From positions 1-64,000 of the forward strand of contig JAQUCE010000004.1 of assembly GCA_028686345.1 (NCBI GenBank): a stretch of DNA of 64,000 bases, given 5' to 3'. The stretch is from Kiritimatiellia bacterium. Lineage in GTDB: Bacteria; Verrucomicrobiota; Kiritimatiellia; RFP12; UBA1067. Shown here piece by piece: positions 1 to 64,000 of the stretch. Positions within the stretch are counted from its first letter, which is position 1, and every line of letters begins with the position of its first letter. The notes below the pieces were generated by a model. The model did no database searches and was not told where the DNA came from. It saw only the letters and a list, made by a program, of their open reading frames with translations. The translations under genes and the position numbers were made by a program.

Positions 1-4
1 CGCG

Positions 5-20
5 ACCCCCCTAGGGGGGT
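5..20. repeat. 16-bp perfect palindrome
   Basis: ACCCCCCTAGGGGGGT reads the same on both strands. It lies just before a truncated methyltransferase gene. No function can be assigned; it may mark a rearrangement point or be the end of an element that lies outside the window. Confidence 0.6.
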
Positions 21-87
21 TAAGAGAGAGACCCAAGATTCGCTACGCTCACCTCGGGGCCCAAAACAACAAAAAAGCAACAAGGAA

Positions 88-471
88 ATGCAGAAAAAAA
101 GTGACAACTTTAAATCAGGACTGGACAAGGTTGAGTTACTTCCATTTGCGGATGCGACGTTCGACCGGATTCTGCTGGTGGATGCCTTTCATCATCTTAT
201 CAATCAGCCTGTTGCGCTGCGTGAATTGCTGCGTGTTCTGAAACCTTGCGGGCGCTTGGTGATTGAGGAGCCGGATCTAAGGCGGGCGTTGATCAAGGTT
301 GTCGCAGTGCTTGAAAAACTGATGCTGATGCGGAGCTATTTCAAGTTGCCCGAGGTTATGCTGGAGATGATCACAGACGCCGGCGGGCTGCCGGTGCTCG
401 CCTGCACGGATTCTTTCCGGCTCTGGATTGTGGTTACCAAGAAAAATCCGGGGCGTAGAGCCTGCCTGTAA
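88..471 (+). pseudogene. Truncated class I SAM-dependent methyltransferase (C-terminal part)
   Basis: The 127-residue product matches only the C-terminal half of UbiE/Methyltransf_11-type enzymes. The run LPFADATFDRILLVDAFHHL followed by LRELLRVLKPCGRLVIEEPD is the usual post-motif-I region, in which the acidic loop and the 'LKPGG' turn help form the SAM pocket. The N-terminal glycine-rich motif I (about 90 residues in complete enzymes) is absent, and the upstream bases are a palindrome plus an A-rich stretch with no matching coding sequence. An ATG at 88 with AAGGAA directly before it could permit translation, but a protein without motif I should not bind SAM. I read it as a 5'-truncated remnant. 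Its original substrate cannot be judged. Confidence 0.6.
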
Positions 472-520
472 CTTCAAATGGTTGAAGTTGTCTTTCATAT
501 GCTTTTTATCTTTAACTCGA

Positions 521-590
521 ACTTTATCGTAAACTTTATCGTAAACTTTGTCGCTCCGCGGTCGCGCTCCGCGGTCGCGCTCCGCGTACG
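521..590. repeat. Two adjoining short tandem repeats (12 bp and 13 bp units)
   Basis: ACTTTATCGTAA occurs at 521-532 and 533-544, with a partial third copy. It is followed by three copies of a 13-bp unit (CGCTCCGCGGTCG, last copy diverged) at 552-590. A related 'gtaaactttgtcg' string recurs at about 8457-8470 and, inverted, at about 24284-24310, so this is part of a dispersed family. Confidence 0.8.
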
Positions 591-634
591 TCGCTTCGCA
601 GGGCGAATTGCAAGTCTTTTGAAAGCGTGTAGTA

Positions 635-718
635 GCCGCTCTATGAGCGGCATTGCAGGGCTAGTTGGCAGCCTTTTGCAAGAGTTGTCGCACGTGTATT
701 AGCCGCTCGATGAGCGGC
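635..718. repeat. Two REP-like palindromes GCCGCTC-N3-GAGCGGC
   Basis: GCCGCTCTATGAGCGGC (635-651) and GCCGCTCGATGAGCGGC (702-718) can each form a 7-bp hairpin. Each is preceded by a 'gtgtagtagcc/gtgtattagcc' string and followed by 'attgc/attac', so they are two direct copies of one unit of about 30 bp. Related copies occur at 8684, 26565, 29012 and 55028, and a degenerate one at about 1662. The rest of the gap 472-853 holds only the tandem repeats at 521-590 and a promoter. Confidence 0.8.
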
Positions 719-767
719 ATTACATTTTCATCACTTCCAAAAATATTTACCCGGCTAAAGTTTGGTG

Positions 768-796
768 TTGACTTGAGTGTTTGGCACGGCTAACAT
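768..796 (+). promoter_or_regulatory. Sigma70-type promoter for the outer-membrane protein gene
   Basis: TTGACT (768-773, 5/6 to consensus), a 17-bp spacer and TAACAT (791-796, 4/6). It lies about 58 bp upstream of the ATG at 854 and is the best -35/-10 pair in this gap. Transcription start is not demonstrated. Confidence 0.5.
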
Positions 797-853
797 AGTG
801 CGCATTCAAGAAATTGAAGGAATTACCGAAAAACCAAACAATGCAGGGCTTTT

Positions 854-1618
854 ATGAATTACACAAAATTGATTGCAGGTATCTCCTGCTTTCTAACCCT
901 TTTGCAACTCCAAACTGTTTTTGCGCAGGAAGAGCAGGAAGAGCAGGAAGAGCAGGAAGAGCAGGAAGAGCAGGAAGTGCAGGAGGAGCCACCAAGGATT
1001 GCCTACAACGCCGGAACGTATTGGACTAGCAAATACATAACCGAAGGCCGGGACAACCTTGGCAGCGGCGGCATGTTTATTGCAGATGGAACAATTGATT
1101 TCTATGGGTTTACCGCCGGGGCGTGGTATGGCCTGGCAGATACGATCTCTTATGACGAACTTAAGATGTCCCTGGAATATGGGTTTGAATGGGGGCCGAT
1201 GGAGTTGTCGGCCGGTTACACGCGGCTTGAGTTTTTTAAGGATGACACAGCTGATAATGAATTGATGGTCGGGGCTGAGTTGAATTGCATCCCCGGCGTG
1301 GTACCAGGGATTGAGTATGTCTATTCAACTGAGGCGGATGGCAGTTTTGTGGAGTTATCACTGGGCGTACCGATCAAATGTTCTAAATGCGGGCTGGTGT
1401 TGATCCCTTATATTCTCGAAGGGTTTGATTTTGGTTTTGCCTCCCCTGACTACAATGGATTCAATAACTTCCAAGTGGGGGTGGTTGCTGATTACGAACT
1501 CACGGAGCATCTCTGCCTGGTGGGCTCAGTTAACCATTCGTGGGCCAATCAGGATGTACGCAAAGATGGGGGCGGCGATGAAAGCTGGCTCTCAGTCGGC
1601 CTGATGGCAACATTTTAA
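854..1618 (+). CDS. Predicted outer-membrane beta-barrel protein with N-terminal EQE repeat
   Basis: The 254-aa product starts with a signal peptide (MNYTKLIAGISCFLTLLQ.. to the cut after VFA, about residue 24). A polar run of Q-E-E units follows, encoded by six 9-bp repeats. The rest alternates short amphipathic strands rich in Gly and aromatics (GFTAGAWYGLAD, KMSLEYGFEWGPMELSAGYTRLEF) and ends in a terminal Phe, as in barrel proteins recognised by BamA. Two Cys in IKCSKCG (about residue 175) could form a disulfide. The overall look is similar to small barrel families of the Gcw_chp/TorF type, but I do not recognise a specific family or ligand. It has its own upstream promoter, and the next gene is 137 bp away. 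Placement in the outer membrane is inferred. Confidence 0.65.
   Translation: MNYTKLIAGISCFLTLLQLQTVFAQEEQEEQEEQEEQEEQEVQEEPPRIAYNAGTYWTSKYITEGRDNLGSGGMFIADGTIDFYGFTAGAWYGLADTISYDELKMSLEYGFEWGPMELSAGYTRLEFFKDDTADNELMVGAELNCIPGVVPGIEYVYSTEADGSFVELSLGVPIKCSKCGLVLIPYILEGFDFGFASPDYNGFNNFQVGVVADYELTEHLCLVGSVNHSWANQDVRKDGGGDESWLSVGLMATF
926..979 (+). repeat. Six 9-bp tandem repeats inside a coding region
   Basis: CAGGAAGAG is repeated five times with a sixth variant copy (CAGGAAGTG), encoding Gln-Glu-Glu units directly behind the signal peptide. Because the unit is a multiple of three, slippage would change length without breaking the frame. Confidence 0.9.
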
Positions 1619-1754
1619 CGCAGCTCTCCGCCGCATCCGAATTTTGTTTGTAAAAGTGTTAGCCGCTCTATGCGATGTCAATTTAAAGCTCTACAGCGTG
1701 CTAGACTGCAATTCATGAGGTGTGGTATCATATTTTGATCAAGATTGGAGTGCC

Positions 1755-3803
1755 ATGAGAATTAAAAAAATTTTGGTTATATTCGCAATCACGCTTAGCG
1801 TTGGCTTGTGTCAGACGAATGCGCAGATTGCGGAGCCTGTTCCCGCTGCCGGGATCGAGCTGCCTATGCAGAACTATCTGAGTGCGGCGGCCGGGATGGT
1901 TGAGCTTTTCGTGACCGTGCCAGAGGATTGGCCGTCAAAGGCGGAGCAGACGTTATTCCATGTTGGTGAGCAAGCGCACACGCATGTCACGCTGTTCTTT
2001 CGTAACGGCAACCTGATCGCCGTTTATAAAGCTGACAAGGAGCACCATGCCTCGATCATCGGCGCCGCAGCCCGGCAATGGCGTGCCGGGGAACAGCACC
2101 GAGTTCAGTTTCAATGGAGGGCTGAGGACGGCAAGGTCGCCTTTTACCTGCGTCTGGATGATCAGCTTGTGGGGGGCGCGCACGGTGCTCAGATCCAAGA
2201 GTGGCCAGCAGCCTTGTATCTGGGCCGGCGTGGTAATCGGCAGCCATGGCGCGGAAGTATTGACCGCGTTTCACTGCGCGCTGACCCGCCGCCGCTGCCG
2301 GAGTACCGGCCCGGCACCCGCACCATCAGTGTTGACGCGTCGCGCGTTGAAGGCCCTCTCTACAACTTCTGGTCAATCGCCAATTACACCAGCCAGGAGC
2401 AGTTCACTGATCCAAAATACCAGGCGCAGCAGAGAACCCTGCGCCCTGGTATGCGCTCGGTTAACTGTGTGCGTCTGTTGGGTGGGAGAAACGACCGGCG
2501 TAACCGCTGGTTTCTGGGAGCCGATGAAAAGGGGGCGCCTCGCTTCGATTTTACAGGTCTGATCGCCAGCCTCCAGGGGATCATAGAGGCTGGATACACA
2601 CCGCGGATTGTGCTGGACAACGTGCCGCTGGAGATGTCGGGCGATGTCAAGATGGAGAAGTACGGCAACACCTCGCCGCCGCAAAAGTACGCTCTCTGGG
2701 AGGGCTATGTGGAGGGGGCGCTCCGTGCCATGGTCGCGGCTTTTGGTCAGGAGCGGGTTGCCGGCTGGCGCTTCAGGGTAGGCACTGAGCCGGATCTCTA
2801 TCCAGGCCACTGGCAGGGTACGCAGGGTCAGTATGAGCACCACTATCTCCGCACCGTGGCCGCGGTGCAGCGAGTTATACCGAAACCGGAGATCGGGTTC
2901 GGAAATATTATAGATATAAAGCATGGCAAATGGGGGCTTGAGTTGGTGGATTTTGCTGCCACGAATAACTTGCCCATGAGCTTTTTATCCTCTTCGTGGT
3001 ATGGGCGGGTTGGTGAGGACAGCACCGGATTTGAGCAGAATGTGAAGGCAATGCGCTCTCGGCTGAGCCAATATGAGCGGTTCAGGAAAGTTCCGCTGGA
3101 GATTGCAGAGTTCGGGATCTTACAGGATGAGTATAACCAGCGGCTTTGGAGCGGTGATGCCACAGAGTGGGGTGCGAGTTGGTATGCGGGGATCGCGGCC
3201 AAGGTATACGCTCTGAATGTGGCTGAGTTGCACCAATGGTCCACCACCACCTTAGGACTTCCACATCCGCGCACGCATATTCACACCCTGCTGGAGCCGT
3301 TGGTAGGGGGTCAGCGGCTGGCAGTGACTCTCTCTGACGTCACTTCGCAGGCGCACAGCGGCGCCATTGCTGCACAGCGTGGCGGCTCTATCTATGTTCT
3401 GCTTTACAATCACCGTCCTCTGCGCACTCCGAGCGTGCGGGAAACCGTGCACTTGAAGGTCAGCGACTCGCGCATGAAGTCACCGGAGCCCTGGCAGCTC
3501 TCGGAGTGGCGGGTGGATCGCGACCATGGGGTGTTTATCCACGCCTTGACTGAAGATTGCGGGCAGGCCGGGTTGACCCCGCTGCCAAATTCCGCTGTTC
3601 TGGGTGGTGATATCCACCGCCGCTGGGGCGCAGAGGGTATGGAAATATTGAGGGCGAATTTTAACCGCTACCAAAAGCTGGCCAGCTTGCCGCAAACTAT
3701 CACTGGTCAGAATTTAACGGTCGAGAACGGGAGCGTTACCATGACCATTGAGATGCCTGGCCACAGTGTGCGTTTGCTGAAGCTCACGCCGGCCGGATCG
3801 TAA
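1755..3803 (+). CDS. Secreted GH39-like glycoside hydrolase with LamG-like N-terminal domain
   Basis: The ATG at 1755 is preferred over an in-frame start at 1722, because TTGGAG stands just before it and a signal peptide (MRIKKILVIFAITLSVGLCQTNAQ) begins there. The product is 682 aa. Residues about 45-185 look like a LamG/concanavalin jelly roll (LFHVGEQ.., VALYLGRRGNRQPWRGSIDRVSL). From about residue 195 a clan GH-A style TIM barrel follows. Expected catalytic residues are the acid/base Glu in GTEPD (about residue 345) and the nucleophile Glu in LEIAEFG (about residue 449), the arrangement of GH39 beta-xylosidase/alpha-L-iduronidase-type enzymes. A beta-sandwich tail ends the protein. The substrate is unknown; a plant- or algal-type polysaccharide or a glycosaminoglycan would fit the sulfatase and other secreted enzymes nearby. 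Confidence 0.7.
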   Translation: MRIKKILVIFAITLSVGLCQTNAQIAEPVPAAGIELPMQNYLSAAAGMVELFVTVPEDWPSKAEQTLFHVGEQAHTHVTLFFRNGNLIAVYKADKEHHASIIGAAARQWRAGEQHRVQFQWRAEDGKVAFYLRLDDQLVGGAHGAQIQEWPAALYLGRRGNRQPWRGSIDRVSLRADPPPLPEYRPGTRTISVDASRVEGPLYNFWSIANYTSQEQFTDPKYQAQQRTLRPGMRSVNCVRLLGGRNDRRNRWFLGADEKGAPRFDFTGLIASLQGIIEAGYTPRIVLDNVPLEMSGDVKMEKYGNTSPPQKYALWEGYVEGALRAMVAAFGQERVAGWRFRVGTEPDLYPGHWQGTQGQYEHHYLRTVAAVQRVIPKPEIGFGNIIDIKHGKWGLELVDFAATNNLPMSFLSSSWYGRVGEDSTGFEQNVKAMRSRLSQYERFRKVPLEIAEFGILQDEYNQRLWSGDATEWGASWYAGIAAKVYALNVAELHQWSTTTLGLPHPRTHIHTLLEPLVGGQRLAVTLSDVTSQAHSGAIAAQRGGSIYVLLYNHRPLRTPSVRETVHLKVSDSRMKSPEPWQLSEWRVDRDHGVFIHALTEDCGQAGLTPLPNSAVLGGDIHRRWGAEGMEILRANFNRYQKLASLPQTITGQNLTVENGSVTMTIEMPGHSVRLLKLTPAGS

Positions 3804-3884
3804 GCAATGGAATGGGCTTGCCACGGAGCAGGAGATTGTTTCATTGAAACAAAGGCTGTTGCCTGCGCTGCGCACCCGCACCAG

Positions 3885-4244
3885 TCAAACTGCGGCAGCC
3901 ACAATCTTGTTGTTCTCATCCAGCCGGACAACTTTGGGCTTGTGAGTCAGAACCTCTTCTTCGTTGAGGGTGCACCAGGCCATGACAATCAATCGGTCGC
4001 CGATCTTGCCTTTGTAGGCGGCGGCTCCGTTTAGGCAGCAGATACCGCTGCCACGCTCGCCCACGATCGCATAGGTCTCAAGGCGCTCGCCGTTGCTCAG
4101 ATTGGCGATCAGCAGCTTCTCGTAATTGACAATTCCAACGGCTTCCATCAGGTCCAGATCAATGGAGAGGCTGCCCTCATACTCTTTTTCTGCCTGTGTC
4201 ACCCGAATATGATGTAATTTAGATTTTAATAATTTGCAATACAT
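3885..4244 (-). CDS. panD: Aspartate 1-decarboxylase
   Basis: PanD converts L-aspartate to beta-alanine for pantothenate and coenzyme A synthesis in the cytoplasm. The 119-aa length is normal. The self-processing site Gly24-Ser25 is present in YEGSLSID, where cleavage creates the pyruvoyl cofactor. The family blocks 'TYAIVGERGSGICCLNGAAA' and 'GDRLIVMAW' are intact, with the extra Cys pair in GICCLNG unusual. It is convergent with the glycoside hydrolase gene (81 bp apart) and stands alone; panB/panC are not in the window. No clear terminator separates the two genes. Confidence 0.95.
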   Translation of the reverse strand: MYCKLLKSKLHHIRVTQAEKEYEGSLSIDLDLMEAVGIVNYEKLLIANLSNGERLETYAIVGERGSGICCLNGAAAYKGKIGDRLIVMAWCTLNEEEVLTHKPKVVRLDENNKIVAAAV

Positions 4245-4425
4245 TCTAATAACCCTTTAAAAATCACCTATAAGAATATTATTTAATGGACCATTTGGCA
4301 AGAGCGCATTTTCGTAGATGTGCCAGAACATAGTGCCGGTTGCGCCTTTAAGCGGGATGGAATGGGAGGAATGGGAGATGAGAGGTATAGGATTGACGGG
4401 AAGTATGTTTGCTAATTCATCCTGT

Positions 4426-4573
4426 CGACTGCAAACGGCACGCGATGGTCAGGCACGCGGTATGGTCAGCCGCATAGCGACTGACCTACTCCCGCGCTTA
4501 CCCCACTTGACAAGACGCGGAGCAGGAGGTCGTTCGCTATGCGGGCGACTGCAAACGGCACGCGAGTGGTCAG
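4426..4573. repeat. Paired direct and inverted repeat between panD and the surface-protein gene
   Basis: CGACTGCAAACGGCACGCG occurs at 4426-4444 and 4546-4564, exactly 120 bp apart, each followed by a 'tggtcag' string. Between them, 'gcatagcgactgacct' (about 4471-4486) and 'aggtcgttcgctatgc' (about 4527-4542) form an inverted pair. A related 'cgcccgcatagcgaacgac' lies at about 26670. The second copy overlaps the 3' end of the minus-strand gene. The remainder of the gap 4245-4425 is AT-rich and then has a short 'ggaatggga' duplication; I see no gene in it. Confidence 0.75.
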
Positions 4574-6905
4574 CGTATCAATATGATTGTTCCAAAGAGG
4601 GGTTTGGTGAAGGTATAGGTTCCGTTGATCACTGATCCTGTTCCTCTGATTCTGCCGATACGCTGGTGATGTCCGCCCAGATCCAGCGTCGTGCCGGCGG
4701 CAAGGTAAACAGCAGAGTTTGGCAGGGCATCCGCGCCGGAGAGCAGCAGGGTTCCGCCGCTTACGAAGGTGTCACCCTCGCAGGCGTTGTTGCTGGAGCT
4801 GATCTGCATGGTGCCGGCGCCGCTCTTGTTGAATCCTCCGTCACCGGAGAGCTGGCCTGAGAGGTTGATGGTATTTCCATTGCTGTTGAAGGTGATCGCT
4901 GTCTCGTTGGTGCCGTAGAGCGTTGCATTGACCGTGATCTGGATGTTGGTGACCGCATTGATCACGCCGCCACAGCCACCCAGTTCGACCAAGGTGCGAG
5001 AGGGGTTGTCGGTTGTGAGGGCATTGACTGCCGGGTTGATGCCGGGGTTGGCGGAGCCCAGGTTGAGCACGCCGCCGCAGATGGTGAGCCGTCCGTAACC
5101 GGTGTTGTCAGCACGCTCTTTGACTGTTATGCGTGTGGTGTTGACCTCGCCGCCGCTGATCTTGAACCACCCTTGGCCATCGGTGCCCATGCAGATGTCA
5201 TTGGTCTTACAGGTCATCACGCCGCCGCTGATCTCCCAGGTAGTGCGCGCAGGGGGATAGTGACCCATGCGGAAACCGTTCTCTTCGGCGGTGTTGCCGG
5301 TTGCGGTAATGGTTCCACCGACTTGGTGGACAATGCTGGTGAAGCTGGCTCCTTCTTTACTGCCGTTGCCGCAGATAAAGGCGCGGGCAATCAGGGAGCA
5401 GCCGTCGGTGACTGTTAAGCGGGCTGTTATTTTGGCAGGGGCGACGACATAGTCCTGCAGCTCGGCCATGACAAACTCGCGGCTCAACAGGTTCAGGGTG
5501 GCGTTGTTGGTGAGTGTCAGGGATCCGTCACTGAGATTCCATTTGGGTGAGTTGGTGGAGTTGGAGTTGTTGAGGGTCATGGAGCCGCCATGGCGCACAA
5601 TTATGTTGCCCCCGTTCACAAAGTTATTGGAGAGGGAGTAGCTCCCGGTGCGGTCATAGTAGAGGTGGCCGAAGACACTGATGTCGCCACTGCCCAGCCG
5701 GCCGGTTGTAGATGAGCCGTCGGGAAGACCAACCGACACTCTGCTGTTGGCACCGACAACGGTGGCACCTGCGTAAGAGTTGGTGTTGCCGGTGATATAG
5801 CACTCGCCTCCGTGGTTTTGGGCGATTCCTCCGGGCCCGTCAATATAACCGGAGACAAGTACCTTCCGCCTGCTGGCAGCGACAAAGTTCAAAGTGTTGC
5901 TGACGGTTATGTGGCCAGTGAAGTCAGCGGTCTTGTTTTCATCTCCCTGGCTGAGCGCGGCGTTCGCGCCAGTGCAGATAATGCGCTCGGAAATAGCCCG
6001 GTCGCCCCAGACATTGAGCGTGCCATTGTTCACAAAGGTGTTGTAGTCACTGCCGCCCAGCGCCTGCGCGTGCTGGATTGTGAACATCCCTTGGTTAATA
6101 TGGATAGGGCTGCCATTCAGAGCGCGGGAGACAGCTATTTCAGCACCGCCTGTTTTTGTGAGGGTATGCCCGTTGCCAGTGTAAGTTCCAGAGCTGCTTA
6201 AGTCCCAACGCATCGGCGTACTAATGGTTGTGTCGCCGACCAGGGTCAAGTTTCTGAACCCGAAGTTGTATGTTCCGCTGGTTGCCGAGCTGAAAATGGC
6301 ACCGCTGCCGTTAAAGCCCGCCCCGGAAACAATGATGTCATCAGCGCGGTTTGCAGGGTAGGAGCCGTTGAGGTCCAGCGCAGCGCCACTTTCAATAATA
6401 GTTTCGTTACCAGCGCCGGTAGCCCCCAGCGAGCCCACTGTCCGGTAGGCGAGCTTGAGAATACCTGTTTTCACGTGGGTGACCCCGGAGTAGGTGTTGG
6501 CAGCGTTGAACTCCAGGATGCCTGCCCCCTCTTTGGCCAGACCCGCTGATCCGCCCACCGTTACAGTGAGCTTGCCAGTGCAGCCAGCTGCCACGGTTGC
6601 GATGGCCGGGCTGACGAAGGTCAGTGACCCGTCCTTGTCGGCATCGGCAATTTCATAGCCGTTGGCCGAGAAGTTCAGAGAGTCAACTGTGACGTGATCG
6701 CCGAGTTCCACGGTCTCACCGGTGCCAGTGAAGTGGGCACTGTTACCGTTGACCCAGAGGAGCCGCTGTCCCAGTTGGCGTTGATCAGATTCCAGATGTT
6801 GTTGGGGCTGGTGTCATTCCAAAATTGATCTGCAGCCTGGGTGGATAACAGTGCCGAACTGGTTATCAACAGGGCACTGCAAAATACGAAATTACGAGGT
6901 TTCAT
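4570..6905 (-). pseudogene. Autotransporter-associated beta-strand repeat protein, interrupted by one frameshift
   Basis: Translation would start at ATG 6905 (RBS AAGGAG, signal peptide MKPRNFVFCSALLITSSALLSTQAA). It reads ..QFWNDTSPNNIWNLINANWDSGSS and then leaves frame at about 6755-6765. The next frame continues with VNGNSAHFTGTGETVELGDHVTVDSLNF, the expected continuation, and stays open to 4570. One missing base in 'tcctctgggtcaac' explains the break; restoring a T would give SSWVNGN. The remaining 713 residues carry the Gly/Asn/Thr-rich passenger beta-helix pattern of PF12951/TIGR02601 (LSGDGGFNKSGAGTMQISSSNN, SGGTLLLSGADALPNSAVYL). No C-terminal barrel or PEP-CTERM-like signal is seen, so anchoring is unclear. 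It could be a true pseudogene, a phase-off state or a sequencing error. Confidence 0.75.
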
Positions 6906-6961
6906 CAATTCACTCCTTGCAAACATATACGATTTAAAATTAAACAACTCAAGCGTGGATA

Positions 6962-6990
6962 ATAATAGATGGACTTTACCGTTATTGCAA
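6962..6990 (-). promoter_or_regulatory. Promoter for the beta-strand repeat protein
   Basis: On the minus strand TTGCAA (6985-6990), a 17-bp spacer and TATTAT (6962-6967, 5/6) lie about 57 bp upstream of the ATG at 6905. The surrounding DNA is strongly AT-rich. Confidence 0.5.
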
Positions 6991-7160
6991 CAAGAAACTA
7001 CAAAATTAAGCTTTTGTTTCGTAACATTTGTTGATGATACAAAATAAAACTACACCCGAATTGCTGAATTTAATAGAACCTGCTAGACGTTCGTGACTTA
7101 AACTTGATAAACTACGCTAGTTTTAATCAATCAGATTAGGAAACAAGTTGAGGTCGTGCA

Positions 7161-7387
7161 ATGAACGAAAAAAGAGTCGACTGCAAAATAATGGGCTCCA
7201 TTCTGCCGCTGCTCCTGTGCTGTCTGATGACGCTGGCCTCGGAAACTTTGCGGCCGCGCAACTTTGCATATGTATTGAATACGCAACTAAACGCGAGGCC
7301 AAGCAACATGCGTTGTTGGCAGCTGAGCAAAACAATCTGATTCTACTACTTACCGATCGTCACCTGAAAACGCTCGGAGAGGTTTAA
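7161..7387 (+). pseudogene. Frameshifted, truncated start of a secreted protein gene
   Basis: An ATG at 7161 with GAGG at 7150-7153 begins a signal-peptide-like sequence (MGSILPLLLCCLMTLAS) followed by RPRNFAYVLNTQ. After a frame change near 7275-7290 the sequence continues as TKREAKQHALLAAEQNNLIL and ends at a stop at 7385-7387. The combined reading resembles the beginning of TIM-barrel proteins of the polygalactosaminidase/TM1410 type ('NFAYVLQ..', then '..LILLD'), recalled from memory only. Nothing of the catalytic part is left. The alternative is chance, but an RBS, a leader and a sensible two-frame continuation favour a decayed gene. Confidence 0.4.
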
Positions 7388-7425
7388 AGCAGTGGCAGCG
7401 CAGCCAATTGGTTCGACAAGCGGGT

Positions 7426-7456
7426 GTGGTGTGGTGTGGTGTGGTGTGGTGTGGTG
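7426..7456. repeat. GTGGT pentanucleotide microsatellite
   Basis: About six uninterrupted GTGGT units about 110 bp upstream of the PIG-L deacetylase gene. A non-triplet repeat in a presumed 5' region could change promoter spacing by slippage. Confidence 0.85.
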
Positions 7457-7496
7457 TATGGTGTTTTCATGGTTTAATAGTTGGGAAAGCGTATAT

Positions 7497-7531
7497 ACTG
7501 TAAACTGTAAACTGTAAACTGTAAGCTGTAA
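7497..7531. repeat. Five 7-bp tandem repeats (ACTGTAA)
   Basis: Four ACTGTAA units plus one GCTGTAA stand directly upstream of the PIG-L deacetylase start, ending about 30 bp before it. Confidence 0.85.
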
Positions 7532-7563
7532 GCCGGAAATAAGGAAAGAGTATGGAGGAGAAA

Positions 7564-8361
7564 ATGGTAGCACTCGTGATTGGCGCGCATCCGGATGACA
7601 TTGAATTCATGATGGCTGGAACGGTACTGCTGCTGCAGCGTGCGGGGGTGGAAATTCATATCTGCAATCTGGCGAATGGTTGTTACGGCTCGCAGGTGTA
7701 TGGCAAAGCTGAAGCGGCGCGCGTGCGCGCGTTGGAGGCGCAGGCGGCGGCACGTGTGGCCAGCGCAGTGTGGCATCCCTCGCTGTTTGATGACACCGCT
7801 ATTTTTTACGATGCGCCATCGCTGGCCAAGGTGACGGCGATTGTGCGGCGCGTCTGTCCGGATATCGTGCTGACTCTCTCGCGCTATGATTACATGGAGG
7901 ATCACGAGTACGCCTCACGCTTGGCCAGTTCGGCAACCTTTAACCGCTGCCTGACGAGTTATGTGAGTGATCCGCCGGAACCGTCGTTCAACAAGCCCGT
8001 GGCGGTGTACCACTCGTTGCCCCACTCGCTGATGGATATGCAGCGCACTCCGGTGAACCCGGAGTTTGTTTTTGATATCAGTGATGTTATGAGTCTCAAA
8101 CGTGAGATGCTGGGCCAGCATCGCAGCCAAAAGGAGTGGCTGGATGCCACGCAAGGCATGGGTTCATACGTTGAGAGCATGGCGGAGATCGCACGCGAAG
8201 TTGGTGCGCGGTTCGGTGGTTGCACCTATGCTGAAGGGTGGCGGCGACACAACCACATGGGGTATTGCGATCCAACCTTTGCCCCCCTGCAAACTATTTT
8301 AAAGGATGTGCTGAAGATGGTTGGCGACGATAACGGATTACGATTAAAAACCAGCTCTTAA
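7564..8361 (+). CDS. PIG-L (LmbE-like) family deacetylase
   Basis: Zinc-dependent N-deacetylase of the PIG-L/LmbE superfamily, which removes acetyl groups from N-acetylglucosamine-containing or related sugar conjugates. The hallmark AHPDDIE is near the N terminus (Zn ligands His and the second Asp), followed by NGCYGS. A DHEYASRL segment supplies the later histidine, and VAVYHSLPH is the conserved strand near the C-terminal third. The product is 265 aa, usual for the family. ATG 7564 is chosen because GGAGG at 7555-7559 is well placed; an ATG at 7552 is in frame and possible. No signal peptide is seen, so the protein is cytoplasmic. It stands among secreted glycan-degrading proteins, which suggests processing of an imported amino-sugar. 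The substrate is not predictable. Confidence 0.85.
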   Translation: MVALVIGAHPDDIEFMMAGTVLLLQRAGVEIHICNLANGCYGSQVYGKAEAARVRALEAQAAARVASAVWHPSLFDDTAIFYDAPSLAKVTAIVRRVCPDIVLTLSRYDYMEDHEYASRLASSATFNRCLTSYVSDPPEPSFNKPVAVYHSLPHSLMDMQRTPVNPEFVFDISDVMSLKREMLGQHRSQKEWLDATQGMGSYVESMAEIAREVGARFGGCTYAEGWRRHNHMGYCDPTFAPLQTILKDVLKMVGDDNGLRLKTSS

Positions 8362-8365
8362 AAGT

Positions 8366-8634
8366 CGCCAATCAACATCGTCGCACAGCATCGTCGGTTG
8401 CAGCGGTAGGGCGCGGGGCCTCCACCGCGCCGCACGAACGACCTTGCGGCGCAAGCGTAAACTTTGTCGGAGTGGAATGAACGCGTTGCGTTTTTTTGAG
8501 GTGAAAAATCTTTGAGGTGAAAAATGGGTGTCCACCGCATAGCGGCGGACATACTGAAAGCAACACAGTATATCCGCCGCTATGCGGTGGATGGTTTGCG
8601 AAGTATATCCGCAACAAGCCCCCGACAGACAACT
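8366..8634. repeat. Composite dispersed element, copy 1, with long hairpin
   Basis: This stretch matches the reverse complement of about 24061-24415 in the same order of modules: an 'aacatcgtcgcacag..' block, a block of 'gtagggcgcgg..cctccaccgcgcc', 'gtaaactttgtcggagtggaat', a duplicated 'tttgaggtgaaaaat', then a hairpin. The hairpin arms are 8531-8556 and 8566-8591 (26 bp, one mismatch, 9-nt loop) and contain CCACCGCATAGCGGCGGA. One copy of the 34-bp unit found in tandem at 24 kb follows the hairpin in diverged form. No ORF in it looks real. Confidence 0.85.
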
Positions 8635-8683
8635 ATTTGGAAAGAACAAATAATTGTTTTTTCTCGTCGACTAAGCGACTAAA
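8622..8683. repeat. Dispersed AACAATTAATTGTT-type repeat
   Basis: 'gacagacaactatttggaaag aacaaataattgtttttt' ends in 'gtcgactaagcgactaaa'. Copies in the other orientation lie at 17600-17656, 26428-26460 and 28938-28985, and one in this orientation at about 20405-20459. The core combines an AT palindrome with a GC hairpin (TAGTCGC..GCGACTA). Confidence 0.75.
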
Positions 8684-8758
8684 GCCGCTCATAGAGCGGC
8701 TACTACACCGAACGACCACCCTTGCATTCCTCAGTGCAGCGCATGTGTAGTAATCGCT
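8684..8758. repeat. BIME-like element with inverted terminal palindromes
   Basis: It starts with GCCGCTCATAGAGCGGC followed by 'tactacaccgaac', and ends with 'gcgcatgtgtagtaatcgctc'. The left and right ends are therefore inverted copies of the same unit. The same about 80-bp arrangement, with about 85% identity by eye, is at 26565-26650. Confidence 0.8.
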
Positions 8759-8800
8759 CTGCCAGTGCCATCGGTTGACGATGATGTGCGGTGACCAGCT

Positions 8801-8834
8801 GCTTTAGCGTGTCTTCGGTCATAATTAGAATTGC
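8801..8834. repeat. Solo end of the 117-bp inverted-repeat element
   Basis: These 34 bases match the right arm of the element at 31790-31906 with one difference. The left arm is missing here, so this is a truncated copy. Confidence 0.85.
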
Positions 8835-8853
8835 CGGGGGCTAACCGCAAAGC

Positions 8854-8883
8854 TTGTCATAGGCGCTGATGTGATGCTATCAT
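8854..8883 (+). promoter_or_regulatory. Promoter for the 8931-17386 gene pair
   Basis: TTGTCA (8854-8859, 5/6), an 18-bp spacer and TATCAT (8878-8883, 5/6), 48 bp upstream of the ATG at 8931. Confidence 0.55.
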
Positions 8884-8930
8884 AAACGCATTACTAATCA
8901 GGTAGGCAAGAGTCAGAAAAGGAGGTTTCT

Positions 8931-11861
8931 ATGAAGGTGTGCAGGGTGAGATGCAAAGCTGTCGTATATGCTGTCGCCAGTTTGGGAATCTTGTTGATCA
9001 GCGGGGCTTTTGCGGCTGACAGCCATCTGGCTTTGACCTGTGACACCTTCTCTTACCAGATCAGCGCAACAGGCAGAAACATCGCCTTTATTGACTTGGC
9101 GCAGAAAAAAAATTATCTGAAGGCTTCCGAAGGGGAAAAAGCCTATTGCGCTTTTGTGACTAAAGGGGCGAAGAGATATCACCCCACATCGGCGATGTTT
9201 GACAACCGTGTGCTGCGCCTGGTCTTCGCCGAAGTGGGGGTGAGCGCCTCAGTACGGGTTAAAAATGAAAGGACACATCTTGTTGTCGAGGTGGAGGATG
9301 TGAGCGGCGCGCCGGATTCCTTTACCTTTGTCAATGTGCCGCTGACGCTTGAGGCCCTGCCGACCGAGCTGTTTGCAGCGTGTTCGCTCTCACTCAATCT
9401 GCACACACGGGTTGATCAGCTTCCGGCCCTGCATAACGCGCTTGAGGCCAGTTGCTATCAGCGATTCGGCTTCAAAGGTGCACGGGCCGCTGTGATCGGT
9501 GTTCCGCAAAAAGAGATCCTGCCGGTGATCCGCGAGATCATGCGGAAAGCTGCGCCCGAGCTCCCTCTCAGCGATCAGGGCGGCGCCTGGGCACTGGATG
9601 CCAAGGAGGGGTATGGCTCTTACCTCATGAACTTCGGCTCGCTGACCGAAGAAACGGTTGACGATTGGATCGCCAGCTGCCGGGAGATTGGTTTTAATCA
9701 GATCGACAACCACGGCGGCGGAGCTTTTTTCAACTTTGGAAGTTTCGAGCTTAACCGTCAAAAATTTCCTGAGGGCTGGCAGAGCTATAAAAAGGTGGTT
9801 GACAAACTGCACAAGGCAGGGATCTCCTCGATCCTGCACACATACACCTGCTATATTGACCAAAACTCTAAATATGTTACGCCGATTCCGCATCCGGACC
9901 TTGATCTGTCAGCCAAGTTCACGCTAGCCGCGCCTTTGAACGAAACAGCGACAGAGATTGTGGTGAAGGAGTCGACCAAGGAGGTTTCCACCAAAAAAGG
10001 CTACATGGAAACAAGTAATCAAACCTTGCGGATCGGCGATGAGATCATCGAATTCACCGACGTGACTCGCGAAGCGCCTTACACCTTCACTGGATGCAAG
10101 CGCGGCTTTCACGGGACTAAGATTGGCGTTCATCAGGCAGAGCAACAGGTTGGCATCCTCAAAACCTTCTGGAGCGGCAGGTACATACCGGAGCCGCATT
10201 CGCCCTTGTTTGACGAGGTGGCCCGGCGCACAGCGGAGATTGTCGACGAGTGTGGATTTGACGGCGTCTATCTCGACGCGATTGAGGGGCTGCAATACAT
10301 GTGGGGCAAGGAGAACTACTGGTATTATGGCGATAAATTTGTATTTGAGGTGATGAAAAACCTCAAAAAACCGGTTGGACTAGAGTATGCGGGGATGATT
10401 CACCATTGGTGGCATTACCGCAGCCGTTATCAGGCTTGGGATTCGGCCTCGCGGGGGTACAAACGTTTTATGGATATTCATATCGCGGCCATGAAGGCTG
10501 GCGAGGAGTATCAGCATGGAAGTTGGGGAGGGTATTGGCCTGAGATCGAAAAATTCGCGGCCATGAAGGATTTCGGACTTTATCTGCCGCTTCAGCTGGG
10601 GTGGTGGCGATTCAATCCATGGAGATCTCCGAAACACGACACCATGTTCCGTGACGATATTGAATATGTCTGCTGCAAAATGATCGGCAATAACGCGGGG
10701 CTTGCTCTGAACGGAGTTGTTGACGCAAAGACGCAGGAGGCGCACCCGGTCTATCGCGACTTTATCGCGATGATTCGCCGGTACGAAGAGCTGCGTCATC
10801 AGGGGTATTTCAGCGAGGAGGTCTGCGCCCAGCTCCGCCAGCCTGGCAAGGAGTTTACTCTCTTTAAAACAGAGGACAACCAATGGAATTTCAAGCCGAT
10901 TGTTTATAAAAAGCATAAGGTCGAAGGGGTTGCGCATTCAAGTGCCCGGTGGCAGTTTGACAACCAGTTTGCGGCCCAGAGGGTGAAGCTTCGGTTGGAG
11001 GCGCTGGTGTCAGCCGTTACCAATGACAATCCACAACAGGTCACTCTGCTTGATGCCGCAACGGTTGGCGAGTTCAAAAAGCTCAGGAGCGCGACCGGGG
11101 TTGAGTGCGCGCTGCGGCAGTCGGACGAGAAGGTGCCGGCAACCGGCGAACCCGTTGTTGAGTTGAGCGCGTTGAGCACCGGCGAATCTCCCCGTAAGGA
11201 GAGCTGGGGGTGTTTGGCGCAGGTGCGCGAGCCCGCGCTAAAGCTGGGTGACAAGCAGGCGCTGGGGGTTTGGATCAAGGGTGATGGCAACGGTGAGCTC
11301 CTCGATATCAAGCTCTGCAGCGGTGGGGCTGGGATGTGGCTGAATCAGAGCAGCCATTACATTGAGGTTGATTTTATTGGTTGGGAGTATTTCACGCTGA
11401 TTGAACCGGAGTCAACACGGATTACGGATTACAAGTGGCCCGTGCTTTCAAAATACTATGTGTACGACAACCATAACGGTGTTGCGGATTACGGGAGCGT
11501 GAAAGAGGTGCAGATCTGGGTCAACAACCTGCCTGCCAACAAAAAGATAAGTTGCCTGATCGGGCCGCTCAAGGCACTTCCGACCGTGTTGGTCAAGGTG
11601 GAGCATCCCGCGATCACGATCAACGGCCAAACCATCACCTTCCCTGTTACGATGGAACCGGGCATGTACCTCGAGCTCGCATCAGCCACTGCGTGCAAAC
11701 TCTACAGCCCGAGCGGCAAAGTGATCCAGGCGGTGATTCCGAGCGGCGATGTGCCGACCCTCAGGGGTGGCGCGAACGAGTTGTCTCTCTCTGCCAAGAC
11801 AACAGATCAGAGCAACAGCCGGATGCAGGTGACGGTCTCTGCCGAAGGGGCGCCGCTTTGA
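8931..11861 (+). CDS. Large secreted glycoside-hydrolase-like protein, family not assigned
   Basis: The 976-aa product has a signal peptide (hydrophobic AVASLGILLISGAFA, cut about residue 29) and RBS GGAGG. Residues about 30-200 form a beta-rich N-terminal domain. About 210-640 looks like a TIM barrel with many aromatic and acidic residues: SCREIGFNQIDNHGGGAFFNF, ILHTYTCYID and DECGFDGVYLDAIEG (about residue 435-450), the last a plausible catalytic Asp/Glu strand as in GH36/GH31/GH101-like barrels. Between about residues 325 and 405 sits a beta insertion with LRIGDEIIEFTD and FTGCKRGFHGT. A beta-sandwich tail runs from about 740. The next gene starts 41 bp downstream, so the two are probably co-transcribed. 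Enzymatic activity and substrate are inferred only. Confidence 0.55.
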   Translation: MKVCRVRCKAVVYAVASLGILLISGAFAADSHLALTCDTFSYQISATGRNIAFIDLAQKKNYLKASEGEKAYCAFVTKGAKRYHPTSAMFDNRVLRLVFAEVGVSASVRVKNERTHLVVEVEDVSGAPDSFTFVNVPLTLEALPTELFAACSLSLNLHTRVDQLPALHNALEASCYQRFGFKGARAAVIGVPQKEILPVIREIMRKAAPELPLSDQGGAWALDAKEGYGSYLMNFGSLTEETVDDWIASCREIGFNQIDNHGGGAFFNFGSFELNRQKFPEGWQSYKKVVDKLHKAGISSILHTYTCYIDQNSKYVTPIPHPDLDLSAKFTLAAPLNETATEIVVKESTKEVSTKKGYMETSNQTLRIGDEIIEFTDVTREAPYTFTGCKRGFHGTKIGVHQAEQQVGILKTFWSGRYIPEPHSPLFDEVARRTAEIVDECGFDGVYLDAIEGLQYMWGKENYWYYGDKFVFEVMKNLKKPVGLEYAGMIHHWWHYRSRYQAWDSASRGYKRFMDIHIAAMKAGEEYQHGSWGGYWPEIEKFAAMKDFGLYLPLQLGWWRFNPWRSPKHDTMFRDDIEYVCCKMIGNNAGLALNGVVDAKTQEAHPVYRDFIAMIRRYEELRHQGYFSEEVCAQLRQPGKEFTLFKTEDNQWNFKPIVYKKHKVEGVAHSSARWQFDNQFAAQRVKLRLEALVSAVTNDNPQQVTLLDAATVGEFKKLRSATGVECALRQSDEKVPATGEPVVELSALSTGESPRKESWGCLAQVREPALKLGDKQALGVWIKGDGNGELLDIKLCSGGAGMWLNQSSHYIEVDFIGWEYFTLIEPESTRITDYKWPVLSKYYVYDNHNGVADYGSVKEVQIWVNNLPANKKISCLIGPLKALPTVLVKVEHPAITINGQTITFPVTMEPGMYLELASATACKLYSPSGKVIQAVIPSGDVPTLRGGANELSLSAKTTDQSNSRMQVTVSAEGAPL

Positions 11862-11902
11862 CCGCGTATTTACAGCAGGTAACATTAGGGTGAAACATAT
11901 TT

Positions 11903-14900
11903 ATGACTCTTAAGTTTTTACTCCGCACTGCACTGCTTATCGCAAGTGCGGGCGTGCTGCATTTAAATGCAGCCTTTGCACCGGTCATAACCGAGTTCAT
12001 GGCCTCCAATGACTATTCGCTTGAGGATGAGGATAACAGCTCCTCTGACTGGATTGAAATATACAACCGCGGGGATATGGCAGGTGATCTTGAGGGGTGG
12101 TCCCTGACCGACTCTGACAAAAACCTGGCCAAGTGGGTTTTCCCTGCCACGCCACTGCCGGCCGGCGCATATCTGGTGGTTTTCGCATCCAATAAAGACC
12201 GTCGTGTCAGCGGACGTGAGCTGCACACAAATTTTAAACTTGGGGCGGAAGGTGAATATCTGGCCCTGGTTAAACCGGATCGAATAACAATTGCGAGCGA
12301 GTACTCACCTAAATACCCTATCCAGCTGACGGATATCTCCTATGGTCTGACCATGGCGAGAACCAAGAGCATGTTTGTCACAACCAACACAACGGCGCAG
12401 ATATTGGTACCTGAAGACGACACCTTGGGGTTATCATGGACTCAGAGCGATTTTATCCCCATTGGTTGGAGCAGCGGCAGCTCCTCAATTGGCTTTGACA
12501 GAGGAGCGGTGCCGGTTGCCGGACTGGTCGCTCACTGGCCGCTTGATGAACAGCCGGGTGTGGTTGAGATAAGCGATGTCAGCGCGGGCGGCCACCACGG
12601 ATCTGCCACAGCCGGTGTTACCCCGGGCGCGCCCGGTGCCGCAAACATGACCGCAACCGCAATCGCATTCAGCAGCGGCTCAATCGACGTGCCTTACAAT
12701 GCGAAACTGAACCCGGCTGATTTTACAGTCGCAGTTTGGGCGCGTCCGACGACCGGGGGACGAGATTATCGTTCAGTTATAACATCACGGCGCAGTTCAT
12801 CAGGTTCCTATGAGGGCTATATCATCTACCTTGATCCATCCAACAGGTGGCAGTTCTGGACAGGGTCAGGCAGTGCTTGGAGGCAGCAGGATGGCCCTAA
12901 CGCGGTCATGGATCAGTGGACTCACATCGCAATAACATTTGACTCTGCAACAAAAACCAAAGCCATCCACATTAATGGCACCTTGTTTGCCAGTGTGACG
13001 AACCAGGGTTATGTTGCCAACAGCACGCAGCCGCTGCACATCGGCAGCGGCGGTGATGCTGGTACCCAATATTATTTCTATGGTGCGATTGATGATGTTG
13101 CCTTGTTCAACATCGCACTGGATTCCACGGCCATTCAGGATATTATGAGCAGCAGTGTCCCGGAATCCGGATTAATCGATTACCGCGAGATCATTCAGAA
13201 TGATCTGGAAACAGCCATGTATGCGATCAACAGCTCGGTGTACATGCGCATTCCATTCATCGCAACCAACATTTCCGCGCTTGAGAGCATGACTTTAAAG
13301 ATGAAGTATGATGACGGTTTTATCGCCTATCTGAACGGAACATTGGTGGCATCACGCAACGCGCCGACCACACCGCAATACAACTCTCAAGCAACCGAGC
13401 GCAACCATGATATCGGAGCTGTGCTCTTTGAGGAGTTTAATATCTCCAGCTCTTTACCTGCCCTGCAGAGCGGCGAGAACGTGCTTGCGATACATGGGCT
13501 TAATTTCAGCCCGGCCAATGAAGATTTCCTGATTGTTCCGGAGCTGAGCGTTTCAACCGCACCAACTCTTGATCTTGCGCAGAGCGGCTACTTTCTTGAT
13601 CCAACCCCCGGGGCCGAAAATGCGAGATCCGCCAGTACGCTCGCTCCGATGATCCCCGCCAGCGGACACGCCCCCTATGAGCCCCTTTCGACCCAGAGCC
13701 TGGTTGTAACCGCTAAGGTCGCGCAGACATTTTATCCGATCAGCTCCGTGACCCTGCACTACAGAGCAATGTACAACCCTGAGTCAACCCTGGTAATGCT
13801 CGACAACGGAACCGGGGGAGATGCAGTGGCCGGGGATGGAGTGTACAGCGCAACTATCCCAGCAGGAACAGCGGCGGCCGGCGAGATGCTGCGCTACTAC
13901 ATCACGGCTGAAGACTCCACAGCCAACACAATGCGCGCCCCGCGCATCACCGACACCGAGGGCTCTGCGCAGTCGCCCGAGTATTTTGGAGCGCGGATAC
14001 AGAGTCCGTCCGTCACGAGCCAGCTTCCCATCTTCTACTGGTGGACTCAGAACCGCTCCGCCAGCCACACACGGGCCGGTACCCGTTGTTCGGTCTATTA
14101 CAACGGAGAGTTTTATGACAATGTCTTTGTGCGCCAACGCGGCGGCTACACCAACAACGGCTCTCAAAAATTTGTCTTTGATAAAAGCCATCGCCTCTAC
14201 GTAAACGAAAAACTGGGGCGCGTGCGCGAGATTAATATGAACGCCCAGGGGGTTGATGCCTCCTATATTCGCCAGCCTCTCGCCTTCCAGCTCTTTGCAG
14301 AGTCCGGCACACCGGCCTGTGAAGCCTTTCTGACATTGATGCGTGTTAACGGCGGAGTTGACCGTGTCGGCGTATTGATTGAACAAGTGGATGATAATTT
14401 TCTTAAACGGAACAACCTTGATCAAGCCAGCGCCCTCTACAAATGCGTCCAGAAATCCAATTACAACGCCTGCCTCAGCGAGCAGCCTGATGGCATTGAA
14501 AAGAAATTACCGGAAGATGATAATGATTTCTCTGATCTTCAGGCTCTGATCAATGGGCTGGCGCTTGTCGGAGAAAATGAGCGGCGCGCCTTTCTCTTTG
14601 ATAACTTTAATGTGCCTGAGGTTGTCAGCTACCTGGCAGTGCGCGCCGTAATCCAGGACGTTGATGATATTCGCAAAAACTTCTACATCTGCCGCGACAC
14701 CAATGACGCTGGCGAGTGGCGCATTTTTCCGTGGGACAAAGATCTCACCTTTGGCAAGCCAGGAGATGCTGGCATCTATGCGACGCACCCGTTTCTTGGA
14801 GATTTTAATCATAAAAAACCAAACGCGAATCAGTGGAGCATGTTGCTCGAGATGCTCTATACACAGCCAGAGTTCCTTGATATGTATCGCCGTCGCACAC

Positions 14901-17386
14901 GAACCATAATGGATACATATCTGCTCCCCCCTGGAACACCTGCCGGCGAGTCGTGGCTGGAGCAGCGGGCCGCGGCGCTCTTCGCTCCTGCCGTCATTGA
15001 GCAAGGGCCATCATTATCAGAGTACAACGCCGTGATAAACTACTTTACGGCCAAGCGCGCCAACCTCTATGTCGACCACCACGCGAGCAAACTGCCCGCC
15101 GATGTGGCTGGCATTCCGGATCAGCAACCAGTGGATGCTGCAATCGTGTTCGGCAATTATGAGGTCAGCCCTGCCTCCGGCAACCAAGCAGAAGAGTATA
15201 TCGAGCTGCTCAACACAAATGTGTTCTCAGTGGATATCTCAGGGTGGTCTATCAGGGGCGGCGTAGTGCTGACATTCGCCCCGGGCACCGTGATCCCCGC
15301 AGGCAAAACCCTCTATGCCTCCCCATCGGTCAAAGCGTTTAGAGAGCGAAGTTTGTCACCTAAGGGCGGAGAGGGATTGTTTGTTGTCGGTGGTTACAGC
15401 GGACATCTCTCAGAACTCGGTGAAAGCCTCACCCTGGCTGACAAAGCCGGCAGGATTATTGACACCTTGAGTTACAGCGGCTCCCCCTCTGCTGCTCAGC
15501 AGAACCTGCGCATCACTGAGGTGATGTACCATCCCAGATTGGACGAATTCGGCGACATCTCCGAACGGGACTTTGAATTCATTGAGATTAAAAATATTGG
15601 CTCTACTGCCCAGGATTTGACTGGCGTACACTTCAGCGATGGCATTGAGTACACCTTTGATTCAGGCGTTCTGGCCCCTGGCAGCCTGGTTGTTGTGGCC
15701 CGCACCCCATCTGTTTTCGCAACACGCTACAACACAAACTCCATTCACGTTGTTGGTCCATACAACGGAGTTCTCTCGAATGGAGGCGAAAAAATCACGC
15801 TCAAGGACTCCCTGCAACAGACCATTGCCTCATTCACATACAGTGATGGCCGCGGCTGGCCCCTGGCCGCTGATGGTGCTGGTCACAGCCTTGTGCCGAC
15901 TGTTGACGGCGGTATCAAGGGCGCGCAACTGGACTACCCCGGCAGCTGGCGTGCCAGCACCTATCGCGATGGATCGCCGGGAGCTGATGACCCGCAGCCA
16001 TTTAACACCCTGTTTATCAACGAGATTGCAGCTAACACCACTTATTCAAACCCGGCGCGACCTGAGTATAACTCTAATGATTGGCTTGAGCTTTTTAATG
16101 CCGGCAACGCTGGGCTCCCGCTGGAGCACTGGTACCTCTCCGATGATTGCGCTCAGTTGAAAAAATGGGCTATCCCCTCTGCGCTATCATTGTCTGGCGG
16201 GGAGTGGATCGTATTTGATGAGGTCACCGGATTCAACAGCCCGCTCAACTCAGGCTTTGCTCTCAAGAAAACGGGCGAGCAGGTTTTTCTCTCCTATCTG
16301 CCCGGCACAGAGGCGGATCATGTGGCTGATGCCGTGCGATTCGAAGCGCAGGCCGCTAACACAACCTTCAGCCGCTACGCTGATGGCACCCCCGGCTGGT
16401 TCTCAACCGCTCCCACCCCCGCGGCGGCCAATCAGCGCCATGAACCCTGCGTTGTGATCAGCCGAATTATGTATCATCCAGCACCTGCGCCCAACAGCAG
16501 CGACAACAACACTGCCGATGAATACGTTGAGCTGCTCAATCCAACAGAGTTTAACGTGCCGCTGTGGAACGACGCAGGAACATGGTCGATTGGCGGTACC
16601 ATCACTTTGACACTCCCGCCGGCCACAACCATTCCGGCCAAGGAGCGGATTATCCTTGTCTCATTCAATCCGCAAACCAACCTCGTGGCACGCAGCGCCT
16701 TCATTGCCGCCCACGGGATGACCAATCTCTCTGTCACACTGATAGGTCCGTTCGCAGGCGCGCTTGACAACAAGGTCGGCAGGGTCACCCTGGCGCAGCC
16801 ATTGGCATCCGACACCCCCGGAGCTGATCCGTCATGGGTCACAGTTGATGAGGTCATTTACTTCAACGCAGCTCCCTGGCCTGCTGGCGCAGATGGCACC
16901 GGAGCATCGATTGAGAGAATACTTGCTGACCGCAGTGGCAGCGATCCAGCTAATTGGAGGGTGGGTGGCAATTTGCCTGACATGCGGGATATGGATCTTG
17001 ATGGACTACCCGACCTGTGGGAGCTGGCCTGGTTTGGGGGAACGCATGCGTCACCATACAAAGATGACGATGCCAACAACATCTCCAATCTCGATGAGTA
17101 CATTGCGGGAACAATTCCCACTGATCCAACCAGTCGTTTTGAAGTACAGATCAATCACACCGCAGGAACACCCGCGCTTGAGTTCACCGCGCTCGCGGCA
17201 TCTGGCGCCGGATATGAGGGTCTTACCCGGCTGTACACACTTGAAAGCGCCACTTCTCTGCGTAACCCCGCCTGGCAGCCGGTGTCAGGCTACATCATGA
17301 TCATAGGCGCAGATCAGATCATCAGATATAACACTTTCACACACAGCACAGAGTTCTTCCGTGCCCGCGCCTGGCTGGCGGATTAG
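11903..17386 (+). CDS. Giant secreted protein: lamin-tail domains, LamG-like domain, CotH kinase-like domain
   Basis: The 1827-aa product starts with a signal peptide (MTLKFLLRTALLIASAGVLHLNAAFA). Domains in order are: a lamin-tail domain (about 25-150, ITEFMASNDYSLEDEDNSS.DWIEIYN); a LamG/concanavalin domain (about 210-410); a carbohydrate-binding-like sandwich (about 430-550); an Ig-like stretch (about 590-670); a CotH-type domain (about 710-1060) with IRQPLAFQLF, VGVLIEQVDDNFLKRN and FPWDKDLTFG; then four more lamin-tail-like domains (about 1080-1620). The C terminus has DMDLDGLPDLWELAW and NNISNLDEYIAGTIPTDPT, a calcium-binding-like tail common in PVC surface proteins. CotH is an atypical protein kinase in Bacillus spores; whether this secreted copy phosphorylates anything is unknown. 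It follows the 8931 gene by 41 bp. Confidence 0.8.
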   Translation: MTLKFLLRTALLIASAGVLHLNAAFAPVITEFMASNDYSLEDEDNSSSDWIEIYNRGDMAGDLEGWSLTDSDKNLAKWVFPATPLPAGAYLVVFASNKDRRVSGRELHTNFKLGAEGEYLALVKPDRITIASEYSPKYPIQLTDISYGLTMARTKSMFVTTNTTAQILVPEDDTLGLSWTQSDFIPIGWSSGSSSIGFDRGAVPVAGLVAHWPLDEQPGVVEISDVSAGGHHGSATAGVTPGAPGAANMTATAIAFSSGSIDVPYNAKLNPADFTVAVWARPTTGGRDYRSVITSRRSSSGSYEGYIIYLDPSNRWQFWTGSGSAWRQQDGPNAVMDQWTHIAITFDSATKTKAIHINGTLFASVTNQGYVANSTQPLHIGSGGDAGTQYYFYGAIDDVALFNIALDSTAIQDIMSSSVPESGLIDYREIIQNDLETAMYAINSSVYMRIPFIATNISALESMTLKMKYDDGFIAYLNGTLVASRNAPTTPQYNSQATERNHDIGAVLFEEFNISSSLPALQSGENVLAIHGLNFSPANEDFLIVPELSVSTAPTLDLAQSGYFLDPTPGAENARSASTLAPMIPASGHAPYEPLSTQSLVVTAKVAQTFYPISSVTLHYRAMYNPESTLVMLDNGTGGDAVAGDGVYSATIPAGTAAAGEMLRYYITAEDSTANTMRAPRITDTEGSAQSPEYFGARIQSPSVTSQLPIFYWWTQNRSASHTRAGTRCSVYYNGEFYDNVFVRQRGGYTNNGSQKFVFDKSHRLYVNEKLGRVREINMNAQGVDASYIRQPLAFQLFAESGTPACEAFLTLMRVNGGVDRVGVLIEQVDDNFLKRNNLDQASALYKCVQKSNYNACLSEQPDGIEKKLPEDDNDFSDLQALINGLALVGENERRAFLFDNFNVPEVVSYLAVRAVIQDVDDIRKNFYICRDTNDAGEWRIFPWDKDLTFGKPGDAGIYATHPFLGDFNHKKPNANQWSMLLEMLYTQPEFLDMYRRRTRTIMDTYLLPPGTPAGESWLEQRAAALFAPAVIEQGPSLSEYNAVINYFTAKRANLYVDHHASKLPADVAGIPDQQPVDAAIVFGNYEVSPASGNQAEEYIELLNTNVFSVDISGWSIRGGVVLTFAPGTVIPAGKTLYASPSVKAFRERSLSPKGGEGLFVVGGYSGHLSELGESLTLADKAGRIIDTLSYSGSPSAAQQNLRITEVMYHPRLDEFGDISERDFEFIEIKNIGSTAQDLTGVHFSDGIEYTFDSGVLAPGSLVVVARTPSVFATRYNTNSIHVVGPYNGVLSNGGEKITLKDSLQQTIASFTYSDGRGWPLAADGAGHSLVPTVDGGIKGAQLDYPGSWRASTYRDGSPGADDPQPFNTLFINEIAANTTYSNPARPEYNSNDWLELFNAGNAGLPLEHWYLSDDCAQLKKWAIPSALSLSGGEWIVFDEVTGFNSPLNSGFALKKTGEQVFLSYLPGTEADHVADAVRFEAQAANTTFSRYADGTPGWFSTAPTPAAANQRHEPCVVISRIMYHPAPAPNSSDNNTADEYVELLNPTEFNVPLWNDAGTWSIGGTITLTLPPATTIPAKERIILVSFNPQTNLVARSAFIAAHGMTNLSVTLIGPFAGALDNKVGRVTLAQPLASDTPGADPSWVTVDEVIYFNAAPWPAGADGTGASIERILADRSGSDPANWRVGGNLPDMRDMDLDGLPDLWELAWFGGTHASPYKDDDANNISNLDEYIAGTIPTDPTSRFEVQINHTAGTPALEFTALAASGAGYEGLTRLYTLESATSLRNPAWQPVSGYIMIIGADQIIRYNTFTHSTEFFRARAWLAD

Positions 17387-17599
17387 TACCTCTCTTCTTA
17401 AATCCTATCATGTTTGCGAAAGAAAGAACTTCCATCTTTTCTATGAAACGCATAGCGTTGTTGACTAAACCAGCGGGGCATATCCCACAACTCCTCAAGG
17501 AGTGAGATAACTTTTGCATATCACATAGGCACAGTTTGGTTCCGGCTTCGCTGGTTTAGGGGATAGGGGATAGGGTCACTGGGCAAAGACGTGCCAGAC

Positions 17600-17656
17600 T
17601 TAGTCGCTTAGGCGACTAAAAAAACAATTAATTGTTCTTTCCAAAAAGTTGTCTAT
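17600..17656. repeat. Dispersed AACAATTAATTGTT-type repeat
   Basis: TTAGTCGCTTAGGCGACTAA (hairpin) is followed by AACAATTAATTGTT and 'ctttccaaaaagttgtcta'. This is the most complete of five copies in the window. The remainder of the gap 17387-17698 shows a short 'ggggatagggataggg'-like run and nothing that looks coding. Confidence 0.8.
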
Positions 17657-17698
17657 CGCAGTCTGTAGCGCCCTTGCGCCTGGCGCGCGACTTGCTAG

Positions 17699-19012
17699 CT
17701 CTGCCCATTACCCTTAAATAAGTGCGGACAAAACAAGTCACACCGTGTACTTTAGCGGCATGAAAAAGCAAAACCAGATTAAGCGAACATTGTCGCAACC
17801 CGAAAGCATAGAATACATTCAAAGCCTCTTGAACCGCTGAAGGGTGTACCCGGTCAGGTCGGAGAGATCTCTGAGTTGACTTTGGTGGTAGTGCGTACTA
17901 CCGACCAGATGCGGATATGGAATGAGATGATGATCTGCGAACATCCGCAGGGAGCCGCTCCTCTGATGGGGCGTCAGCTGCGTTATCTGATCGGTTCCGA
18001 ATATGGGTGGCTTGGCGGGTTGGGATTTGCGGCAGCGGCTCTCAATTTGGAAGATCGTGATAAGTGGATCGGCTGGGACAGGGAGCAGCGTCGGGAGTAT
18101 CTGCAAATGGTGGTGGGGATGAGCCGTTTTCTAATAAGACCAAGTGTACAGTGCAAGAATCTGGCTTCAAAGGCGCTTAGCATGAGCATGGAGCTTATGC
18201 CCGATGATTTTGAGCGTCAGTACAACTACCGGCCATGGCTGGTCGAAAGTTTTGTGGATACCAGTCGTTATTCAGGAACATGTTACCGGGCGGCGAACTG
18301 GATACCGGTGGGAAAAACAAAAGGCCGCGGAAGACAGGAGCGTTTTCAAAAAGCGTCACTGAGTATTAAGGAAATTTATGTATACCCGCTTGACAATGAT
18401 TTTCGAAAACGAATGGGACTGGATTCAGATGCGGGCCTGGGCGCATTGGGGCCTACAGACGGCTTAGACGCGGACAACTGGGCGGAAAACGAGTTCGGCG
18501 GTGCATCTCTGGGTGATGACAGACTGAATAAGAGGCTTGTGAGTGTGGCTGCGGCTAAAGCGGATAATCCCGGGCGCGCCTTCAGCGGTGTGGCGGCAGG
18601 CAACTGGCCCGCAGTTAAGGCTTATTACAGAATGATTGATCAGCCGGATGACTCACACTCTACTTTCGCCGGAGAATACCAAGGCCATTGAGTGGTTTCT
18701 GCTGACCACGGTCAATATCACTTCTAGGAAGAGAAACCCCGGATCTCCCCGCAGAGGTACTTTTCTCCGACATAGAATTACAGACCTTGCGTGCGTACTC
18801 TAAAAAAAGGTTGTGAGCCCCCGAAATTGTTGGGTGACACAGTGGAACTTGCGGCAAAGATCGGTGGATATCTTGATCGAGAAAACGACCCGCCTCCCGG
18901 CCACCAAGTGCTCTGGCAGGGATATACTGAGTTTCAGTTTATGTGTATGGGAGTTGCGTTGCTGGAGGACACATGATATTGTGCAGTTCTAAATTAAGGG
19001 TAAAGGGCAGGG
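17699..19012 (+). mobile_element. Decayed IS4/Tn5-like insertion sequence with recognisable ends
   Basis: The left end CTCTGCCCATTACCCTTAA (from 17699) and the reverse complement of the right end, CCCTGCCCTTTACCCTTAA (ending at 19012), match at 20 of 25 positions and so are terminal inverted repeats. CTAG stands immediately outside both ends (17695-17698 and 19013-19016), a candidate 4-bp target duplication, although CTAG is self-complementary and might be part of the repeat. The enclosed transposase gene is broken by deletions and frameshifts, so the element cannot move by itself. Confidence 0.75.
17760..18976 (+). pseudogene. Transposase remnant: DUF4338 (DruA-like) domain fused to Tn5-type transposase
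   Basis: Pieces of one protein lie in several frames. MKKQNQIKRTLSQPESIEYI begins at 17760 and stops at once. 17876-18691 encodes a DUF4338-like domain (LVVVRTTDQMRIWNEMMICEHP, MGRQLRYLIGSEYGWLGGLGFAAA) followed by the Tn5-type N-terminal DNA-binding motif (GDDRLNKRLVSVAAAKADNP, WPAVKAYYRMIDQ). Then the catalytic middle is missing. C-terminal fragments follow at 18675-18731 (TKAIEWFLLTTVNITS), about 18755-18812 (VLFSDIELQTLRAYSKKR) and 18811-18976 (KIGGYLDRENDPPPGHQVLWQGY). The DDE residues are lost. DUF4338 is also the DruA component of Druantia defence, so an automated label 'DruA' would be misleading here. Confidence 0.85.
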
Positions 19013-19084
19013 CTAGATCCGCGCAAGGCGCGGAGTGTTAAAGTGCGCGAGTTAAATAGACGGAGCCTTTTGTGCAAGAGCAAC

Positions 19085-19240
19085 GTAGCTCCGATTTCCA
19101 ATCGGACATCTCCGGTTGGAAACCGGACCTACTGAGGTCGGCTACGCCGTTGGTTGACGGTGGCGACGACGATACTGGCGGACGAGCCCACGCATGATGC
19201 CAATCGTCGGTCAACATCATCGCACAGCTTCGTCAACTGA
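19085..19240. repeat. Double-hairpin composite element, copy 1
   Basis: GTAGCTCCGATTTCCAATCG..CCGGTTGGAAACCGGACCTAC (19085-19132) contains two hairpins and has near-mirror ends. It is followed by 'gttgacggtggcgacgacgatactgg.cggacgagccc' and 'cgtcggtcaacatcatcgcacag'. The reverse complement of 24380-24534 is nearly the same over the whole length. Shorter or diverged relatives lie at 54864-55030 and 62202-62330. The rest of the gap 19013-19390 holds only a promoter. Confidence 0.85.
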
Positions 19241-19266
19241 TTACGAATTATTTCATCTGCATTCGC

Positions 19267-19295
19267 TTGACATCCTCACGCAGTAATCTTATCAT
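19267..19295 (+). promoter_or_regulatory. Strong sigma70-type promoter for the isomerase gene
   Basis: TTGACA (19267-19272, 6/6), a 17-bp spacer and TATCAT (19290-19295, 5/6), about 95 bp upstream of the start at 19391. The -10 is the same TATCAT as at 8878. Confidence 0.65.
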
Positions 19296-19390
19296 TAATA
19301 ACATTCTGAGTGAACTTGAATTAATTTTGGCATATTTGTCTGAGGCAAATACAGTTGGGCGGATTTGAAAAAAATAAGCGGGAGGAATTG

Positions 19391-20341
19391 ATGAAAAGGC
19401 GAATGTTTTTGAAAGGATCAGCAGTGGCGGGAGTAACAACATTGTGCGGCAGCGGGGCAGCCAAAGCAGCGGAGAGCTGGATGCCTAAATTAAAAGCACC
19501 GGAGCAGCAGGCTAAGCTTAACCTCTGCTTGCAGTGGGGCGGTATCCCCGGCAGCGAAATGACACAGAAGTTGGATTTTCTTGAGGCCAATGGGTTCAGT
19601 GCTGTGGAGATTCCCTCCGGCAATTGGCCGATTGAGAATTGCGAGGCCATGATTCAGGCCATGAAGGGTCGTAAGCTGTTCCTTGCAACCGCCTGCGGAC
19701 CGAGCGATTTTTCCTATGCTGAGCCTGAGAAGCGCGAGGCAGAGGTGCAGAAGTTCCTGCCTGTTCTTGAGGCGCTCGGTAAAATGAAATCGGTAGGATT
19801 GATCATCTGTCCCGCACGCGGCAAGCTGAGTGAGCCTGGCCGCTTGAGCGCTAAGGAGTTGCGCAAGGACTTTGTTGAGAATACTGGTCGCCGTCTGGCA
19901 GAGCACGCGCACAAACACGGCACATCGATTGTGCTTGAGCCGTTGCGCCGTAATGAGACCCCCTTCCTGCGTCAGGTGGCCGATGGTGCCGCGATTGCAC
20001 GCGATACTGGGCCCGGATGCACGGTGATGGGTGATTTTTGGCATATGCAGTTGGAGGAGACCAGCTTTATGGGCGCGTTTATCAGTGCCGGTAAATTGCT
20101 CACACATGTGCATATTGCGGGCTTGAAAGAGCGTATTATCCCTGGTGTGCACGCCGAGGCGGATAACTATGTGGATGGATTCAAGGGGCTGAAGCTGCTT
20201 GGCTACCAGGGGGCAGTGAGCTTTGAGGGCGGCTGGCCCAAGAATCCCGCTGATCCTAAGAAGGGGCTCCCGGAGGAGGAGCGCATCCGGCTGATCCGCA
20301 ATATGGTGAAACTGCTCCAAGAGCAGTGGGCCATGGCTTGA
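19391..20341 (+). CDS. Sugar phosphate isomerase/epimerase family protein with Tat-like leader
   Basis: Xylose-isomerase-like TIM barrel (AP_endonuc_2 fold), resembling hydroxypyruvate isomerase-type proteins. The 316-aa product begins MKRRMFLKGSAVAGVTTLCG, a twin-arginine-like leader as in many PVC catabolic enzymes, so a periplasmic location is possible. Barrel strands with likely metal ligands include SIVLEPLRRNETPF (Glu), GCTVMGDFWHMQLEE (Asp, His), LTHVHIAGLKERIIPG (His) and AVSFEGGWPKN (Glu). The start at 19391 is chosen over 19355 because GGGAGG stands 6 bases before it. The gene after it is an oxidoreductase with a similar leader 142 bp away; the pair is a common sugar-catabolism combination. 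The substrate is unknown. Confidence 0.8.
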   Translation: MKRRMFLKGSAVAGVTTLCGSGAAKAAESWMPKLKAPEQQAKLNLCLQWGGIPGSEMTQKLDFLEANGFSAVEIPSGNWPIENCEAMIQAMKGRKLFLATACGPSDFSYAEPEKREAEVQKFLPVLEALGKMKSVGLIICPARGKLSEPGRLSAKELRKDFVENTGRRLAEHAHKHGTSIVLEPLRRNETPFLRQVADGAAIARDTGPGCTVMGDFWHMQLEETSFMGAFISAGKLLTHVHIAGLKERIIPGVHAEADNYVDGFKGLKLLGYQGAVSFEGGWPKNPADPKKGLPEEERIRLIRNMVKLLQEQWAMA

Positions 20342-20350
20342 TGGGAAGAA

Positions 20351-20459
20351 GTTCTAGAGTTCTAGAGTTCTAAAGTTCTAAAGTGAAGATACCGCTGGAC
20401 AGATAACTTTTCAGGCAAGAACAAGTAATTATTTTTCTCGCCGCCTAAGCGGCTAAAGT
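20351..20459. repeat. 8-bp tandem repeat plus dispersed AT repeat
   Basis: Four 8-bp units of GTTCTAGA/GTTCTAAA (20351-20382) are followed by a diverged member of the family seen at 8622 ('aacttttcaggcaagaacaagtaattatttttctcgccgcctaagcggctaaa', about 20405-20457). These fill the space between the isomerase and oxidoreductase genes. Confidence 0.75.
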
Positions 20460-20483
20460 GTACAAAAAAGGAGAGTAAACATA

Positions 20484-21752
20484 ATGAATCGTCGTTCATT
20501 TATTAAAAATTCAGCTGTTTTTTCAGCTATGGCGGCCGCTGCGCCGTCAATTGTCAGTGCGCAAGGTTCGGCCCGTGAGTTTAAGGTGGGTTTGATCGGT
20601 GCAGGCGGGCGCGGTAATGGCGCAACCAAGGATTTGATGGAGGCCGCCAAGAATTTGGGGCACAGCGTTAAGGTTGTCGCTGTTGCTGATTTCTTTGAAG
20701 ATAAGGCCAAAAAATCCGCTGCCAGCTTCGGCTGTCCCGAGAATAGGGCTTTTGGCGGGGCAAAGGGCTACCACCAGGTACTGGCAACTGATTGTGATGT
20801 CGTTGTTCTGGCCGCTCCCCCTTGCTTCCGTCCGCAACACTTTGAAGCAGCTGTCAAGGCTGGCAAAAATGTGTTCGCTGAAAAGCCGGTGGCTGTTGAT
20901 GGCGCGGGTGTGCGCCAGTTCATTGCCGCCGCCGCTGAGGCTAAAGCCAAAAAGCTGGCGGTTGTGGCTGGAACCCAGCGCCGCCATCAGGGCGTCTATC
21001 TGCAGAAAGCCAAGTTGCTTGAGTCCGGTAAAATCGGGCAGATCACCGGTGGCGCGGTTTACTGGAATATGGGTGCCCTTTGGGTGCGCGACCGCCGTCC
21101 GGATGACACCAACGCCGGTTATCTGGCCAACAACTGGGTCAACTGGATTGAGATCTCCGGTGACCACATTGTTGAGCAGCATGTGCATCAGCTCGACGTG
21201 GTGAACTGGTACCTGGGGCGTATCCCGGTCAAGGCCACCGCGATCGGTGCGCGTCACCGCCGCCGTTCCGGCAACCAGTATGATTGCTTCAGCGTTGACT
21301 TTGATTATGGCGATGGGGTGCATATTCACAGTATGTGCCGCCAGATCTCCGGCACGTCAAATAATGTCAGTGAGCATTTCCGCACACACAACTGTGAGTT
21401 TATGGGCGGTGCACGGGAGGTCAAGCTGCTGGACGGCACAAAGCTGGAGTTGGAGGATTGCGGGCACACCGGCAACCCCTATGTACATGAGCACGAAAAC
21501 CTGCTCAAGAGCATCGTGAGCGGTGATGTGCTGAACGAAGGTGAGCAGGTGGCGCTCTCCTGCGCCACAGCGATCCTCGGACGTATCGCCGCTTACACCG
21601 GACAGACAGTGCTGATGTCCAAGTTCCTGGAACCCAAGGGTAATGATCCGGATTATTATAAGCAGAGTTGTGTTCCCTCAGCAGCTGACTTCGAGAAGGA
21701 TGGCGATGTGACGCTACCTCCTGAGAATGTCGCCCCGGTGCCGGGCAAATAA
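20484..21752 (+). CDS. Gfo/Idh/MocA family oxidoreductase with Tat-like leader
   Basis: NAD(P)-dependent sugar or inositol dehydrogenase-type protein of 422 aa. The leader MNRRSFIKNSAVFSAMAAAAPSIVSA has the R-R-x-F-[IL]-K Tat pattern. The Rossmann glycine motif is VGLIGAGGRGNG (about residue 35-46), and the family motif NVFAEKPVAVD (about 132-142, catalytic Lys) is intact. The C-terminal alpha/beta domain has HIVEQHVHQLDVVNWYLG, typical of the exported PVC subgroup. RBS AAGGAGAG lies 10 bases upstream. A strong hairpin terminator follows at 21791. It probably acts with the upstream isomerase on the same glycan-derived sugar. Confidence 0.88.
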   Translation: MNRRSFIKNSAVFSAMAAAAPSIVSAQGSAREFKVGLIGAGGRGNGATKDLMEAAKNLGHSVKVVAVADFFEDKAKKSAASFGCPENRAFGGAKGYHQVLATDCDVVVLAAPPCFRPQHFEAAVKAGKNVFAEKPVAVDGAGVRQFIAAAAEAKAKKLAVVAGTQRRHQGVYLQKAKLLESGKIGQITGGAVYWNMGALWVRDRRPDDTNAGYLANNWVNWIEISGDHIVEQHVHQLDVVNWYLGRIPVKATAIGARHRRRSGNQYDCFSVDFDYGDGVHIHSMCRQISGTSNNVSEHFRTHNCEFMGGAREVKLLDGTKLELEDCGHTGNPYVHEHENLLKSIVSGDVLNEGEQVALSCATAILGRIAAYTGQTVLMSKFLEPKGNDPDYYKQSCVPSAADFEKDGDVTLPPENVAPVPGK

Positions 21753-21790
21753 ATACTCAGCGGGCAAGGCCCGTGCGGTAGTTTGAAGAC

Positions 21791-21823
21791 AAAGGGGTGA
21801 AGTGCAAACTTCACCCCTTTTTT
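21791..21823. terminator. Bidirectional intrinsic terminator
   Basis: AAAGGGGTGAAG, loop TGCAAA, CTTCACCCCTTT with further Ts forms a 12-bp perfect stem with an A tract on one side and a T tract on the other. It separates the convergent oxidoreductase and sulfatase genes and can serve both. Confidence 0.92.
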
Positions 21824-21835
21824 GACTCCTTCAGC

Positions 21836-23887
21836 TCACTCAATCCGCACATCGGCGAACTGAATGGTTTGGATTTTGTCGCCTAGGTGGCAGGTCAGCA
21901 GCGCGCCCTCCGCCGCATAATCTTTTTTGGGGATACCGGTGATCTCAACTCTTTTCCACTCGTCACCACACTCAATCTTTTGGTATCCAATCCTGATAAA
22001 CGGGGCGGTTGCGCTCTGGAAAACGGCATGAATAACACCTGTGCCGCTGCTGCGGCAGTAGAAGCTGAGCTTGTATTGCGTACCCTGTTTGAGTTCAATG
22101 GCAATCGGACGTTTGTAGGCTGCCTGAGAGCGTTGCGCTGGTTTTTTATGTACAGTGACCTCATGGGCGCTCTTAAAACGATCATGTGATTCAGGGACAA
22201 CCCTGCAAGTGCAAAACTCACCCTGCCCGTTGAGCCGGATGCCTTTCATGCCATTTTCAACCTTGCTTTCGTCCTCGAAAACGAAAAGCCCGGTGTGCTG
22301 CGCCACGTCGGTTGCTTTGAACTCATTTTCAAACTCACGCACAATTGCAGCGTGTTCCTGTGAAGCTGCCAGATTGACGGTTTCCATCGGGTCGTTCTCG
22401 TAGTCATAGAGTTCAGTGGCTACCAGCAAGCCTGCGCGTTCACCCTTGCGGTAGTCCATCTGGAGCCATTTGACGTAGCGGTGACGCTTGTCGCGCAGAG
22501 TGTAACCCATGGCCGGCATGCCGTTCACGGTACGCGGGTATTGCGAGAGGATGGCACTGCGCATAGAGGCCGCCGGCTCCCGCAGCAGGGGTGTCAGGTC
22601 GAGGCCCTGAACACACTCAGGCAGGGGCAGGCCGGCCAAGGCGCAGAGGGTTGGGAAGATGTCGATATGCCCGGTGGGGCTGGCGCAGCGCTGCCCGCCT
22701 TTCAAGCCGGGGGCCGCTATGATCAAGGGAGAACGCACGGCCTGCTCGTAGTTGGTGTGCTTGCACCACTGACCATGGTCACCGATGTGCCAGCCGTGGT
22801 CACCCCACAGGCAGATAATGGTGTTTTCCGCAATTCCCAGCCTCTCGACTTTATCAAGCAGGCGCCCGATTTGCGCATCCACATAGGAGACGCAGGCTCG
22901 ATAGCCGTGAATCAGCTGCTTTTGCTGGTCAACGCTCAGGCCGCCCTCCGCGGTTGTTGGCATGTCGCTGTAGGAGCGTAGTTCGCCATAGTTGCGGTTG
23001 TAGGCGAACTCCGGGCTGTGCTGTGCCATGTCCTGGAAGGGATGAACCTGGATCTCCTCGCGCTTGTACATGTCCCAGTATTTTCTGGGTGCAACAAAGG
23101 GCAGATGCGGTTTGAGATACCCCACCGAGAGGAAGAACGGCTTGTCGCCGAGGGCGAGTTTATCGAGCAGAGCGCAAGCCGCGTCGGTCATCGCGCCGTC
23201 ATAGTAGGCCGCATCCGGGAGATCGGTGTCAAGGCACTCGGTAGCAGGCGCTGTCATGGGCCCGCCGACTTTGGTCATGGCAATCTTACGGGCGCCGCCG
23301 CTGCGGAATTTCTGCCCGCGAACGTCCTTCTGCCCGAGCGCGTAAGCGCGCTGTGTCTCCGGGTGGAGATAGCCCCCGGTTGGCAGACCGTATTTTGTGG
23401 GGGTCAGCGTAATTGCCTGTGAGTTATAGCGTATCGACCAGGAGGGGGCATCGTACTTGCCGTCTGTGCACCCCGGGTTGTGGTAGGTTTTGCCAATTCC
23501 GGTTGTCTCATAGCCCTGCTGGATCAGGTATTGCGGCAGGGTCAGAATATCGGGGTTGACGCTGCGCATCGGCGTATCCAGATCCCAGACTCCGGTGCTG
23601 TCTGGATAGCGGCTGGTCATTAGGCTGGCCCGCGTTGGGCCGCAGACCGCCTGCTGGCAGGCATTGTTCAGAAAGGTGGTACCCTTTTGCGCAAGGCGGT
23701 CGAGGTTGGGCGTAATGATCTGCGGGTGGCCGTAGCACCCCATCAGTGGCTTTAGATCATCAACTGGAATCATCAGGATATTGGGACGTTTTTTACGATC
23801 CTGGGCATTGGCAGGTGGTATGTTCAAAAGTGTAAAGGCCCCACAGGCGCTGAGGGTGCCGGCGAGAAAGCTTCTTCTGTTGATCAT
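21836..23887 (-). CDS. Secreted type I sulfatase (iduronate-2-sulfatase-like) with C-terminal extension
   Basis: Formylglycine-dependent arylsulfatase of 683 aa. The leader MINRRSFLAGTLSACGAFTLL is Tat-like. The metal-site DD is in NILMIPVDDLKPLMGCYG, and the active-site motif is C82-G-P-T-R86; Cys82 would be oxidised to formylglycine by FGE or an anaerobic maturase. KPFFLSVGYLKPHLPFVAP and LWGDHGWHIGDHGQWCKHTNYE supply the other metal and substrate residues of the S1_7 type. After about residue 560 a beta-rich tail (LKQGTQYKLSFYCRSSGTGVIHAVFQ) resembles a CBM_4_9-type sandwich. ATG 23887 is preferred to 23899 because GGAG sits 8 bases upstream. TTGACT and TATAAA (15-bp gap, about 23944-23970) may be its promoter. 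It presumably desulfates polysaccharide handled by neighbouring enzymes. Confidence 0.9.
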   Translation of the reverse strand: MINRRSFLAGTLSACGAFTLLNIPPANAQDRKKRPNILMIPVDDLKPLMGCYGHPQIITPNLDRLAQKGTTFLNNACQQAVCGPTRASLMTSRYPDSTGVWDLDTPMRSVNPDILTLPQYLIQQGYETTGIGKTYHNPGCTDGKYDAPSWSIRYNSQAITLTPTKYGLPTGGYLHPETQRAYALGQKDVRGQKFRSGGARKIAMTKVGGPMTAPATECLDTDLPDAAYYDGAMTDAACALLDKLALGDKPFFLSVGYLKPHLPFVAPRKYWDMYKREEIQVHPFQDMAQHSPEFAYNRNYGELRSYSDMPTTAEGGLSVDQQKQLIHGYRACVSYVDAQIGRLLDKVERLGIAENTIICLWGDHGWHIGDHGQWCKHTNYEQAVRSPLIIAAPGLKGGQRCASPTGHIDIFPTLCALAGLPLPECVQGLDLTPLLREPAASMRSAILSQYPRTVNGMPAMGYTLRDKRHRYVKWLQMDYRKGERAGLLVATELYDYENDPMETVNLAASQEHAAIVREFENEFKATDVAQHTGLFVFEDESKVENGMKGIRLNGQGEFCTCRVVPESHDRFKSAHEVTVHKKPAQRSQAAYKRPIAIELKQGTQYKLSFYCRSSGTGVIHAVFQSATAPFIRIGYQKIECGDEWKRVEITGIPKKDYAAEGALLTCHLGDKIQTIQFADVRIE

Positions 23888-24060
23888 GGTTTGCTCCATA
23901 AGTAACTGTCACAGAGTATAAATAACCCCGATATTGCGCGAAGTTTATAGTGCCGCGGCGCTAAAGTCAAGCGCAAGTGTGTTGTCTTCTAGCAAAAAAA
24001 TGGGTGTTAAGTAAATTGGGCAGCGTGCTGGTTTTGAATATGATCGGATGCCTGGCAATA

Positions 24061-24415
24061 ATCCACCGCATAGCGGCGGATATACTTCGCAGCCATCCAC
24101 CGCATAGCGGCGGATATACTTCGCAGCCATCCACCGCATAGCGGCGGATATACTTCGCAGCCATCCACCGCATAGCGGCGGATATACTGTGTTGTTTTCA
24201 GTATGTCCGCCGCTATGCGGTGGACACCCATTTTTCACCTCTAAGATTTTTCACCTCAAAAGCAACGCAGCGCGTTTATTCCACTCCGACAAAGTTAACG
24301 ACAAAGTTTGCGCTTGCGCTGAAAGGTCGTTCGCGTGGCGCGGTGGAGGCCGAGCCCTGCCGCTGCGTCCGACGATACTGTGCGACGATGTTGACCGACG
24401 ATGTTGACCGACGAT
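24061..24415. repeat. Composite dispersed element, copy 2, with 34-bp x 4 tandem array
   Basis: Four copies of a 34-bp unit begin at 24061, 24095, 24129 and 24163; each contains CCACCGCATAGCGGCGGA and then 'tatacttcgcagcc'. The fourth copy runs into a hairpin with arms 24164-24189 and 24199-24224 (26 bp, one mismatch, loop of 9). Then come 'tttttcacct' twice, 'ccactccgacaaagtt', and the 'ggcgcggtggaggcc' block. It is the inverted counterpart of 8366-8634. Small ORFs on the minus strand here (such as one repeating YIRRYAVDG) are products of the repeat, not genes. Confidence 0.9.
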
Positions 24416-24534
24416 TGGGATCATGCGCGGGCTCGTCCACCAGCATCGTCGCCGCCACCGTCAATCGAAGGCGCGGTCGACCGTCTGTAGGTCCGGTTTC
24501 CAACCGGACATGTCCGATTGGAAATCGGAGCTAC
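24380..24534. repeat. Double-hairpin composite element, copy 2 (inverted relative to 19085)
   Basis: It contains 'gtgcgacgatgttgaccgacg' with an extra internal duplication of 'atgttgaccgacg', then 'ggctcgtccaccagcatcgtcgccgccaccgtcaa', and the two-hairpin block 24487-24534 (GTAGGTCCGGTTTCCAACCG .. GATTGGAAATCGGAGCTAC). Confidence 0.85.
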
Positions 24535-24563
24535 GCCGCACACGGCAGGGCTAGGCAATAAGT

Positions 24564-24692
24564 CTTGCACAGCAGCGTTTGTTACTAAGGCAGCGGGTGT
24601 CTAACCACTAATTTTTCAGTGAACGCGAAGACCTCGCGCGCACTGATAAACTCAACTTGGTTGCCTGCCTGTGCGTAGCACGCAGACAGGCG
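24564..24692. repeat. Two further dispersed repeats
   Basis: 24564-24652 (inverted) matches 55089-55170, sharing 'cactgaaaa.tt..tggtta', 'cccgctgc.ttagtaa' and 'aaacgctgc'. At 24661-24692 the hairpin GCCTGCCTGTGCG-TAG-CACGCAGACAGGC resembles the one at 48536-48573. Together with 24061-24534 they fill the 818-bp gap before the adenine deaminase gene. Confidence 0.7.
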
Positions 24693-24705
24693 GCGACTAG
24701 CTGCT

Positions 24706-26382
24706 TTAGTCGTGTGAAGTTTTTGTGTTACCAGTGACTTTCTTCTTGGTCAGCAAATCTGTGTGCGTGAAGGTTTTCACGTTAAAGAGCCCTTTGTCAG
24801 TGAGTTTTAGCTCAGGGATCACAGGCAGGGCCATGAACGAGAGTGTCATGAAGGGTGCTTTGAGCGGAGAGCCCAGGATTTTTGCCAGGCGGTCGCAGTC
24901 AGAGTACTGCCGTGCCACCGCTTCAACCGGTTCGGGTGAGATCAACCCGGCCAGCGGCAGCGGCAGTACGGCAATCACCTTGGCATTGTCGCTGGTCACG
25001 GCTAAGCCTCCCTGATGCGCGATGACCTCGTTGATGGCAGTTATAATCGCAATATCTGATGCGCCGGCCGCGATGATGTTGTGTGAGTCGTGCGTTACAC
25101 TGGAGGCAATGGCCCCGCGTTTAATACCCAAGCCAGTGATAAACGCCACGGCGGGTTTGGCTGGGTGATAGCGGTTATAAACAACCAGTTTTATGATATC
25201 CTTTTCAATGTCGCTTACAATTAAACCATCTTTGATTTTAGGTTCAGCGACCAGCCGGTTGGTGATGAGGGTGCCCTCATTGACCTTGATCACATTGATT
25301 CGGTATCCGGTTTTAGCCGGGATCTGTAGCGCCTTCCAGGAGATAGGGGTGGCATGAAAATTATTTTTAATCTCCGGCACTCCCAGCGGAAGGGAGGAAA
25401 TTCCATTTTTAACAACACATTCGCCTTTAATCCATACCTCCAGCGGGCGGAAGGTGTTGAAGTTATCCACCAGTATAAAATCCGCTGGATCGTTCAACTG
25501 CAGCAGCCCGACCGGAAGGTTGTAGTGTTGCACCGGGTTGACACAGGCCGCCTGAATAATGGAGTGGATTGAGATGCCCTTTCTATATGCGGTGGCGGCC
25601 ATTGTGTTGATATGACCGGTGAGCAGATCATCGGGGTGCTTATCATCGCTGCAGAACATACAGCTCTCCGGGTGGCGCGCAATCAGCGGCAGCAGGTGTT
25701 CGTAGTGCCCTGCGGCCGACCCGTGGCGCAGCATGATGGTCATGCCGCAGTTGATCTTCTCCGCAGCTTCGGCAAAGCTGAGGCTTTCATGATCAGTGGT
25801 GATGCCTGCCGCAATATATTTTTTAAGATCCTTCCCGCCTAACCCGGGAGCGTGCCCGTCAATGGGTTTATTCAGATCGCGCGCGGCTTGCAGTTTTTCG
25901 AGCACATCCGGGGCACCCCGGATTACACCGGGGAAATCCATCATCTCCGCCAGATGCGTGACCTCTTTTTTTTTCAACAGTGTGCGGATATCCTCGATGT
26001 CCAGCTCCGCGCCGGCGGTCTCGAAAGGGGTGGAAGGCACGCAGGAGGGTGCCCCGAAGCCAAAGACAAACGGCGTTTGTTTTGCCATCCGAATCATCAG
26101 CCTGACACCCTCAATGCCGAGCACATTGGCGATCTCGTGGGGATCAGCGACAGCGGCGACGGTGCCGTGCCGACTGGCCGCATTGGCAAACGCGGCGGGG
26201 GTCAGCATTGAACTTTCAATATGCACATGCGCGTCAATAAAACCTGGAATAATAAACACCGGGTCCGGATTGCTGTCAGGAATGATCTCTGCGATTCTGC
26301 CGTTTTTGGAGATAAAAACTATTGCGCCATAGCTGATCTTGCGAATGGGATCAAAGAGCGTGCCGGAAACTGATTTTTTCAT
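24706..26382 (-). CDS. ade: Adenine deaminase
   Basis: Hydrolyses adenine to hypoxanthine and ammonia for purine salvage, in the cytoplasm, with a metal centre. The 558-aa product has the amidohydrolase metal motif PGFIDAHVHIESSML (His52, His54), VADPHEIANVLG, the strand DGHAPGLGGKDLKKYIAAGI, the DHES site and CSDDKHPDDLL (metal Asp region). The C-terminal Ade-specific domain (GLAVTSDNAKVIAVLPLPLAGLIS) is complete. ATG 26382 is chosen because the family motif spacing fits and the upstream extension (from 26490) is basic, non-conserved and overlaps repeat DNA; its RBS (AAGG) is weak. It lies downstream of a transporter and a small membrane protein on the same strand but is separated from them by about 340 bp of repeats. 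Confidence 0.93.
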   Translation of the reverse strand: MKKSVSGTLFDPIRKISYGAIVFISKNGRIAEIIPDSNPDPVFIIPGFIDAHVHIESSMLTPAAFANAASRHGTVAAVADPHEIANVLGIEGVRLMIRMAKQTPFVFGFGAPSCVPSTPFETAGAELDIEDIRTLLKKKEVTHLAEMMDFPGVIRGAPDVLEKLQAARDLNKPIDGHAPGLGGKDLKKYIAAGITTDHESLSFAEAAEKINCGMTIMLRHGSAAGHYEHLLPLIARHPESCMFCSDDKHPDDLLTGHINTMAATAYRKGISIHSIIQAACVNPVQHYNLPVGLLQLNDPADFILVDNFNTFRPLEVWIKGECVVKNGISSLPLGVPEIKNNFHATPISWKALQIPAKTGYRINVIKVNEGTLITNRLVAEPKIKDGLIVSDIEKDIIKLVVYNRYHPAKPAVAFITGLGIKRGAIASSVTHDSHNIIAAGASDIAIITAINEVIAHQGGLAVTSDNAKVIAVLPLPLAGLISPEPVEAVARQYSDCDRLAKILGSPLKAPFMTLSFMALPVIPELKLTDKGLFNVKTFTHTDLLTKKKVTGNTKTSHD

Positions 26383-26427
26383 GGCCTTATCATAGCGTTT
26401 ATTGCGCGTGAGTGACACCTCAAAAAC

Positions 26428-26690
26428 GAATTGTTCTTTCAGAAAAGTTGTCGATCGAGTGATAACTCGCCGCCTTTGACGAACAACCACCCGGTGTTCG
26501 CTAATTGTTTCGTAGAAGCAACCCTACACCTCTGGGCGCGCCTTTCACGAGCCTCTTACAAAATGCCGCTCGTAGAGCGGCTCCTACACCGAACGGCAAT
26601 CCTTGCGTTCCGCAGTGCAGCGCATGTGTAGTAGCCGCTCTATGTCGCGGCAGCCCATCTTTTGTAGTCGCCCGCATAGCGAACGACTTC
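26428..26690. repeat. Repeat-filled gap: AT repeat, BIME-like element and further motifs
   Basis: A diverged 'gaattgttctttcagaaaagttgtc' copy (26428-26460) is followed by the BIME-like element 26565-26650 (GCCGCTCGTAGAGCGGC, 'tcctacaccgaac' .. 'gcgcatgtgtagtagccgctctatg'), the full-length counterpart of 8684-8758. 'gtcgcccgcatagcgaacgac' at about 26669-26689 recalls the inverted repeat at 4.5 kb. No gene is seen in 26383-26722. Confidence 0.75.
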
Positions 26691-26722
26691 CTTGTTCCGC
26701 GCCGTGCGCGGATCGCACCGCG

Positions 26723-27001
26723 TCACCCCCTTACCTTATCCAGCCTGCTGTTGCGGGCGTAGATCATCAGATCAACGAAAATCAACGTTGCGTTGAGAAC
26801 ATAGAGCCAGACCACGCCGTCAATTTCGCTCTGCCACCAGAGTTTATGGGTCAACCCGGAGATATAACCGAGGAGCACCACCAGCAGAAAAAAAAGACTT
26901 TTACCTTTGCTGGTGCGCGATCGCCATGATTTGATGATCGAAAGTGGCCAGGCCAGGCCAAAACACAGGAGCATGATAGCTTCAAAAATCGGGAATTTCA
27001 T
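26723..27001 (-). CDS. Small three-helix membrane protein, PQ-loop/SemiSWEET-like
   Basis: The 92-aa product (ATG 27001; a longer frame from 27106 adds residues without a hydrophobic pattern) has three predicted membrane helices: EAIMLLCFGLAWPLSII, SLFFLLVVLLGYISGLTH and WLYVLNATLIFVDLMIY. The loop PLSIIKSWRSRTSKGKSLFF resembles the PQ-loop signature 'P..I.K..++KS.+G.S'. Proteins of this size and pattern dimerise to form sugar or solute pores in the SemiSWEET group, but this assignment is by motif only. It is 115 bp downstream of a sodium:solute symporter gene on the same strand, so joint expression is likely. Confidence 0.6.
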   Translation of the reverse strand: MKFPIFEAIMLLCFGLAWPLSIIKSWRSRTSKGKSLFFLLVVLLGYISGLTHKLWWQSEIDGVVWLYVLNATLIFVDLMIYARNSRLDKVRG

Positions 27002-27115
27002 AGACGGCCCTTGATGGGAGATGTGAGTGACGGGAGATGTGAAGTGCACTATTCTCTCAGCTCCCGTCGCGAAACACAAGTGTAATGAGTGGCGTATGTT
27101 TTGCAAAAAGCCGCT

Positions 27116-28720
27116 TTAAATCCCGTTGAATGATCGATCAATGTGTTCCGTTTCCATGTCTTGCTTGAGGGTAAATGTCAGGAGTAGCGTCAGCAGAATG
27201 GATGTCGTGAGTGCGATAACAATCGGATCAATGAAAGGGATCACCTTGCTGCTTTTGAAAAGAAATTCCACTTCGAACAACCCCCTGCATATTCCGAGTG
27301 CAGTCGCTGTTTTAAAGTGCACAAAAACCATCCAGAACAGGCTCACCATAAATCCCGCGGTCATGCCAGTTGAAGCGGCCCTGCATGATATGCGCCTGGA
27401 GTAAAGTGCGCCAGTGTACATCGGTAGAAACGATGCTGCGCAGAGTCCGAAGAAGATCGCTGTTGCCTGGGCAATGGCCCCGCTCCAGATTTGCGGTAGA
27501 TAGTAGGCCAGGCTGAAGGTCACAATAAATGCCAGAAGCACGCCAATGCGGTTGATCAGCACCTGCTGGCTCTCGGATCTATCCTTGGTGTTGATTAAAT
27601 CATGGCCGAATGCGGTTGATATGGCATGGAACTGCGAGCTGAGCGTTGACATTCCCGCTGCAATCAGCACAATCATAAAAATCGCGCCGAACCACTCCGG
27701 TAGATAGGTGTTCAAGAAAAGAGGGATAATGTTATCCAGCCCACCTGCGGCAGCGGCTGCGATCTGACCGGAGTCTCTGAAAAAAAAGACATTGGAGAGT
27801 GCCCCGACAGTGAATGCGACACCAGTCATCATCAGAACAAATGCCCCGCCAATTGGTACCGCGCGGTTGAGTTCGCGGTTGCTTCTGACAGTCATAAACT
27901 TGACGGCGAGCTGCGGCTGCGCCAGGACACCAATGCCCACGCCCATGACCAGCGATGTCACCACAACCAGCCAGTTGATCGACATAAATCCGGGCATGGC
28001 GGTCCAGCCATTGAATTGCGGCGGCATTTTGAAGGCTTTGAGCTGCTCCGCCACCCCTGGCTGGTTGATCAAATCGGTCAGGCTGGCGTGCGCACCTGAT
28101 ATGCCGCCAAGCTTAATGTAAACAAAGGCTACCAGGTACAGCATGGCAAAAAACATCAGCCCGCCCTGAAAAGCGTCGGAGTACATGATCCCTTTGAGTC
28201 CGCCAAAAAACACATAGAGCGCCACAATCACCGAGATAAAAAACAGGGCTGTGACGTACGGGATATCCAAGGCCACCTGGAAGTACATGGCAGCACCAAT
28301 CATCACAGCCGCCGCATAGACAGGCATGAAAAGAAAGATCACCGAGCCAGCAAATTTTTGAATTTTTGCTGACTGGTACCGTTTGGCGAGAAACTCAGGA
28401 AAGGTGTGGGCACCCAGATTGTGGCCCATCTTCCTGGTGCGCTTGCCGTAAATAACAAAGGAGACGAAAACACCGACCGCAATGGTCAGGAAGGTCAGCC
28501 AGAGCAGGCTCATTCCAAAGAACGCCGCCGCCCCTCCGAAACCCACGATTGCGGAGGTGCTGATGAAAGCAGCTCCATAGGAGAGCGCCATGATAAAGGG
28601 GTGAATTTGGCCACCGCCGATCAGGAAGTCCTTGGAGTTTTTAGTTCCTTTGAACCCAAGAAAGGCCAAGTAGGAGAGAATGGCAATATAGATGATTGTG
28701 ACAATAAATTTTTGCGGCAA
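27116..28720 (-). CDS. Sodium:solute symporter family transporter
   Basis: Inner-membrane Na+-coupled importer of the SSS family (PutP/PanF type), 534 aa with about 13 hydrophobic helices. Conserved stretches are GGGQIHPFIMALSYGAAFISTSAIVGFGGAA (the Na+-site helix 1 region), LGAHTFPEFLAKRYQS, GGLKGIMYSDAFQGGLMF and LIAAGMSTLSSQFHAISTAFGHDL (helix 8 with Ser/Thr Na+ ligands). The start is read as TTG at 28720 (MPQKFIVTII); an AAGGA lies 15 bases upstream, which is wide spacing, and no better ATG exists. The substrate is unknown. Order on this strand is symporter, small PQ-loop-like protein, then adenine deaminase, which hints at nucleobase or sugar uptake. Confidence 0.85.
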   Translation of the reverse strand: MPQKFIVTIIYIAILSYLAFLGFKGTKNSKDFLIGGGQIHPFIMALSYGAAFISTSAIVGFGGAAAFFGMSLLWLTFLTIAVGVFVSFVIYGKRTRKMGHNLGAHTFPEFLAKRYQSAKIQKFAGSVIFLFMPVYAAAVMIGAAMYFQVALDIPYVTALFFISVIVALYVFFGGLKGIMYSDAFQGGLMFFAMLYLVAFVYIKLGGISGAHASLTDLINQPGVAEQLKAFKMPPQFNGWTAMPGFMSINWLVVVTSLVMGVGIGVLAQPQLAVKFMTVRSNRELNRAVPIGGAFVLMMTGVAFTVGALSNVFFFRDSGQIAAAAAGGLDNIIPLFLNTYLPEWFGAIFMIVLIAAGMSTLSSQFHAISTAFGHDLINTKDRSESQQVLINRIGVLLAFIVTFSLAYYLPQIWSGAIAQATAIFFGLCAASFLPMYTGALYSRRISCRAASTGMTAGFMVSLFWMVFVHFKTATALGICRGLFEVEFLFKSSKVIPFIDPIVIALTTSILLTLLLTFTLKQDMETEHIDRSFNGI

Positions 28721-28937
28721 TTTGCGGATCAGTTATCCTTACGGGTCGATTCCGATCCACGAACAAGCAACAAAACTTATCACATAGGATTTGTTCTTGC
28801 GATAACAGCCATGCTCAGGAACTGCTACCTTTATTTCCATGAACAGCAGGATGATTATGACTCACTTCAGCTTTAACCGAGGCGGTCGCTGCTGATATTA
28901 AACTGGCTTTTCGCATGCTAATGGGGCGTTTGTGACG

Positions 28938-29155
28938 CTAAAAGAAAAAACAATTAATTGCTCTTTCCAAAAAGTTGTCTATTTGTGAAATCGTCTAGCT
29001 CTAGTTTAGTAGTCGCCCTATGAGCGACATATGCCGCTCGTAAAGCGACATCGGGTGACGATGCTGTGCGACGATGTGGTGGACGATTGGGATCATGCGT
29101 GAAATCAAAAATCCAAAATCAAAAATCAAAAATCCGCGCCCGGCGCGGATCTAGG
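28938..29155. repeat. Repeat-filled gap upstream of the symporter
   Basis: 28938-28985 is a copy of the AACAATTAATTG family. 29012-29028 is GTCGCCCTATGAGCGAC, a variant REP palindrome, followed by 'gccgctcgtaaagcgac'. 29046-29095 has the 'gacgatgctgtgcgacgatg..ggacgattgggatcatgcg' motif of the double-hairpin family. 29098-29135 is an 'aaaatc' run, ending at CCGCGCCCGGCGCGG (palindrome). No gene is apparent in 28721-29203. Confidence 0.75.
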
Positions 29156-29203
29156 CTCTTTTAAGTTTTTCATGTCTATGTTCAGTGGTCTGACTTCCCG
29201 TCA

Positions 29204-30031
29204 CTATCCCTGGCACTGCGGGCAGATATGCGTGCCACGCTGCCCGACGACCAAGCGCTGGATCGTTGTGCCACAGGCAGGGCAGGGCTCGCCATCGCGG
29301 CGGAAGACTTTTAGCTGATCAGCGTTGCGCCCGCGATGACCGGCCACGCTGTAGAAATTGCTCTCGCCATTTCCCAGTGTGGTGCCGCTGTTTTTGATTC
29401 CACGCTTCAACACAGTGCGGATCGCCCGATGCAACCCATCTGCCTCGGCGTGGGTGATGGTGCGCGAGTTGCGCTCCGGGTGAATACGGGCCTGCCACAG
29501 TGCTTCATCCACATAAATGTTGCCCAGACCCGCGATAAAACTCTGATCAAGTAGCAACGGCTTGATTGCGCGCGATTTCCCGCTCAGCGCAGCCTGCAGC
29601 CAAGCTTTTGTAAACTCCCGCTCCAGAGGCTCAGGTCCCAAGGCCGCCACATTGGGCGGCACCTCTGCCGACATTGTTATCCGCCCGAATTTACGCGTGT
29701 CATTGAAAACCAGCTGCCTCCCACTGTTTAAGGTAAAAACAACATGGTCGTGTTTGCCAGCTTGAAACTCTTTGGGATGCATCTGGAGCTTGCCGGTCAT
29801 CCGCAGATGAATATAGATGCGATTTTCGTTGCAGAGGTGAATGATAATATATTTGCCCCGCCGCTGGACGAGCTTGATAGTTTTCCCTCTGACTGCTTCG
29901 GTGAAAGCCTCCGGGGTTGAGCCGTCAATTGTACGCGGCCATTTGATTGTTACAGCTTTGATGCGGCAACCGCAAATCCCGCTCTGGTTCAGATCTCTGA
30001 CAACGGTCTCGACTTCAGGTAGTTCAGGCAT
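29204..30031 (-). CDS. mutM: Formamidopyrimidine-DNA glycosylase
   Basis: Base-excision repair enzyme that removes 8-oxoguanine and formamidopyrimidines and cuts the abasic site by beta/delta elimination. The 275-aa product starts MPELPEVETVVRDL, with the catalytic Pro2 and Glu3 that require initiation at 30031 rather than the upstream 30103. The helix-two-turn-helix part has FIAGLGNIYVDEALW. The C-terminal zinc finger is complete (CPACGTTI..HICPQC). Lys of the beta-loop is in LRMTGKLQMH. It appears to be a single gene; a GGTGCCATGGCGC hairpin and repeats lie between it and the next gene. Confidence 0.96.
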   Translation of the reverse strand: MPELPEVETVVRDLNQSGICGCRIKAVTIKWPRTIDGSTPEAFTEAVRGKTIKLVQRRGKYIIIHLCNENRIYIHLRMTGKLQMHPKEFQAGKHDHVVFTLNSGRQLVFNDTRKFGRITMSAEVPPNVAALGPEPLEREFTKAWLQAALSGKSRAIKPLLLDQSFIAGLGNIYVDEALWQARIHPERNSRTITHAEADGLHRAIRTVLKRGIKNSGTTLGNGESNFYSVAGHRGRNADQLKVFRRDGEPCPACGTTIQRLVVGQRGTHICPQCQG

Positions 30032-30068
30032 AAAAAAGAAGGGATTAGGGATTAGGGGTTGGGGCGCA

Positions 30069-30245
30069 GGGTGCCATGGCGCGGCGCATGGCACCGGTTT
30101 CAAGTGTTTCAGCCGCGCCCATGTTGTTCATGACCGTGATTGAAATCAGCGGCTATTCTCTCAGATTCTGTCGCGAGACACAAGCGGAATGAACGAAATC
30201 AGTGCCTGTCCCTAAAACGAAATCAGTGCCTGTCCCTAAGAAAGT
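30069..30245. repeat. Palindrome and 24-bp tandem repeat between mutM and the M20 peptidase
   Basis: GGTGCCATGGCGC and its partner GCGCATGGCACC form a hairpin at about 30069-30094, preceded by a 'gggattaggg' run. At 30193-30240 two copies of a 24-bp unit containing 'aatcagtgcctgtccct' stand in tandem, followed by a shorter 'aaagtccctaag' copy. No gene is visible in 30032-30347. Confidence 0.8.
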
Positions 30246-30347
30246 CCCTAAGAAAATCATAACCCTAATCAACCAACGTGGTCTATTTTGACTACTTGGC
30301 TAGTGACATTTTATCGACCAGAGGTCGAAGTTACAGGCAAGCAGCAC

Positions 30348-31727
30348 CTAAAACGCCAGAGCTTCAAGGATCAGGGTGGACCACTCCATCACCTGTGCGA
30401 ATTGATCCAGCCCAAAGGATTCATTCGGACAGTGAATCTTATCCTCTTCGCGCCCGAATCCCACCAGCAGCGGCGCGGCGCCGGTGACCTTTTGCAGGGT
30501 GGCCACCACCGGGATGGAGGCCCCCTCCCACCTGAATACCGGCGGTCGGTCATCCATCTCCAGTAAAACATCCTCAGCCAGTTTGAAGATCGGTGAGCTG
30601 ATTGGCAACCGGAACCCAGGGGCGCCAGTGACTATCTCTGAGAAGGAGATCTGAAACCCGGGGGGGCAGTGCGCCTCTAAATGAGTTTTTAGTGCTGACA
30701 GAGTGCGCTCAATATTCTGGTCAGGGACCAGGCGCATACTCAGTTTGGCAGTTGCGCTCGAGGGAATAACGGTTTTGGTGCCATGGCCGCAGTGGCCGGA
30801 AAAAAGCCCGTTAACCTCGATCGTGGGGTGGAAACCTGCCCGCAATGCTGGTTCGAGCGCGCGCTCACCCCCCAGTGGCAGGCAGCCGATCTCTTTCTGA
30901 TACTCCCTCTCACTCTGCTGTGAACTGAGCGACAGCTCAATCTCCTCTTTTGACGGCAGCACAACCTCGTCGCTGAAACCTGCAACTGCAATGCGCCCGC
31001 TTTCATGGTGTAAGGTTGCCAACAACTTTGCCATGCCGATCGCCGGATTGGGCGCAACCCCTCCATGCACCCCTGAATGCAGATCATAATCCGCCCCTTT
31101 GAGTGTAACCGTCAAATTCTGAATCCCCCGCAGCGAAGCGATGATGGCTGGCCTGCCGTCAGCCGCGCAGCTGGTGTCGCTGACCAGCAGCACATCTGCC
31201 CGCAGCTTTTTCGCTATCGCGGGAGCCAGTTCCATCAACCCCGAGCTGCCGGACTCCTCCTGCCCCTCCACAATGATCTTGATGTTCGGCAGGGGTTTGC
31301 CAGCCTCAATCAAAGCTTTGATGCCCAGCAGAAATGCGAACATCTGACCTTTGTTGTCTTGTGCGCCGCGGGCGTAGACCCGGCCATCGATCAACGTGGG
31401 CTCATAAGGGGGGGTGTTCCACGCTTCCGCTGGATCAGCGGGCTGCACATCATAGTGGCCGTAGAACAGAACCGTAGTGGACGCGCCGGTGGCGGGACGC
31501 TCAGCAATCACGATTGGCACTGGGAGCCCACTCTCCGGTGTGATTATTTCCACCGCGAAACCCATGGCTTTGAGAGATTTTTTGAGGATCGCCGCCGCAC
31601 GTGCGCAATCACCGAGGTGGTTCTGGTCGGCGCCCAGTGTGGGCAGCCTCAGCAGGGTGTACCACTCTTCGAGAATCGTCGCCCTGTTTTCATTAAAGTA
31701 TGTCAGTGCAAATGATGTTTTGCTCAT
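30348..31727 (-). CDS. M20 family metallopeptidase (dipeptidase-like)
   Basis: Two-zinc M20 exopeptidase of 459 aa, probably cytoplasmic as no leader is seen. Zn and catalytic residues are in their usual places: YGHYDVQPA (His, catalytic Asp), GAQDNKGQ (bridging Asp), VEGQEESGS (catalytic Glu-Glu), VLLVSDTSC (Asp) and KIHCPNESF (final His). The dimerisation lid domain (DLHSGVHGGVAPNPAIGMAKL) is of the CNDP/DapE-like dipeptidase subgroup. The start at 31727 has GGAG 8 bases upstream. It is transcribed toward mutM with 316 bp of repeat DNA between them. Confidence 0.9.
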   Translation of the reverse strand: MSKTSFALTYFNENRATILEEWYTLLRLPTLGADQNHLGDCARAAAILKKSLKAMGFAVEIITPESGLPVPIVIAERPATGASTTVLFYGHYDVQPADPAEAWNTPPYEPTLIDGRVYARGAQDNKGQMFAFLLGIKALIEAGKPLPNIKIIVEGQEESGSSGLMELAPAIAKKLRADVLLVSDTSCAADGRPAIIASLRGIQNLTVTLKGADYDLHSGVHGGVAPNPAIGMAKLLATLHHESGRIAVAGFSDEVVLPSKEEIELSLSSQQSEREYQKEIGCLPLGGERALEPALRAGFHPTIEVNGLFSGHCGHGTKTVIPSSATAKLSMRLVPDQNIERTLSALKTHLEAHCPPGFQISFSEIVTGAPGFRLPISSPIFKLAEDVLLEMDDRPPVFRWEGASIPVVATLQKVTGAAPLLVGFGREEDKIHCPNESFGLDQFAQVMEWSTLILEALAF

Positions 31728-31789
31728 GATAATCTCCTAATTCTAATTCTAATCTCAATCTTTATCAAGGTCGGCAACACCTTTGGTCA

Positions 31790-31906
31790 GCAATTCTAAT
31801 TATGACCGTGCACCTGTTCAGAAAGCACGCTAAAGTGTGAACTACATACGGTTTCCGGGGTATGTAGTTCACGCTTTAGCGTGTCTTCGGCCATAATTAG
31901 AATTGC
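31790..31906. repeat. 117-bp inverted-repeat element (MITE-like hairpin)
   Basis: The left end GCAATTCTAATTATGACCG and right end CGGCCATAATTAGAATTGC are nearly perfect inverse copies. The inner arms 'agcacgctaaagtgtgaactacatac' and 'gtatgtagttcacgctttagcgtg' pair as well, leaving a loop of about 9 nt. 'cctttggt' flanks it at 31780-31787 and 31911-31918, a possible 8-bp target duplication. The right arm also occurs alone at 8801-8834. No ORF is inside. The rest of 31728-32010 carries a double-hairpin family fragment ('gacaatagcggcgacgatgctggtggacgatt', from about 31920). Confidence 0.9.
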
Positions 31907-32010
31907 TGCGCCTTTGGTTGACAATAGCGGCGACGATGCTGGTGGACGATTTTCCAATCGTAATCCGTCATGGTAGCCGTTATCTCCGACCGAAGAACAA
32001 CAGATACCAC

Positions 32011-32044
32011 AAAAAAACCGCTAATCCCAAATAGAGATAGCGGT
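32011..32044 (-). terminator. Intrinsic terminator after tRNA-Cys
   Basis: Read on the minus strand, ACCGCTA .. TAGCGGT forms a 7-bp stem followed by seven Ts. It lies 7 bp beyond the encoded CCA of the tRNA gene. Confidence 0.85.
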
Positions 32045-32051
32045 ATAAAAA

Positions 32052-32125
32052 TGGAGGTGCGAAGCGGAATTGAACCGCTGTGGGAGGTTTTGCAGACCTC
32101 AGCCTAACCACTCGGCCATCGCACC
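32052..32125 (-). tRNA. tRNA-Cys (GCA)
   Basis: On the minus strand the acceptor arms GGTGCGA and TCGCACC pair. The D-arm is GCCGAGTGGTTAGGC, the anticodon stem-loop is GAGGT-CTGCAAA-ACCTC (anticodon GCA), and the T-arm is GCGG-TTCAATT-CCGC. The discriminator base is U, as expected for cysteine, and CCA is encoded. It lies 7 bp downstream of a 31-codon ORF and shares its promoter and terminator. Confidence 0.97.
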
Positions 32126-32132
32126 TTGTTGA

Positions 32133-32228
32133 TTATTTCTTGATCAAAGCGCGCACACGCTCTTTAAGACGCTTTTTGTATGCCTCTTTGCGCTGACGCT
32201 TCACTATTTTTTTTAGTTGTTGTCCCAT
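32133..32228 (-). CDS. 31-aa highly basic small protein next to tRNA-Cys
   Basis: ATG 32228 to TAA 32133 encodes a protein whose N terminus is MGQQLKKIVKRQRKEAYKKR, with a further basic tail ending LIKK. About half the residues are Lys or Arg and there is a single helical pattern, resembling tiny ribosome-associated or RNA-binding proteins (compare bS21 C terminus or THX in composition only). GAGG lies 5 bases upstream of the ATG. A consensus promoter (32239-32268) would start transcription only a few bases before the ATG, so the message may be nearly leaderless. I recall similar MGQ-LKK peptides in other PVC genomes but cannot confirm it. The codon structure, RBS and fixed position argue against chance. 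Confidence 0.6.
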   Translation of the reverse strand: MGQQLKKIVKRQRKEAYKKRLKERVRALIKK

Positions 32229-32238
32229 AAGACCTCGA

Positions 32239-32268
32239 ACTATATCAAATTCAGCACTTGGTTGTCAA
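32239..32268 (-). promoter_or_regulatory. Consensus promoter for the small ORF / tRNA-Cys unit
   Basis: On the minus strand TTGACA (32263-32268, 6/6), an 18-bp spacer and TATAGT (32239-32244, 5/6). The -10 ends only 10 bases before the ATG at 32228. Confidence 0.75.
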
Positions 32269-32310
32269 CCGTTGGCAGTGAAAAAAATATTTTTTATGCT
32301 TTTTTTGTGA

Positions 32311-33603
<1,293 letters not shown>

Positions 33604-33723
33604 GATTTAAAGTTGGCTTTACGAGCCGCAGTAAGATATTCCAGCAATAGGAGATGAAAAATTGTTGGTTTTAGTTAGTGAACACGCGCTTCACGCCGCG
33701 TGACAACCTGGTAAGGAAAAATT

Positions 33724-34053
33724 ATGAGTACTCTGATTATATTGGCACAGGCTGGAGCACAGGGCGGGATTGGTACCATGTTGGTTCCCATGGCACTGGT
33801 CTTCGGTATCTTTTATTTTATGATGATCCGCCCCCAGCAGCGTAAGGAAAAAGAGCGGCTGCGCATGATCGCCGAGCTGCGCGCAGGGCAGAAGGTCATC
33901 TTTGCCGGCGGCCTGACAGGCACCATCGCTGAGGCCAAAGACTCAACCTTTATGGTGGAGATCGCCCCTAAAGTTGTGATTGAAGTGGCCCGCGGCGCGA
34001 TCAGTCAGGTGCTGCAGGATGGCGATGCAATTAAAATCGAGCAGACCCGTTAA
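33724..34053 (+). CDS. yajC: Preprotein translocase subunit YajC
   Basis: Accessory membrane subunit that associates with SecD/SecF at the SecYEG channel. The 109-aa product has one membrane helix (MLVPMALVFGIFYFMMI) followed by the signature RPQQRKEKERLRMIAELRAGQKVIFAGGLTG and a small beta domain. RBS AAGGAA stands 6 bases before the ATG. It is 120 bp after tgt and 101 bp before secDF. Confidence 0.95.
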   Translation: MSTLIILAQAGAQGGIGTMLVPMALVFGIFYFMMIRPQQRKEKERLRMIAELRAGQKVIFAGGLTGTIAEAKDSTFMVEIAPKVVIEVARGAISQVLQDGDAIKIEQTR

Positions 34054-34071
34054 AAAATTTGTAATTCCTTA

Positions 34072-34101
34072 GTGAAATACCTCTGTGTTGTATGATATAA
34101 T
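34072..34101 (+). promoter_or_regulatory. Possible internal promoter before secDF
   Basis: GTGAAA (34072-34077, 4/6), an 18-bp spacer and TATAAT (34096-34101, 6/6), in AT-rich DNA 54 bp upstream of the secDF start. Confidence 0.4.
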
Positions 34102-34154
34102 TCACATTTAATATACACGGTTTGTCGTGCTTAAAGTTGGAGCTGAAAAATATT

Positions 34155-36683
34155 ATGAGTAGAAATGATCTTTGGAAGTGGATGACACTTGCTGTCTTGG
34201 CTGTTTTGTCGGTATACGTAATTTTTCCTCCAGGGGAAAAAATACGCCTTGGATTGGACCTCTCCGGCGGAACTAGTTTTACTGTGGCCATTGATGAGGC
34301 CCGGCTTGCGAGCAATATCAGAGCTGGCAGCCCTGAGCTGAAAGACAGCGAGGTTGCCAACCAGGTTGCCTCAATTATGAAGGATGCCGATGCCCGCGCC
34401 ATCCAGGTGATCCGCAATCGGATTGACGGACTGGGCGTGAATGAGCCTGTGATTCAAGGTGGCAAGAACCACCGCATCACTGTTCAGCTTCCCGGCATTG
34501 ATGACGAACAACGCGCCGCAGCTGAGCAGAGTCTGCAAAGCGCCGCCTTCCTCGAGTTTAAGCTGGTCCATAAAAGCAGCTCGGAGTTTGTGGATAAGAT
34601 GTTTGCCACCGGCCGATTGCCCGAAGGTTTTGTCTACGGAGATGATAGACGCTCGTTCAAGCGCACTGAGAATTATACAGCTCTTTTAAAAGACCCTGAT
34701 TATCGTCAGCGCCTCTCCATGTTTGAAACCCCTGATCCGCGTTATGCGTTTATGCTGCAGCCCGAGATCGGCACCGGTGGTGTCACGGTTTACAGACCTG
34801 ATTATGTGCTGCGTAAAGCGGAGATGACCGGCGATGCCCTCGACCGCGCCGGAGTTGAGATGGATCCAATGACCGGGCGTGTGCACATTACCCTTAGTTT
34901 TAAAGCCGCGGGCGCGGCCCAGTTTGCCAAGCTGACCAAGGATTACGCACCGCGCGGCGCACGCAACAAAAACAGCGACGTGGGGCGCCGTCTGGCGATT
35001 GTGCTGGATGACAACCTCTACTCCGCGCCTGTGATTAATTCAGAGATCCCCAATGGCAAAGCGGTGATTGAAGGTTCGTTCTCCTGGTCAGAGGCCTCGG
35101 TCCTGCGCAATATCCTCAATGCAGGCTCGCTGCCAGCCCCTATGAAGATCCTTGAAAAACGCGCGGTTGAGTCTACACTGGGCAAGGATGCGATTCGCAG
35201 CGGTATCAACGCCGCTGTTGTCGCGACGATTATGGTGGCTCTGTTTATGCTGATCTACTACTCCTACTGCGGCTTGATCGCCAATGTGGCCTTGATCCTT
35301 GATCTGCTGCTGCTGCCCGCCGGCCTGGTGATTGCCTCCAATATTCTGGGGGTCTTTGTCAAGGATGCCGCGATTGCCGGCAAAGCGACCGACCTGCCGG
35401 TTCTGACCATGCCCGGTATTGCCGGTATTGTGCTGACGCTCGGCATGGCGGTTGACGCCAATGTGCTGATCTTTGAGCGTATCCGCGAGGAGTTCGCACT
35501 CGGTAAATCAGCGCGCGCCGCTGTTGATGCCGGCTATGACCGCGCGTTTCTGGCCATCTTCGACTCCAATGTAACCACGCTGCTGACCGCCTCAATCCTC
35601 TTTATCTTCGGTGCCGGCCCGATCCGCGGTTTTGCGATCACGCTCTCCGCTGGCATTATCATCAGTATGTTCACCGCTCTGGTGGTAACCCGTTTGATCT
35701 TTAATATGACCGTTCCGGTTGGGCGCGTAAAACCCTATCGAATGCTGGCGCTGATTAAAGATACAAATTTTGACTTCACGAATGCGGGTAAAAAAGCGAT
35801 TATCGCCTCCACCGGAATAATTGTTGTCACACTTGCTCTCTTCTTCGGGCGGGCATTCAAAAACCCCGCCTCTGTCCTGGCTGTTGATTTCACCGGTGGA
35901 TCGGAGATGACATTCACATATGATCAGCGAGCTGATATCGGCGAGGTTCGCAAGGTAGTGGGCGGGATTGTCAAAGACGCTGTTATTCAATACCAGTCAA
36001 CCCTGGATGGCAGCGGCAATCTGCTGCAGGTGAAAACCGGTTCAATCCAGATCGACAATGTCAACTCATCCAAGCTGATCGCAGCCGCTCTGGTCCAGGA
36101 GCTGCCTGAGAGTCAGTTCAAGCTGGCCAGTGAGGACGGCGTGGGCTCTGAGATCGGTAAAGACCTGAAAAAGGCCGCCCGCAATGCTGTGATCTTCTCC
36201 CTGATCGGCATCCTGGCCTATGTCTCTATCCGCTTTGAGTTTGGTTTTGCACTGGGCGGTGTGGTTGCGCTGGCGCATGACGCCTTTATCACCATCGGGC
36301 TGTTCAGCCTGATGGGCCGCCAATTCAGCTTGACGATTGTCGCGGCAGTGCTGACCATTGTGGGTTATTCGATTAACGATACGATTGTGATCTTTGACCG
36401 TATTCGTGAGGACCTGCGCAAAGATCCCACAACTGACTTTAAGACGCTCTGCAACACCGCGATTAACGCCACACTCTCGCGCACAGTGCTCACCTCGGTC
36501 ACAACCTTGATTGTGTTGATTGTGCTGTTTATCTTTGGTGGCGGCGCGATCAACGACTTTGCGCTGGCCATGATCATCGGCGTTGTTGCCGGCACCTACT
36601 CGACCATCTTTATCGCCACCCCGGTGATGTTGGCCTGGTACCAGGGGCGTCGCCCCTCTTTCGCCACGGTGAAGAAGCGCTGA
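34155..36683 (+). CDS. secDF: Fused protein translocase SecDF
   Basis: Uses the proton gradient to pull secreted proteins out of the SecYEG channel. SecD and SecF are joined in one 842-aa chain. The SecD half has the first helix (WMTLAVLAVLSVYVIF), LGLDLSGGTSFTVAID, a periplasmic P1 domain (about 60-330), ALFMLIYYSYCGLIANVALILDL and LTLGMAVDANVLIFERIREE. The SecF half begins about residue 540 with NPASVLAVDFTGGSEMTF and carries VALAHDAFITIGLFSLMG and VGYSINDTIVIFDRIREDL. The Asp/Arg residues that couple proton flow are in these last motifs. ATG 34155 is preferred over 34122 because it directly precedes the first helix. Confidence 0.96.
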   Translation: MSRNDLWKWMTLAVLAVLSVYVIFPPGEKIRLGLDLSGGTSFTVAIDEARLASNIRAGSPELKDSEVANQVASIMKDADARAIQVIRNRIDGLGVNEPVIQGGKNHRITVQLPGIDDEQRAAAEQSLQSAAFLEFKLVHKSSSEFVDKMFATGRLPEGFVYGDDRRSFKRTENYTALLKDPDYRQRLSMFETPDPRYAFMLQPEIGTGGVTVYRPDYVLRKAEMTGDALDRAGVEMDPMTGRVHITLSFKAAGAAQFAKLTKDYAPRGARNKNSDVGRRLAIVLDDNLYSAPVINSEIPNGKAVIEGSFSWSEASVLRNILNAGSLPAPMKILEKRAVESTLGKDAIRSGINAAVVATIMVALFMLIYYSYCGLIANVALILDLLLLPAGLVIASNILGVFVKDAAIAGKATDLPVLTMPGIAGIVLTLGMAVDANVLIFERIREEFALGKSARAAVDAGYDRAFLAIFDSNVTTLLTASILFIFGAGPIRGFAITLSAGIIISMFTALVVTRLIFNMTVPVGRVKPYRMLALIKDTNFDFTNAGKKAIIASTGIIVVTLALFFGRAFKNPASVLAVDFTGGSEMTFTYDQRADIGEVRKVVGGIVKDAVIQYQSTLDGSGNLLQVKTGSIQIDNVNSSKLIAAALVQELPESQFKLASEDGVGSEIGKDLKKAARNAVIFSLIGILAYVSIRFEFGFALGGVVALAHDAFITIGLFSLMGRQFSLTIVAAVLTIVGYSINDTIVIFDRIREDLRKDPTTDFKTLCNTAINATLSRTVLTSVTTLIVLIVLFIFGGGAINDFALAMIIGVVAGTYSTIFIATPVMLAWYQGRRPSFATVKKR

Positions 36684-36832
36684 TTGGCTGTCAATTATTT
36701 GCGAAAGGCGCGTCCGAGGGTGCAGCGTTGGCGGCACTTGTCCGGCACAGTTCCGCTTGCGTCTTGCAAGTCCCTCGGCAGGCATGTCTCCGGCAACTCG
36801 TGCAGCACTCGGCTGACACTTCCCAGACAGGA

Positions 36833-37540
36833 CTACCTAAGATACGAGCCGTCATTGATGTCAATACATGTTCCATTAATATAATCTGGCGACTCGGTTG
36901 CCAGCCAGACAATGGCGGTGGCCACCTCTTCGGGCTTGGCAAAGCGCCCGGTGAAGACAATCTGCTTGATGAACGTTTTACGCGCTTCCGGAATTACATG
37001 TAGCATATCGGTTTCAACTGGCCCAGGGGCGACTGCATTGATCACAATGCCCTTTGGGCCCAGAAGTTTGGCAAAGCTCTTGGTTACATTGATCAGCCCT
37101 GCTTTGGTGATGCCATACCAGAGATCGGGGTGACCAATATGCCCTGCAACTGAGGCTACGTTCACGATCCGTCCGCAACCTTGGCTGACCATATACTGGG
37201 AGACCTCGCGGATTAAAGCTACTGGAGCCTCAATGTTTAGTCGCAGGATGCTGTTTTTTTTATCCGCCGGATATTGGTCAAATGGGAGGGAGTGCATCAC
37301 ACCTGCATTGTTAATCAGGATATCTATCCCGCCCAGCTCTGCGATCAACTCGGGAATGGCCTCTACCTGGGTCAAATCAAAGCTCTTTTTAATCAGATTG
37401 GTTACGTCTGGGAGATCGCACCCCTCGAAATTGCGTGCCACTGCAATCACCCTGCAACCCATGGCTAGGAAATTGCGCGTTACCTCCAGGCCAATACCCT
37501 TGTTGCCTCCTGTTACTAAAACTGTTTTATTTAAATTCAT
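36833..37540 (-). CDS. SDR family NAD(P)-dependent oxidoreductase
   Basis: Classical short-chain dehydrogenase of 235 aa. The cofactor motif is VTGGNKGIG (T-G-x3-G-x-G) at the N terminus, with NNAG as LINNAGVMHS, the catalytic Ser in VNVASVAGHIG and the YxxxK pair in YGITKAG. NAVAPGPVETDM and the C-terminal INGTCIDINDGSYLR complete the fold. ATG 37540 is used (AAAGGA upstream); the longer frame from 37582 adds a non-conserved stretch. It resembles FabG-like 3-oxoacyl-ACP reductases, but lone SDRs of this type act on many substrates. Confidence 0.88.
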   Translation of the reverse strand: MNLNKTVLVTGGNKGIGLEVTRNFLAMGCRVIAVARNFEGCDLPDVTNLIKKSFDLTQVEAIPELIAELGGIDILINNAGVMHSLPFDQYPADKKNSILRLNIEAPVALIREVSQYMVSQGCGRIVNVASVAGHIGHPDLWYGITKAGLINVTKSFAKLLGPKGIVINAVAPGPVETDMLHVIPEARKTFIKQIVFTGRFAKPEEVATAIVWLATESPDYINGTCIDINDGSYLR

Positions 37541-37605
37541 GTTTTCCTTTATAATGAGTTTGCAAATATCCAGAAAATACAATTGTTATAGCCATAGTTT
37601 CTAAA

Positions 37606-38610
37606 CTAAACACTGGACACAATAGTTTTGTGTAGCTTTTTGGCTACACAAAGATCGCCCCAATCGCTGTATTTCATGGGTTGTGGTCCACCGCATCTTT
37701 GTTGTGAACAAAAAAGGTTTTTGTGGTTTTGCAAAACTTCCTTTACAAAATCAGCACTGCCGATTACACCGCCGTCTGAAAAATACCTGACTTTACAACG
37801 TAGCACCTCACACAGTGATAGCTTTCCATCATTTTCAACCACTTTTTGCACTGCCGCACTTGATAATCCAGCCTTTGTCACCACGCCTGTCAAAGGGTTA
37901 GTCTGCACTTCACCCTGCAGATAGAGAATTTTCCTGTACTCCGACAAAACCTGATCTTCGGATATGTCACGATCTACAAACAACTTGCACAGGTTTTTAC
38001 GGGACTCACGGATATTCGCCACTGCCTCGCCATAGCCTGACCACCGGTAATCCTTAGGGTCATTGGCTTTACCTGCCCGCACAGGGTTCAGATCAATATA
38101 GGCTGCGACAGGTTGCAGCGCATCAGTGCTTTCCTCGATCAATACGCTTTTATAACGTCCCCACCAGGCTGGACCTTCATGTTTGCTGTTTGCATTATAA
38201 AACACAGTGAAACGCTGTTTGAACGTTTTCATAAACTCAGAGAGGTCATACATTCTAGCCCTATAGGCATCTAACTGCTCTTTAATCCGGCTCTCCTGCC
38301 CCTGTTCAATCCACGCCTGCCATTGCTTTTCGAACTGGTCGTATTTCTCTTTTCCGTAAAGCATCCGAACACGCCACTTAACCTCATCATCATCAACTGG
38401 TTGTACTTCAGGGACATGCAACAGGATATGAAAATGATTATCCATAAAAGCAAAGGTGCGTACCTGGCAACTACTGAACCCCTCTAACTTCCGCATCAGA
38501 TCAGAGAGATAGTCTTTCTCGGAGTTGCCAAGGATAAACCTGCTCTCAAGCGTTCTACTCATCACATGATAGGTGGTGGCTGTTTTAGGCTTCAGTCTGG
38601 CAGTTCGCAT
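37606..38610 (-). CDS. REP-associated tyrosine transposase (RAYT)
   Basis: Single-strand DNA transposase of the HUH/Y1 family related to IS200/IS605 TnpA, 334 aa. The HUH motif is in FMDNHFHILLHVP (about residue 55-67), and the catalytic Tyr region is QPVAAYIDLNPVRAGKANDP, followed by DYRWSGYGEA, the RAYT hallmark. A C-terminal extension (GGVIGSADFVKEVLQNHKN) is typical of the longer group. RBS AAAGGAGG stands upstream of the ATG. Five palindromes GGGACTGTCCC lie at 38730-38917, directly upstream of its start, as expected for the REP sequences that a RAYT recognises. A perfect 10-bp hairpin (37627-37652) lies in its last codons. The gene looks intact. Confidence 0.9.
   Translation of the reverse strand: MRTARLKPKTATTYHVMSRTLESRFILGNSEKDYLSDLMRKLEGFSSCQVRTFAFMDNHFHILLHVPEVQPVDDDEVKWRVRMLYGKEKYDQFEKQWQAWIEQGQESRIKEQLDAYRARMYDLSEFMKTFKQRFTVFYNANSKHEGPAWWGRYKSVLIEESTDALQPVAAYIDLNPVRAGKANDPKDYRWSGYGEAVANIRESRKNLCKLFVDRDISEDQVLSEYRKILYLQGEVQTNPLTGVVTKAGLSSAAVQKVVENDGKLSLCEVLRCKVRYFSDGGVIGSADFVKEVLQNHKNLFCSQQRCGGPQPMKYSDWGDLCVAKKLHKTIVSSV
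37627..37652. other. 10-bp perfect hairpin in the RAYT 3' end
   Basis: TTTGTGTAGC and GCTACACAAA pair around a 6-base loop. It lies about 20 bases before the stop codon. There is no T tract, so it may be a recognition or mRNA-end structure rather than a terminator. Confidence 0.6.
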
Positions 38611-38729
38611 AACAGTCCTCCTTTAGTGTTGAGCGTAATATATCTGTTTTGCCTTTAAAAGTAAATCAAATAGTGACTGGCTAATTTTGCTTGACCTAAA
38701 GTCAACAGCAAGGCTAACAGGGGCTAACA

Positions 38730-38917
38730 GGGACTGTCCCTTTTATTGGTTTTGCACGGGCTAACAGGGACTGTCCCTTTTATTGGTTTTGCACGACCTA
38801 AGGGGCTAACAGGGACTGTCCCTTTTACTGGTTTTGCACGACCTAAAGTAAATAGAAGAGCAAACAGGGACTGTCCCTTTTGACGAGAGTAAACAGGGAG
38901 TAAACAGGGACTGTCCC
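38730..38917. repeat. Five REP palindromes GGGACTGTCCC upstream of the RAYT gene
   Basis: Copies at 38730-38740, 38767-38777, 38812-38822, 38867-38877 and 38907-38917. Each is preceded by 'taaca' or 'aaaca' and followed by 'tttt', often with 'attggttttgcac' behind. Spacing is irregular (37-55 bp). Nothing else is seen in the 38611-38979 gap apart from the mutL start region. Confidence 0.92.
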
Positions 38918-38979
38918 TTTTGTTGCCTTTTGCTGATTTTACTTGACCGAAATGGGGGAAGCGGGCATTATTTCGGGCT

Positions 38980-40845
38980 ATGACAAGAGATGGGCATATC
39001 AGGTTGCTTTCGACGCATGTTGCCAATAAAGTGGCGGCCGGGGAGGTGGTTGAGCGGCCAGCGTCGGTGGTGAAAGAGCTGCTGGAAAACGCGCTGGATG
39101 CGGGGGCTACGCGTATTGACGTGAATATCACGGCTGGTGGCCGCAAGTTGATCGAGGTGCGGGATAACGGCAGCGGAATGAACCGTAATGACGCTTTGAT
39201 GAGTATTGAGCGTCAGGCCACCAGTAAGATCCGGGATGTGGGCGATATTGAACGGATTACTACCCTGGGCTTCCGCGGCGAGGCGATTCCGTCGATTGCC
39301 TCAGTCAGCCGCTTTAAACTCAGGACGCGAACAGGGGAGAGCGACTCAGGGACAGAGCTTTCGATTGTGGGTGGCTCCTTGCAGGATGTACGCGATGCGG
39401 GTGTGCCGGTGGGAACCTCGATTGAGGCGCGCGATCTTTTTTTCAATATTCCGGCGCGCCGTAAATTTTTGCGGGCCTATCAAACCGAGCAGATTCATAT
39501 CAAGGGTGTTTTTGTTCTGAATGCGCTGGCCCACCCGGAAACAGGTTTCAGTTTGGCTTGCGATGGACGTGAGCAGTACCGCTTGCCGCCCGGGGCGAGT
39601 CTTGATGAGCGGATCTGCGAGTTGTTCGGGGTTGAATATTTTGAGAGTCTGCGTCGGGTGGACAAGCAGATGCTGGGGGTGCATGTGCACGGGTTTGCCG
39701 GGGTGCCGCGGCAGGGCGGGGGCGAGCGGCAGCAACAGTATTTTTTTGTAAATAAAAGACCGGCATCTGCGGCGGTGATAAGCTATGCGGTTAAACAGGC
39801 CTATGCAGCCGGCGATAGCGAGAGCCGCGCGGCACTGATTCTGTTTATTGACACTGACCCGGGCAAGGTGGATGTGAATGTGCATCCAGCCAAACGCGAA
39901 GTACGCTTTAATCGTGCCGTTGATGTGCGCGAAGCGATTATCTGTGCTTTGAGAGAGGCGCTGGGCATCAGGCATGTGCCGCACCCGGCGGTTGAGCCAG
40001 AGCGCAGGGGAGGTACAACGGGCGTCTCGCCGATTTCGTTGCGGGCACTTGATCCAGCCGCCGCGGGGGCGGCGCGCGGTTTGCCGGAGCCTTGTCCGGC
40101 ACCGATGCGTGATGCGCCCCGGGGGCCGGGTGAGGTGTCGGGCAGCGGCGCGGTTGCGGGCTATCCGTTGCAGCCGCAGGGTATCCCGGCGGGCGCTGGT
40201 TTGCCAATACCCGCCGCGCCGGTTGATGAGAGCGCCAGTTTGATCGAGCTGCCTGAGGAGGGTTCTCCCTGGAAGTGGTGTCGCGTGGCCGGCCACTTAA
40301 AAGAGCGTTATATTTTGTTGGAAACTGACAGCGGTTATGTTATTCTTGATCCCTGTGCAGCACGAGAGAGGATTCTGTATGAGAAGCTGCTCGCACACAA
40401 GCAGGGTGAACGGACGGCTTCGCAGCAGCTTTTGATCCCGGAGGCAGTCAAGCTTTCGCCAGCGGATGCTGACAGGCTTCGCCGGAACTTGAAGTTTATT
40501 GATCAAATGGGCTTTCGTGTGGTAGATTTTGGCGATGATCATTTCATGGTGGAGGCTTTGCCGAGTGTGCTGGGTGAGATCTGCTGCCGTGAGTTGTTAT
40601 TGAATATTGTTCACGATATTGAGCATGCCGGCAAACGTCGCGGATCAGAGCAATGGATCGAAGAGGTGATCGCGCGTTCCCTCTCGCACACGGGATCCGC
40701 ACGGCAAACGAAGCACAGTGCTGACGAGGCGGAAAAGCTGGTCAAAAACTTGGCTGCCACAAGAATGCCGTACACCTGTCCAAGGGGTAAGCCAACTATG
40801 ATTTTCGCGTCTTTTAGAGAATTAGAGAGAAAGTTCGGGCGATGA
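38980..40845 (+). CDS. mutL: DNA mismatch repair protein MutL
   Basis: GHKL ATPase that links MutS mismatch recognition to strand incision. The 621-aa product has motif I VVERPASVVKELLENALDAGA (Glu and Asn for ATP and Mg), motif II VRDNGSGM, motif III TLGFRGEAIPSIASVS, and the transducer domain with DVNVHPAKREVRF. A Pro/Gly/Ala-rich linker (about 335-420) joins the C-terminal dimerisation domain (about 425-615). The endonuclease motif DQHAxxE is not intact: the corresponding place reads DPCAARERILYE, so whether this MutL cuts DNA is uncertain. The C terminus has CPRGKPTMI, a conserved strand. The upstream RBS is weak. Confidence 0.95.
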   Translation: MTRDGHIRLLSTHVANKVAAGEVVERPASVVKELLENALDAGATRIDVNITAGGRKLIEVRDNGSGMNRNDALMSIERQATSKIRDVGDIERITTLGFRGEAIPSIASVSRFKLRTRTGESDSGTELSIVGGSLQDVRDAGVPVGTSIEARDLFFNIPARRKFLRAYQTEQIHIKGVFVLNALAHPETGFSLACDGREQYRLPPGASLDERICELFGVEYFESLRRVDKQMLGVHVHGFAGVPRQGGGERQQQYFFVNKRPASAAVISYAVKQAYAAGDSESRAALILFIDTDPGKVDVNVHPAKREVRFNRAVDVREAIICALREALGIRHVPHPAVEPERRGGTTGVSPISLRALDPAAAGAARGLPEPCPAPMRDAPRGPGEVSGSGAVAGYPLQPQGIPAGAGLPIPAAPVDESASLIELPEEGSPWKWCRVAGHLKERYILLETDSGYVILDPCAARERILYEKLLAHKQGERTASQQLLIPEAVKLSPADADRLRRNLKFIDQMGFRVVDFGDDHFMVEALPSVLGEICCRELLLNIVHDIEHAGKRRGSEQWIEEVIARSLSHTGSARQTKHSADEAEKLVKNLAATRMPYTCPRGKPTMIFASFRELERKFGR

Positions 40846-41040
40846 TTACGCGGAGATGCACAAAAAAAGTGAAGAAACACTCCCAAAAGAGAAGTTTTCT
40901 GGCGAAAACAGAGGGTTATTTAAAAGAAATGTCAGTTTTTTGATATTCGTTGTTGCATTATGCCCCGTTCGGCATTAAATTATCCATACTAAATGCCATC
41001 TTTATTGGCGCGAATGCTATTACATGATAGGAGTCACAAT

Positions 41041-41706
41041 ATGAAACAGAGTAAAGCTGGTCGTTACCATGTATTTTTAATAGTGATTATTTCGCTTCTT
41101 TTCACCGGGGGGGAGCTTTATGGTCAGGTCAGAAGGCTGAGCACGTTAGGCGCGACAACGAAGAAGGTGGACAATGTCATCAGGATTGAGCGTATGCCGC
41201 CACCCAATAAGACCGCTGTGATCAGAACCCCGGAATATAATGTTCAAGTGCAAAACACCATGCCCAAAGTCGCCCGCAAACCGCGTGAGTGGGCGTTGTT
41301 TGAAGTCAAATACTCCACCTCCGCCAAATGGACGGATGAGTTGACCTTTAACTATCATGTGATGACCAAGGGTGTGGATGATGATGGCAACGAAATTTTC
41401 AACTATTACACGACAACAGTGCGCTATATTGATATTCCAAAGGGCGACCACATGAGTTGCGTGGCCATTCCGCCCAGTCAGGTTGAGCGCTATGGGTCGC
41501 CGGTTGCAGTGGCTTTGGAGATTGTTGATCAGGATGGAGAGATCTGTGACAGTAAAACAGAGAAGACCATTCCGCTGCCCGATGAGTGGTGGAAGAGCCC
41601 GGCGGTGCTGGATAATGAGAAGCTCAAGAGGCGTGTTGGCATGATTGACCGCTCTAAAACACCGTTCGCCCTGATCAATATTGATGACTATGAGGTGGTG
41701 CAATAG
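41041..41706 (+). CDS. Secreted protein, first gene of a type IV pilus-like operon (Amuc_1102-like position)
   Basis: The 221-aa product has RBS AGGAG and a signal peptide (FLIVIISLLFTGGELYG, residues about 11-27), then a beta-rich domain (EWALFEVKYSTSAKWTDELTF, YYTTTVRYIDIPKGDHMSCVA). It ends in a short tail (SKTPFALINIDDYEVVQ). By size, order and fold pattern it corresponds to Amuc_1102 of Akkermansia; similarity is judged by position and composition, not by alignment. Its stop codon overlaps the GTG start of pilM by one base, which suggests translational coupling. Probably periplasmic or pilus-associated. Confidence 0.6.
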   Translation: MKQSKAGRYHVFLIVIISLLFTGGELYGQVRRLSTLGATTKKVDNVIRIERMPPPNKTAVIRTPEYNVQVQNTMPKVARKPREWALFEVKYSTSAKWTDELTFNYHVMTKGVDDDGNEIFNYYTTTVRYIDIPKGDHMSCVAIPPSQVERYGSPVAVALEIVDQDGEICDSKTEKTIPLPDEWWKSPAVLDNEKLKRRVGMIDRSKTPFALINIDDYEVVQ

Positions 41707-43394
41707 TGTTCTCATCTGACCGAATATTAACGCTGAATGTTGGCGCGGGCAAGATAACGCTTGCCGAATTTGTGGTTAAAAGCGGGCGTCAGCCCGAACT
41801 CCTGCGGTATGGCATGAGTTTGGCCGGGAGCACGCCTGAGGGCGAGCCGGCACCGCCGCTTTCCGATGCTATTCGCTCCATTATGCGGAGCAACGGCATT
41901 CGCCCGGCACCGCTGATGGTCGCACTCTCAGGACAAGTGGTTTTCCCGCGTTTCGTACGTCTGCCGGCTGTTGGCGCTGACAAGCTGCTGCAGATGGTGG
42001 AATACGAGGTGGAGCAGAATGTTCCCTTCCCGATGGATGAGATCGTCTGGAATCACCAATACATTGGTGACGACAGCTCGGGCGAACAGAGTGCGATGAT
42101 CGTAGCGGCCAAGATAGAAAATGTGCGTGAGGTGACCGACCATCTGACAATGGCCGGGCTTGAGCCTGAGGTCGTTGATGTCGCGCCCATGGCACTTTAT
42201 AACTGCCTGCGCTACAACTACGCAGAGCTGGATGGCTGCTCGATTTTACTTGATATCGGTGCACGGTCAACCAATCTGATCTTCCTTGAGGACGACAAGA
42301 TTTACAGTCGTTGCATCCCTGTGGCGGGCAATGCGATCACCCAGGATATTGCCAAAGGGTTCGGGATTACCTTTGACGAGGCTGAGGCTTTGAAGCGGGA
42401 GAAGGGTTACGTCTCGCTCGGCGGCGTTTATATCTCTGAGAATCAGCAGCAAGAGCGCATCTCCAAGATTATCCGCAATGTTGTGACGCGTCTGCATGCC
42501 GAGATCAACCGCTCGGTCAATTTTTATCGTAGCCAGCAGGGCGGCAGTGCTCCTGTGAGGTTGTTTTTAACCGGCGGCTCCGCCGCGATCCCGCAATTGG
42601 ATAATTTTTTCCGTCAGAAGCTGAGCGTTGAGGTGGATTATTTGAATCCATTTATCAATGTTGGTATCAGCCGCAAGCTGGATGCAGAGCAGGTGGGGGT
42701 AGATGCGTTTATGCTCGCGGAGAGCGTTGGTCTTGCTTTAAGGCGCTCTTTAGAGTGTCCGATTGAGATCAATCTCATGCCGCCGGAGATTATCAGGCAC
42801 AAATCCTTTAAGAAGCGGGTTCCGTTTTTTGTGCTGGCCGCTGCTGGACTCCTGATGAGTCTGGGGATTTGGGCAATCTACGAAAAGAAGATGGCGGAGC
42901 TTTACACAGCGCAAGGTGAGAAGGTTGCGGATGCCTTGGTGAGAACGCAGGCCATGCAAAAACAGCTTGCCAGGGTTGAGGGCGAGCTGGCTGTTGTGCA
43001 GCAGAAGGCAGATGCCTTGAAGAATTTAATCTTGATGCGTTCGGTCTCTTTGAAGAGAATCAGTGCCATCCGGCAGAGTTTGTATGACGGCATGTGGGTT
43101 ATCGCGCTCTCTGATGTTAAAGACAGTGCAGGCAATGTGGTTGCCACTCGAATTGTCGGAAGAGGCTGGGCGGATAAGCTGAAAGAGATTGAAGAGAAGG
43201 CCCGGGCCGCTGGACGCAATGCCACTGCGACAGAGGAGTTGCGCGACCGTTTGAAGGCGCAGACTGTGTTTGGCAAAAGTGGCGGCGACGTTAAAATTAC
43301 AGGAGTCAAGGATATCGGCGCTTATATGATTGAATTTACGATAGAGGCTGCGTGCGCGATGGCTTCCGCTAACAAGGAGTCAGAAACATTATGA
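41706..43394 (+). CDS. pilM: PilM-like ATPase with PilN-like C-terminal membrane part
   Basis: Actin/FtsA-fold protein (PilM/EpsL group) that forms the cytoplasmic ring of type IV pilus machines and binds PilN. The 562-aa product starts at GTG 41706 overlapping the previous stop. N-terminal features are LTLNVGAGKITLAEFVV, QMVEYEVEQNVPFPMDEIVWNHQ, CSILLDIGARSTNLIFLEDD, AGNAITQDIAKGFGITFDEAEALK and LFLTGGSAAIPQLDNFF. At about residues 355-385 EINLMPPEIIRHKSFKKRVP plus a membrane helix (FFVLAAAGLLMSLGIWAIY) and a coiled coil correspond to PilN, so PilM and PilN are fused. It overlaps the next gene by four bases (ATGA). Confidence 0.85.
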   Translation: MFSSDRILTLNVGAGKITLAEFVVKSGRQPELLRYGMSLAGSTPEGEPAPPLSDAIRSIMRSNGIRPAPLMVALSGQVVFPRFVRLPAVGADKLLQMVEYEVEQNVPFPMDEIVWNHQYIGDDSSGEQSAMIVAAKIENVREVTDHLTMAGLEPEVVDVAPMALYNCLRYNYAELDGCSILLDIGARSTNLIFLEDDKIYSRCIPVAGNAITQDIAKGFGITFDEAEALKREKGYVSLGGVYISENQQQERISKIIRNVVTRLHAEINRSVNFYRSQQGGSAPVRLFLTGGSAAIPQLDNFFRQKLSVEVDYLNPFINVGISRKLDAEQVGVDAFMLAESVGLALRRSLECPIEINLMPPEIIRHKSFKKRVPFFVLAAAGLLMSLGIWAIYEKKMAELYTAQGEKVADALVRTQAMQKQLARVEGELAVVQQKADALKNLILMRSVSLKRISAIRQSLYDGMWVIALSDVKDSAGNVVATRIVGRGWADKLKEIEEKARAAGRNATATEELRDRLKAQTVFGKSGGDVKITGVKDIGAYMIEFTIEAACAMASANKESETL

Positions 43395-44344
43395 AACGCA
43401 ACAAAATCATATTGACCGTGTCTCTGGCAATCACCGTGATCATCTGCGCTTTTGTCGGCTGGTTACTGGTTACCACGGCACTTGAGAAAAAAGCGGCCTA
43501 TGATCAACGCAACAGCGCGTTTGAAGGGTTAACCCGTATCTACAATGCCAAGGTTTTCCCTGACAACGGGAATATTGCGCGCACGAAAGAGAACCAGGCG
43601 GAGCTGGAAGGGTGGCTCACGAGTGTCTCTAACCTGTTGCACAAGGGTGATCTGCCGCATGAGGAGTTGACACCTGCCGCCTTCAAGCAGCGCTTGCAAT
43701 CCGCGGTGCGCAAGCTCTCGGCTGAGCCTGGCATGAAAAGAGGCAAGATCGTGCTGCCAAACTTCCACTTTGGATTTGACCAGTATCTGGGAGAGTCGGA
43801 CAGCCTGCCGATTTCAGCGCATGTGCCGCGATTGAATGCGCAACTGTGTATTATTGAAAGAATTTGCAACGAGCTTCATGCAGCCAAGGTGCACTCAATT
43901 GAATCAATCACGCGTGAGAATTTTGAGAGTGCGGACGCGCAGGTGCAGGCGCGTCCTGAGAGCCAGGGCGGTCGGCGCCGGCGCTCACCTTCCGGGCCTA
44001 GCGAGAGTGAAGAGGCCGCAGTGGAGGAGTCTGCGAGCGAGTACTTTGAGAAGCAGCGCTTCACATTTGAATTTATTGCCTCGCAGACCTCATTTGTCGA
44101 GGCGTTGAACAAACTGGCCTCGACTGAGATGTTTATTGTGGTGGCTGAGACAAGCTTTGTGAAAACCGGCGATCCGCTTCAGCGTTTGATCGGCGGCGGG
44201 GGCTCCAAGACGGAGTCTGAGAACGTGGAGAAAAAAGATCCAGCTACCATGACGCATGTGGAGCGGATGATAACCAATCCAGACATTGACCCACCGATCA
44301 AGGTGACTCTGGTCATAGATGTGTATTCATTTAAGGGAGTGTGA
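43391..44344 (+). CDS. PilO-like membrane-anchored protein, Amuc_1100-like
   Basis: The 317-aa product has one N-terminal membrane helix (IILTVSLAITVIICAFVGWLLV), then a coiled-coil region (about 30-85) and a mixed alpha/beta periplasmic domain. A charged Arg/Ser/Glu linker (GGRRRRSPSGPSESEEAAVEE, residues about 197-217) separates it from a second ferredoxin-like part (RFTFEFIASQTSFVEALNKL), as in PilO and Amuc_1100. PilO aligns the secretin with the inner-membrane platform; Amuc_1100 is also an exposed immunomodulatory protein of Akkermansia. The start overlaps the pilM stop, and the RBS is within pilM (AAGGAG). Function is inferred by order and architecture. Confidence 0.65.
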   Translation: MKRNKIILTVSLAITVIICAFVGWLLVTTALEKKAAYDQRNSAFEGLTRIYNAKVFPDNGNIARTKENQAELEGWLTSVSNLLHKGDLPHEELTPAAFKQRLQSAVRKLSAEPGMKRGKIVLPNFHFGFDQYLGESDSLPISAHVPRLNAQLCIIERICNELHAAKVHSIESITRENFESADAQVQARPESQGGRRRRSPSGPSESEEAAVEESASEYFEKQRFTFEFIASQTSFVEALNKLASTEMFIVVAETSFVKTGDPLQRLIGGGGSKTESENVEKKDPATMTHVERMITNPDIDPPIKVTLVIDVYSFKGV

Positions 44345-44352
44345 CAGGAACC

Positions 44353-45411
44353 ATGAAATCAATTAATGAACTTCCTTTTTTGCGCCAGTATGACAAACTG
44401 ATGGCGGTAATTGTTCTGATCGGGCTTGTAATATCATTGTCCTATCTAACCAATGCCGGGGTCGCCCGTAAAAGCCTCGAGATCGACTACATCAAACAGC
44501 TCGAGCGGCTGCAGCCCTCCGGCAAACCACTTCAGGCCATTGCCATGGCGGAATACGACAGCGCAGTGAGTTTGGCGAAGAACCCGCCGCTTGTGACCTT
44601 GCCGCCTGCCGGCGGGGCGGGCTTTGTGACGCCGGAGCGCCGGGTTACCTGTGTTGAGGCGGGGTGCCTGAAGCCTATTCCTTATGAGGCGACTAATTGC
44701 CCCTTCTGCGGAACTGCTCAGCCGGTACCCAAAGACAAGGATCCTGAGCTGGACAGCGACGGTGACGGCATCAGTGATCGACTGGAGCTGGAGCTGGGAC
44801 TGAACCCCAATGATCCGAGCGATGCCGCGGCTGATGCGGATGGCGACGGGTTCACCAACCTCGAGGAAATTTTGGCAGGGACTGACATTCACGACCCGAA
44901 ATCGCACCCGCCGCTGATGAATCTTTTGCGGGTGAAGTCTGTGCAAAGTCTGAAGATTCCATTCATATTCAGTGGATTGAACACAATGCCGGACGGCATG
45001 CAGATGGTATTTAACACCGTTGCCCCGCGCAAAACGTACTGGGTCAAAGATGGGGAGCAGATCGGTGACTCCGGCTGGAGGGCGATAAAAGCCGAACAAA
45101 AGTTTGCGGAGCGTGAAAATCCGAATATGCCGGGAATCAAGCAAAAGGTAGAGGTTTCGACGGTTGTTGTCAAACGAGAGTCTGATAACAAGGAAGTGAC
45201 GATGAAAATCAATGAAGGGCGAAAAGACACAGATGTTGAAGCGACACTTGTGCTGCGACCTGACCAAAGCGAATATGCGGCGGTCGAGGGTGGCAGCTTC
45301 AAAGTTCGCGAAGAAATATACCGTGTAATTTCAATCGACAAAGAGGCGTCGTCCGTGGTTGTGGAATACGAATCAACAGGTAAACAAAAAGTTATTACTA
45401 AGCTTGATTAA
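44353..45411 (+). CDS. Membrane-anchored protein with zinc ribbon and DxDGDG calcium motifs, Amuc_1099-like position
   Basis: ATG 44353 has AGGA 6 bases upstream; a GTG at 44341 overlapping the previous stop is an alternative. The 352-aa product has an N-terminal membrane helix (LMAVIVLIGLVISLSYL). At about residues 100-120 a zinc-ribbon-like C-x4-C-x10-C-x2-C (CVEAGC .. NCPFCG) follows. Next comes a thrombospondin type 3-like calcium region (DSDGDGISDRLELELGLNP, DADGDGFTNLEEILAGTD). The C-terminal 170 residues are beta-rich. It is the place of Amuc_1099 in the Akkermansia order. A plausible role is a PilP-like pilotin or lipid-free link between PilO and secretin, but this is inference. Confidence 0.6.
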   Translation: MKSINELPFLRQYDKLMAVIVLIGLVISLSYLTNAGVARKSLEIDYIKQLERLQPSGKPLQAIAMAEYDSAVSLAKNPPLVTLPPAGGAGFVTPERRVTCVEAGCLKPIPYEATNCPFCGTAQPVPKDKDPELDSDGDGISDRLELELGLNPNDPSDAAADADGDGFTNLEEILAGTDIHDPKSHPPLMNLLRVKSVQSLKIPFIFSGLNTMPDGMQMVFNTVAPRKTYWVKDGEQIGDSGWRAIKAEQKFAERENPNMPGIKQKVEVSTVVVKRESDNKEVTMKINEGRKDTDVEATLVLRPDQSEYAAVEGGSFKVREEIYRVISIDKEASSVVVEYESTGKQKVITKLD

Positions 45412-45491
45412 TTTTCCAAGAAGAGGTATATTTATGTCTCTTTTTAAGAAATAACAGGTTGTTTCTTCCCCTAATACAGGAGTATCTCCTT

Positions 45492-48425
45492 ATGATGTAC
45501 AGATTAAAGTGTTTGTTAGTGTTAAGCGTCATCGCTTGCGGTGCTACAATGAATCTCAAAGCGCAGGATGATCTTGAGGCTTTGTTACAGGATTTGGGGG
45601 GACAACCCGCCAAAGAACCTGAAGTCGCGGCTCCCGTGGCGGAACCAGCTCCGGTCGTTGAAGCGGCGCAAGAGGGTGTGCCTGCTCCGAACCCGGCGGT
45701 GCCGGCTCTGGAAGCGGCGCAGAACCCTGCTGACGCGGACGCGGAGCAGGCAGCGATTGTCTCAGAACTGCTGACGCTGGAGAAGATCCGCCGGCAGTCG
45801 CAAGACAACCACGGGTTCAGCTTGCTGGAGGCGGCTCGCAAGGCCTTTGCGCAGGGTGATTTCGCAACAGCCACGGAGCAGTACAAGCAGGCATTGGTTT
45901 TCATTGCCGCGCGTCCTGCCACTGAGGCTGCGATCAACGAGGCGCGCGAGGGTATAAAGGAATCCTATTATCAGGACGCCTTGAAGGCTGTTAAGACCAA
46001 GGAATATGATAAAGCGCTGCCTCTGGCATCTAAAGCCAAGGAGAGCGGACATCCTAAGGCGCAGCGTTTGATTGATGAGCTGACAACTACCGATCCTGGG
46101 TCAAGAGACACGGATGTCTCTGAAATCGTGCACCGCATCAATGAAAAAGAGTATAAAACCGACCAGTCCGAGATCCGTCGCCGACTGCGCCGGGCACGCC
46201 AGTTCTACTCCACAGGCGAGTATGACAAGGCGCAGGAGGAGTGTGATCTGGTGTTGCGCGACTATCCCGACAATATTGATGCAATGAATATGCGTCAAAT
46301 GGTTGCGGATCGCAGCAAGGGAGTGGCGGATATAGAGTTTGAAGCAACCCGCGCCCTGATGATCCGGGATGTGCGTCGAACTTGGACCCCTGACCGCTAT
46401 GCCATTGAGAGCCCTCAGCTGCCAGGCGCTGCCGAGCGCGTTGGCGCTAAAGCCAAAATCCCGGGCGGTATCACAGGCACCAAGACCTCGGAGCAGGTTG
46501 TCGCGAAAAAACTGCGGGATATTGTAATCCCTGAGGTGACCTTCCGTCCGCCCGCCACGATTATTGACGCGGTTGATTTCTTTAAGCAGGCCAGTCGTGA
46601 ATACGATGATCCCGAGATCCCGGCTGATCAAAGGGGTGTCAACCTTGTGCTTAAATTGCCATCCTCCAGCGCCCCGGCTTCCGCAGGTGTGCCCTCTGAT
46701 CCGTTCGCGGCGCCGGAAGCTGTCTCAAGCGGCGGCAGCGGTGTACCTATGATACCGGCCATGAGCGCGCGCTTTATCAATTTGTATGACGCGCTGAAGC
46801 TGGTCTGTGATGTTACAGGTATGAAATTCCGAATTCGCGGCAACATTGTGATGATTGTGCCTTTGAACGATCCTGATGACGAATTGATCTCCCGCTCCTA
46901 CAATGTGGTGGCAACGATCACTGACCGTGTGGGCGCCGCGCAAAGCGAGCTTAGCAGCGGACGCAGCAGCGGCGAATCCACCTTTATGACCACCTCGGAT
47001 ATGGGTGGAACGCAGGATTGGAAAGCGTTTTTTGCTGAAATGGGCGTTGTCTGGCCGGATGGCTCGTCAATCTCCTATATGTCTACGATCGGTAAACTGC
47101 GTGTGACCAACACCGAAGAGCAGCTCGCCATATTTGAGCAGGTGCTGGAGGATCTGAACGTTACGCCGCGCCTGATTGAGATCGAGGCCCGCTTCGTGGA
47201 GGTCAACCAGAATGATCTTAACTCTCTGGGCTTTGAGTGGCTGTTGAACAGTGACTTCAGCTTTGATGCCGGTTTTGTCGGCGACGCGCTTGATTTTAGA
47301 AAGCACAGCAACCAGATGGTGCCCGCTTATGACAATGCCGGCAATGCGCTCTTTGATGCTGCCGGCGAACCGCTGCTGCGCTATGCGCCCTACATGGGGC
47401 CGGGCAGCCTCCAGCAGGGCTTCTACACCGACCCGCTCGGCAACCCGCACACTGTTCCGCTGAGCGGCATGCCAGGCAGCGTGGCGCAGAGAGGGCATAA
47501 CGCCAGCGTCAATGCGATTGATGGAAACAACTTCAGCACTGGTAACCGCTACCTCAGCACCCTGGGCAATCCGGTTGCGCCTGATGGGACGGTTAATGAT
47601 AAGTTTATGCAGATCAACGCTTTCCTTGGCAATGCGGATGTCTCCATGATACTGCACATGCTCAGCCAGCGCTCTGACTCTGATTTGCTCTCAGCCCCCA
47701 AGGTTGTGACTAAGTCCGGCCAGGAGGCTATTATGAAGGTTGTAACAGAGTATATCTATCCAACTGAGTTTCAGGTGACGATGTCTCAGCAAGGCACCAC
47801 TGGCGGCAGTACCACCACAGGCGGCGGCACTGGTGAGCCGCTGGCGATCGTGGAACCGCAGAACTTTGAGATGCGCGAGGTGGGCGTGATCCTGCAGGTC
47901 GTGCCGGAGGTTTCGGCTGAGGGTCAGATGATCAACCTGATGCTCAACCCTCAGGTTGTTTCAGAGCCGGTCTGGAAGAACTATGGAACAAAGATTCCCA
48001 AGCTGGTGCCACGCACAGTCTTTGATCAGGTGCTGGGGATTATGGTGACTAACTCGGAGATTGAATACACGGAGTTGCCCATGGAGCAGCCTTTCTTTCC
48101 TGTCAGGTCAGTCTCGACCCAGCTCTCGATCTACAACGGAGCGACGGTTGTGATGGGTGGTCTGATCAACGAGCAGCGCACGACGATTGAAGACAAGGTG
48201 CCCTTCCTGGGTGACATACCTTACCTTGGGAGATTGTTCCGCAGCCGCTCTGAGAAGTCCGACAAACGCAATCTGCTGGTATTTGTGACAGCGCGCCTGG
48301 TGGATCCAGCGGGAAGGTTTGTGAAAATGAGCGGCGACAGCGACTCTCCGATTATGGGTGGAGGATCACCTGCGCTGGCGCCGATGGACATGGGTACGGG
48401 CGCTGACATGCCGTCACCCTTCTAA
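45492..48425 (+). CDS. Type IV pilus-type secretin (PilQ/GspD family)
   Basis: Outer-membrane secretin of 977 aa, in the place of Amuc_1098. A signal peptide (LKCLLVLSVIACGATMNLKA) is followed by a Pro/Ala/Glu-rich stretch. Two TPR-like helical regions follow (FAQGDFATATEQYKQALVF, YSTGEYDKAQEECDLVLRDYP; about 115-280). Next are N-domains (about 340-570, including NVTPRLIEIEARFVEVNQ) and the secretin gate domain. C-terminal hallmarks are GVILQVVPEVSAEGQMINL and TTIEDKVPFLGDIPYLGRLF followed by RNLLVFVTARLVDP. AGGAG at 45478-45482 supports ATG 45492. No PilB, PilT, PilC or pilin genes are in the window. Confidence 0.9.
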   Translation: MMYRLKCLLVLSVIACGATMNLKAQDDLEALLQDLGGQPAKEPEVAAPVAEPAPVVEAAQEGVPAPNPAVPALEAAQNPADADAEQAAIVSELLTLEKIRRQSQDNHGFSLLEAARKAFAQGDFATATEQYKQALVFIAARPATEAAINEAREGIKESYYQDALKAVKTKEYDKALPLASKAKESGHPKAQRLIDELTTTDPGSRDTDVSEIVHRINEKEYKTDQSEIRRRLRRARQFYSTGEYDKAQEECDLVLRDYPDNIDAMNMRQMVADRSKGVADIEFEATRALMIRDVRRTWTPDRYAIESPQLPGAAERVGAKAKIPGGITGTKTSEQVVAKKLRDIVIPEVTFRPPATIIDAVDFFKQASREYDDPEIPADQRGVNLVLKLPSSSAPASAGVPSDPFAAPEAVSSGGSGVPMIPAMSARFINLYDALKLVCDVTGMKFRIRGNIVMIVPLNDPDDELISRSYNVVATITDRVGAAQSELSSGRSSGESTFMTTSDMGGTQDWKAFFAEMGVVWPDGSSISYMSTIGKLRVTNTEEQLAIFEQVLEDLNVTPRLIEIEARFVEVNQNDLNSLGFEWLLNSDFSFDAGFVGDALDFRKHSNQMVPAYDNAGNALFDAAGEPLLRYAPYMGPGSLQQGFYTDPLGNPHTVPLSGMPGSVAQRGHNASVNAIDGNNFSTGNRYLSTLGNPVAPDGTVNDKFMQINAFLGNADVSMILHMLSQRSDSDLLSAPKVVTKSGQEAIMKVVTEYIYPTEFQVTMSQQGTTGGSTTTGGGTGEPLAIVEPQNFEMREVGVILQVVPEVSAEGQMINLMLNPQVVSEPVWKNYGTKIPKLVPRTVFDQVLGIMVTNSEIEYTELPMEQPFFPVRSVSTQLSIYNGATVVMGGLINEQRTTIEDKVPFLGDIPYLGRLFRSRSEKSDKRNLLVFVTARLVDPAGRFVKMSGDSDSPIMGGGSPALAPMDMGTGADMPSPF

Positions 48426-48535
48426 TTCAACTGCTGAGAGGTTGGAGGTCGAAGAGAAGCCGGGCGCGCGGATGCGTCGTGCTGAAACAATGACGGCAAC
48501 GCAACCAGCCAATCTAAAATTAAAACAGCTGGCCA

Positions 48536-48573
48536 CCGCCTGCCTGCGCACAACGCACAGGCAGGCAGGCGGC
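48536..48573. repeat. CCGCCTGCCTGCG hairpin
   Basis: CCGCCTGCCTGCGC and GCACAGGCAGGCAGGCGG pair almost perfectly around a short loop, about 110 bp behind the secretin gene. It may serve as a terminator-like stem without T tract; a relative is at 24661-24692. In the rest of 48426-49147 I see a small ORF, an imperfect 'gcggattta..ggtaatccgc' hairpin (about 48843-48875) and no RNA gene I can recognise. Confidence 0.7.
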
Positions 48574-48732
48574 TGAGGTTATGACGGCTATGCGTGCTCA
48601 TTGATGGTTTGCTGTCGAGCCTTTACTGCTCCAGGGCGGGTTATTGAGAGGTGGCCCGAAAGTGATAATGGAGCAGTGCAAGCAAGTTGCTTGCAGAAAA
48701 CATTTTCATTCAACATGTTTTTAAGGAGCAAC

Positions 48733-48825
48733 ATGTTTGTTCTGCCCTTCGGTAAGGGCCTGGAAAGATTGACAAGTTTGCGGCACAGAGACAAAACACA
48801 GCGAAACTCCCTCTGGCCAATCTGA
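48733..48825 (+). CDS. Possible 30-aa ORF with strong RBS
   Basis: ATG 48733 is preceded by TTAAGGAGCAAC (AAGGAG 4 bases upstream) and encodes MFVLPFGKGLERLTSLRHRD and a short tail. There is no known motif and it may be chance. It is the only ORF with a good RBS in a 720-bp gap. Confidence 0.2.
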   Translation: MFVLPFGKGLERLTSLRHRDKTQRNSLWPI

Positions 48826-49147
48826 CCACCAACGCAATAAAAGCGGATTTACGGAATTTAGCACTGGTAATCCGCACCGTAATACTCTATGCTTTAAATT
48901 GTTTAGCGGATCTCGACCCTTTTGCGGTCTAAAATTTTCATGCACGGCTGTAAATCTGACTCCATCCAGTGATGGGCCGAAAAGCTTTTTCGCTCACAGG
49001 CGAAACGTTCAACACCCTGAGTACAGCGCCGTTAGCGGCATAGCCGCTGCATGGGTTATGATCTTAATCTCACTTCAAGCACACTTGCGGGTTTGACGCA
49101 CCGCGCAGGAATCAACTTTGTTTCAACATAGAACCAACCATGTGTTT

Positions 49148-49741
49148 ATGGTACGAATTGTAATAACAGGTGGAATTGCCTGTGGAAAAACCCTTTTCTG
49201 CACCTATTTAAGCGAGCTTGGTTTTGATGTTTTGGATTGTGATTTTGTTGTTCACACACTGGAGTCATCAGGAGGAGCCGCTGTCGCGCCAATTAAACGT
49301 GCGTTTGGCGAAGAGGTGATTCTCAGAGATGGTTCAGTGGATCGAAAAAAACTGGGTGAGATTGTTTTTAATGATCGAAAACAGCGTGAGCGATTGAACG
49401 CGATCATCCATCCCCTGGTGGAAGAGAGTGTGGAGCAATGGCTGCTTAACACGCATACAGGGATTCCCGTGGTTGTCATCCCTCTGCTTTTTGAATTGGG
49501 CTGGGAGCACAGATACGAATGTATCGTAACACTGGTAAGTGAGCGACAACTGCAGATCAACAGACTTGTGAACACTCGGGGGCTAACTGTGCAGGAGGCT
49601 GAAATACGTCTGGCAGCGCAAATGTCCGCATCGGAAAAAGCACTGCGATCCGATATAGTGGTTATCAATAATGGTAGCGCGGAGGCGCTTCGTAAAGAGG
49701 CGCAAAGAGTGAGCCGCCTTCTAAAAAAGAGGTACGAATGA
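49148..49741 (+). CDS. coaE: Dephospho-CoA kinase
   Basis: Phosphorylates dephospho-CoA at the 3' ribose hydroxyl, the last step of CoA synthesis, in the cytoplasm. The 197-aa product has the P-loop GGIACGKT (residues 8-15), [10 protein letters not shown] (usual D-x-D region), [21 protein letters not shown] (the 'PLLFE' signature) and [22 protein letters not shown] 49148 is chosen because MVRIVITGG is the family start; 49118 adds ten residues. Its stop overlaps the rho start (ATGA), so the pair is translationally coupled. PanD in this window feeds the same pathway but is far away. Confidence 0.93.
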
Positions 49742-51402
49742 GTACAGAAGAGAACAATGTGGATTTAGAAAACAAGGAAAAGGAGCCGGTCGAAAGCACG
49801 CGGGAGAGTTCCGCGACCCCGGCACCTGCCAAATGGAAGCGCTATGCGCCGGGAGCAGCAACTGTCACGGTTGCCCGACCCTCGTCAGCTGATCGTAAAG
49901 CCGGCGACAAGGGTGGGCGTAGCCACAGTGTTGCCAGGCCTAAGCTGGCCGTGGCAGGAGCCGCTCCGGCCGCGGCGCGTGCAGCTGCCAAAACAGGCGG
50001 ACGCAAAAAAGGGGAGGCCGATAAAAAGCGCCATTCGCCCCCGCGTCATCACAACGAGAGCACGCCGTCATCGGATAGTCGCCATAAGCCAACGCACACC
50101 GAGCATCCGGAGGCAGGCCAGACACAGGTGGAGGCCGAAGATTTGCCGGATCTCTTTTTAGCACAGCTGCAGAATAAGAGTGTTGCGGAGCTGCATGAGA
50201 TGCTGCCCCATACCGAGATTGAAGAGCTTGCGTCCTTACGTAAGCACCAGATCATCTTTGAGATTATACGCAGTTACCTGCGCCGCAGTGGAACTGTTAT
50301 CACCAGCGGAGTGCTGGAGATTCTTCCGGACGGGTATGGGTTTTTGCGTTCACCGCGCAGTAATTATCTACAATGTCCTGAGGATGTCTACGTCTCTCCC
50401 TCACAGGTGCGCCGTTTTGGTTTACGGACCGGTGATGTGCTTGAGGGCGGGGTGCGGGAGCCGAAAGACAAGGACAAGTTCTTCGCCTTGGCGAAAGTTG
50501 ATAGTATTAACGGTAAAACCATGGACGCTGCGCGGCGTACCGTGCACTTCGAGAATCTCATTCCACTGTTTCCTGACCGGCGCATCCGGCTGGAGACCGC
50601 TCCCACTGAGGTCTCCATGCGCATTATGGATATCTTTACGCCGATCGGCTTTGGCCAGCGCGGTCTGATTGTGGCACCGCCTCGGACTGGAAAAACCGTT
50701 CTGCTGCAAAAAGTCGCCAATGCGATTTCAGCCAACCATCCCGATGCCGAGCTGATCATTCTGTTGATTGACGAGCGTCCGGAAGAGGTGACAGACATGC
50801 AGCGCAACACAAAAGCGCAGGTTCTGAGCTCCACCTTTGATGAGGCGCCTGAGCGCCATGTGCAGGTGGCTGAGATGGTGATTGAGGTTGCCAAACGGCT
50901 GGTTGAAAATGGCCGTGATGTGGTGATTCTGCTGGATAGTATTACACGGTTAGCGCGCGCCTACAATACGGTGCAGCCCAACTCCGGCAGGATTCTTTCC
51001 GGCGGTGTGGATGCCAACGCCCTGCATAAGCCGAAACGCTTTTTTGGCGCAGCCCGCAATATTGAGCATGGCGGGAGCCTGACCATTATTGCGACCGCTC
51101 TGGTCGAAACCGGCAGCCGCATGGATGATGTGATCTTTGAGGAGTTTAAGGGTACCGGCAATATGGAGCTTTGTCTGGATCGCTCGCTGGTTGACAAGCG
51201 CGTCTTCCCGGCCATTAACATGGAGAAATCCGGCACACGCAAAGAGGAGTTGCTGCTTTATCCTGAGGAGCTTAGCCGCACATGGACACTGCGCAGGGCT
51301 TTGAGCGGTATCCAGCCGGTTGAAGCGATGGAGATGATTGTCAAGCGAATCAAAAAGACGCAGAGCAATGCGGAGTTTCTGGTTGGCATCAAGGAGTCCT
51401 GA
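49738..51402 (+). CDS. rho: Transcription termination factor Rho
   Basis: Hexameric RNA helicase that ends transcription at Rho-dependent sites. The conserved body starts about residue 134 ([20 protein letters not shown]). It has the cold-shock-like RNA-binding domain ([21 protein letters not shown]), Walker A APPRTGKT (about 312-319), Q-loop region [11 protein letters not shown], Walker [16 protein letters not shown] and the R-loop [19 protein letters not shown]. The first about 130 residues are a low-complexity Ala/Lys/Arg/Pro extension, as in Rho proteins of actinobacteria and some PVC bacteria, where extensions bind RNA or promote condensates. Total length is 554 aa against about 420 in E. 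coli. It overlaps coaE by four bases. Confidence 0.96.
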
Positions 51403-51518
51403 GACTCAGAATTCAGATCTTAAAGTGCGGAGCATATTAAGCGCGTTAACAGGCGCACAGCCGCCGCACTCTCAAAGGTTCCATAAAGCTGTATAAAGAA
51501 AGTAAAAATAGACGTGAG

Positions 51519-51547
51519 TTTACGCTCAAACCCTGATAAACTATATT
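51519..51547 (+). promoter_or_regulatory. Promoter for tig-clpP-clpX
   Basis: TTTACG (51519-51524, 4/6), a 17-bp spacer and TATATT (51542-51547, 5/6), 37 bp upstream of the tig ATG. Confidence 0.5.
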
Positions 51548-51583
51548 CTCATTTTTTCCAGGTTAGAAGCGAAAGGATTTTTG

Positions 51584-52873
51584 ATGAAGGTTGAAAAACA
51601 AAATATAGGCGGCTGTAGATGGAATTTGATTATTAATGCAGATCCGAAAGAGTGCGAGGCTGATTATAAGAAGGTTTTGAAAACCTTTAATGACGCAGGG
51701 CGAATCAGCGGCTTTCGAAAGGGCAAAGCTCCAATCGAGATTATTAAAAAGAATTTTCAGCGTGAAATTATTCAAGAGACAGAGAAGCGACTTTTCCGCA
51801 CCATCTACCAAAAGGCGGTCGATGAGGAAAACCTCAAGGTGGTGGCTGCTCTGGAGGTTAAGGATGTTATTTTCTCGCCTGAAACCGGCATTGTTTTCAC
51901 CGCCGTGGTTGATCTGGAACCAAAGTTTTCGCTGCCGAAATACAGGAAAATTCCCATTGATCCCCGAGAGGTGGCGGTTACAGAGGAGGAGCTGGATCAC
52001 TATATGGAGCGTATGCGCGCGGCTTTCGCCAAGTTTGAGGAGACAAGCGCAGAGTATGAAATTCAGAAAAATGATCTGGTTTGCATGGACTTTGCCGGAA
52101 GTGTCGGCGGCCAGCCGCTGAAAGAGATTGACCCGGCAGCAGAGGCGATTTCCAGCAAGAGTGATTTCTGGGTACAGGTCGATGAGAGTCAGTTTTTGCC
52201 GGAGGTTATCAACGCCGCGGTCGGGCTAACATCCGGCGCTGAAACAGCCGTGGAATTTAAGCTGCCCAAGGCAATGCCGATGGAGGCGCTGAGAGGCAAA
52301 AAAGTGCGTTATGAGCTGAAAATCAAGGCTGTGCGTAAACGGGTTGTTCCCGCTGACGCGGAGCTTTGTGCGCAACTTAAGGTGGAGTCACTTGAGGAGT
52401 TCCGGCAGGATGCGCGCAGCAAAATGGCCGAAGTCGCCAATCAGGAGGAGCAGTACCGTCGTAAACAGGCCGTGACCGAATACCTGCTGAACAAAGCAAC
52501 ATTTGAAGTGCCGGAGTCGGAGATGAAAGAGGCTGTCAATAATATCCTGGAGCAAATGAAGCGTGAAGCTCAGCAGCGCGGGGTTAAGAGCGAAGAGCTG
52601 GCTGCTCAGCGCGATGAGATTCTGCAGAGTGCCACTGCTTCGGCCACGAATCAGGTGCGGTTTAAATATATAATCCGCGAGATTGCCCGCGCAGAGGGGA
52701 TTGAGGCCTCGGACGAGGAGGTGGACGAGAAGATTCAGAGCATGACCAGCGAGTACAAAATGGATGCCGAGGAACTCCGCAAGCGGCTCTTTGAGGGCGG
52801 TCACCAGGATGTTCTTAAGGAGCAGGTTGTCTTTGATAAAACAATGGAGCTGCTGATTGCAGAGGGTAAGTAA
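51584..52873 (+). CDS. tig: Trigger factor
   Basis: Ribosome-bound chaperone and peptidyl-prolyl isomerase at the nascent chain exit. The 429-aa product has the ribosome-binding signature as GFRKGKAPIEIIKKNF (G-F-R-x-G-x-x-P, about residue 46-61), the FKBP-like PPIase part (about 155-240) and an all-helical C-terminal chaperone arm rich in Glu/Lys/Arg. ATG 51584 is used; the TTG at 51581 is one codon upstream. AAGGA lies 7 bases before. It leads the classical tig-clpP-clpX order (81 bp and 17 bp gaps). Confidence 0.96.
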   Translation: MKVEKQNIGGCRWNLIINADPKECEADYKKVLKTFNDAGRISGFRKGKAPIEIIKKNFQREIIQETEKRLFRTIYQKAVDEENLKVVAALEVKDVIFSPETGIVFTAVVDLEPKFSLPKYRKIPIDPREVAVTEEELDHYMERMRAAFAKFEETSAEYEIQKNDLVCMDFAGSVGGQPLKEIDPAAEAISSKSDFWVQVDESQFLPEVINAAVGLTSGAETAVEFKLPKAMPMEALRGKKVRYELKIKAVRKRVVPADAELCAQLKVESLEEFRQDARSKMAEVANQEEQYRRKQAVTEYLLNKATFEVPESEMKEAVNNILEQMKREAQQRGVKSEELAAQRDEILQSATASATNQVRFKYIIREIARAEGIEASDEEVDEKIQSMTSEYKMDAEELRKRLFEGGHQDVLKEQVVFDKTMELLIAEGK

Positions 52874-52953
52874 ACTGACGCAGATTGTTCGGCCAGTGCC
52901 GTGACGCGCCCTGAGCGCGGGACGGCTGCGTGATCGCGACAAAGGAGAGTTAA

Positions 52954-53565
52954 ATGAATTTTGAACAGGAAAGATCATCGATGTTGATTCCAATGGTGGT
53001 TGAACAGACCGGGCGCGGCGAGCGTTCTTATGATATTTATTCAAGGCTACTGCAGGATAGGATCATTTTTATCGGAACCGGCGTACACGATGCGCTCAGC
53101 AATCTGATCATCGCGCAGCTTCTTTTTTTGCAGTCACAGGACTCCAAAAAGGATATCTCGGTTTACATCAACTCGCCAGGCGGATCCGTGACTGCCGGGC
53201 TGGCTATCTATGACACAATGCAGTTTCTGCAGTGTGACATAGCCACCTACTGCGTTGGTCAGGCAGCCAGTATGGGCGCGATTTTGCTGTCAGCCGGAAC
53301 CAAAGGCAAGCGTTACGCTCTGCCCAATGCCCGCATTATGATCCACCAGCCGTGGGGAGGCGCGGAGGGCAAAGCCTCGGATATTCAGATTGCGGCGGAG
53401 GAAATACTGCGACTTAAAGTGCGCTTGAATGAGATACTGGCCTTTCACACCGGTAAAAATGTTAAAACAATCACCAACGACACTGAGCGCGATTTCTTTA
53501 TGTCTTCCGAGCAGGCGAAAACCTATGGTCTGGTGGATGAAGTGTTGACCAAGCAGAGTGTCTGA
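52954..53565 (+). CDS. clpP: ATP-dependent Clp protease proteolytic subunit
   Basis: Serine protease that forms the 14-subunit chamber used by ClpX. The 203-aa product has the triad Ser106 (GQAASMGA), His131 (MIHQPWGG) and Asp176 ([10 protein letters not shown]), plus [11 protein letters not shown] for the oxyanion loop. An N-terminal propeptide of about 10 residues ([10 protein letters not shown]) may be removed. RBS AAAGGAGAG stands 6 bases before the ATG. The gene is directly followed by clpX. Confidence 0.97.
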
Positions 53566-53582
53566 CCAAGGAGAAAGATTTT

Positions 53583-54830
53583 ATGGGAGCTTCTAAAAAA
53601 GGGATAACCTGCTCGTTTTGCGGCAAGAACGAGAGGGATGGAGCAATGGTTATACCGGGCCCGCAGGCTAATATCTGTGAGTTTTGCGTTGAGATATGCC
53701 ACGAAATTGTCAAGGAGGAGAACAGCGCCGACAGTGCGCCAGCCGAGAAGTTGAATTTAAAGGTGCCCGCGCCCTTTGAGATCAAAGAGTTTCTTGATCA
53801 ATACATCATTGGCCATGACACCACGAAAAAGGTGCTGGCAGTTGCTGTTCACAACCACTATAAACGGCTGCAGCAAAACACTGAAAAATACGACAGTGAA
53901 GTGTATGGCGAGTTTAAGGACGTTGAGATTGAAAAGAGCAATATTCTCCTGATCGGTCCTACCGGATGCGGGAAAACGCTCTTTGCCAAGAGTTTGGCCA
54001 AGATGCTGGATGTGCCTTTCGCAATTGCCGATGCCACCACCGTGACCGAGGCCGGCTATGTGGGCGAGGATGTGGAGAATATCCTGCTCTATCTGCTGCA
54101 AGCGGCTGATATGGATGTGCGTAAAGCGGAGCGTGGTATTATTTATATTGATGAGATTGATAAGGCCGCCCGTAAAACAGAGAATGTCTCTGTGACGCGC
54201 GATGTCTCCGGCGAGGGCGTGCAGCAGGCGCTGCTGAAAATTTTGGAGGGAACGGTTGCGCATATTCCGCCCAAAGGCGGACGCAAGCATCCGCAGCAGG
54301 AGAATATCGCCATGCGCACCCATGATATTCTCTTTATCTGCGGCGGCGCCTTTGTGGGGCTGGATGCCTATGTGGCGCAGCGTCAGGGACGCAAGGCGAT
54401 CGGATATACAGCTGACAAGGAGTCAGCCGCTTCCAACGCGGCGAGTAAAACCCTGGTGCCGGCGAATTCGGTCCAGCCTGAGGATTTAATCCGGTACGGG
54501 TTGATTCCGGAGTTTGTTGGGCGACTGCCGGTGGTTTCGTCGCTGGCTGAGTTGACCGAGGCGGATCTGGCGCGCATTCTGGTTGAGCCGAATAACTGCC
54601 TGGTGCGCCAGTATCAAAAGCTGCTTGCCATGGAGGGTATTAAGCTGAGCTTCACCCAACAGGCGCTGCAGACCATCGCCGGTGTCTCCATGAAACGCAA
54701 ATCCGGCGCCCGCGGCCTACGCGCTGTGATGGAGGCCTTTATGATGGATATTATGTACAATGCTCCCAGCTCAAAAAGCAAAACGCTCCGGATCACCGAC
54801 AAAATGGTCCAAGATGCGATCAGTGCTTAG
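53583..54830 (+). CDS. clpX: ATP-dependent Clp protease ATP-binding subunit ClpX
   Basis: AAA+ unfoldase that recognises tagged proteins and feeds ClpP. The 415-aa product has an N-terminal C4 zinc-binding domain ([10 protein letters not shown] .. ICEFCVEIC), Walker A GPTGCGKT (about 125-132), Walker [11 protein letters not shown], pore loop GYVGEDVE, sensor regions and the ClpP-contacting loop IGYT (usual 'IGF'). RBS AAGGAG is upstream. It ends the operon; the next gene is 510 bp away. Confidence 0.97.
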
Positions 54831-54863
54831 TTGCGGCAGCGCGGCGACAGTGCTGCGCAAAAA

Positions 54864-55170
54864 CGGAGCTCTGATTTGCAATCAAGACCTCCGGTTGGAA
54901 ACCGGAGCCACGGGGGTTCAGCCCGCCTTCGGTTGACGATAGCGGCGGCGACGATGGTGGTTGATGATTTTCAAGGGCGGAGTTTTTAATCGTAATCCGC
55001 TAGTGTCGCACATCATCGTCAACCGATGTCGCTCATAGAGCGACTGCTACACTAAAGCAGCTAGCCGCTGCAACTAAAAGAGTTTGTGTGATGTGCGAAA
55101 GGCTTTCGGCCTCACTGAAAAGTTGATGGTTAAGAGCCCGCTGCTTTAGTAATAAACGCTGCGCGTTCGA
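54864..55170. repeat. Repeat mosaic downstream of clpX
   Basis: 54864-54911 is a diverged double-hairpin block (CTCCGGTTGGAAACCGGAG). 54928-55025 has 'ggttgacgatagcggcggcgacgatgg' and the inverse 'catcatcgtcaaccgatg'. 55028-55044 is the REP palindrome GTCGCTCATAGAGCGAC. 55089-55170 is the block shared with 24564-24652. Thus four families seen elsewhere are joined here in a new order. No gene is seen in 54831-55340. Confidence 0.75.
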
Positions 55171-55264
55171 TAAACAAATTTTTGCAAACAACCTCTGAAC
55201 TTGGACAACGCGCCCATGGCCCGCGCCCTACAGTTTCAACCATTTCAGCCGGACATTTTGGTGT

Positions 55265-55294
55265 TTGCATCCTGTGAGCGTGACTTGGTATAAT
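55265..55294 (+). promoter_or_regulatory. Promoter for the FGE-like secreted protein
   Basis: TTGCAT (55265-55270, 4/6), an 18-bp spacer and TATAAT (55289-55294, 6/6), 46 bp upstream of the ATG at 55341. Confidence 0.6.
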
Positions 55295-55340
55295 CATGGT
55301 TTCAGGATAATGCCAAAACTAGCGGAAAAGCGGGTGATAT

Positions 55341-58124
55341 ATGAGAACTCTGTGTAAATTAATGGTCTTTAGCGGCTTGGCGGCGCTTTTTTTATCCGCA
55401 GGTAGATGCGCTGCCTTTGACCAGTATATGGTGATTGATATTTCCGCAGGTTATAGCGGGCCATACCCTGTGGCACATTACGCGACACTGCCTTTGGCAG
55501 TCACGGACAACTCCTGTAAAACCGATAAGATCGTGCTGAAAAGGGTTGCACCCGGAACCTTTATGATGGGCTCAGCAACGAATGAGGTCGGGCGGCTAAA
55601 CAACGAAGATCCGCATCAGGTCACGCTCTCGCAGGACTACTATCTCAGTGTTTATGCGATCACTGAGTATCAGTGGAATAAAGTAACAGGCCTTGGGGCG
55701 GAAATCTCTAAAAAACCCATTCGCAATGTTCTTTATGTGGCACAGATCGAGGATCAGTTTTTAGCGCAATTGAACCTCAACACCGAACTGGGGGCGTTGT
55801 TGCTGGATCTTCCCACTGAGGCGCAGTGGGAGTACGCCTGCCGGGCCGGAACAACGACCCCCTATAGTTTTGGCTCCAATCCGAATAACCTTCAGCATTA
55901 CGCCTGGTATCAGGACTATGACAACAACCTGCATGAAGTCGGGCTGAGAGTGCCCAACGACTGGGGCTTTTATGATATGCACGGCAATGTCGAAGAGTTT
56001 TGCCGTGATGCCTATGTGGCGCGGCTGGGAACAAACTCGGTGACTGATCCTTTTGTCAGCAGCGGAACCGGTGACCATGTCACCAAAGGGGGTGCGTACT
56101 CTCGTCCTGCCGCCGAGTGCCGCAGCGCCTATCGCAACTCAATGGTGGCTGGCGGCAATCCTCTGGTTGGCTTCAGACTCAGCCTCACATTGCCCCGCCT
56201 CTATGACCTGACAGTGGTCAACGGCAGTGGTAGCGGCAGCTACACCAATGCGCATGTGCAGCAGATTATCGCTGATCTGCCCGCGGTATGGAGTGCCTTT
56301 GACAAATGGGTCGGCGGTGGCAGCGCAGTCGACGATGTGTATGCGCCCACCACAACCGTTACGCTGGCCGGCGCGGATCTGACTCTTACTGCAACCTACA
56401 AAACCGTGGCTTACAGTATTACCGTGTCGAACGGCACCGCCGCTGTTTACAACGCCACCAATGGCCAGAGCGTCGCGATTTATGCCAACCCTCCAGCCGC
56501 GACCAATATCTTCTACCGTTGGGAGGGCGATGTCGCCACAGTCGCCAACATCTCATTGCCAACTACGACCGTCACAATTGCCGGCGCGAGTGTCAGCCTG
56601 GCTGCCACCTATCGCCATGCGCCCTACTGGCTGAGTGTGACCAACGGTGCCGAGGTCGCTACCAGCCGGCACTTTGCCGGAGAGGTGGTGTCCATTCAGG
56701 CACCGGCTCCAGCTGCGCACCATACCTTTCTGTGGGTGGGCGATACTGCCACACTCGCCAACCGCCAGGCCTGGGAGACAACCCTGGTGATGCCCGCACG
56801 CGATGTCGGGTTGCGAGCTACCTACCCTGATAAACTTTACACCCTGAGTGTGACAGATGGTTCCGGCAGCGGCAGCTACACGCATGGAACGCGGGTTGCG
56901 GTCTCGGCTGGCGCGGCTCCTTCAACGCTGCATCTCTTTGACGCATGGGGGGGAGATGTGGCTGGGCTTGACTCTGCTGATGTTACCTCAACCTTCTACA
57001 CCATTGCGGGCAGCGATGCCGCGATCTCGCCGCGTTATAAGCCCGTGGCCGCGACAGAGGGCAAGTATCTGGTGGTTAAGCTGCTGTCAGACGGCACGGC
57101 ATCTGATTTCATCTACATGGACGCGCCTCCCTCAGGCGGATGGGATACTTCGCATAAGAGCAGTCACATGGCCTTTAAACGGGTCATGCACGGTGTTTTT
57201 GAAATGGGCAGGGATGACAGCGGAGCTGTGCAATACGAAGATATCCACACTGTCACTCTGACCGAATCCTTTTATATCGGCGTCTACGAGGTTACGCAGC
57301 GGCAGTGGCAGCACGTGACGGGTACCAATCCCTCTGGTTACACCGGTGCGGGGCGCGACTATCACCCGGTTGAGAATATCACCTACGAGCAGATCCGCGG
57401 CGCTCTCAAGGGCAACCAGTGGCCTGCCACAGCGAATGTTGACACCAACTCTTTTGTGGGTAAGCTGCGTTTAAAATTGAGCAGTGACGGATTTGACCTG
57501 CCAACTGAGGCGCAGTGGGAGTATGCCTGCCGCGCCGGCACAACCGGAAGCTGGTACAGCCCCGATCTGCTCAATATCGCGGTTTATGGAGTGAACAGCA
57601 GCAATCGCACCTGGGCGGTGGGTTCGAAAATACCCAACAGTTGGGGGCTCTATGATATGCACGGCAATGTGCAGGAGTGGTGTCTGGACTGGTTCACCGG
57701 CACGGGGCTTGGAACAGCGCCGCAGACAGACCCGCCCGGCGCAGCGGCGCCTGACCAGACTTACAAGCGGGCCGTACGCGGCGGTCATTACGACAACATT
57801 ATGAATCCGGCGTACATTAAATCCGGTGTTCGTGCCGGTCAGTTAAAGACAACCATATCCCAGCACACCGGTTTCCGCATGATCAAGGCCGCCGGGGTTC
57901 CGCGCCAGCTGACCGTTATCGACAGCAAGGTCAACAGCGGCGGGATCTTCTACTACCGGGCGCAGGTCGCGATCTCGGCAGTTGATAAACCCGGGCTGGC
58001 CTTTGATCACTGGTCGGTTACCCCTGCCACGCTCTATCCTGGCGCACGCTTTAACGCGCAGGCCCGCGACACCATCATCACCATGCCGAATCAGGCCATC
58101 ACGATCAAGGCGGAGTACAGATAG
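55341..58124 (+). CDS. Secreted protein with two FGE-sulfatase-like domains and five InlB-type repeats
   Basis: The 927-aa product has a signal peptide (LCKLMVFSGLAALFLSAGRCAA). Domain 1 (about 60-285) and domain 2 (about 585-850) both show the formylglycine-generating-enzyme-like (SUMF1) fold. Each has a '[PH]G.F.MG' start, TEAQWEYACRAGTT (about 158 and 721), YDMHGNV.E and a final GFR. Between them are four InlB B-repeat-like units of about 65 residues, each starting LTVVNG/ITVSNG/LSVTNG/LSVTDG and ending ATY or similar; a fifth closes the protein. True FGE needs two Cys late in the domain; domain 1 has one (AECRSAYRN) and domain 2 none (KSGVRAG), so sulfatase activation is doubtful. Binding or another oxidase role is possible. 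A small gene follows 20 bp downstream. Confidence 0.8.
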   Translation: MRTLCKLMVFSGLAALFLSAGRCAAFDQYMVIDISAGYSGPYPVAHYATLPLAVTDNSCKTDKIVLKRVAPGTFMMGSATNEVGRLNNEDPHQVTLSQDYYLSVYAITEYQWNKVTGLGAEISKKPIRNVLYVAQIEDQFLAQLNLNTELGALLLDLPTEAQWEYACRAGTTTPYSFGSNPNNLQHYAWYQDYDNNLHEVGLRVPNDWGFYDMHGNVEEFCRDAYVARLGTNSVTDPFVSSGTGDHVTKGGAYSRPAAECRSAYRNSMVAGGNPLVGFRLSLTLPRLYDLTVVNGSGSGSYTNAHVQQIIADLPAVWSAFDKWVGGGSAVDDVYAPTTTVTLAGADLTLTATYKTVAYSITVSNGTAAVYNATNGQSVAIYANPPAATNIFYRWEGDVATVANISLPTTTVTIAGASVSLAATYRHAPYWLSVTNGAEVATSRHFAGEVVSIQAPAPAAHHTFLWVGDTATLANRQAWETTLVMPARDVGLRATYPDKLYTLSVTDGSGSGSYTHGTRVAVSAGAAPSTLHLFDAWGGDVAGLDSADVTSTFYTIAGSDAAISPRYKPVAATEGKYLVVKLLSDGTASDFIYMDAPPSGGWDTSHKSSHMAFKRVMHGVFEMGRDDSGAVQYEDIHTVTLTESFYIGVYEVTQRQWQHVTGTNPSGYTGAGRDYHPVENITYEQIRGALKGNQWPATANVDTNSFVGKLRLKLSSDGFDLPTEAQWEYACRAGTTGSWYSPDLLNIAVYGVNSSNRTWAVGSKIPNSWGLYDMHGNVQEWCLDWFTGTGLGTAPQTDPPGAAAPDQTYKRAVRGGHYDNIMNPAYIKSGVRAGQLKTTISQHTGFRMIKAAGVPRQLTVIDSKVNSGGIFYYRAQVAISAVDKPGLAFDHWSVTPATLYPGARFNAQARDTIITMPNQAITIKAEYR

Positions 58125-58143
58125 GCAGAGAGGATTGTTAGTT

Positions 58144-58983
58144 TTGTTAAAAGCAGTAATTTTTTTATTTTTGTTGGCCTGGGCCGGGGAGCTGTATGCC
58201 GCGCGCCCTTCGTCCAGAAATTTTAAGTCACTCGCGCAGCGGGAGGCGGAAGCAAAAGCAGCTGAGCAGGGGGAAGCCGCGATGGCAGATGGCGGCCATA
58301 TCAAGCGCGCGGTCGAAACAATCAAGTTTCTCGGTCCTAAGCAGGGGTGGGGGTTTGTGGCCAGAGAGTCAGCCTACTACTCGTTAGCAGGCAAGAACAG
58401 CGGCGTGGTGCGGGCCGGGGATCTTTTTAAATACAGTGATGTCAAAGAGAGCTCAAAAAATGACATGCTGGTTGCCGTGATACGCGGGGCAAGCGGGTGG
58501 GGTGCGCCTTGTCTGCTGCCGTGCGATGCGGTCGCCGCATATGAGGGCGATCCTGAGCAGGTTGACATTCAAATTGTGGGTAATCTGCGGGCCTATTTTC
58601 TGACTAAAGGTAAGCTCGAGAGCCGCCAAGAGGATCTGCTGCAGCAGGAGTATCAGAAAAACCCGCACTATCGCGCCTATCAGCAGGCGGCCCAAGAGTA
58701 TAATGCGAGCCTTGAAACCGCGCTGCAAATGGAGCAAGAGGCAAGCACATTGACGGGCATAGATAAAGTCAGGGCAGATGAGGCACTGCGCGAGTTTAAG
58801 TACAATCAGGTGGAGCTGCAGCACCGCTTGAATGGCGTGGCGCAGCAGTACCGCTTGTGGAAGGCAAGGAATCCAGTTGAGCCCGCCGAAATACGCGATC
58901 CACAGCTTGATGAATTGCGGCGCGAGCTTGCGGCAATCAAGAGTAAAGTCGCGGATCTGGTGCCAAAAGATTTCAGGGATTAA
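58144..58983 (+). CDS. Secreted protein with SH3-like region and coiled coil, unknown function
   Basis: No ATG fits. The best start is TTG 58144, since AGAGAGGA (58127-58134) lies 9 bases before it and a signal peptide begins there (LLKAVIFLFLLAWAGELYAARP). The 279-aa product has a small beta region (about 55-135: GWGFVARESAYYSLAGKNSG and SGWGAPCLLPCDAVAAYEGD), with SH3-like spacing and two Cys that may bond. A long Gln/Glu-rich helix (about 155-275, EYQKNPHYRAYQQAAQEYNA) likely forms a coiled coil. The gene is 20 bp behind the FGE-like gene, so they are probably co-expressed and both exported. I do not recognise the family. Confidence 0.6.
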   Translation: MLKAVIFLFLLAWAGELYAARPSSRNFKSLAQREAEAKAAEQGEAAMADGGHIKRAVETIKFLGPKQGWGFVARESAYYSLAGKNSGVVRAGDLFKYSDVKESSKNDMLVAVIRGASGWGAPCLLPCDAVAAYEGDPEQVDIQIVGNLRAYFLTKGKLESRQEDLLQQEYQKNPHYRAYQQAAQEYNASLETALQMEQEASTLTGIDKVRADEALREFKYNQVELQHRLNGVAQQYRLWKARNPVEPAEIRDPQLDELRRELAAIKSKVADLVPKDFRD

Positions 58984-59055
58984 ATCAAGATTAGTTGCTG
59001 TTCTCAAGGTAGCGTACAACCGTACTGAATGAGGCAGCGCAAAGTTGTCTTGAGC

Positions 59056-62000
59056 TTACTCTGTCAGTACCTCCGCAATATTTGTGGCGACATCGAAATT
59101 AACATCCAATGCTTTGAAATGGGCCTTGCCGCACTCGATTTTCCGGTTCTCTGATTCGCGCCGCTTATCCCGGTCATGGGTGCTCTTGGTTTCACGTACC
59201 AGATATAACTTCTCACCCTGTTCTGTCACAACCGCCCAGTCTGGATTATAAGGGCCGACTGGTGTCGGTATCTTGAACCAGCGCGGCAATTTGCAGTAAA
59301 ACTTGACGCTTTCATTTGTGTCCAGCCTCTCGGCCACCGCCCGCTCCACCTCTGAATCAAACGGGATATAATCGTAAAGCGTGCGGTCATCGCTGCTCTG
59401 AACTTGGTAAAGGCGCGTCAGATACTCCTGAGCTTCGTCCTCTTCAAATAATCGCATCTGATAACAATCATCGATCTGCTCATATTTTATGCCGTCAACC
59501 ACCATTTCGTGGAGCGCGCGGTTGATTAGTCCAGCAGTTGCGGTCATAAATGCCTGAGGGTTGACAGCAAACTCGCCCAGACGCCCCGAGCTGGTAAAGA
59601 TCTCCACCAGCGTACTGCGGGTCAGCTCTGTCTCGCGCTGCACAAAGGCCAGCAGATCCGGCAGCAGCATATGCGTTTTGGCTGACTCGCTCCGGGTGTC
59701 GACCTCCCGCACACTCTCCACCCCGGCGTCGCTGATACCAACCTCGGTTTTTACGGTGAGAATCTGAACCGCTTTGATCGTCTCCATCTGCTTGATTTTG
59801 CTGACCGCCCTTGCAATCAGATCTTCACTCTGAAACTCAACACAATAGCGGGTCTTCTTGTTGATTCGCTCCCAGAGCACCTTAAAATATTCATTCAGTT
59901 CAATGCATTTGCGGTTCAGCTGCAAGGTCGGCTTCTCAGCGGCATTTTTAACCATGCGGTTTTTAAAGATGTAACGCTTGATCACATCGGTAATCTCCGC
60001 CCGCAGCGGAGTGAGATCTGCAGGCACCTTTAACTTAAAACCCTTCGCTTCAGGGTTGAACGCGGAGGTAATATCCCCCTTTGAATCAAGGTAACCACGC
60101 TCGACCAGAACATTCCAAATGGCTTCGGATGCGCCCTGTCCAATCGGCACAGCGCTCTGTAAATCAATCAGCTTGGCAAAAGCGATCGGCTTAACCCGGC
60201 CAAAGCGGAAATCGCCGCCCTGGTCCCGCTCTATCTCGCTTTGCAGCCCTTTGGCATAATCCTCAAATGATTCGCTGGCAATCACAGTTAACCGGTTGAT
60301 GTTGGTGTCGTAGATACGATACAGCTCACGGTTGACAGGCAGGCGCAGACCGCGTCCGAGTGTTTGGCGCCGCTCCCGGTCGCTTCCCATCTCACGCAGC
60401 GTGCAGATTTGGAAAACATTCGGGTTGTCCCATCCCTCTTTTAATGCTGAATGGCTGAAAATAAACCGCAGCGGCTCATCCATTGCAAGCAGTCGCTGCT
60501 TGTCCCGCATGATCTTCTCGTAGGTCTCTTCATCACCCTTGGTTGAGCCTGATGAATCCTTCAGCGCAACCACCTTGCCTTTTTTGCGGTCAGCGGAAAA
60601 ATAGCCGTCATGCACTTCATCCGCCGAATACGGAATCAGATCACGGTAGAGCGGTTTCTGCGTCAACTCCTGATAGGCCTCCCTGAACCATAGGGCAATC
60701 TTACCATCCCTGCGGTTGCCCTCGTCATCGTACATCCGGTAGTTCGAGACTTTATCAATAAAGAACAGCGAGAGAACCTTAATTCCCTGGCCCTTGAATT
60801 TACGTTCTTTCTTCAGATGCTCTTCCACTGTCTGGCGCACCTGTGCTTTGAGGATCTCATCTCCCATACCACCCTGTTCCTCACCAACCATCAAACTTTG
60901 GCCATTAGAAAACTCAACATGCTCAAGCCCGGATTCCGCGGAGATCCCTGAAACCACATAGCCCTCATAACAGCCAAGGTTCGTCAACGTGGCAATGTCG
61001 GTGTCCTGTTTCAAGATGACGCACTTGCTGCGTGGCACTCCCTTTTTTGTTTCGTGGATGGTCGCCTTGGCATGCGGCGTTTTTGAGTTGGCCGCATAAC
61101 CAACGCTGTCCAGCCGGATGTAAGTATCATTGAAGTTATCGCCTGCCCTGATAGAGGCCACCTCAATCTGCTTAACCAGATTCATCTCATAGGCGCGAAT
61201 TGGATCGAGCTGATACAGCAGGTTGTAAGGGTTGATGTGTGTGGCCGAATAGCGCAGGCAGAGCTGCGGATGCAGGGTGTTGATTGCCCGCCGCGCCTTG
61301 GCGGTGTTATCCACGCTCTGCGGCTCGTCAATAATCAGAATCGGATTGGTTTCCTGAACATACTGAATCCACCGATAACCATTCGACTGATCATCGTCGC
61401 GATGAATCACATTCAATTTCTTAATCTGCGCCTCAGTCAAAGCGTGATAATCATCCCCGTCACCAACATCACGCTGGAACGCCTGGATATTGATGATCAT
61501 GAGCTGGATGTTGCTGTTGCGGGCAAAGTCTTTCAGTGCGTGCACATCTTTGGAGTTATAGACGAACGACTCAAAGGGCACGTTATTGTAGAGGCTCTTA
61601 AAATGCTCCTTCATTTGTTTGATCGACGAGATCACCCCTTCGCGCACTGCCACCGAAGGCACCACAATAATGAACTTTTTTAGCCCGTACCTTTCGTTTA
61701 ACTCAAAAATTGTGCGCAGATAAACATAGGTCTTACCAGTGCCGGTCTCCATCTCAATCGAAAAATTAGGGAACGCATAAATGTCGCGCTTGGTTTCATC
61801 TTTTTTATCAGGATAATGCACCAGCGCTTCCGAGAGCGGAATCATATTTTCAAGCTGTACTGCATGCAGATTATCCAGCATCTGTTTGCCCCCCAGCAGG
61901 GGTTTATCGCCCGTAAGGAGCAGCGTGTTCGCCACCCCCAGCTCCGTCTGCTGCGTGCCCATAAACTCGCCGGTGCTGAAAGAAAGTTCAAAGTCACCCT

Positions 62001-62106
62001 GATTCGGAGGAGCTCCCTTAAATAGATTCAGAACTGCGTCAATGGCTTCACGTTGAAACTCAAGATCGGATTCGTATTTAAAATTTGTTTTATTCACTTC
62101 AGCCAT
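59056..62106 (-). CDS. res: Type III restriction endonuclease, Res subunit
   Basis: ATP-dependent motor and nuclease of a type III restriction-modification system; cuts DNA with Mod when sites are unmodified. The 1016-aa product has Walker A as METGTGKTYVY (about 120-130), the DExH box as IIDEPQS (about 265), SAT-like motif LRYSATH, and superfamily 2 helicase motifs VI (DRERRQTLGRGLRLP) and ALKEGWDNPNVF. The C-terminal nuclease site is PYNPDWAVV followed by YLVRETKST (PD-(D/E)xK). ATG 62106 follows AAGGAG by 7 bases; a GTG at 62112 is too close to it. It follows the Rpn-like gene and mod on the same strand, with 389 bp of repeat DNA in between. Confidence 0.93.
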   Translation of the reverse strand: MAEVNKTNFKYESDLEFQREAIDAVLNLFKGAPPNQGDFELSFSTGEFMGTQQTELGVANTLLLTGDKPLLGGKQMLDNLHAVQLENMIPLSEALVHYPDKKDETKRDIYAFPNFSIEMETGTGKTYVYLRTIFELNERYGLKKFIIVVPSVAVREGVISSIKQMKEHFKSLYNNVPFESFVYNSKDVHALKDFARNSNIQLMIINIQAFQRDVGDGDDYHALTEAQIKKLNVIHRDDDQSNGYRWIQYVQETNPILIIDEPQSVDNTAKARRAINTLHPQLCLRYSATHINPYNLLYQLDPIRAYEMNLVKQIEVASIRAGDNFNDTYIRLDSVGYAANSKTPHAKATIHETKKGVPRSKCVILKQDTDIATLTNLGCYEGYVVSGISAESGLEHVEFSNGQSLMVGEEQGGMGDEILKAQVRQTVEEHLKKERKFKGQGIKVLSLFFIDKVSNYRMYDDEGNRRDGKIALWFREAYQELTQKPLYRDLIPYSADEVHDGYFSADRKKGKVVALKDSSGSTKGDEETYEKIMRDKQRLLAMDEPLRFIFSHSALKEGWDNPNVFQICTLREMGSDRERRQTLGRGLRLPVNRELYRIYDTNINRLTVIASESFEDYAKGLQSEIERDQGGDFRFGRVKPIAFAKLIDLQSAVPIGQGASEAIWNVLVERGYLDSKGDITSAFNPEAKGFKLKVPADLTPLRAEITDVIKRYIFKNRMVKNAAEKPTLQLNRKCIELNEYFKVLWERINKKTRYCVEFQSEDLIARAVSKIKQMETIKAVQILTVKTEVGISDAGVESVREVDTRSESAKTHMLLPDLLAFVQRETELTRSTLVEIFTSSGRLGEFAVNPQAFMTATAGLINRALHEMVVDGIKYEQIDDCYQMRLFEEDEAQEYLTRLYQVQSSDDRTLYDYIPFDSEVERAVAERLDTNESVKFYCKLPRWFKIPTPVGPYNPDWAVVTEQGEKLYLVRETKSTHDRDKRRESENRKIECGKAHFKALDVNFDVATNIAEVLTE

Positions 62107-62201
62107 ATTCACGCTCCTTAAGCCTCTTCATTACATCTTTTTCCGCTTAGCCGAAGAGAAAAAACTCTTTCCAACACTTTGTCTGTCGAGCTGTGTCTAA
62201 T

Positions 62202-62330
62202 GTAGATCCGGTTTCCAACCGGACTGTCCGGTTGGAAATCGGACCTACGTTGCTCCCGCTGCTTGATTAGGCTTGTGATCAGGGGGGAGGGGATCGTCAA
62301 CCAGTATCGTCGCCGCAATCGTCAACCGAG
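62202..62330. repeat. Double-hairpin element, copy 4, between rpn and res
   Basis: 62202-62248 is GTAGATCCGGTTTCCAACCG .. GGTTGGAAATCGGACCTAC (two hairpins). It is followed by 'ggggatcgtcaaccagtatcgtcgccgcaatcgtcaaccg' (62288-62328), the second part of the family. The rest of 62331-62495 is without clear features. Confidence 0.8.
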
Positions 62331-62495
62331 CAAAGCTTACGACCTGACTTGCGCGAGCCGATTGTTCGAGCGGCGCGGTCACGGCCTGCGACTTACAGCT
62401 TCGACCCGACTATAACTCGGAGTCGGGGTCTGAATCGGTATCAGTATCGAATGCGGGTGAAAAGTCGCTTGCGGGATGAGTTCCACCTTTAGTAC

Positions 62496-63452
62496 TCATG
62501 CGGGATCGTCCGTGTTAGTACCAGAGTCTTTCAACTGCGCCTTCAGCTGCTCAATTAGCTTAAAAGCGTCTTCCTTCAGCCGACGCTCCTCATGCTCTCT
62601 TTTAAGCGACTCTTCCTTCATGCGACGCTCCTCTTCCTTCATGCGACGCTCCTCTTCCTTCATGCGACGCTCCTCATTCAAAGCTGAAGCCATTACCGCA
62701 CGTAAAGCATCTGTCTCCTCCTCGACCGCAGTGGCGATGACATTTTTCATATCGCGGTAGTATTTCAAACTTTGCTCGTAGGCCTGGCGTTCAACAGGCT
62801 TCAGCTTTGCTATCTCAGCCGCCTTGAAAAAGCTCAGAAATACCTCGTCCCTGAACCCATCGGGCACATTTTTCAACTGAGTCAGGTTCTTTAGCGCAAA
62901 AAGCCACTTATCCTGGTGCGAGACCAACTCCGATAACTTCTTGTTGAACTTAGGCATTGCAATATAGATGAAACTCAATTTATCATGAAATACCTTGTGC
63001 GTCTCAATGTCAGTCAACTTGACATTGTATAAATATTTGTCCGGGGTATCTTTGTCCTCATCAAACTCGAAATCCAGAATCCCGATGGTATATACAGCCT
63101 TTAAACGGAAATCCCACTCGCCCTTGGCCGCCTGCTCCTGAATCGGGAAGGTGGAGTAAAAAAGGCTTCGATCCTTAAAGTACTTCTGCTTAGCTTTCTG
63201 CAGCTCGATAACAAATTTTTCGCCGCTTTCACTTTCGCAATAGAGGTCAAAGATCGCCTTGCGATCCAGCTCTGAAACTCCGAGGTGTTCTGTATTCCTG
63301 AAGCGTAACTCTTTAATCGGTGCCTCAAGACCATCTAAGAGGGAGTTAAGAAAGTCAATTAAACACGCTTTTGTGGGCTCGGAGCCAAAGAGTCGTTTGA
63401 AGCCAAAATCCGTAAAAAAATTGATATAACGCTCTGTCAGTATTTCGCTCAT
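62496..63452 (-). CDS. Rpn family recombination-promoting nuclease / PDDEXK transposase-like protein
   Basis: The 318-aa product has the Rpn/PDDEXK_2 start (DFGFKRLFGSEPTKACLIDFLNSLL). Its nuclease core is RKAIFDLYCESESGEKFVIELQKAKQKYF (D and ExQ of the PD-(D/E)xK type; about 78-106), with YSTFPIQEQAAKGEWDFRLKAVYTIGI. Rpn proteins are DNA nucleases that can raise RecA-independent recombination and some have been tied to phage defence. The C-terminal third is a charged coiled coil with RRMKEEE repeats from a 21-bp DNA repeat. It lies between mod (60 bp upstream) and res on the same strand, so it may be co-transcribed with the type III system or be a later insertion. Confidence 0.85.
   Translation of the reverse strand: MSEILTERYINFFTDFGFKRLFGSEPTKACLIDFLNSLLDGLEAPIKELRFRNTEHLGVSELDRKAIFDLYCESESGEKFVIELQKAKQKYFKDRSLFYSTFPIQEQAAKGEWDFRLKAVYTIGILDFEFDEDKDTPDKYLYNVKLTDIETHKVFHDKLSFIYIAMPKFNKKLSELVSHQDKWLFALKNLTQLKNVPDGFRDEVFLSFFKAAEIAKLKPVERQAYEQSLKYYRDMKNVIATAVEEETDALRAVMASALNEERRMKEEERRMKEEERRMKEESLKREHEERRLKEDAFKLIEQLKAQLKDSGTNTDDPA
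62612..62674. repeat. Three 21-bp tandem repeats inside the Rpn gene
   Basis: Exact copies of CTTCCTTCATGCGACGCTCC with one further T (62612-62632, 62633-62653, 62654-62674) encode repeated RRMKEEE heptads on the minus strand. Gain or loss of units would change coiled-coil length in whole heptads. Confidence 0.92.
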
Positions 63453-63512
63453 AAATCACCTCATATAACTGCGCAAATCCTACCATATTTTCACGGCATG
63501 CACAAGCCTCCC

Positions 63513-64000
63513 CTACACTGTCCTGAAGATGATTCTTGTCTCTTTGTCCTTCGACTCATTCAGCGCACTGAAGGTCTGGACCGTGTTGGCCTTGAGCTGA
63601 TCATTGCCTTTAAAGCCGCGGTCAAGGCAGATGAACTGCTGCGGCAACCTCTCCGCCACAGCATCGATCAATCCGCGGGTGATCTCATCCTCCAGACAAA
63701 TAAACAGCGCCCCGCCGGCAATGGAGTAAACCGTTTTACCAGCCAGTGCCAAAACCTCCATGCGGGTGGAGGGCATATACCCTGCTTTCAGCAGGATCTC
63801 ATAGAGGATCGACTCCGATGTCGCGGTTTCATCAATATGAAAGAGATGACCCTGCAACGCCTCCTTGATCTGCGCCTCACTCGCATCAGCCGGCAGCGGC
63901 TGCCACACCTTGAAATTGGATTTATCCAGCTTCAGCACCTTGAAGCCCAGATCCTGCTTTTGAACCACGGAGGCCACTGAAGGCACGGAATCGACCTCCT
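63513..64000 (-). CDS. mod: Type III restriction-modification methyltransferase Mod, C-terminal part (runs off the window)
   Basis: The frame is open from the stop at 63513 to the window end, so only about 162 C-terminal residues are seen. SVVQKQDLGFKVLKLDKSNF and KVWQPLPADASEAQIKEALQ, followed by LHILYEILLKAGY-like ILYEILLKAGYMPST, VYSIAGGALFICLEDEITR and NDQLKANTVQTFSA, are typical of the end of type III adenine-N6 methyltransferases. The region near LKANTVQTF is the conserved 'D.LK.N..Q' motif. The DPPY and SAM motifs must lie beyond position 64000. A GTG at 63986 is internal, not the true start. Confidence 0.88.
   Translation of the reverse strand, partial: EVDSVPSVASVVQKQDLGFKVLKLDKSNFKVWQPLPADASEAQIKEALQGHLFHIDETATSESILYEILLKAGYMPSTRMEVLALAGKTVYSIAGGALFICLEDEITRGLIDAVAERLPQQFICLDRGFKGNDQLKANTVQTFSALNESKDKETRIIFRTV

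Follow-up and report, generated by a model that had tools for sequence, protein, structure and literature searches.

Several families of alpha-glycosidases provide the closest described counterparts of the enzyme considered here. In GH13 amylases an Asp stands at the end of strand beta4 and domain B is inserted after beta3 of the barrel. GH101 endo-alpha-N-acetylgalactosaminidases (3ecq, 5a58, 5a59) and GH31 enzymes come close to it in fold or profile comparison. FpGalNase, the blood-group-A galactosaminidase of Flavonifractor plautii (a GH36 alpha-galactosaminidase; 9ayu, 9awt, 8x1b), has, like the present enzyme, an N-terminal beta-sandwich and a barrel, and its D463A, C513A and D532A variants are nearly inactive (accessible part of PMC11762096). 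That part of the paper does not mention an insertion comparable to the one described below (PMC11762096). For the insertion itself the nearest counterparts are a phage tail-tip and baseplate module (JBD30, 8rk3_b; phage Chi, 8vjh_A) and the Pfam family Rcc01698_C, whereas in the present protein the domain sits inside a glycosidase-like barrel.

The locus belongs to a Kiritimatiellia bacterium (assembly GCA_028686345.1, contig JAQUCE010000004.1), and the window, which is the whole stretch analysed, comprises positions 1 to 64,000 of that contig (64,000 nucleotides). An open reading frame with exact coordinates runs from ATG to stop on its forward strand (Table 1), and promoter and terminator scans returned background levels only. 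The preliminary description of this DNA could name no GH family for the product, which holds for the Pfam and NCBIfam libraries: the sole Pfam match of the 976-residue protein was YodE (E 0.17), no Pfam glycosidase model scored above its cut-off (Melibiase PF02065 for GH36, GH101 PF12905, GH31 PF01055 and GH129 PF11308 included), and the NCBIfam scan returned 0 families. The single protein retrieved one match from PDB sequences, a ciliary protein at E 0.039. Overall, we consider it probable that the gene encodes an exported, retaining alpha-glycosidase related to GH36, GH31 and GH101 and forming a family of its own. This reading is built on the domain anatomy of the model, fold resemblance, conservation and profile links that are weak but consistent; our confidence in it is tempered because the TM-scores are low and the catalytic strands, beta4 in particular, have no direct alignment with GH36.

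Relatives sharing 44-79% identity (best segment) were found at 13 loci in other genomes, ten of them as a single full-length frame and the remainder either on cut contigs (L003, L013) or split into two frames (L002). The hosts are Kiritimatiellae, Thermoguttaceae and other planctomycetes, and Dyadobacter, along with contigs labelled Daejeonella, Bacteroidetes and Sphingobacterium; the planctomycete relatives stem from goat and yak duodenum and from RUG-series genomes, which we take to be of rumen origin. A paralog at 31% identity is held by the window genome, and 25 of 288 phylum genomes (its own included) match at E 0.001, several of these matches being weak and partial. Because of the relatives at 13 loci, the paralog and the phylum-wide matches, the frame is judged to be a real gene. 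Between 1 and 13 matches apiece are present in the seven genomes with a close homolog; the 13 of one Kiritimatiellae genome (G288) resolve into 11 places and two short pieces of frames already counted, and some 11 copies fit a pattern that a degradative enzyme family may show. At least three phyla contain the family, one genome having about 11 of its genes, and tandem copies were seen at planctomycete loci. No plasmid copy was found at 1e-5. The main alignment (A1) unites the window protein with 31 of 44 loci (32 rows); the other 13 comprise truncated and frameshifted loci, distant partial matches, the copy in the window itself and a second fragment of a gene that another row represents. The insertion alignment (A3) retains 29 of these 32 rows after the near-duplicates L026, L027 and L043 were dropped, and a further set (A4) uses 9 of 13 sequences.

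The structure model, built with the 32-row alignment, reached a pLDDT of 89.9 and a pTM of 0.86, and it displays the glycosidase-like barrel with a beta insertion that had been proposed from the sequence. The motifs on which that proposal was based are likewise present, DECGFDGVYLDAIEG at residues 439-453 of the barrel core, and GDEIIEF (369-375) and FTGCKRGFHGT (386-396) in the insertion. The signal-peptide-like N-terminus suggests that the enzyme is probably secreted. Downstream of the barrel, model residues 700-888 match the CBM11 fold of 6r31 (VIA Z 13.1, 3.7 Å, 165 residues); Pfam CBM_11 is matched by 20 of the 32 members with an E limit of 1 (best 1.8e-5) and has no match in the window protein.

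Table 1. Positions in the window of the enzyme gene, its predicted domains and candidate residues, and the neighbouring deacetylase gene.
Feature	Position	Strand	Basis
PIG-L-type deacetylase, no evident signal peptide	7552..8361	+	Pfam PIG-L 3.8e-20; functional link putative
Alpha-glycosidase-like enzyme gene, 976 aa, probably exported	8931..11861	+	ORF, homologs, model
Putative Sec-type signal peptide (residues 1-29)	8931..9017	+	by eye; low-confidence helix 3-27 in model
N-terminal beta-sandwich (residues 30-205, limits by eye)	9018..9545	+	model strands; 9ayu alignment spans 33-646
TIM barrel strands beta1-beta3 (residues 206-305), including invariant H303	9546..9845	+	
Beta insertion with RGxxGT motif (residues 306-424), after beta3	9846..10202	+	model, phage-family matches
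TIM barrel second half (residues 425-660, limits by eye)	10203..10910	+	model
D449, candidate nucleophile, end of beta4	10275..10277	+	32/32; aligned with GH31 and GH101 Asp
E485, alternative candidate acid/base, end of beta5	10383..10385	+	28/32; global GH101 alignment only
D504, preferred candidate acid/base, after beta5	10440..10442	+	31/32; 19 residues past E485
CBM11-like domain (about residues 697-890)	11019..11600	+	VIA match to 6r31
C-terminal beta domain (residues 891-976)	11601..11858	+	model strands only

Fold comparison of the model points towards alpha-glycosidases of several families. Foldseek against the PDB placed GH101 at the top (E 1.4e-14) and GH36 FpGalNase next (3.4e-13), followed by GH31 and GH129, and the TM-scores were all below 0.5 among the 50 matches listed: 0.31/0.42 for FpGalNase, about 0.3 with an rmsd near 28 Å for GH101, and 0.27/0.36 for GH129 5opq (E 8e-11). 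In the VIA comparison the best match among those listed was 9ayu (Z 16.1, 449 residues, 5.3 Å, 12% identity), with further GH36 chains at 12.7-14.2, the GH31 alpha-xylosidase 1we5 of E. coli at 13.3 and many GH13 chains around 13 and up to 13.3. The fold of beta-sandwich plus barrel is therefore held in common with GH36, though Foldseek TM-scores stay below 0.5, and on the predicted model the likeness is best read as shared architecture rather than close kinship. GH13 amylases resemble the enzyme in having an Asp where beta4 ends and a domain after beta3; however, most of their VIA ranges start near residue 220, so that the N-terminal sandwich is unshared, and no sequence match to them was found.

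When the family profile was compared with PDB sequences, the FpGalNase entries alone fell below 0.001 (3.4e-4, or 1.3e-4 without the insertion), and hhalign with 15 GH36 sequences gave 2.9e-5 over a stretch overlapping that match. The GH36 matches are confined to the segment between beta2 and beta3, where FpGalNase GDWALNPEKFPNG aligns with the Gdyevntnkf PeG stretch of the family, and do not reach the catalytic strands; the pattern G.y.vn..kfP.G in the beta1-beta3 region is common to the enzyme and GH36. Local hhalign without the insertion yielded 2.3e-5 for GH31 (probability 76%), 2.8e-5 for GH36 and 5.7e-5 for GH101, with probabilities spanning 66-76%, and global alignment was poorer (GH36 E 0.88; GH31 8e-4; GH101 3.9e-5 at 43% probability). 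GH129 gave no profile signal in local hhalign (0.18) and was rejected as the nearest family despite its appearance in Foldseek. Pfam, applied to nine insertion-free barrels, matched AP_endonuc_2 weakly in four (best 0.0056) and DAGK_cat in one. The earlier view of an unassigned barrel thus stands in so far as the protein lies outside Pfam and NCBIfam, and is refined in that fold and profiles bring it near GH36, GH27, GH31 and GH101 and its insertion near phage tail and baseplate modules.

Three positions, D449, H303 and W494, are invariant in the 32-row alignment (32/32), followed by D504 and R499 (31/32) and E485 (28/32). D449, the Asp within the FDGVYLD motif pointed out beforehand, coincides in weak hhalign alignments with the Asp of GH31 TDMNEP and with that of GH101 YVDAY, the nucleophiles of those families; the acid/base stretch of GH31 is unaligned. 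The titles of GH101 PDB entries name D764 and E796 mutants. With regard to the acid/base the comparisons diverge: the global GH101 alignment, at its probability of 43% and with three GH101 rows, places E485 on the Glu of WTEFD and favours that residue, while the 19 residues separating E485 from D504 equal the C513-D532 spacing of FpGalNase (accessible part of PMC11762096), an agreement in spacing only, with no residue-level GH36 alignment, by whose analogy D504 would be weakly preferred.

The insertion after beta3 resembles a phage tail or baseplate beta-barrel. Modelled alone it reached a pLDDT of 94.0, and its residues E371, R391 and T396 are conserved in 32/32 rows. The tail protein family phrog_1101 was detected in 28 of 29 insertions with an E limit of 1 (best 2e-8). 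For the insertion of the window protein the values are 4e-6 with this family and 1.6e-5 with the baseplate wedge family phrog_2885, and in a PHROGs scan of the whole protein the tail families are reduced to phrog_2885 (6.4e-4) and phrog_11439 (0.0021). Three of four shuffled controls had no match and the fourth matched two families of unknown function (0.018, 0.14), with no tail family among the four. Pfam Rcc01698_C was detected in 23 of 29 insertions with an E limit of 10 (best 2.6e-4); the insertion of the window protein scored 18.6 bits, below the cut-off of 27. In a fold search of BFVD, 38 matches reached E 0.001 or better (best 1.6e-6); as PHROGs and BFVD contain viral proteins only, a restriction of the module to phages cannot be read from them. 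Against the PDB, whose content is not restricted to viruses, VIA matched the insertion to the JBD30 baseplate (8rk3_b; Z 9.3, 2.1 Å, 79 residues, 25% identity) and next to VP1 (8.7), GP4 (8.2) and the Chi tail tip (8.1), all of them phage proteins, before scores fell to about 5, values to be read against a best Z of 7-8 that is usual even without a clear fold match. Residues 423-560 of the matched phage structure probably correspond to the same domain. Foldseek against the PDB gave nothing at E 0.001 or better (best 5.7e-3), the PDB sequence search nothing below 0.6, and tblastn against 50,697 phage records no match at E 0.01.

On the favoured reading of a retaining alpha-glycosidase, an alpha-linked sugar would enter the pocket at the C-terminal ends of the barrel strands, where D449 would attack the anomeric carbon and D504 (or E485) would protonate the leaving group and then activate water. 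The insertion may rim the pocket in the manner of GH13 domain B and shape the leaving-group side, and the CBM11-like domain may hold the polymer, which probably contains an amino sugar. If this reading is right, the family gains a catalytic hypothesis that names residues and applies to alpha-linked amino-sugar substrates like those of the blood-group-A-converting enzymes; the active site of a bacterial enzyme would then also include a tail-type module as one of its domains. We propose only tentatively, and with considerable doubt, that the enzyme represents a new GH family whose GH36/GH31-type barrel contains a phage tail-tip beta-barrel module acting as a functional analogue of GH13 domain B and creating a new pocket rim; the substrate would be a conjugate of an alpha-linked N-acetylhexosamine, possibly a glycopeptide linked through Ser/Thr. 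Hints of such a substrate are a catalytic pair like that of GH101, the neighbouring PIG-L gene and, in Daejeonella, the genes for an M19 dipeptidase and a serine-dehydratase-like protein.

It could be argued that the enzyme is a divergent member of GH36 (or of GH27 or GH31) with the ordinary mechanism of an alpha-galactosidase or alpha-galactosaminidase and a decorative insertion, since FpGalNase tops the VIA comparison (Z 16.1) and alone matches the profile below 0.001 in the PDB, and Melibiase is matched by two of the 32 members (best E 0.0035). We regard this as improbable. The window protein itself has no Melibiase match at E up to 1, and none of the 15 GH36 barrels compared (A2) has an insertion of comparable size after beta3. 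In the alignments His303 takes the place of the Trp of GH36 LWxEPE and His261 that of the first Asp in DDGW, exchanges that should give a sugar pocket unlike the one in alpha-galactosidases; FpGalNase also has other residues at the beta2/beta3 pocket positions. At beta2 the enzyme reads DNHG against a DDGW invariant in 15/15 GH36 rows, and at beta4 YLD would stand in place of KWD (15/15), a correspondence judged by strand position with no direct alignment.

Membership of an existing CAZy family that has neither a Pfam or NCBIfam model nor a solved structure close in sequence is unlikely but a serious candidate, given that new GH families appear often. Against it, no PDB chain below 0.001 matches the profile outside the GH36 stretch, and no description of a comparable enzyme family was recognised in the open-licence papers to which the search was confined, hence a weak absence. 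We consider it very improbable that the barrel is non-catalytic, or the protein a surface protein for glycan binding, and that binding falls to the CBM11-like domain and the phage-like module: tail modules usually hold or bind, and pseudo-enzymes occur among TIM barrels, yet the near-complete conservation of D449 and D504 is unlike that of decaying active sites.

With regard to the genomic neighbourhood, the sulfatase, deacetylase and GH39-like genes reported in the preliminary description are all present, and a complex glycan substrate had been suggested on their basis; the sulfatase clue proved weakly supported and the deacetylase link somewhat better, in two lineages only. The sulfatase lies 10 kb off on the opposite strand, past an ORF with DruA and transposase matches, in a genome with 47 sulfatase matches in 5.3 Mb. 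As no sulfatase occurs on the contig of the close homolog in 7/7 other genomes, it was set aside as a substrate clue for this enzyme. Counter-evidence is provided by sulfatases near LamG-type paralogs at L049 and L055 and near three distant paralogs of G288, on C5 (about 0.7 kb), C15 (about 7 kb) and C4 (about 10 kb).

A distance of 0.6 kb separates the end of the PIG-L gene from the enzyme gene downstream of it. Among the seven PIG-L matches of a Daejeonella genome (G290), the closest relative of the window PIG-L (45%; next 28%) is situated on the enzyme's contig, 13 kb downstream, and at L006 a PIG-L gene (43.5%) lies 2.5 kb downstream of the enzyme homolog; the three form one clade (43-45%). 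In G294 a PIG-L gene is found 12 kb from the homolog. The PIG-L near the enzyme in G288 (L001) belongs to another clade, with a closer relative (41%) on another contig, and 4/7 genomes have none on the enzyme's contig, so that the pairing was rejected as a rule. Because this PIG-L clade recurs within 13 kb of the enzyme in two phyla, it hints at an amino-sugar substrate. Since it has no evident signal peptide, the window PIG-L would act on imported products.

Among the neighbour sets shared by at least three loci, some lie within Daejeonella-type contigs and others within planctomycete contigs, one of the latter taking in a single L061 ORF as well. The sulfatase recurs at L049 and L055 besides the window, and a further set links L004 with L005 and L012. 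No set spans all lineages, among compared ORFs that include antisense ORFs. An operon with the CotH/LTD protein 41 bases downstream was rejected, as this protein is in no cluster of at least three loci. Upstream genes in Daejeonella include those for GFO/IDH, 3HCDH and a CBM9_2 protein; genes for an M19 dipeptidase and for a D-serine-dehydratase-like protein lie directly upstream of the enzyme. In Dyadobacter, RhaT is encoded near the enzyme homolog.

Directly downstream of the alpha-glycosidase-like enzyme, 41 bases after its stop codon, begins a large protein in which domain search detected five LTD stretches together with CotH kinase and LamG matches. The ORF lying between the enzyme and the sulfatase matched DruA over its initial portion (9.7e-38) and Tnp_DNA_bind close to its C-terminal end (6.8e-12), and is perhaps a fused fragment or one related to a transposase. 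Upstream, the GH39-like protein also has a below-threshold laminin G match and was only weakly recognized by the NCBIfam alpha-1,4-L-rhamnosidase model (77.5 bits; cut-off 850). Another protein there, with Passenger-associated-transport repeats, is autotransporter-like. In the product of a distal gene, an InlB-type repeat domain accompanies two stretches that match FGE-sulfatase (formylglycine-generating-like).

Features of the window and of homologous loci
Feature	Location	Strand	Remark
GH39-like protein	window 1722-3803	+	match 2.3e-20
Passenger-associated-transport repeat protein	window 4570-6711	-	domain matches
LTD/CotH kinase/LamG protein, 1827 aa	window 11903-17386	+	domain matches
DruA/Tnp_DNA_bind ORF	window 17876-18691	+	enzyme to sulfatase interval
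FGE-sulfatase/InlB-type repeat protein	window 55341-58124	+	domain matches
Tandem enzyme-family copies	L007 1929-10790		planctomycete contig
Tandem enzyme-family copies	L009 2900-8646		planctomycete contig
Tandem enzyme-family copies	L010 4945-13269		planctomycete contig
Tandem enzyme-family copies	L011 4960-10835		planctomycete contig

Among loci carrying enzyme homologs in other genomes, the Daejeonella-type contigs (L005, L006, L008 and L012) share a conserved gene set 5' of the enzyme, which closes with an M19 dipeptidase, a D-serine-dehydratase-like gene and then the enzyme itself. On the planctomycete contigs the family occurs in tandem, with 2-3 copies per array. At locus L002 (1567-4554), the homolog is divided into two ORFs of 592 and 393 aa, owing to either a frameshift or an assembly error.

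Follow-up and report, generated by a model that had tools for sequence, protein, structure and literature searches.

Genes for tRNAs and for proteins can be joined in one transcript, as in the Escherichia coli tyrT operon, which also holds the tpr ORF for a 29-aa protamine-like protein, and in thrU-tufB; release of tRNAs from such longer transcripts is carried out by RNase P and 3' processing. Small basic proteins of the ribosome, for their part, continue to come to light, mostly as chance finds in cryo-EM maps. These include mycobacterial bS22 (there called uL41), visible as a rod-shaped density close to the decoding centre (PMC5876184); bL37, a lineage-restricted small ribosomal protein of mycobacteria that was also recognised through cryo-EM (PMC5876184); and bL38, a lineage-restricted small ribosomal protein of Flavobacterium and Borrelia, recognised by cryo-EM and, in Borrelia, by mass spectrometry as well (PMC10618245). 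In the titles and abstracts of the open-licence literature, we found nothing describing the MGQQ protein family reported here, nothing matching it on Verrucomicrobiota-specific ribosomal proteins, and no leaderless message joined to a tRNA of the kind discussed below.

The locus lies in a 64,000-nt stretch of DNA from a Kiritimatiellia bacterium, which was analysed as a whole and which we refer to as the window. An earlier note, made from the letters of this DNA, had proposed that a consensus promoter, a 31-aa basic ORF, a tRNA-Cys and a terminator form one compact unit, and each of these parts was found, on the minus strand (Table 1).

Table 1. Elements of the minus-strand unit, from upstream to downstream, in window coordinates.
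Feature	Position	Strand	Basis
-35 box TTGACA	32263..32268	-	promoter scan; same place, TTGAC(A/T/C) or close variants, in most linked loci
-10 box TATAGT, preceded by TG (extended -10), 18-nt spacer	32239..32244	-	promoter scan
Interval from -10 box to ATG, 10 nt	32229..32238	-	sequence and spacing
31-aa basic ORF, MGQQ family	32133..32228	-	ORF reading, conservation, codon analysis
Gap from ORF stop codon to tRNA-Cys, 7 nt	32126..32132	-	sequence
tRNA-Cys, anticodon GCA, CCA encoded	32052..32125	-	tRNA match, Rfam tRNA 59.4 bits
Intrinsic terminator: hairpin 32044-32017 and T run 32017-32011	32011..32044	-	folding

Promoters were called as matches to the consensus, and the one that heads the unit, with 11/12 consensus bases and the extended TG, is the best of 13 promoter-like sites in the region, where 2.8 were expected; the same scan returned no second site on the minus strand between this promoter and the tRNA. 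The terminator hairpin did not appear in the output of a simple scan and was identified by folding against shuffles, none of which (0) was equally stable (-14.4 kcal/mol, z = -5.1, run of 7 T). With a common promoter and terminator and no internal promoter, the predicted layout is that of an mRNA-tRNA dicistronic unit, which supports the proposal that the two genes, 7 bp apart, share both signals. The encoded protein is MGQQLKKIVKRQRKEAYKKRLKERVRALIKK. Its gene had also been described as falling below normal annotation limits, which holds only approximately, at 96 nt with the stop codon and with some relatives in the phylum reaching 74-122 aa. A search of the same genome gave the tRNA-Cys as the sole full-length match to its own sequence, and it is the cell's only detected tRNA for cysteine. 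On one side of the unit tgt (PF01702) is divergently transcribed; downstream comes a gene for an M20 peptidase. The interval from the terminator to this peptidase gene holds an imperfect palindrome of ~121 bp (31788-31908; 70% match to its own reverse complement over 121 bp), present in ~40 copies over the genome that are up to 98% identical, which looks like a MITE- or REP-type repeat.

Judged by its conservation, the 31-aa ORF is a genuine protein gene, since relatives occur in most of the genomes searched across the phylum. A DNA search of 60 relatives gave matches in 44 genomes, and in all 30 of the 30 loci read out the ORF stands upstream of tRNA-Cys. One of these, L015, which is the same locus as L040 (genome G045), has ATA where the start codon is expected and retains the promoter, the frame and the tRNA-Cys; the ATA may be a true, if unusual, start codon or may come from a sequencing error. 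Across 16 disjoint pairs of related genes, substitutions at codon positions 1, 2 and 3 numbered 42:30:133, with pN = 0.077, pS = 0.386 and dN/dS ~0.15, so that the codon-level check that had been suggested points to purifying selection. A frame without conservation in close relatives had been named as the outcome that would speak against a protein; instead, the frame is kept in the genus, the class and the phylum.

We used profiles to follow the family further, with E-values taken per genome. Profile A1 detected it in 134/193 genomes of the class and 147/195 of the phylum, and the broader profile A3 in 164/195 phylum genomes (154/184 among those of good quality), usually as one copy per genome. 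All of 34 diverse members share M1, G2, Q3, Q4, K10 and R20, and R11, R13 and R14 are nearly invariant among them; the proteins of the family measure 27-122 aa, with Lys/Ala/Pro-rich tails on the longer ones. A strict motif (MGQQLR...) run against all bacterial and archaeal species genomes gave no more than 19 loci, whose names were all of PVC type or unresolved, the named relatives, most of them metagenome-assembled genomes, coming from Kiritimatiellae, Lentisphaerae and Verrucomicrobia. The result of this one strict motif suggests that the family is absent from other phyla, and a background tblastn search of a 7.3-Gb plasmid collection gave no match. The family was likewise not found in some near-complete genomes, such as those of genus g6, which belongs to the window's own family, and the sampled genomes of family f4; because of these gaps, the protein is, on genomic evidence, dispensable and not strictly essential.

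The earlier note had suggested looking for the ORF beside tRNA-Cys in other PVC genomes, and the association proved to be widespread. In 59 of the 98 class loci, representing 25 of the 41 families sampled, a tRNA-Cys lies 3-140 nt downstream of the ORF on the same strand. The linked families are scattered through the class, which makes the linkage look ancestral in it, and the recurrence of ORF, promoter and tRNA together in dozens of genera places the arrangement far from chance. In L107 (genus g6) and in L110 and L113 (both family f4) the ORF is absent and a similar promoter stands directly before tRNA-Cys; these relatives therefore seem to have dropped the ORF from a shared unit. Within genus g6, which has no MGQQ gene, tRNA-Cys stands alone in L107 and follows a cluster with tRNA-Arg, tRNA-Met and tRNA-Pro in L108 and L109. 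Since the linkage is recurrent and ORF-less relatives have the promoter directly before the tRNA, a shared transcript for ORF and tRNA-Cys is a well supported prediction. The sister family f3 has a different context, in which the ORF has a Shine-Dalgarno (SD) site and directly follows tsf, the gene for EF-Ts (confirmed upstream in L047, L084 and L087 by PF00889, E ~1e-54). The two contexts meet in one locus of this family, L035, since the end of tsf (...RYQLGMA, stop) is readable before the ORF and tRNA-Cys lies 30 nt after it. Where neither tRNA-Cys nor tsf adjoins the ORF, its neighbours vary, with ruvA in one family of the class (f21), ispF in another family of the phylum (f51) and others besides, and are not consistently translation genes.

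The spacing between promoter and start codon is a conserved property of the linked loci. From the end of the -10 box to the ATG, the distance is 7-13 nt in 40/41 of them (mode 11), which by the usual sigma-70 spacing would leave leaders of ~1-7 nt, and an SD-like motif is present in just 2/41. The window is one of those two; its transcript is predicted, from standard sigma-70 spacing from the -10 box, to start at about 32232-32233 with a leader of roughly 4-5 nt, so that its GAGG would precede the start site and stay outside the transcript. If leaderless is taken to mean a 5' leader of 8 nt or less, with a promoter placed for transcription to begin at the start codon or just ahead of it and no SD site, the placement of this promoter would put the message in that class, and the suggestion that it is nearly leaderless gains weight from the conserved spacing and from the rarity of SD motifs in the linked loci. 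In the wider class set, where a promoter was counted if its score reached the 95% level of shuffles, one lies 5-16 nt before the ATG in 50/59 linked loci and also in 26/39 unlinked ones. Among the long ORFs of the window, an SD-like motif accompanies an early start codon in 28/36, and a comparably strong promoter at the same distance is seen in just 1/36. A published table gives a value of 63 for Kiritimatiellae, which we take as the percentage of genes with an SD (PMC10783764). This genome mostly uses SD starts, with which the near-leaderless message would contrast. The first codons are unusually constant in the linked loci, codon 2 being GGA in 40/41 and codon 6 AGA in 31/41, and later Arg codons are mostly CGN; such constancy at synonymous sites would agree with selection acting on the mRNA's 5' end.

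Taking these observations together, we consider it fairly probable that the locus is a dicistronic, near-leaderless unit making a lineage-specific rRNA-binding helix that is ribosomal or ribosome-associated. One short RNA would serve both as the message for the 31-aa basic protein and as the precursor of tRNA-Cys; transcription would start ~4-5 nt before the ATG, translation would begin on a near-leaderless 5' end without an SD site, and RNase P and 3'-end processing would free the tRNA from the shared transcript. For the protein, AlphaFold2 predicts a single helix over residues 2-30 with a mean pLDDT of 92.6; a single basic helix is a prediction to be expected for many basic peptides, and it could equally bind DNA. 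We infer RNA or ribosome binding from the composition, the predicted single helix and the place behind tsf in one family. The role to which we give somewhat better than even weight is binding of rRNA in or near the ribosome, ribosome-associated roles included, because of the helix, the fixed basic positions and MGQQ start, the location next to tsf or tRNA-Cys, and the existence of bS22, bL37 and bL38 as precedents. When it meets RNA, the protein may fold into a single Lys/Arg-rich helix and bind rRNA, which would make it a small, lineage-specific protein of the ribosome, or one associated with it, of the bS22 or bL37 kind; a transcript common with the tRNA could keep its supply in step with the demand of translation. 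More tentatively, and as something possible that we would not presume, it could be a new ribosomal protein of the Verrucomicrobiota, broadly defined, whose near-leaderless message in Kiritimatiellae also holds tRNA-Cys; this would give a fixed ratio of ribosome component to tRNA, a non-SD route of expression and possible feedback on leaderless initiation.

Since a 31-aa protein of this kind could be a known one in disguise, its identity has to be weighed against the described small ribosomal proteins. Pfam and NCBIfam searches gave zero matches, including to PF08213 and NF047430 at E <= 10, and, as a positive control, mycobacterial bS22 matched both; one long-tailed relative had weak Pfam and NCBIfam hits far below the cut-off. 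An hmmsearch of PDB chains with the MGQQ profile at E <= 10 matched none, bL37, bL38, bTHX and other proteins of solved ribosomes included, and Foldseek on the predicted structure, a lone helix and so a weak fold query, gave zero matches. The protein could still be a divergent bS22/mS38 (COX24_C, AURKAIP1), a 33-aa basic protein already described from the 30S subunit, given the equal size, the MG start and the similar basic pattern, and given that the sampled genomes of family f53, which we take to be Akkermansia-like, carry MGQQ (long-tailed where the sequence was read) and give no COX24_C match. This is very improbable, and we rejected the identity: besides the missing Pfam and NCBIfam hits, profile-profile comparison with hhalign gave probabilities of only 4.4% and 8.6%, and the same genome encodes a separate bS22/COX24_C protein (35.7 bits against a curated cut-off of 23), as do 64/145 phylum genomes above that cut-off and 124/145 at E <= 0.1. 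That gene (G000:C126:23159-23242; L098, L106) has a GTG start with an SD site and encodes MGSVKKKRRAKMSKHKYRKRLKANRHKNK. Because of f53, the MGQQ and COX24_C proteins do not, by profile matching, always co-occur. Identity with bS21 was also rejected, with no match to PF01165 and a separate bS21 gene at G000:C106, as in 78/79 phylum genomes. The 31-aa protein is therefore neither bS22/COX24 nor bS21, both of which the same genome encodes separately.

The remaining alternatives concern function. An assembly or hibernation-type factor of the ribosome, or a tRNA- or mRNA-binding chaperone, draws on the same sequence evidence as the main reading, of which it is a variant, and nothing in that evidence sets it apart from a constitutive ribosomal protein; a factor that is not essential would agree with the losses in some lineages. 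We regard it as a minority reading, improbable without being far-fetched. A small DNA-binding nucleoid protein, protamine- or histone-like, that shares a tRNA promoter only because this promoter is strong would agree with the Lys/Arg-rich single helix and with the long Lys/Ala/Pro-rich tails of some lineages (total length up to 122 aa), an appearance they have in common with histone H1-like proteins. However, the near-invariant N-terminal MGQQ and the fixed basic positions suggest a specific binding pocket rather than general charge, and the place behind tsf in one family and the usually single copy also argue against this role, which we hold to be unlikely. The short distance between ORF and tRNA, the near-leaderless start and the constancy of start-proximal synonymous sites could instead mean that the ORF is mainly a regulatory leader, whose translation controls read-through or processing of tRNA-Cys while the peptide is inert. 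Yet the protein is conserved in many genomes with no tRNA-Cys nearby, constraint acts at the amino-acid level along the ORF and Cys codons are almost absent from it, which makes such a leader highly unlikely.

Comparative genomics here supplies a phylum-spanning candidate for a small basic protein of the ribosome, together with exact sequences to seek in existing ribosome maps and proteomes, and the predicted near-leaderless message joined to a tRNA would be a simple natural coupling of protein and tRNA in bacteria that mostly use SD starts. The precedents differ from it in several ways. bL37 and bL38 have been seen in ribosomes; for the MGQQ protein a place there is predicted, and its profile matches no PDB chain at the threshold used. 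bS21 is likewise a small basic 30S protein, but one with its own separate gene. The likeness to bS22/mS38 (COX24_C, PF08213; NF047430) is closer, in that both are Lys/Arg-rich proteins of ~30 aa with an MG start that annotation easily misses; profile homology between them is nevertheless undetectable, and they are separate genes in the same genomes. The tpr ORF of tyrT is also tiny, basic and cotranscribed with a tRNA, but there the ORF comes after the tRNAs, whereas the MGQQ ORF comes first, has a predicted near-leaderless start and is conserved across a phylum.
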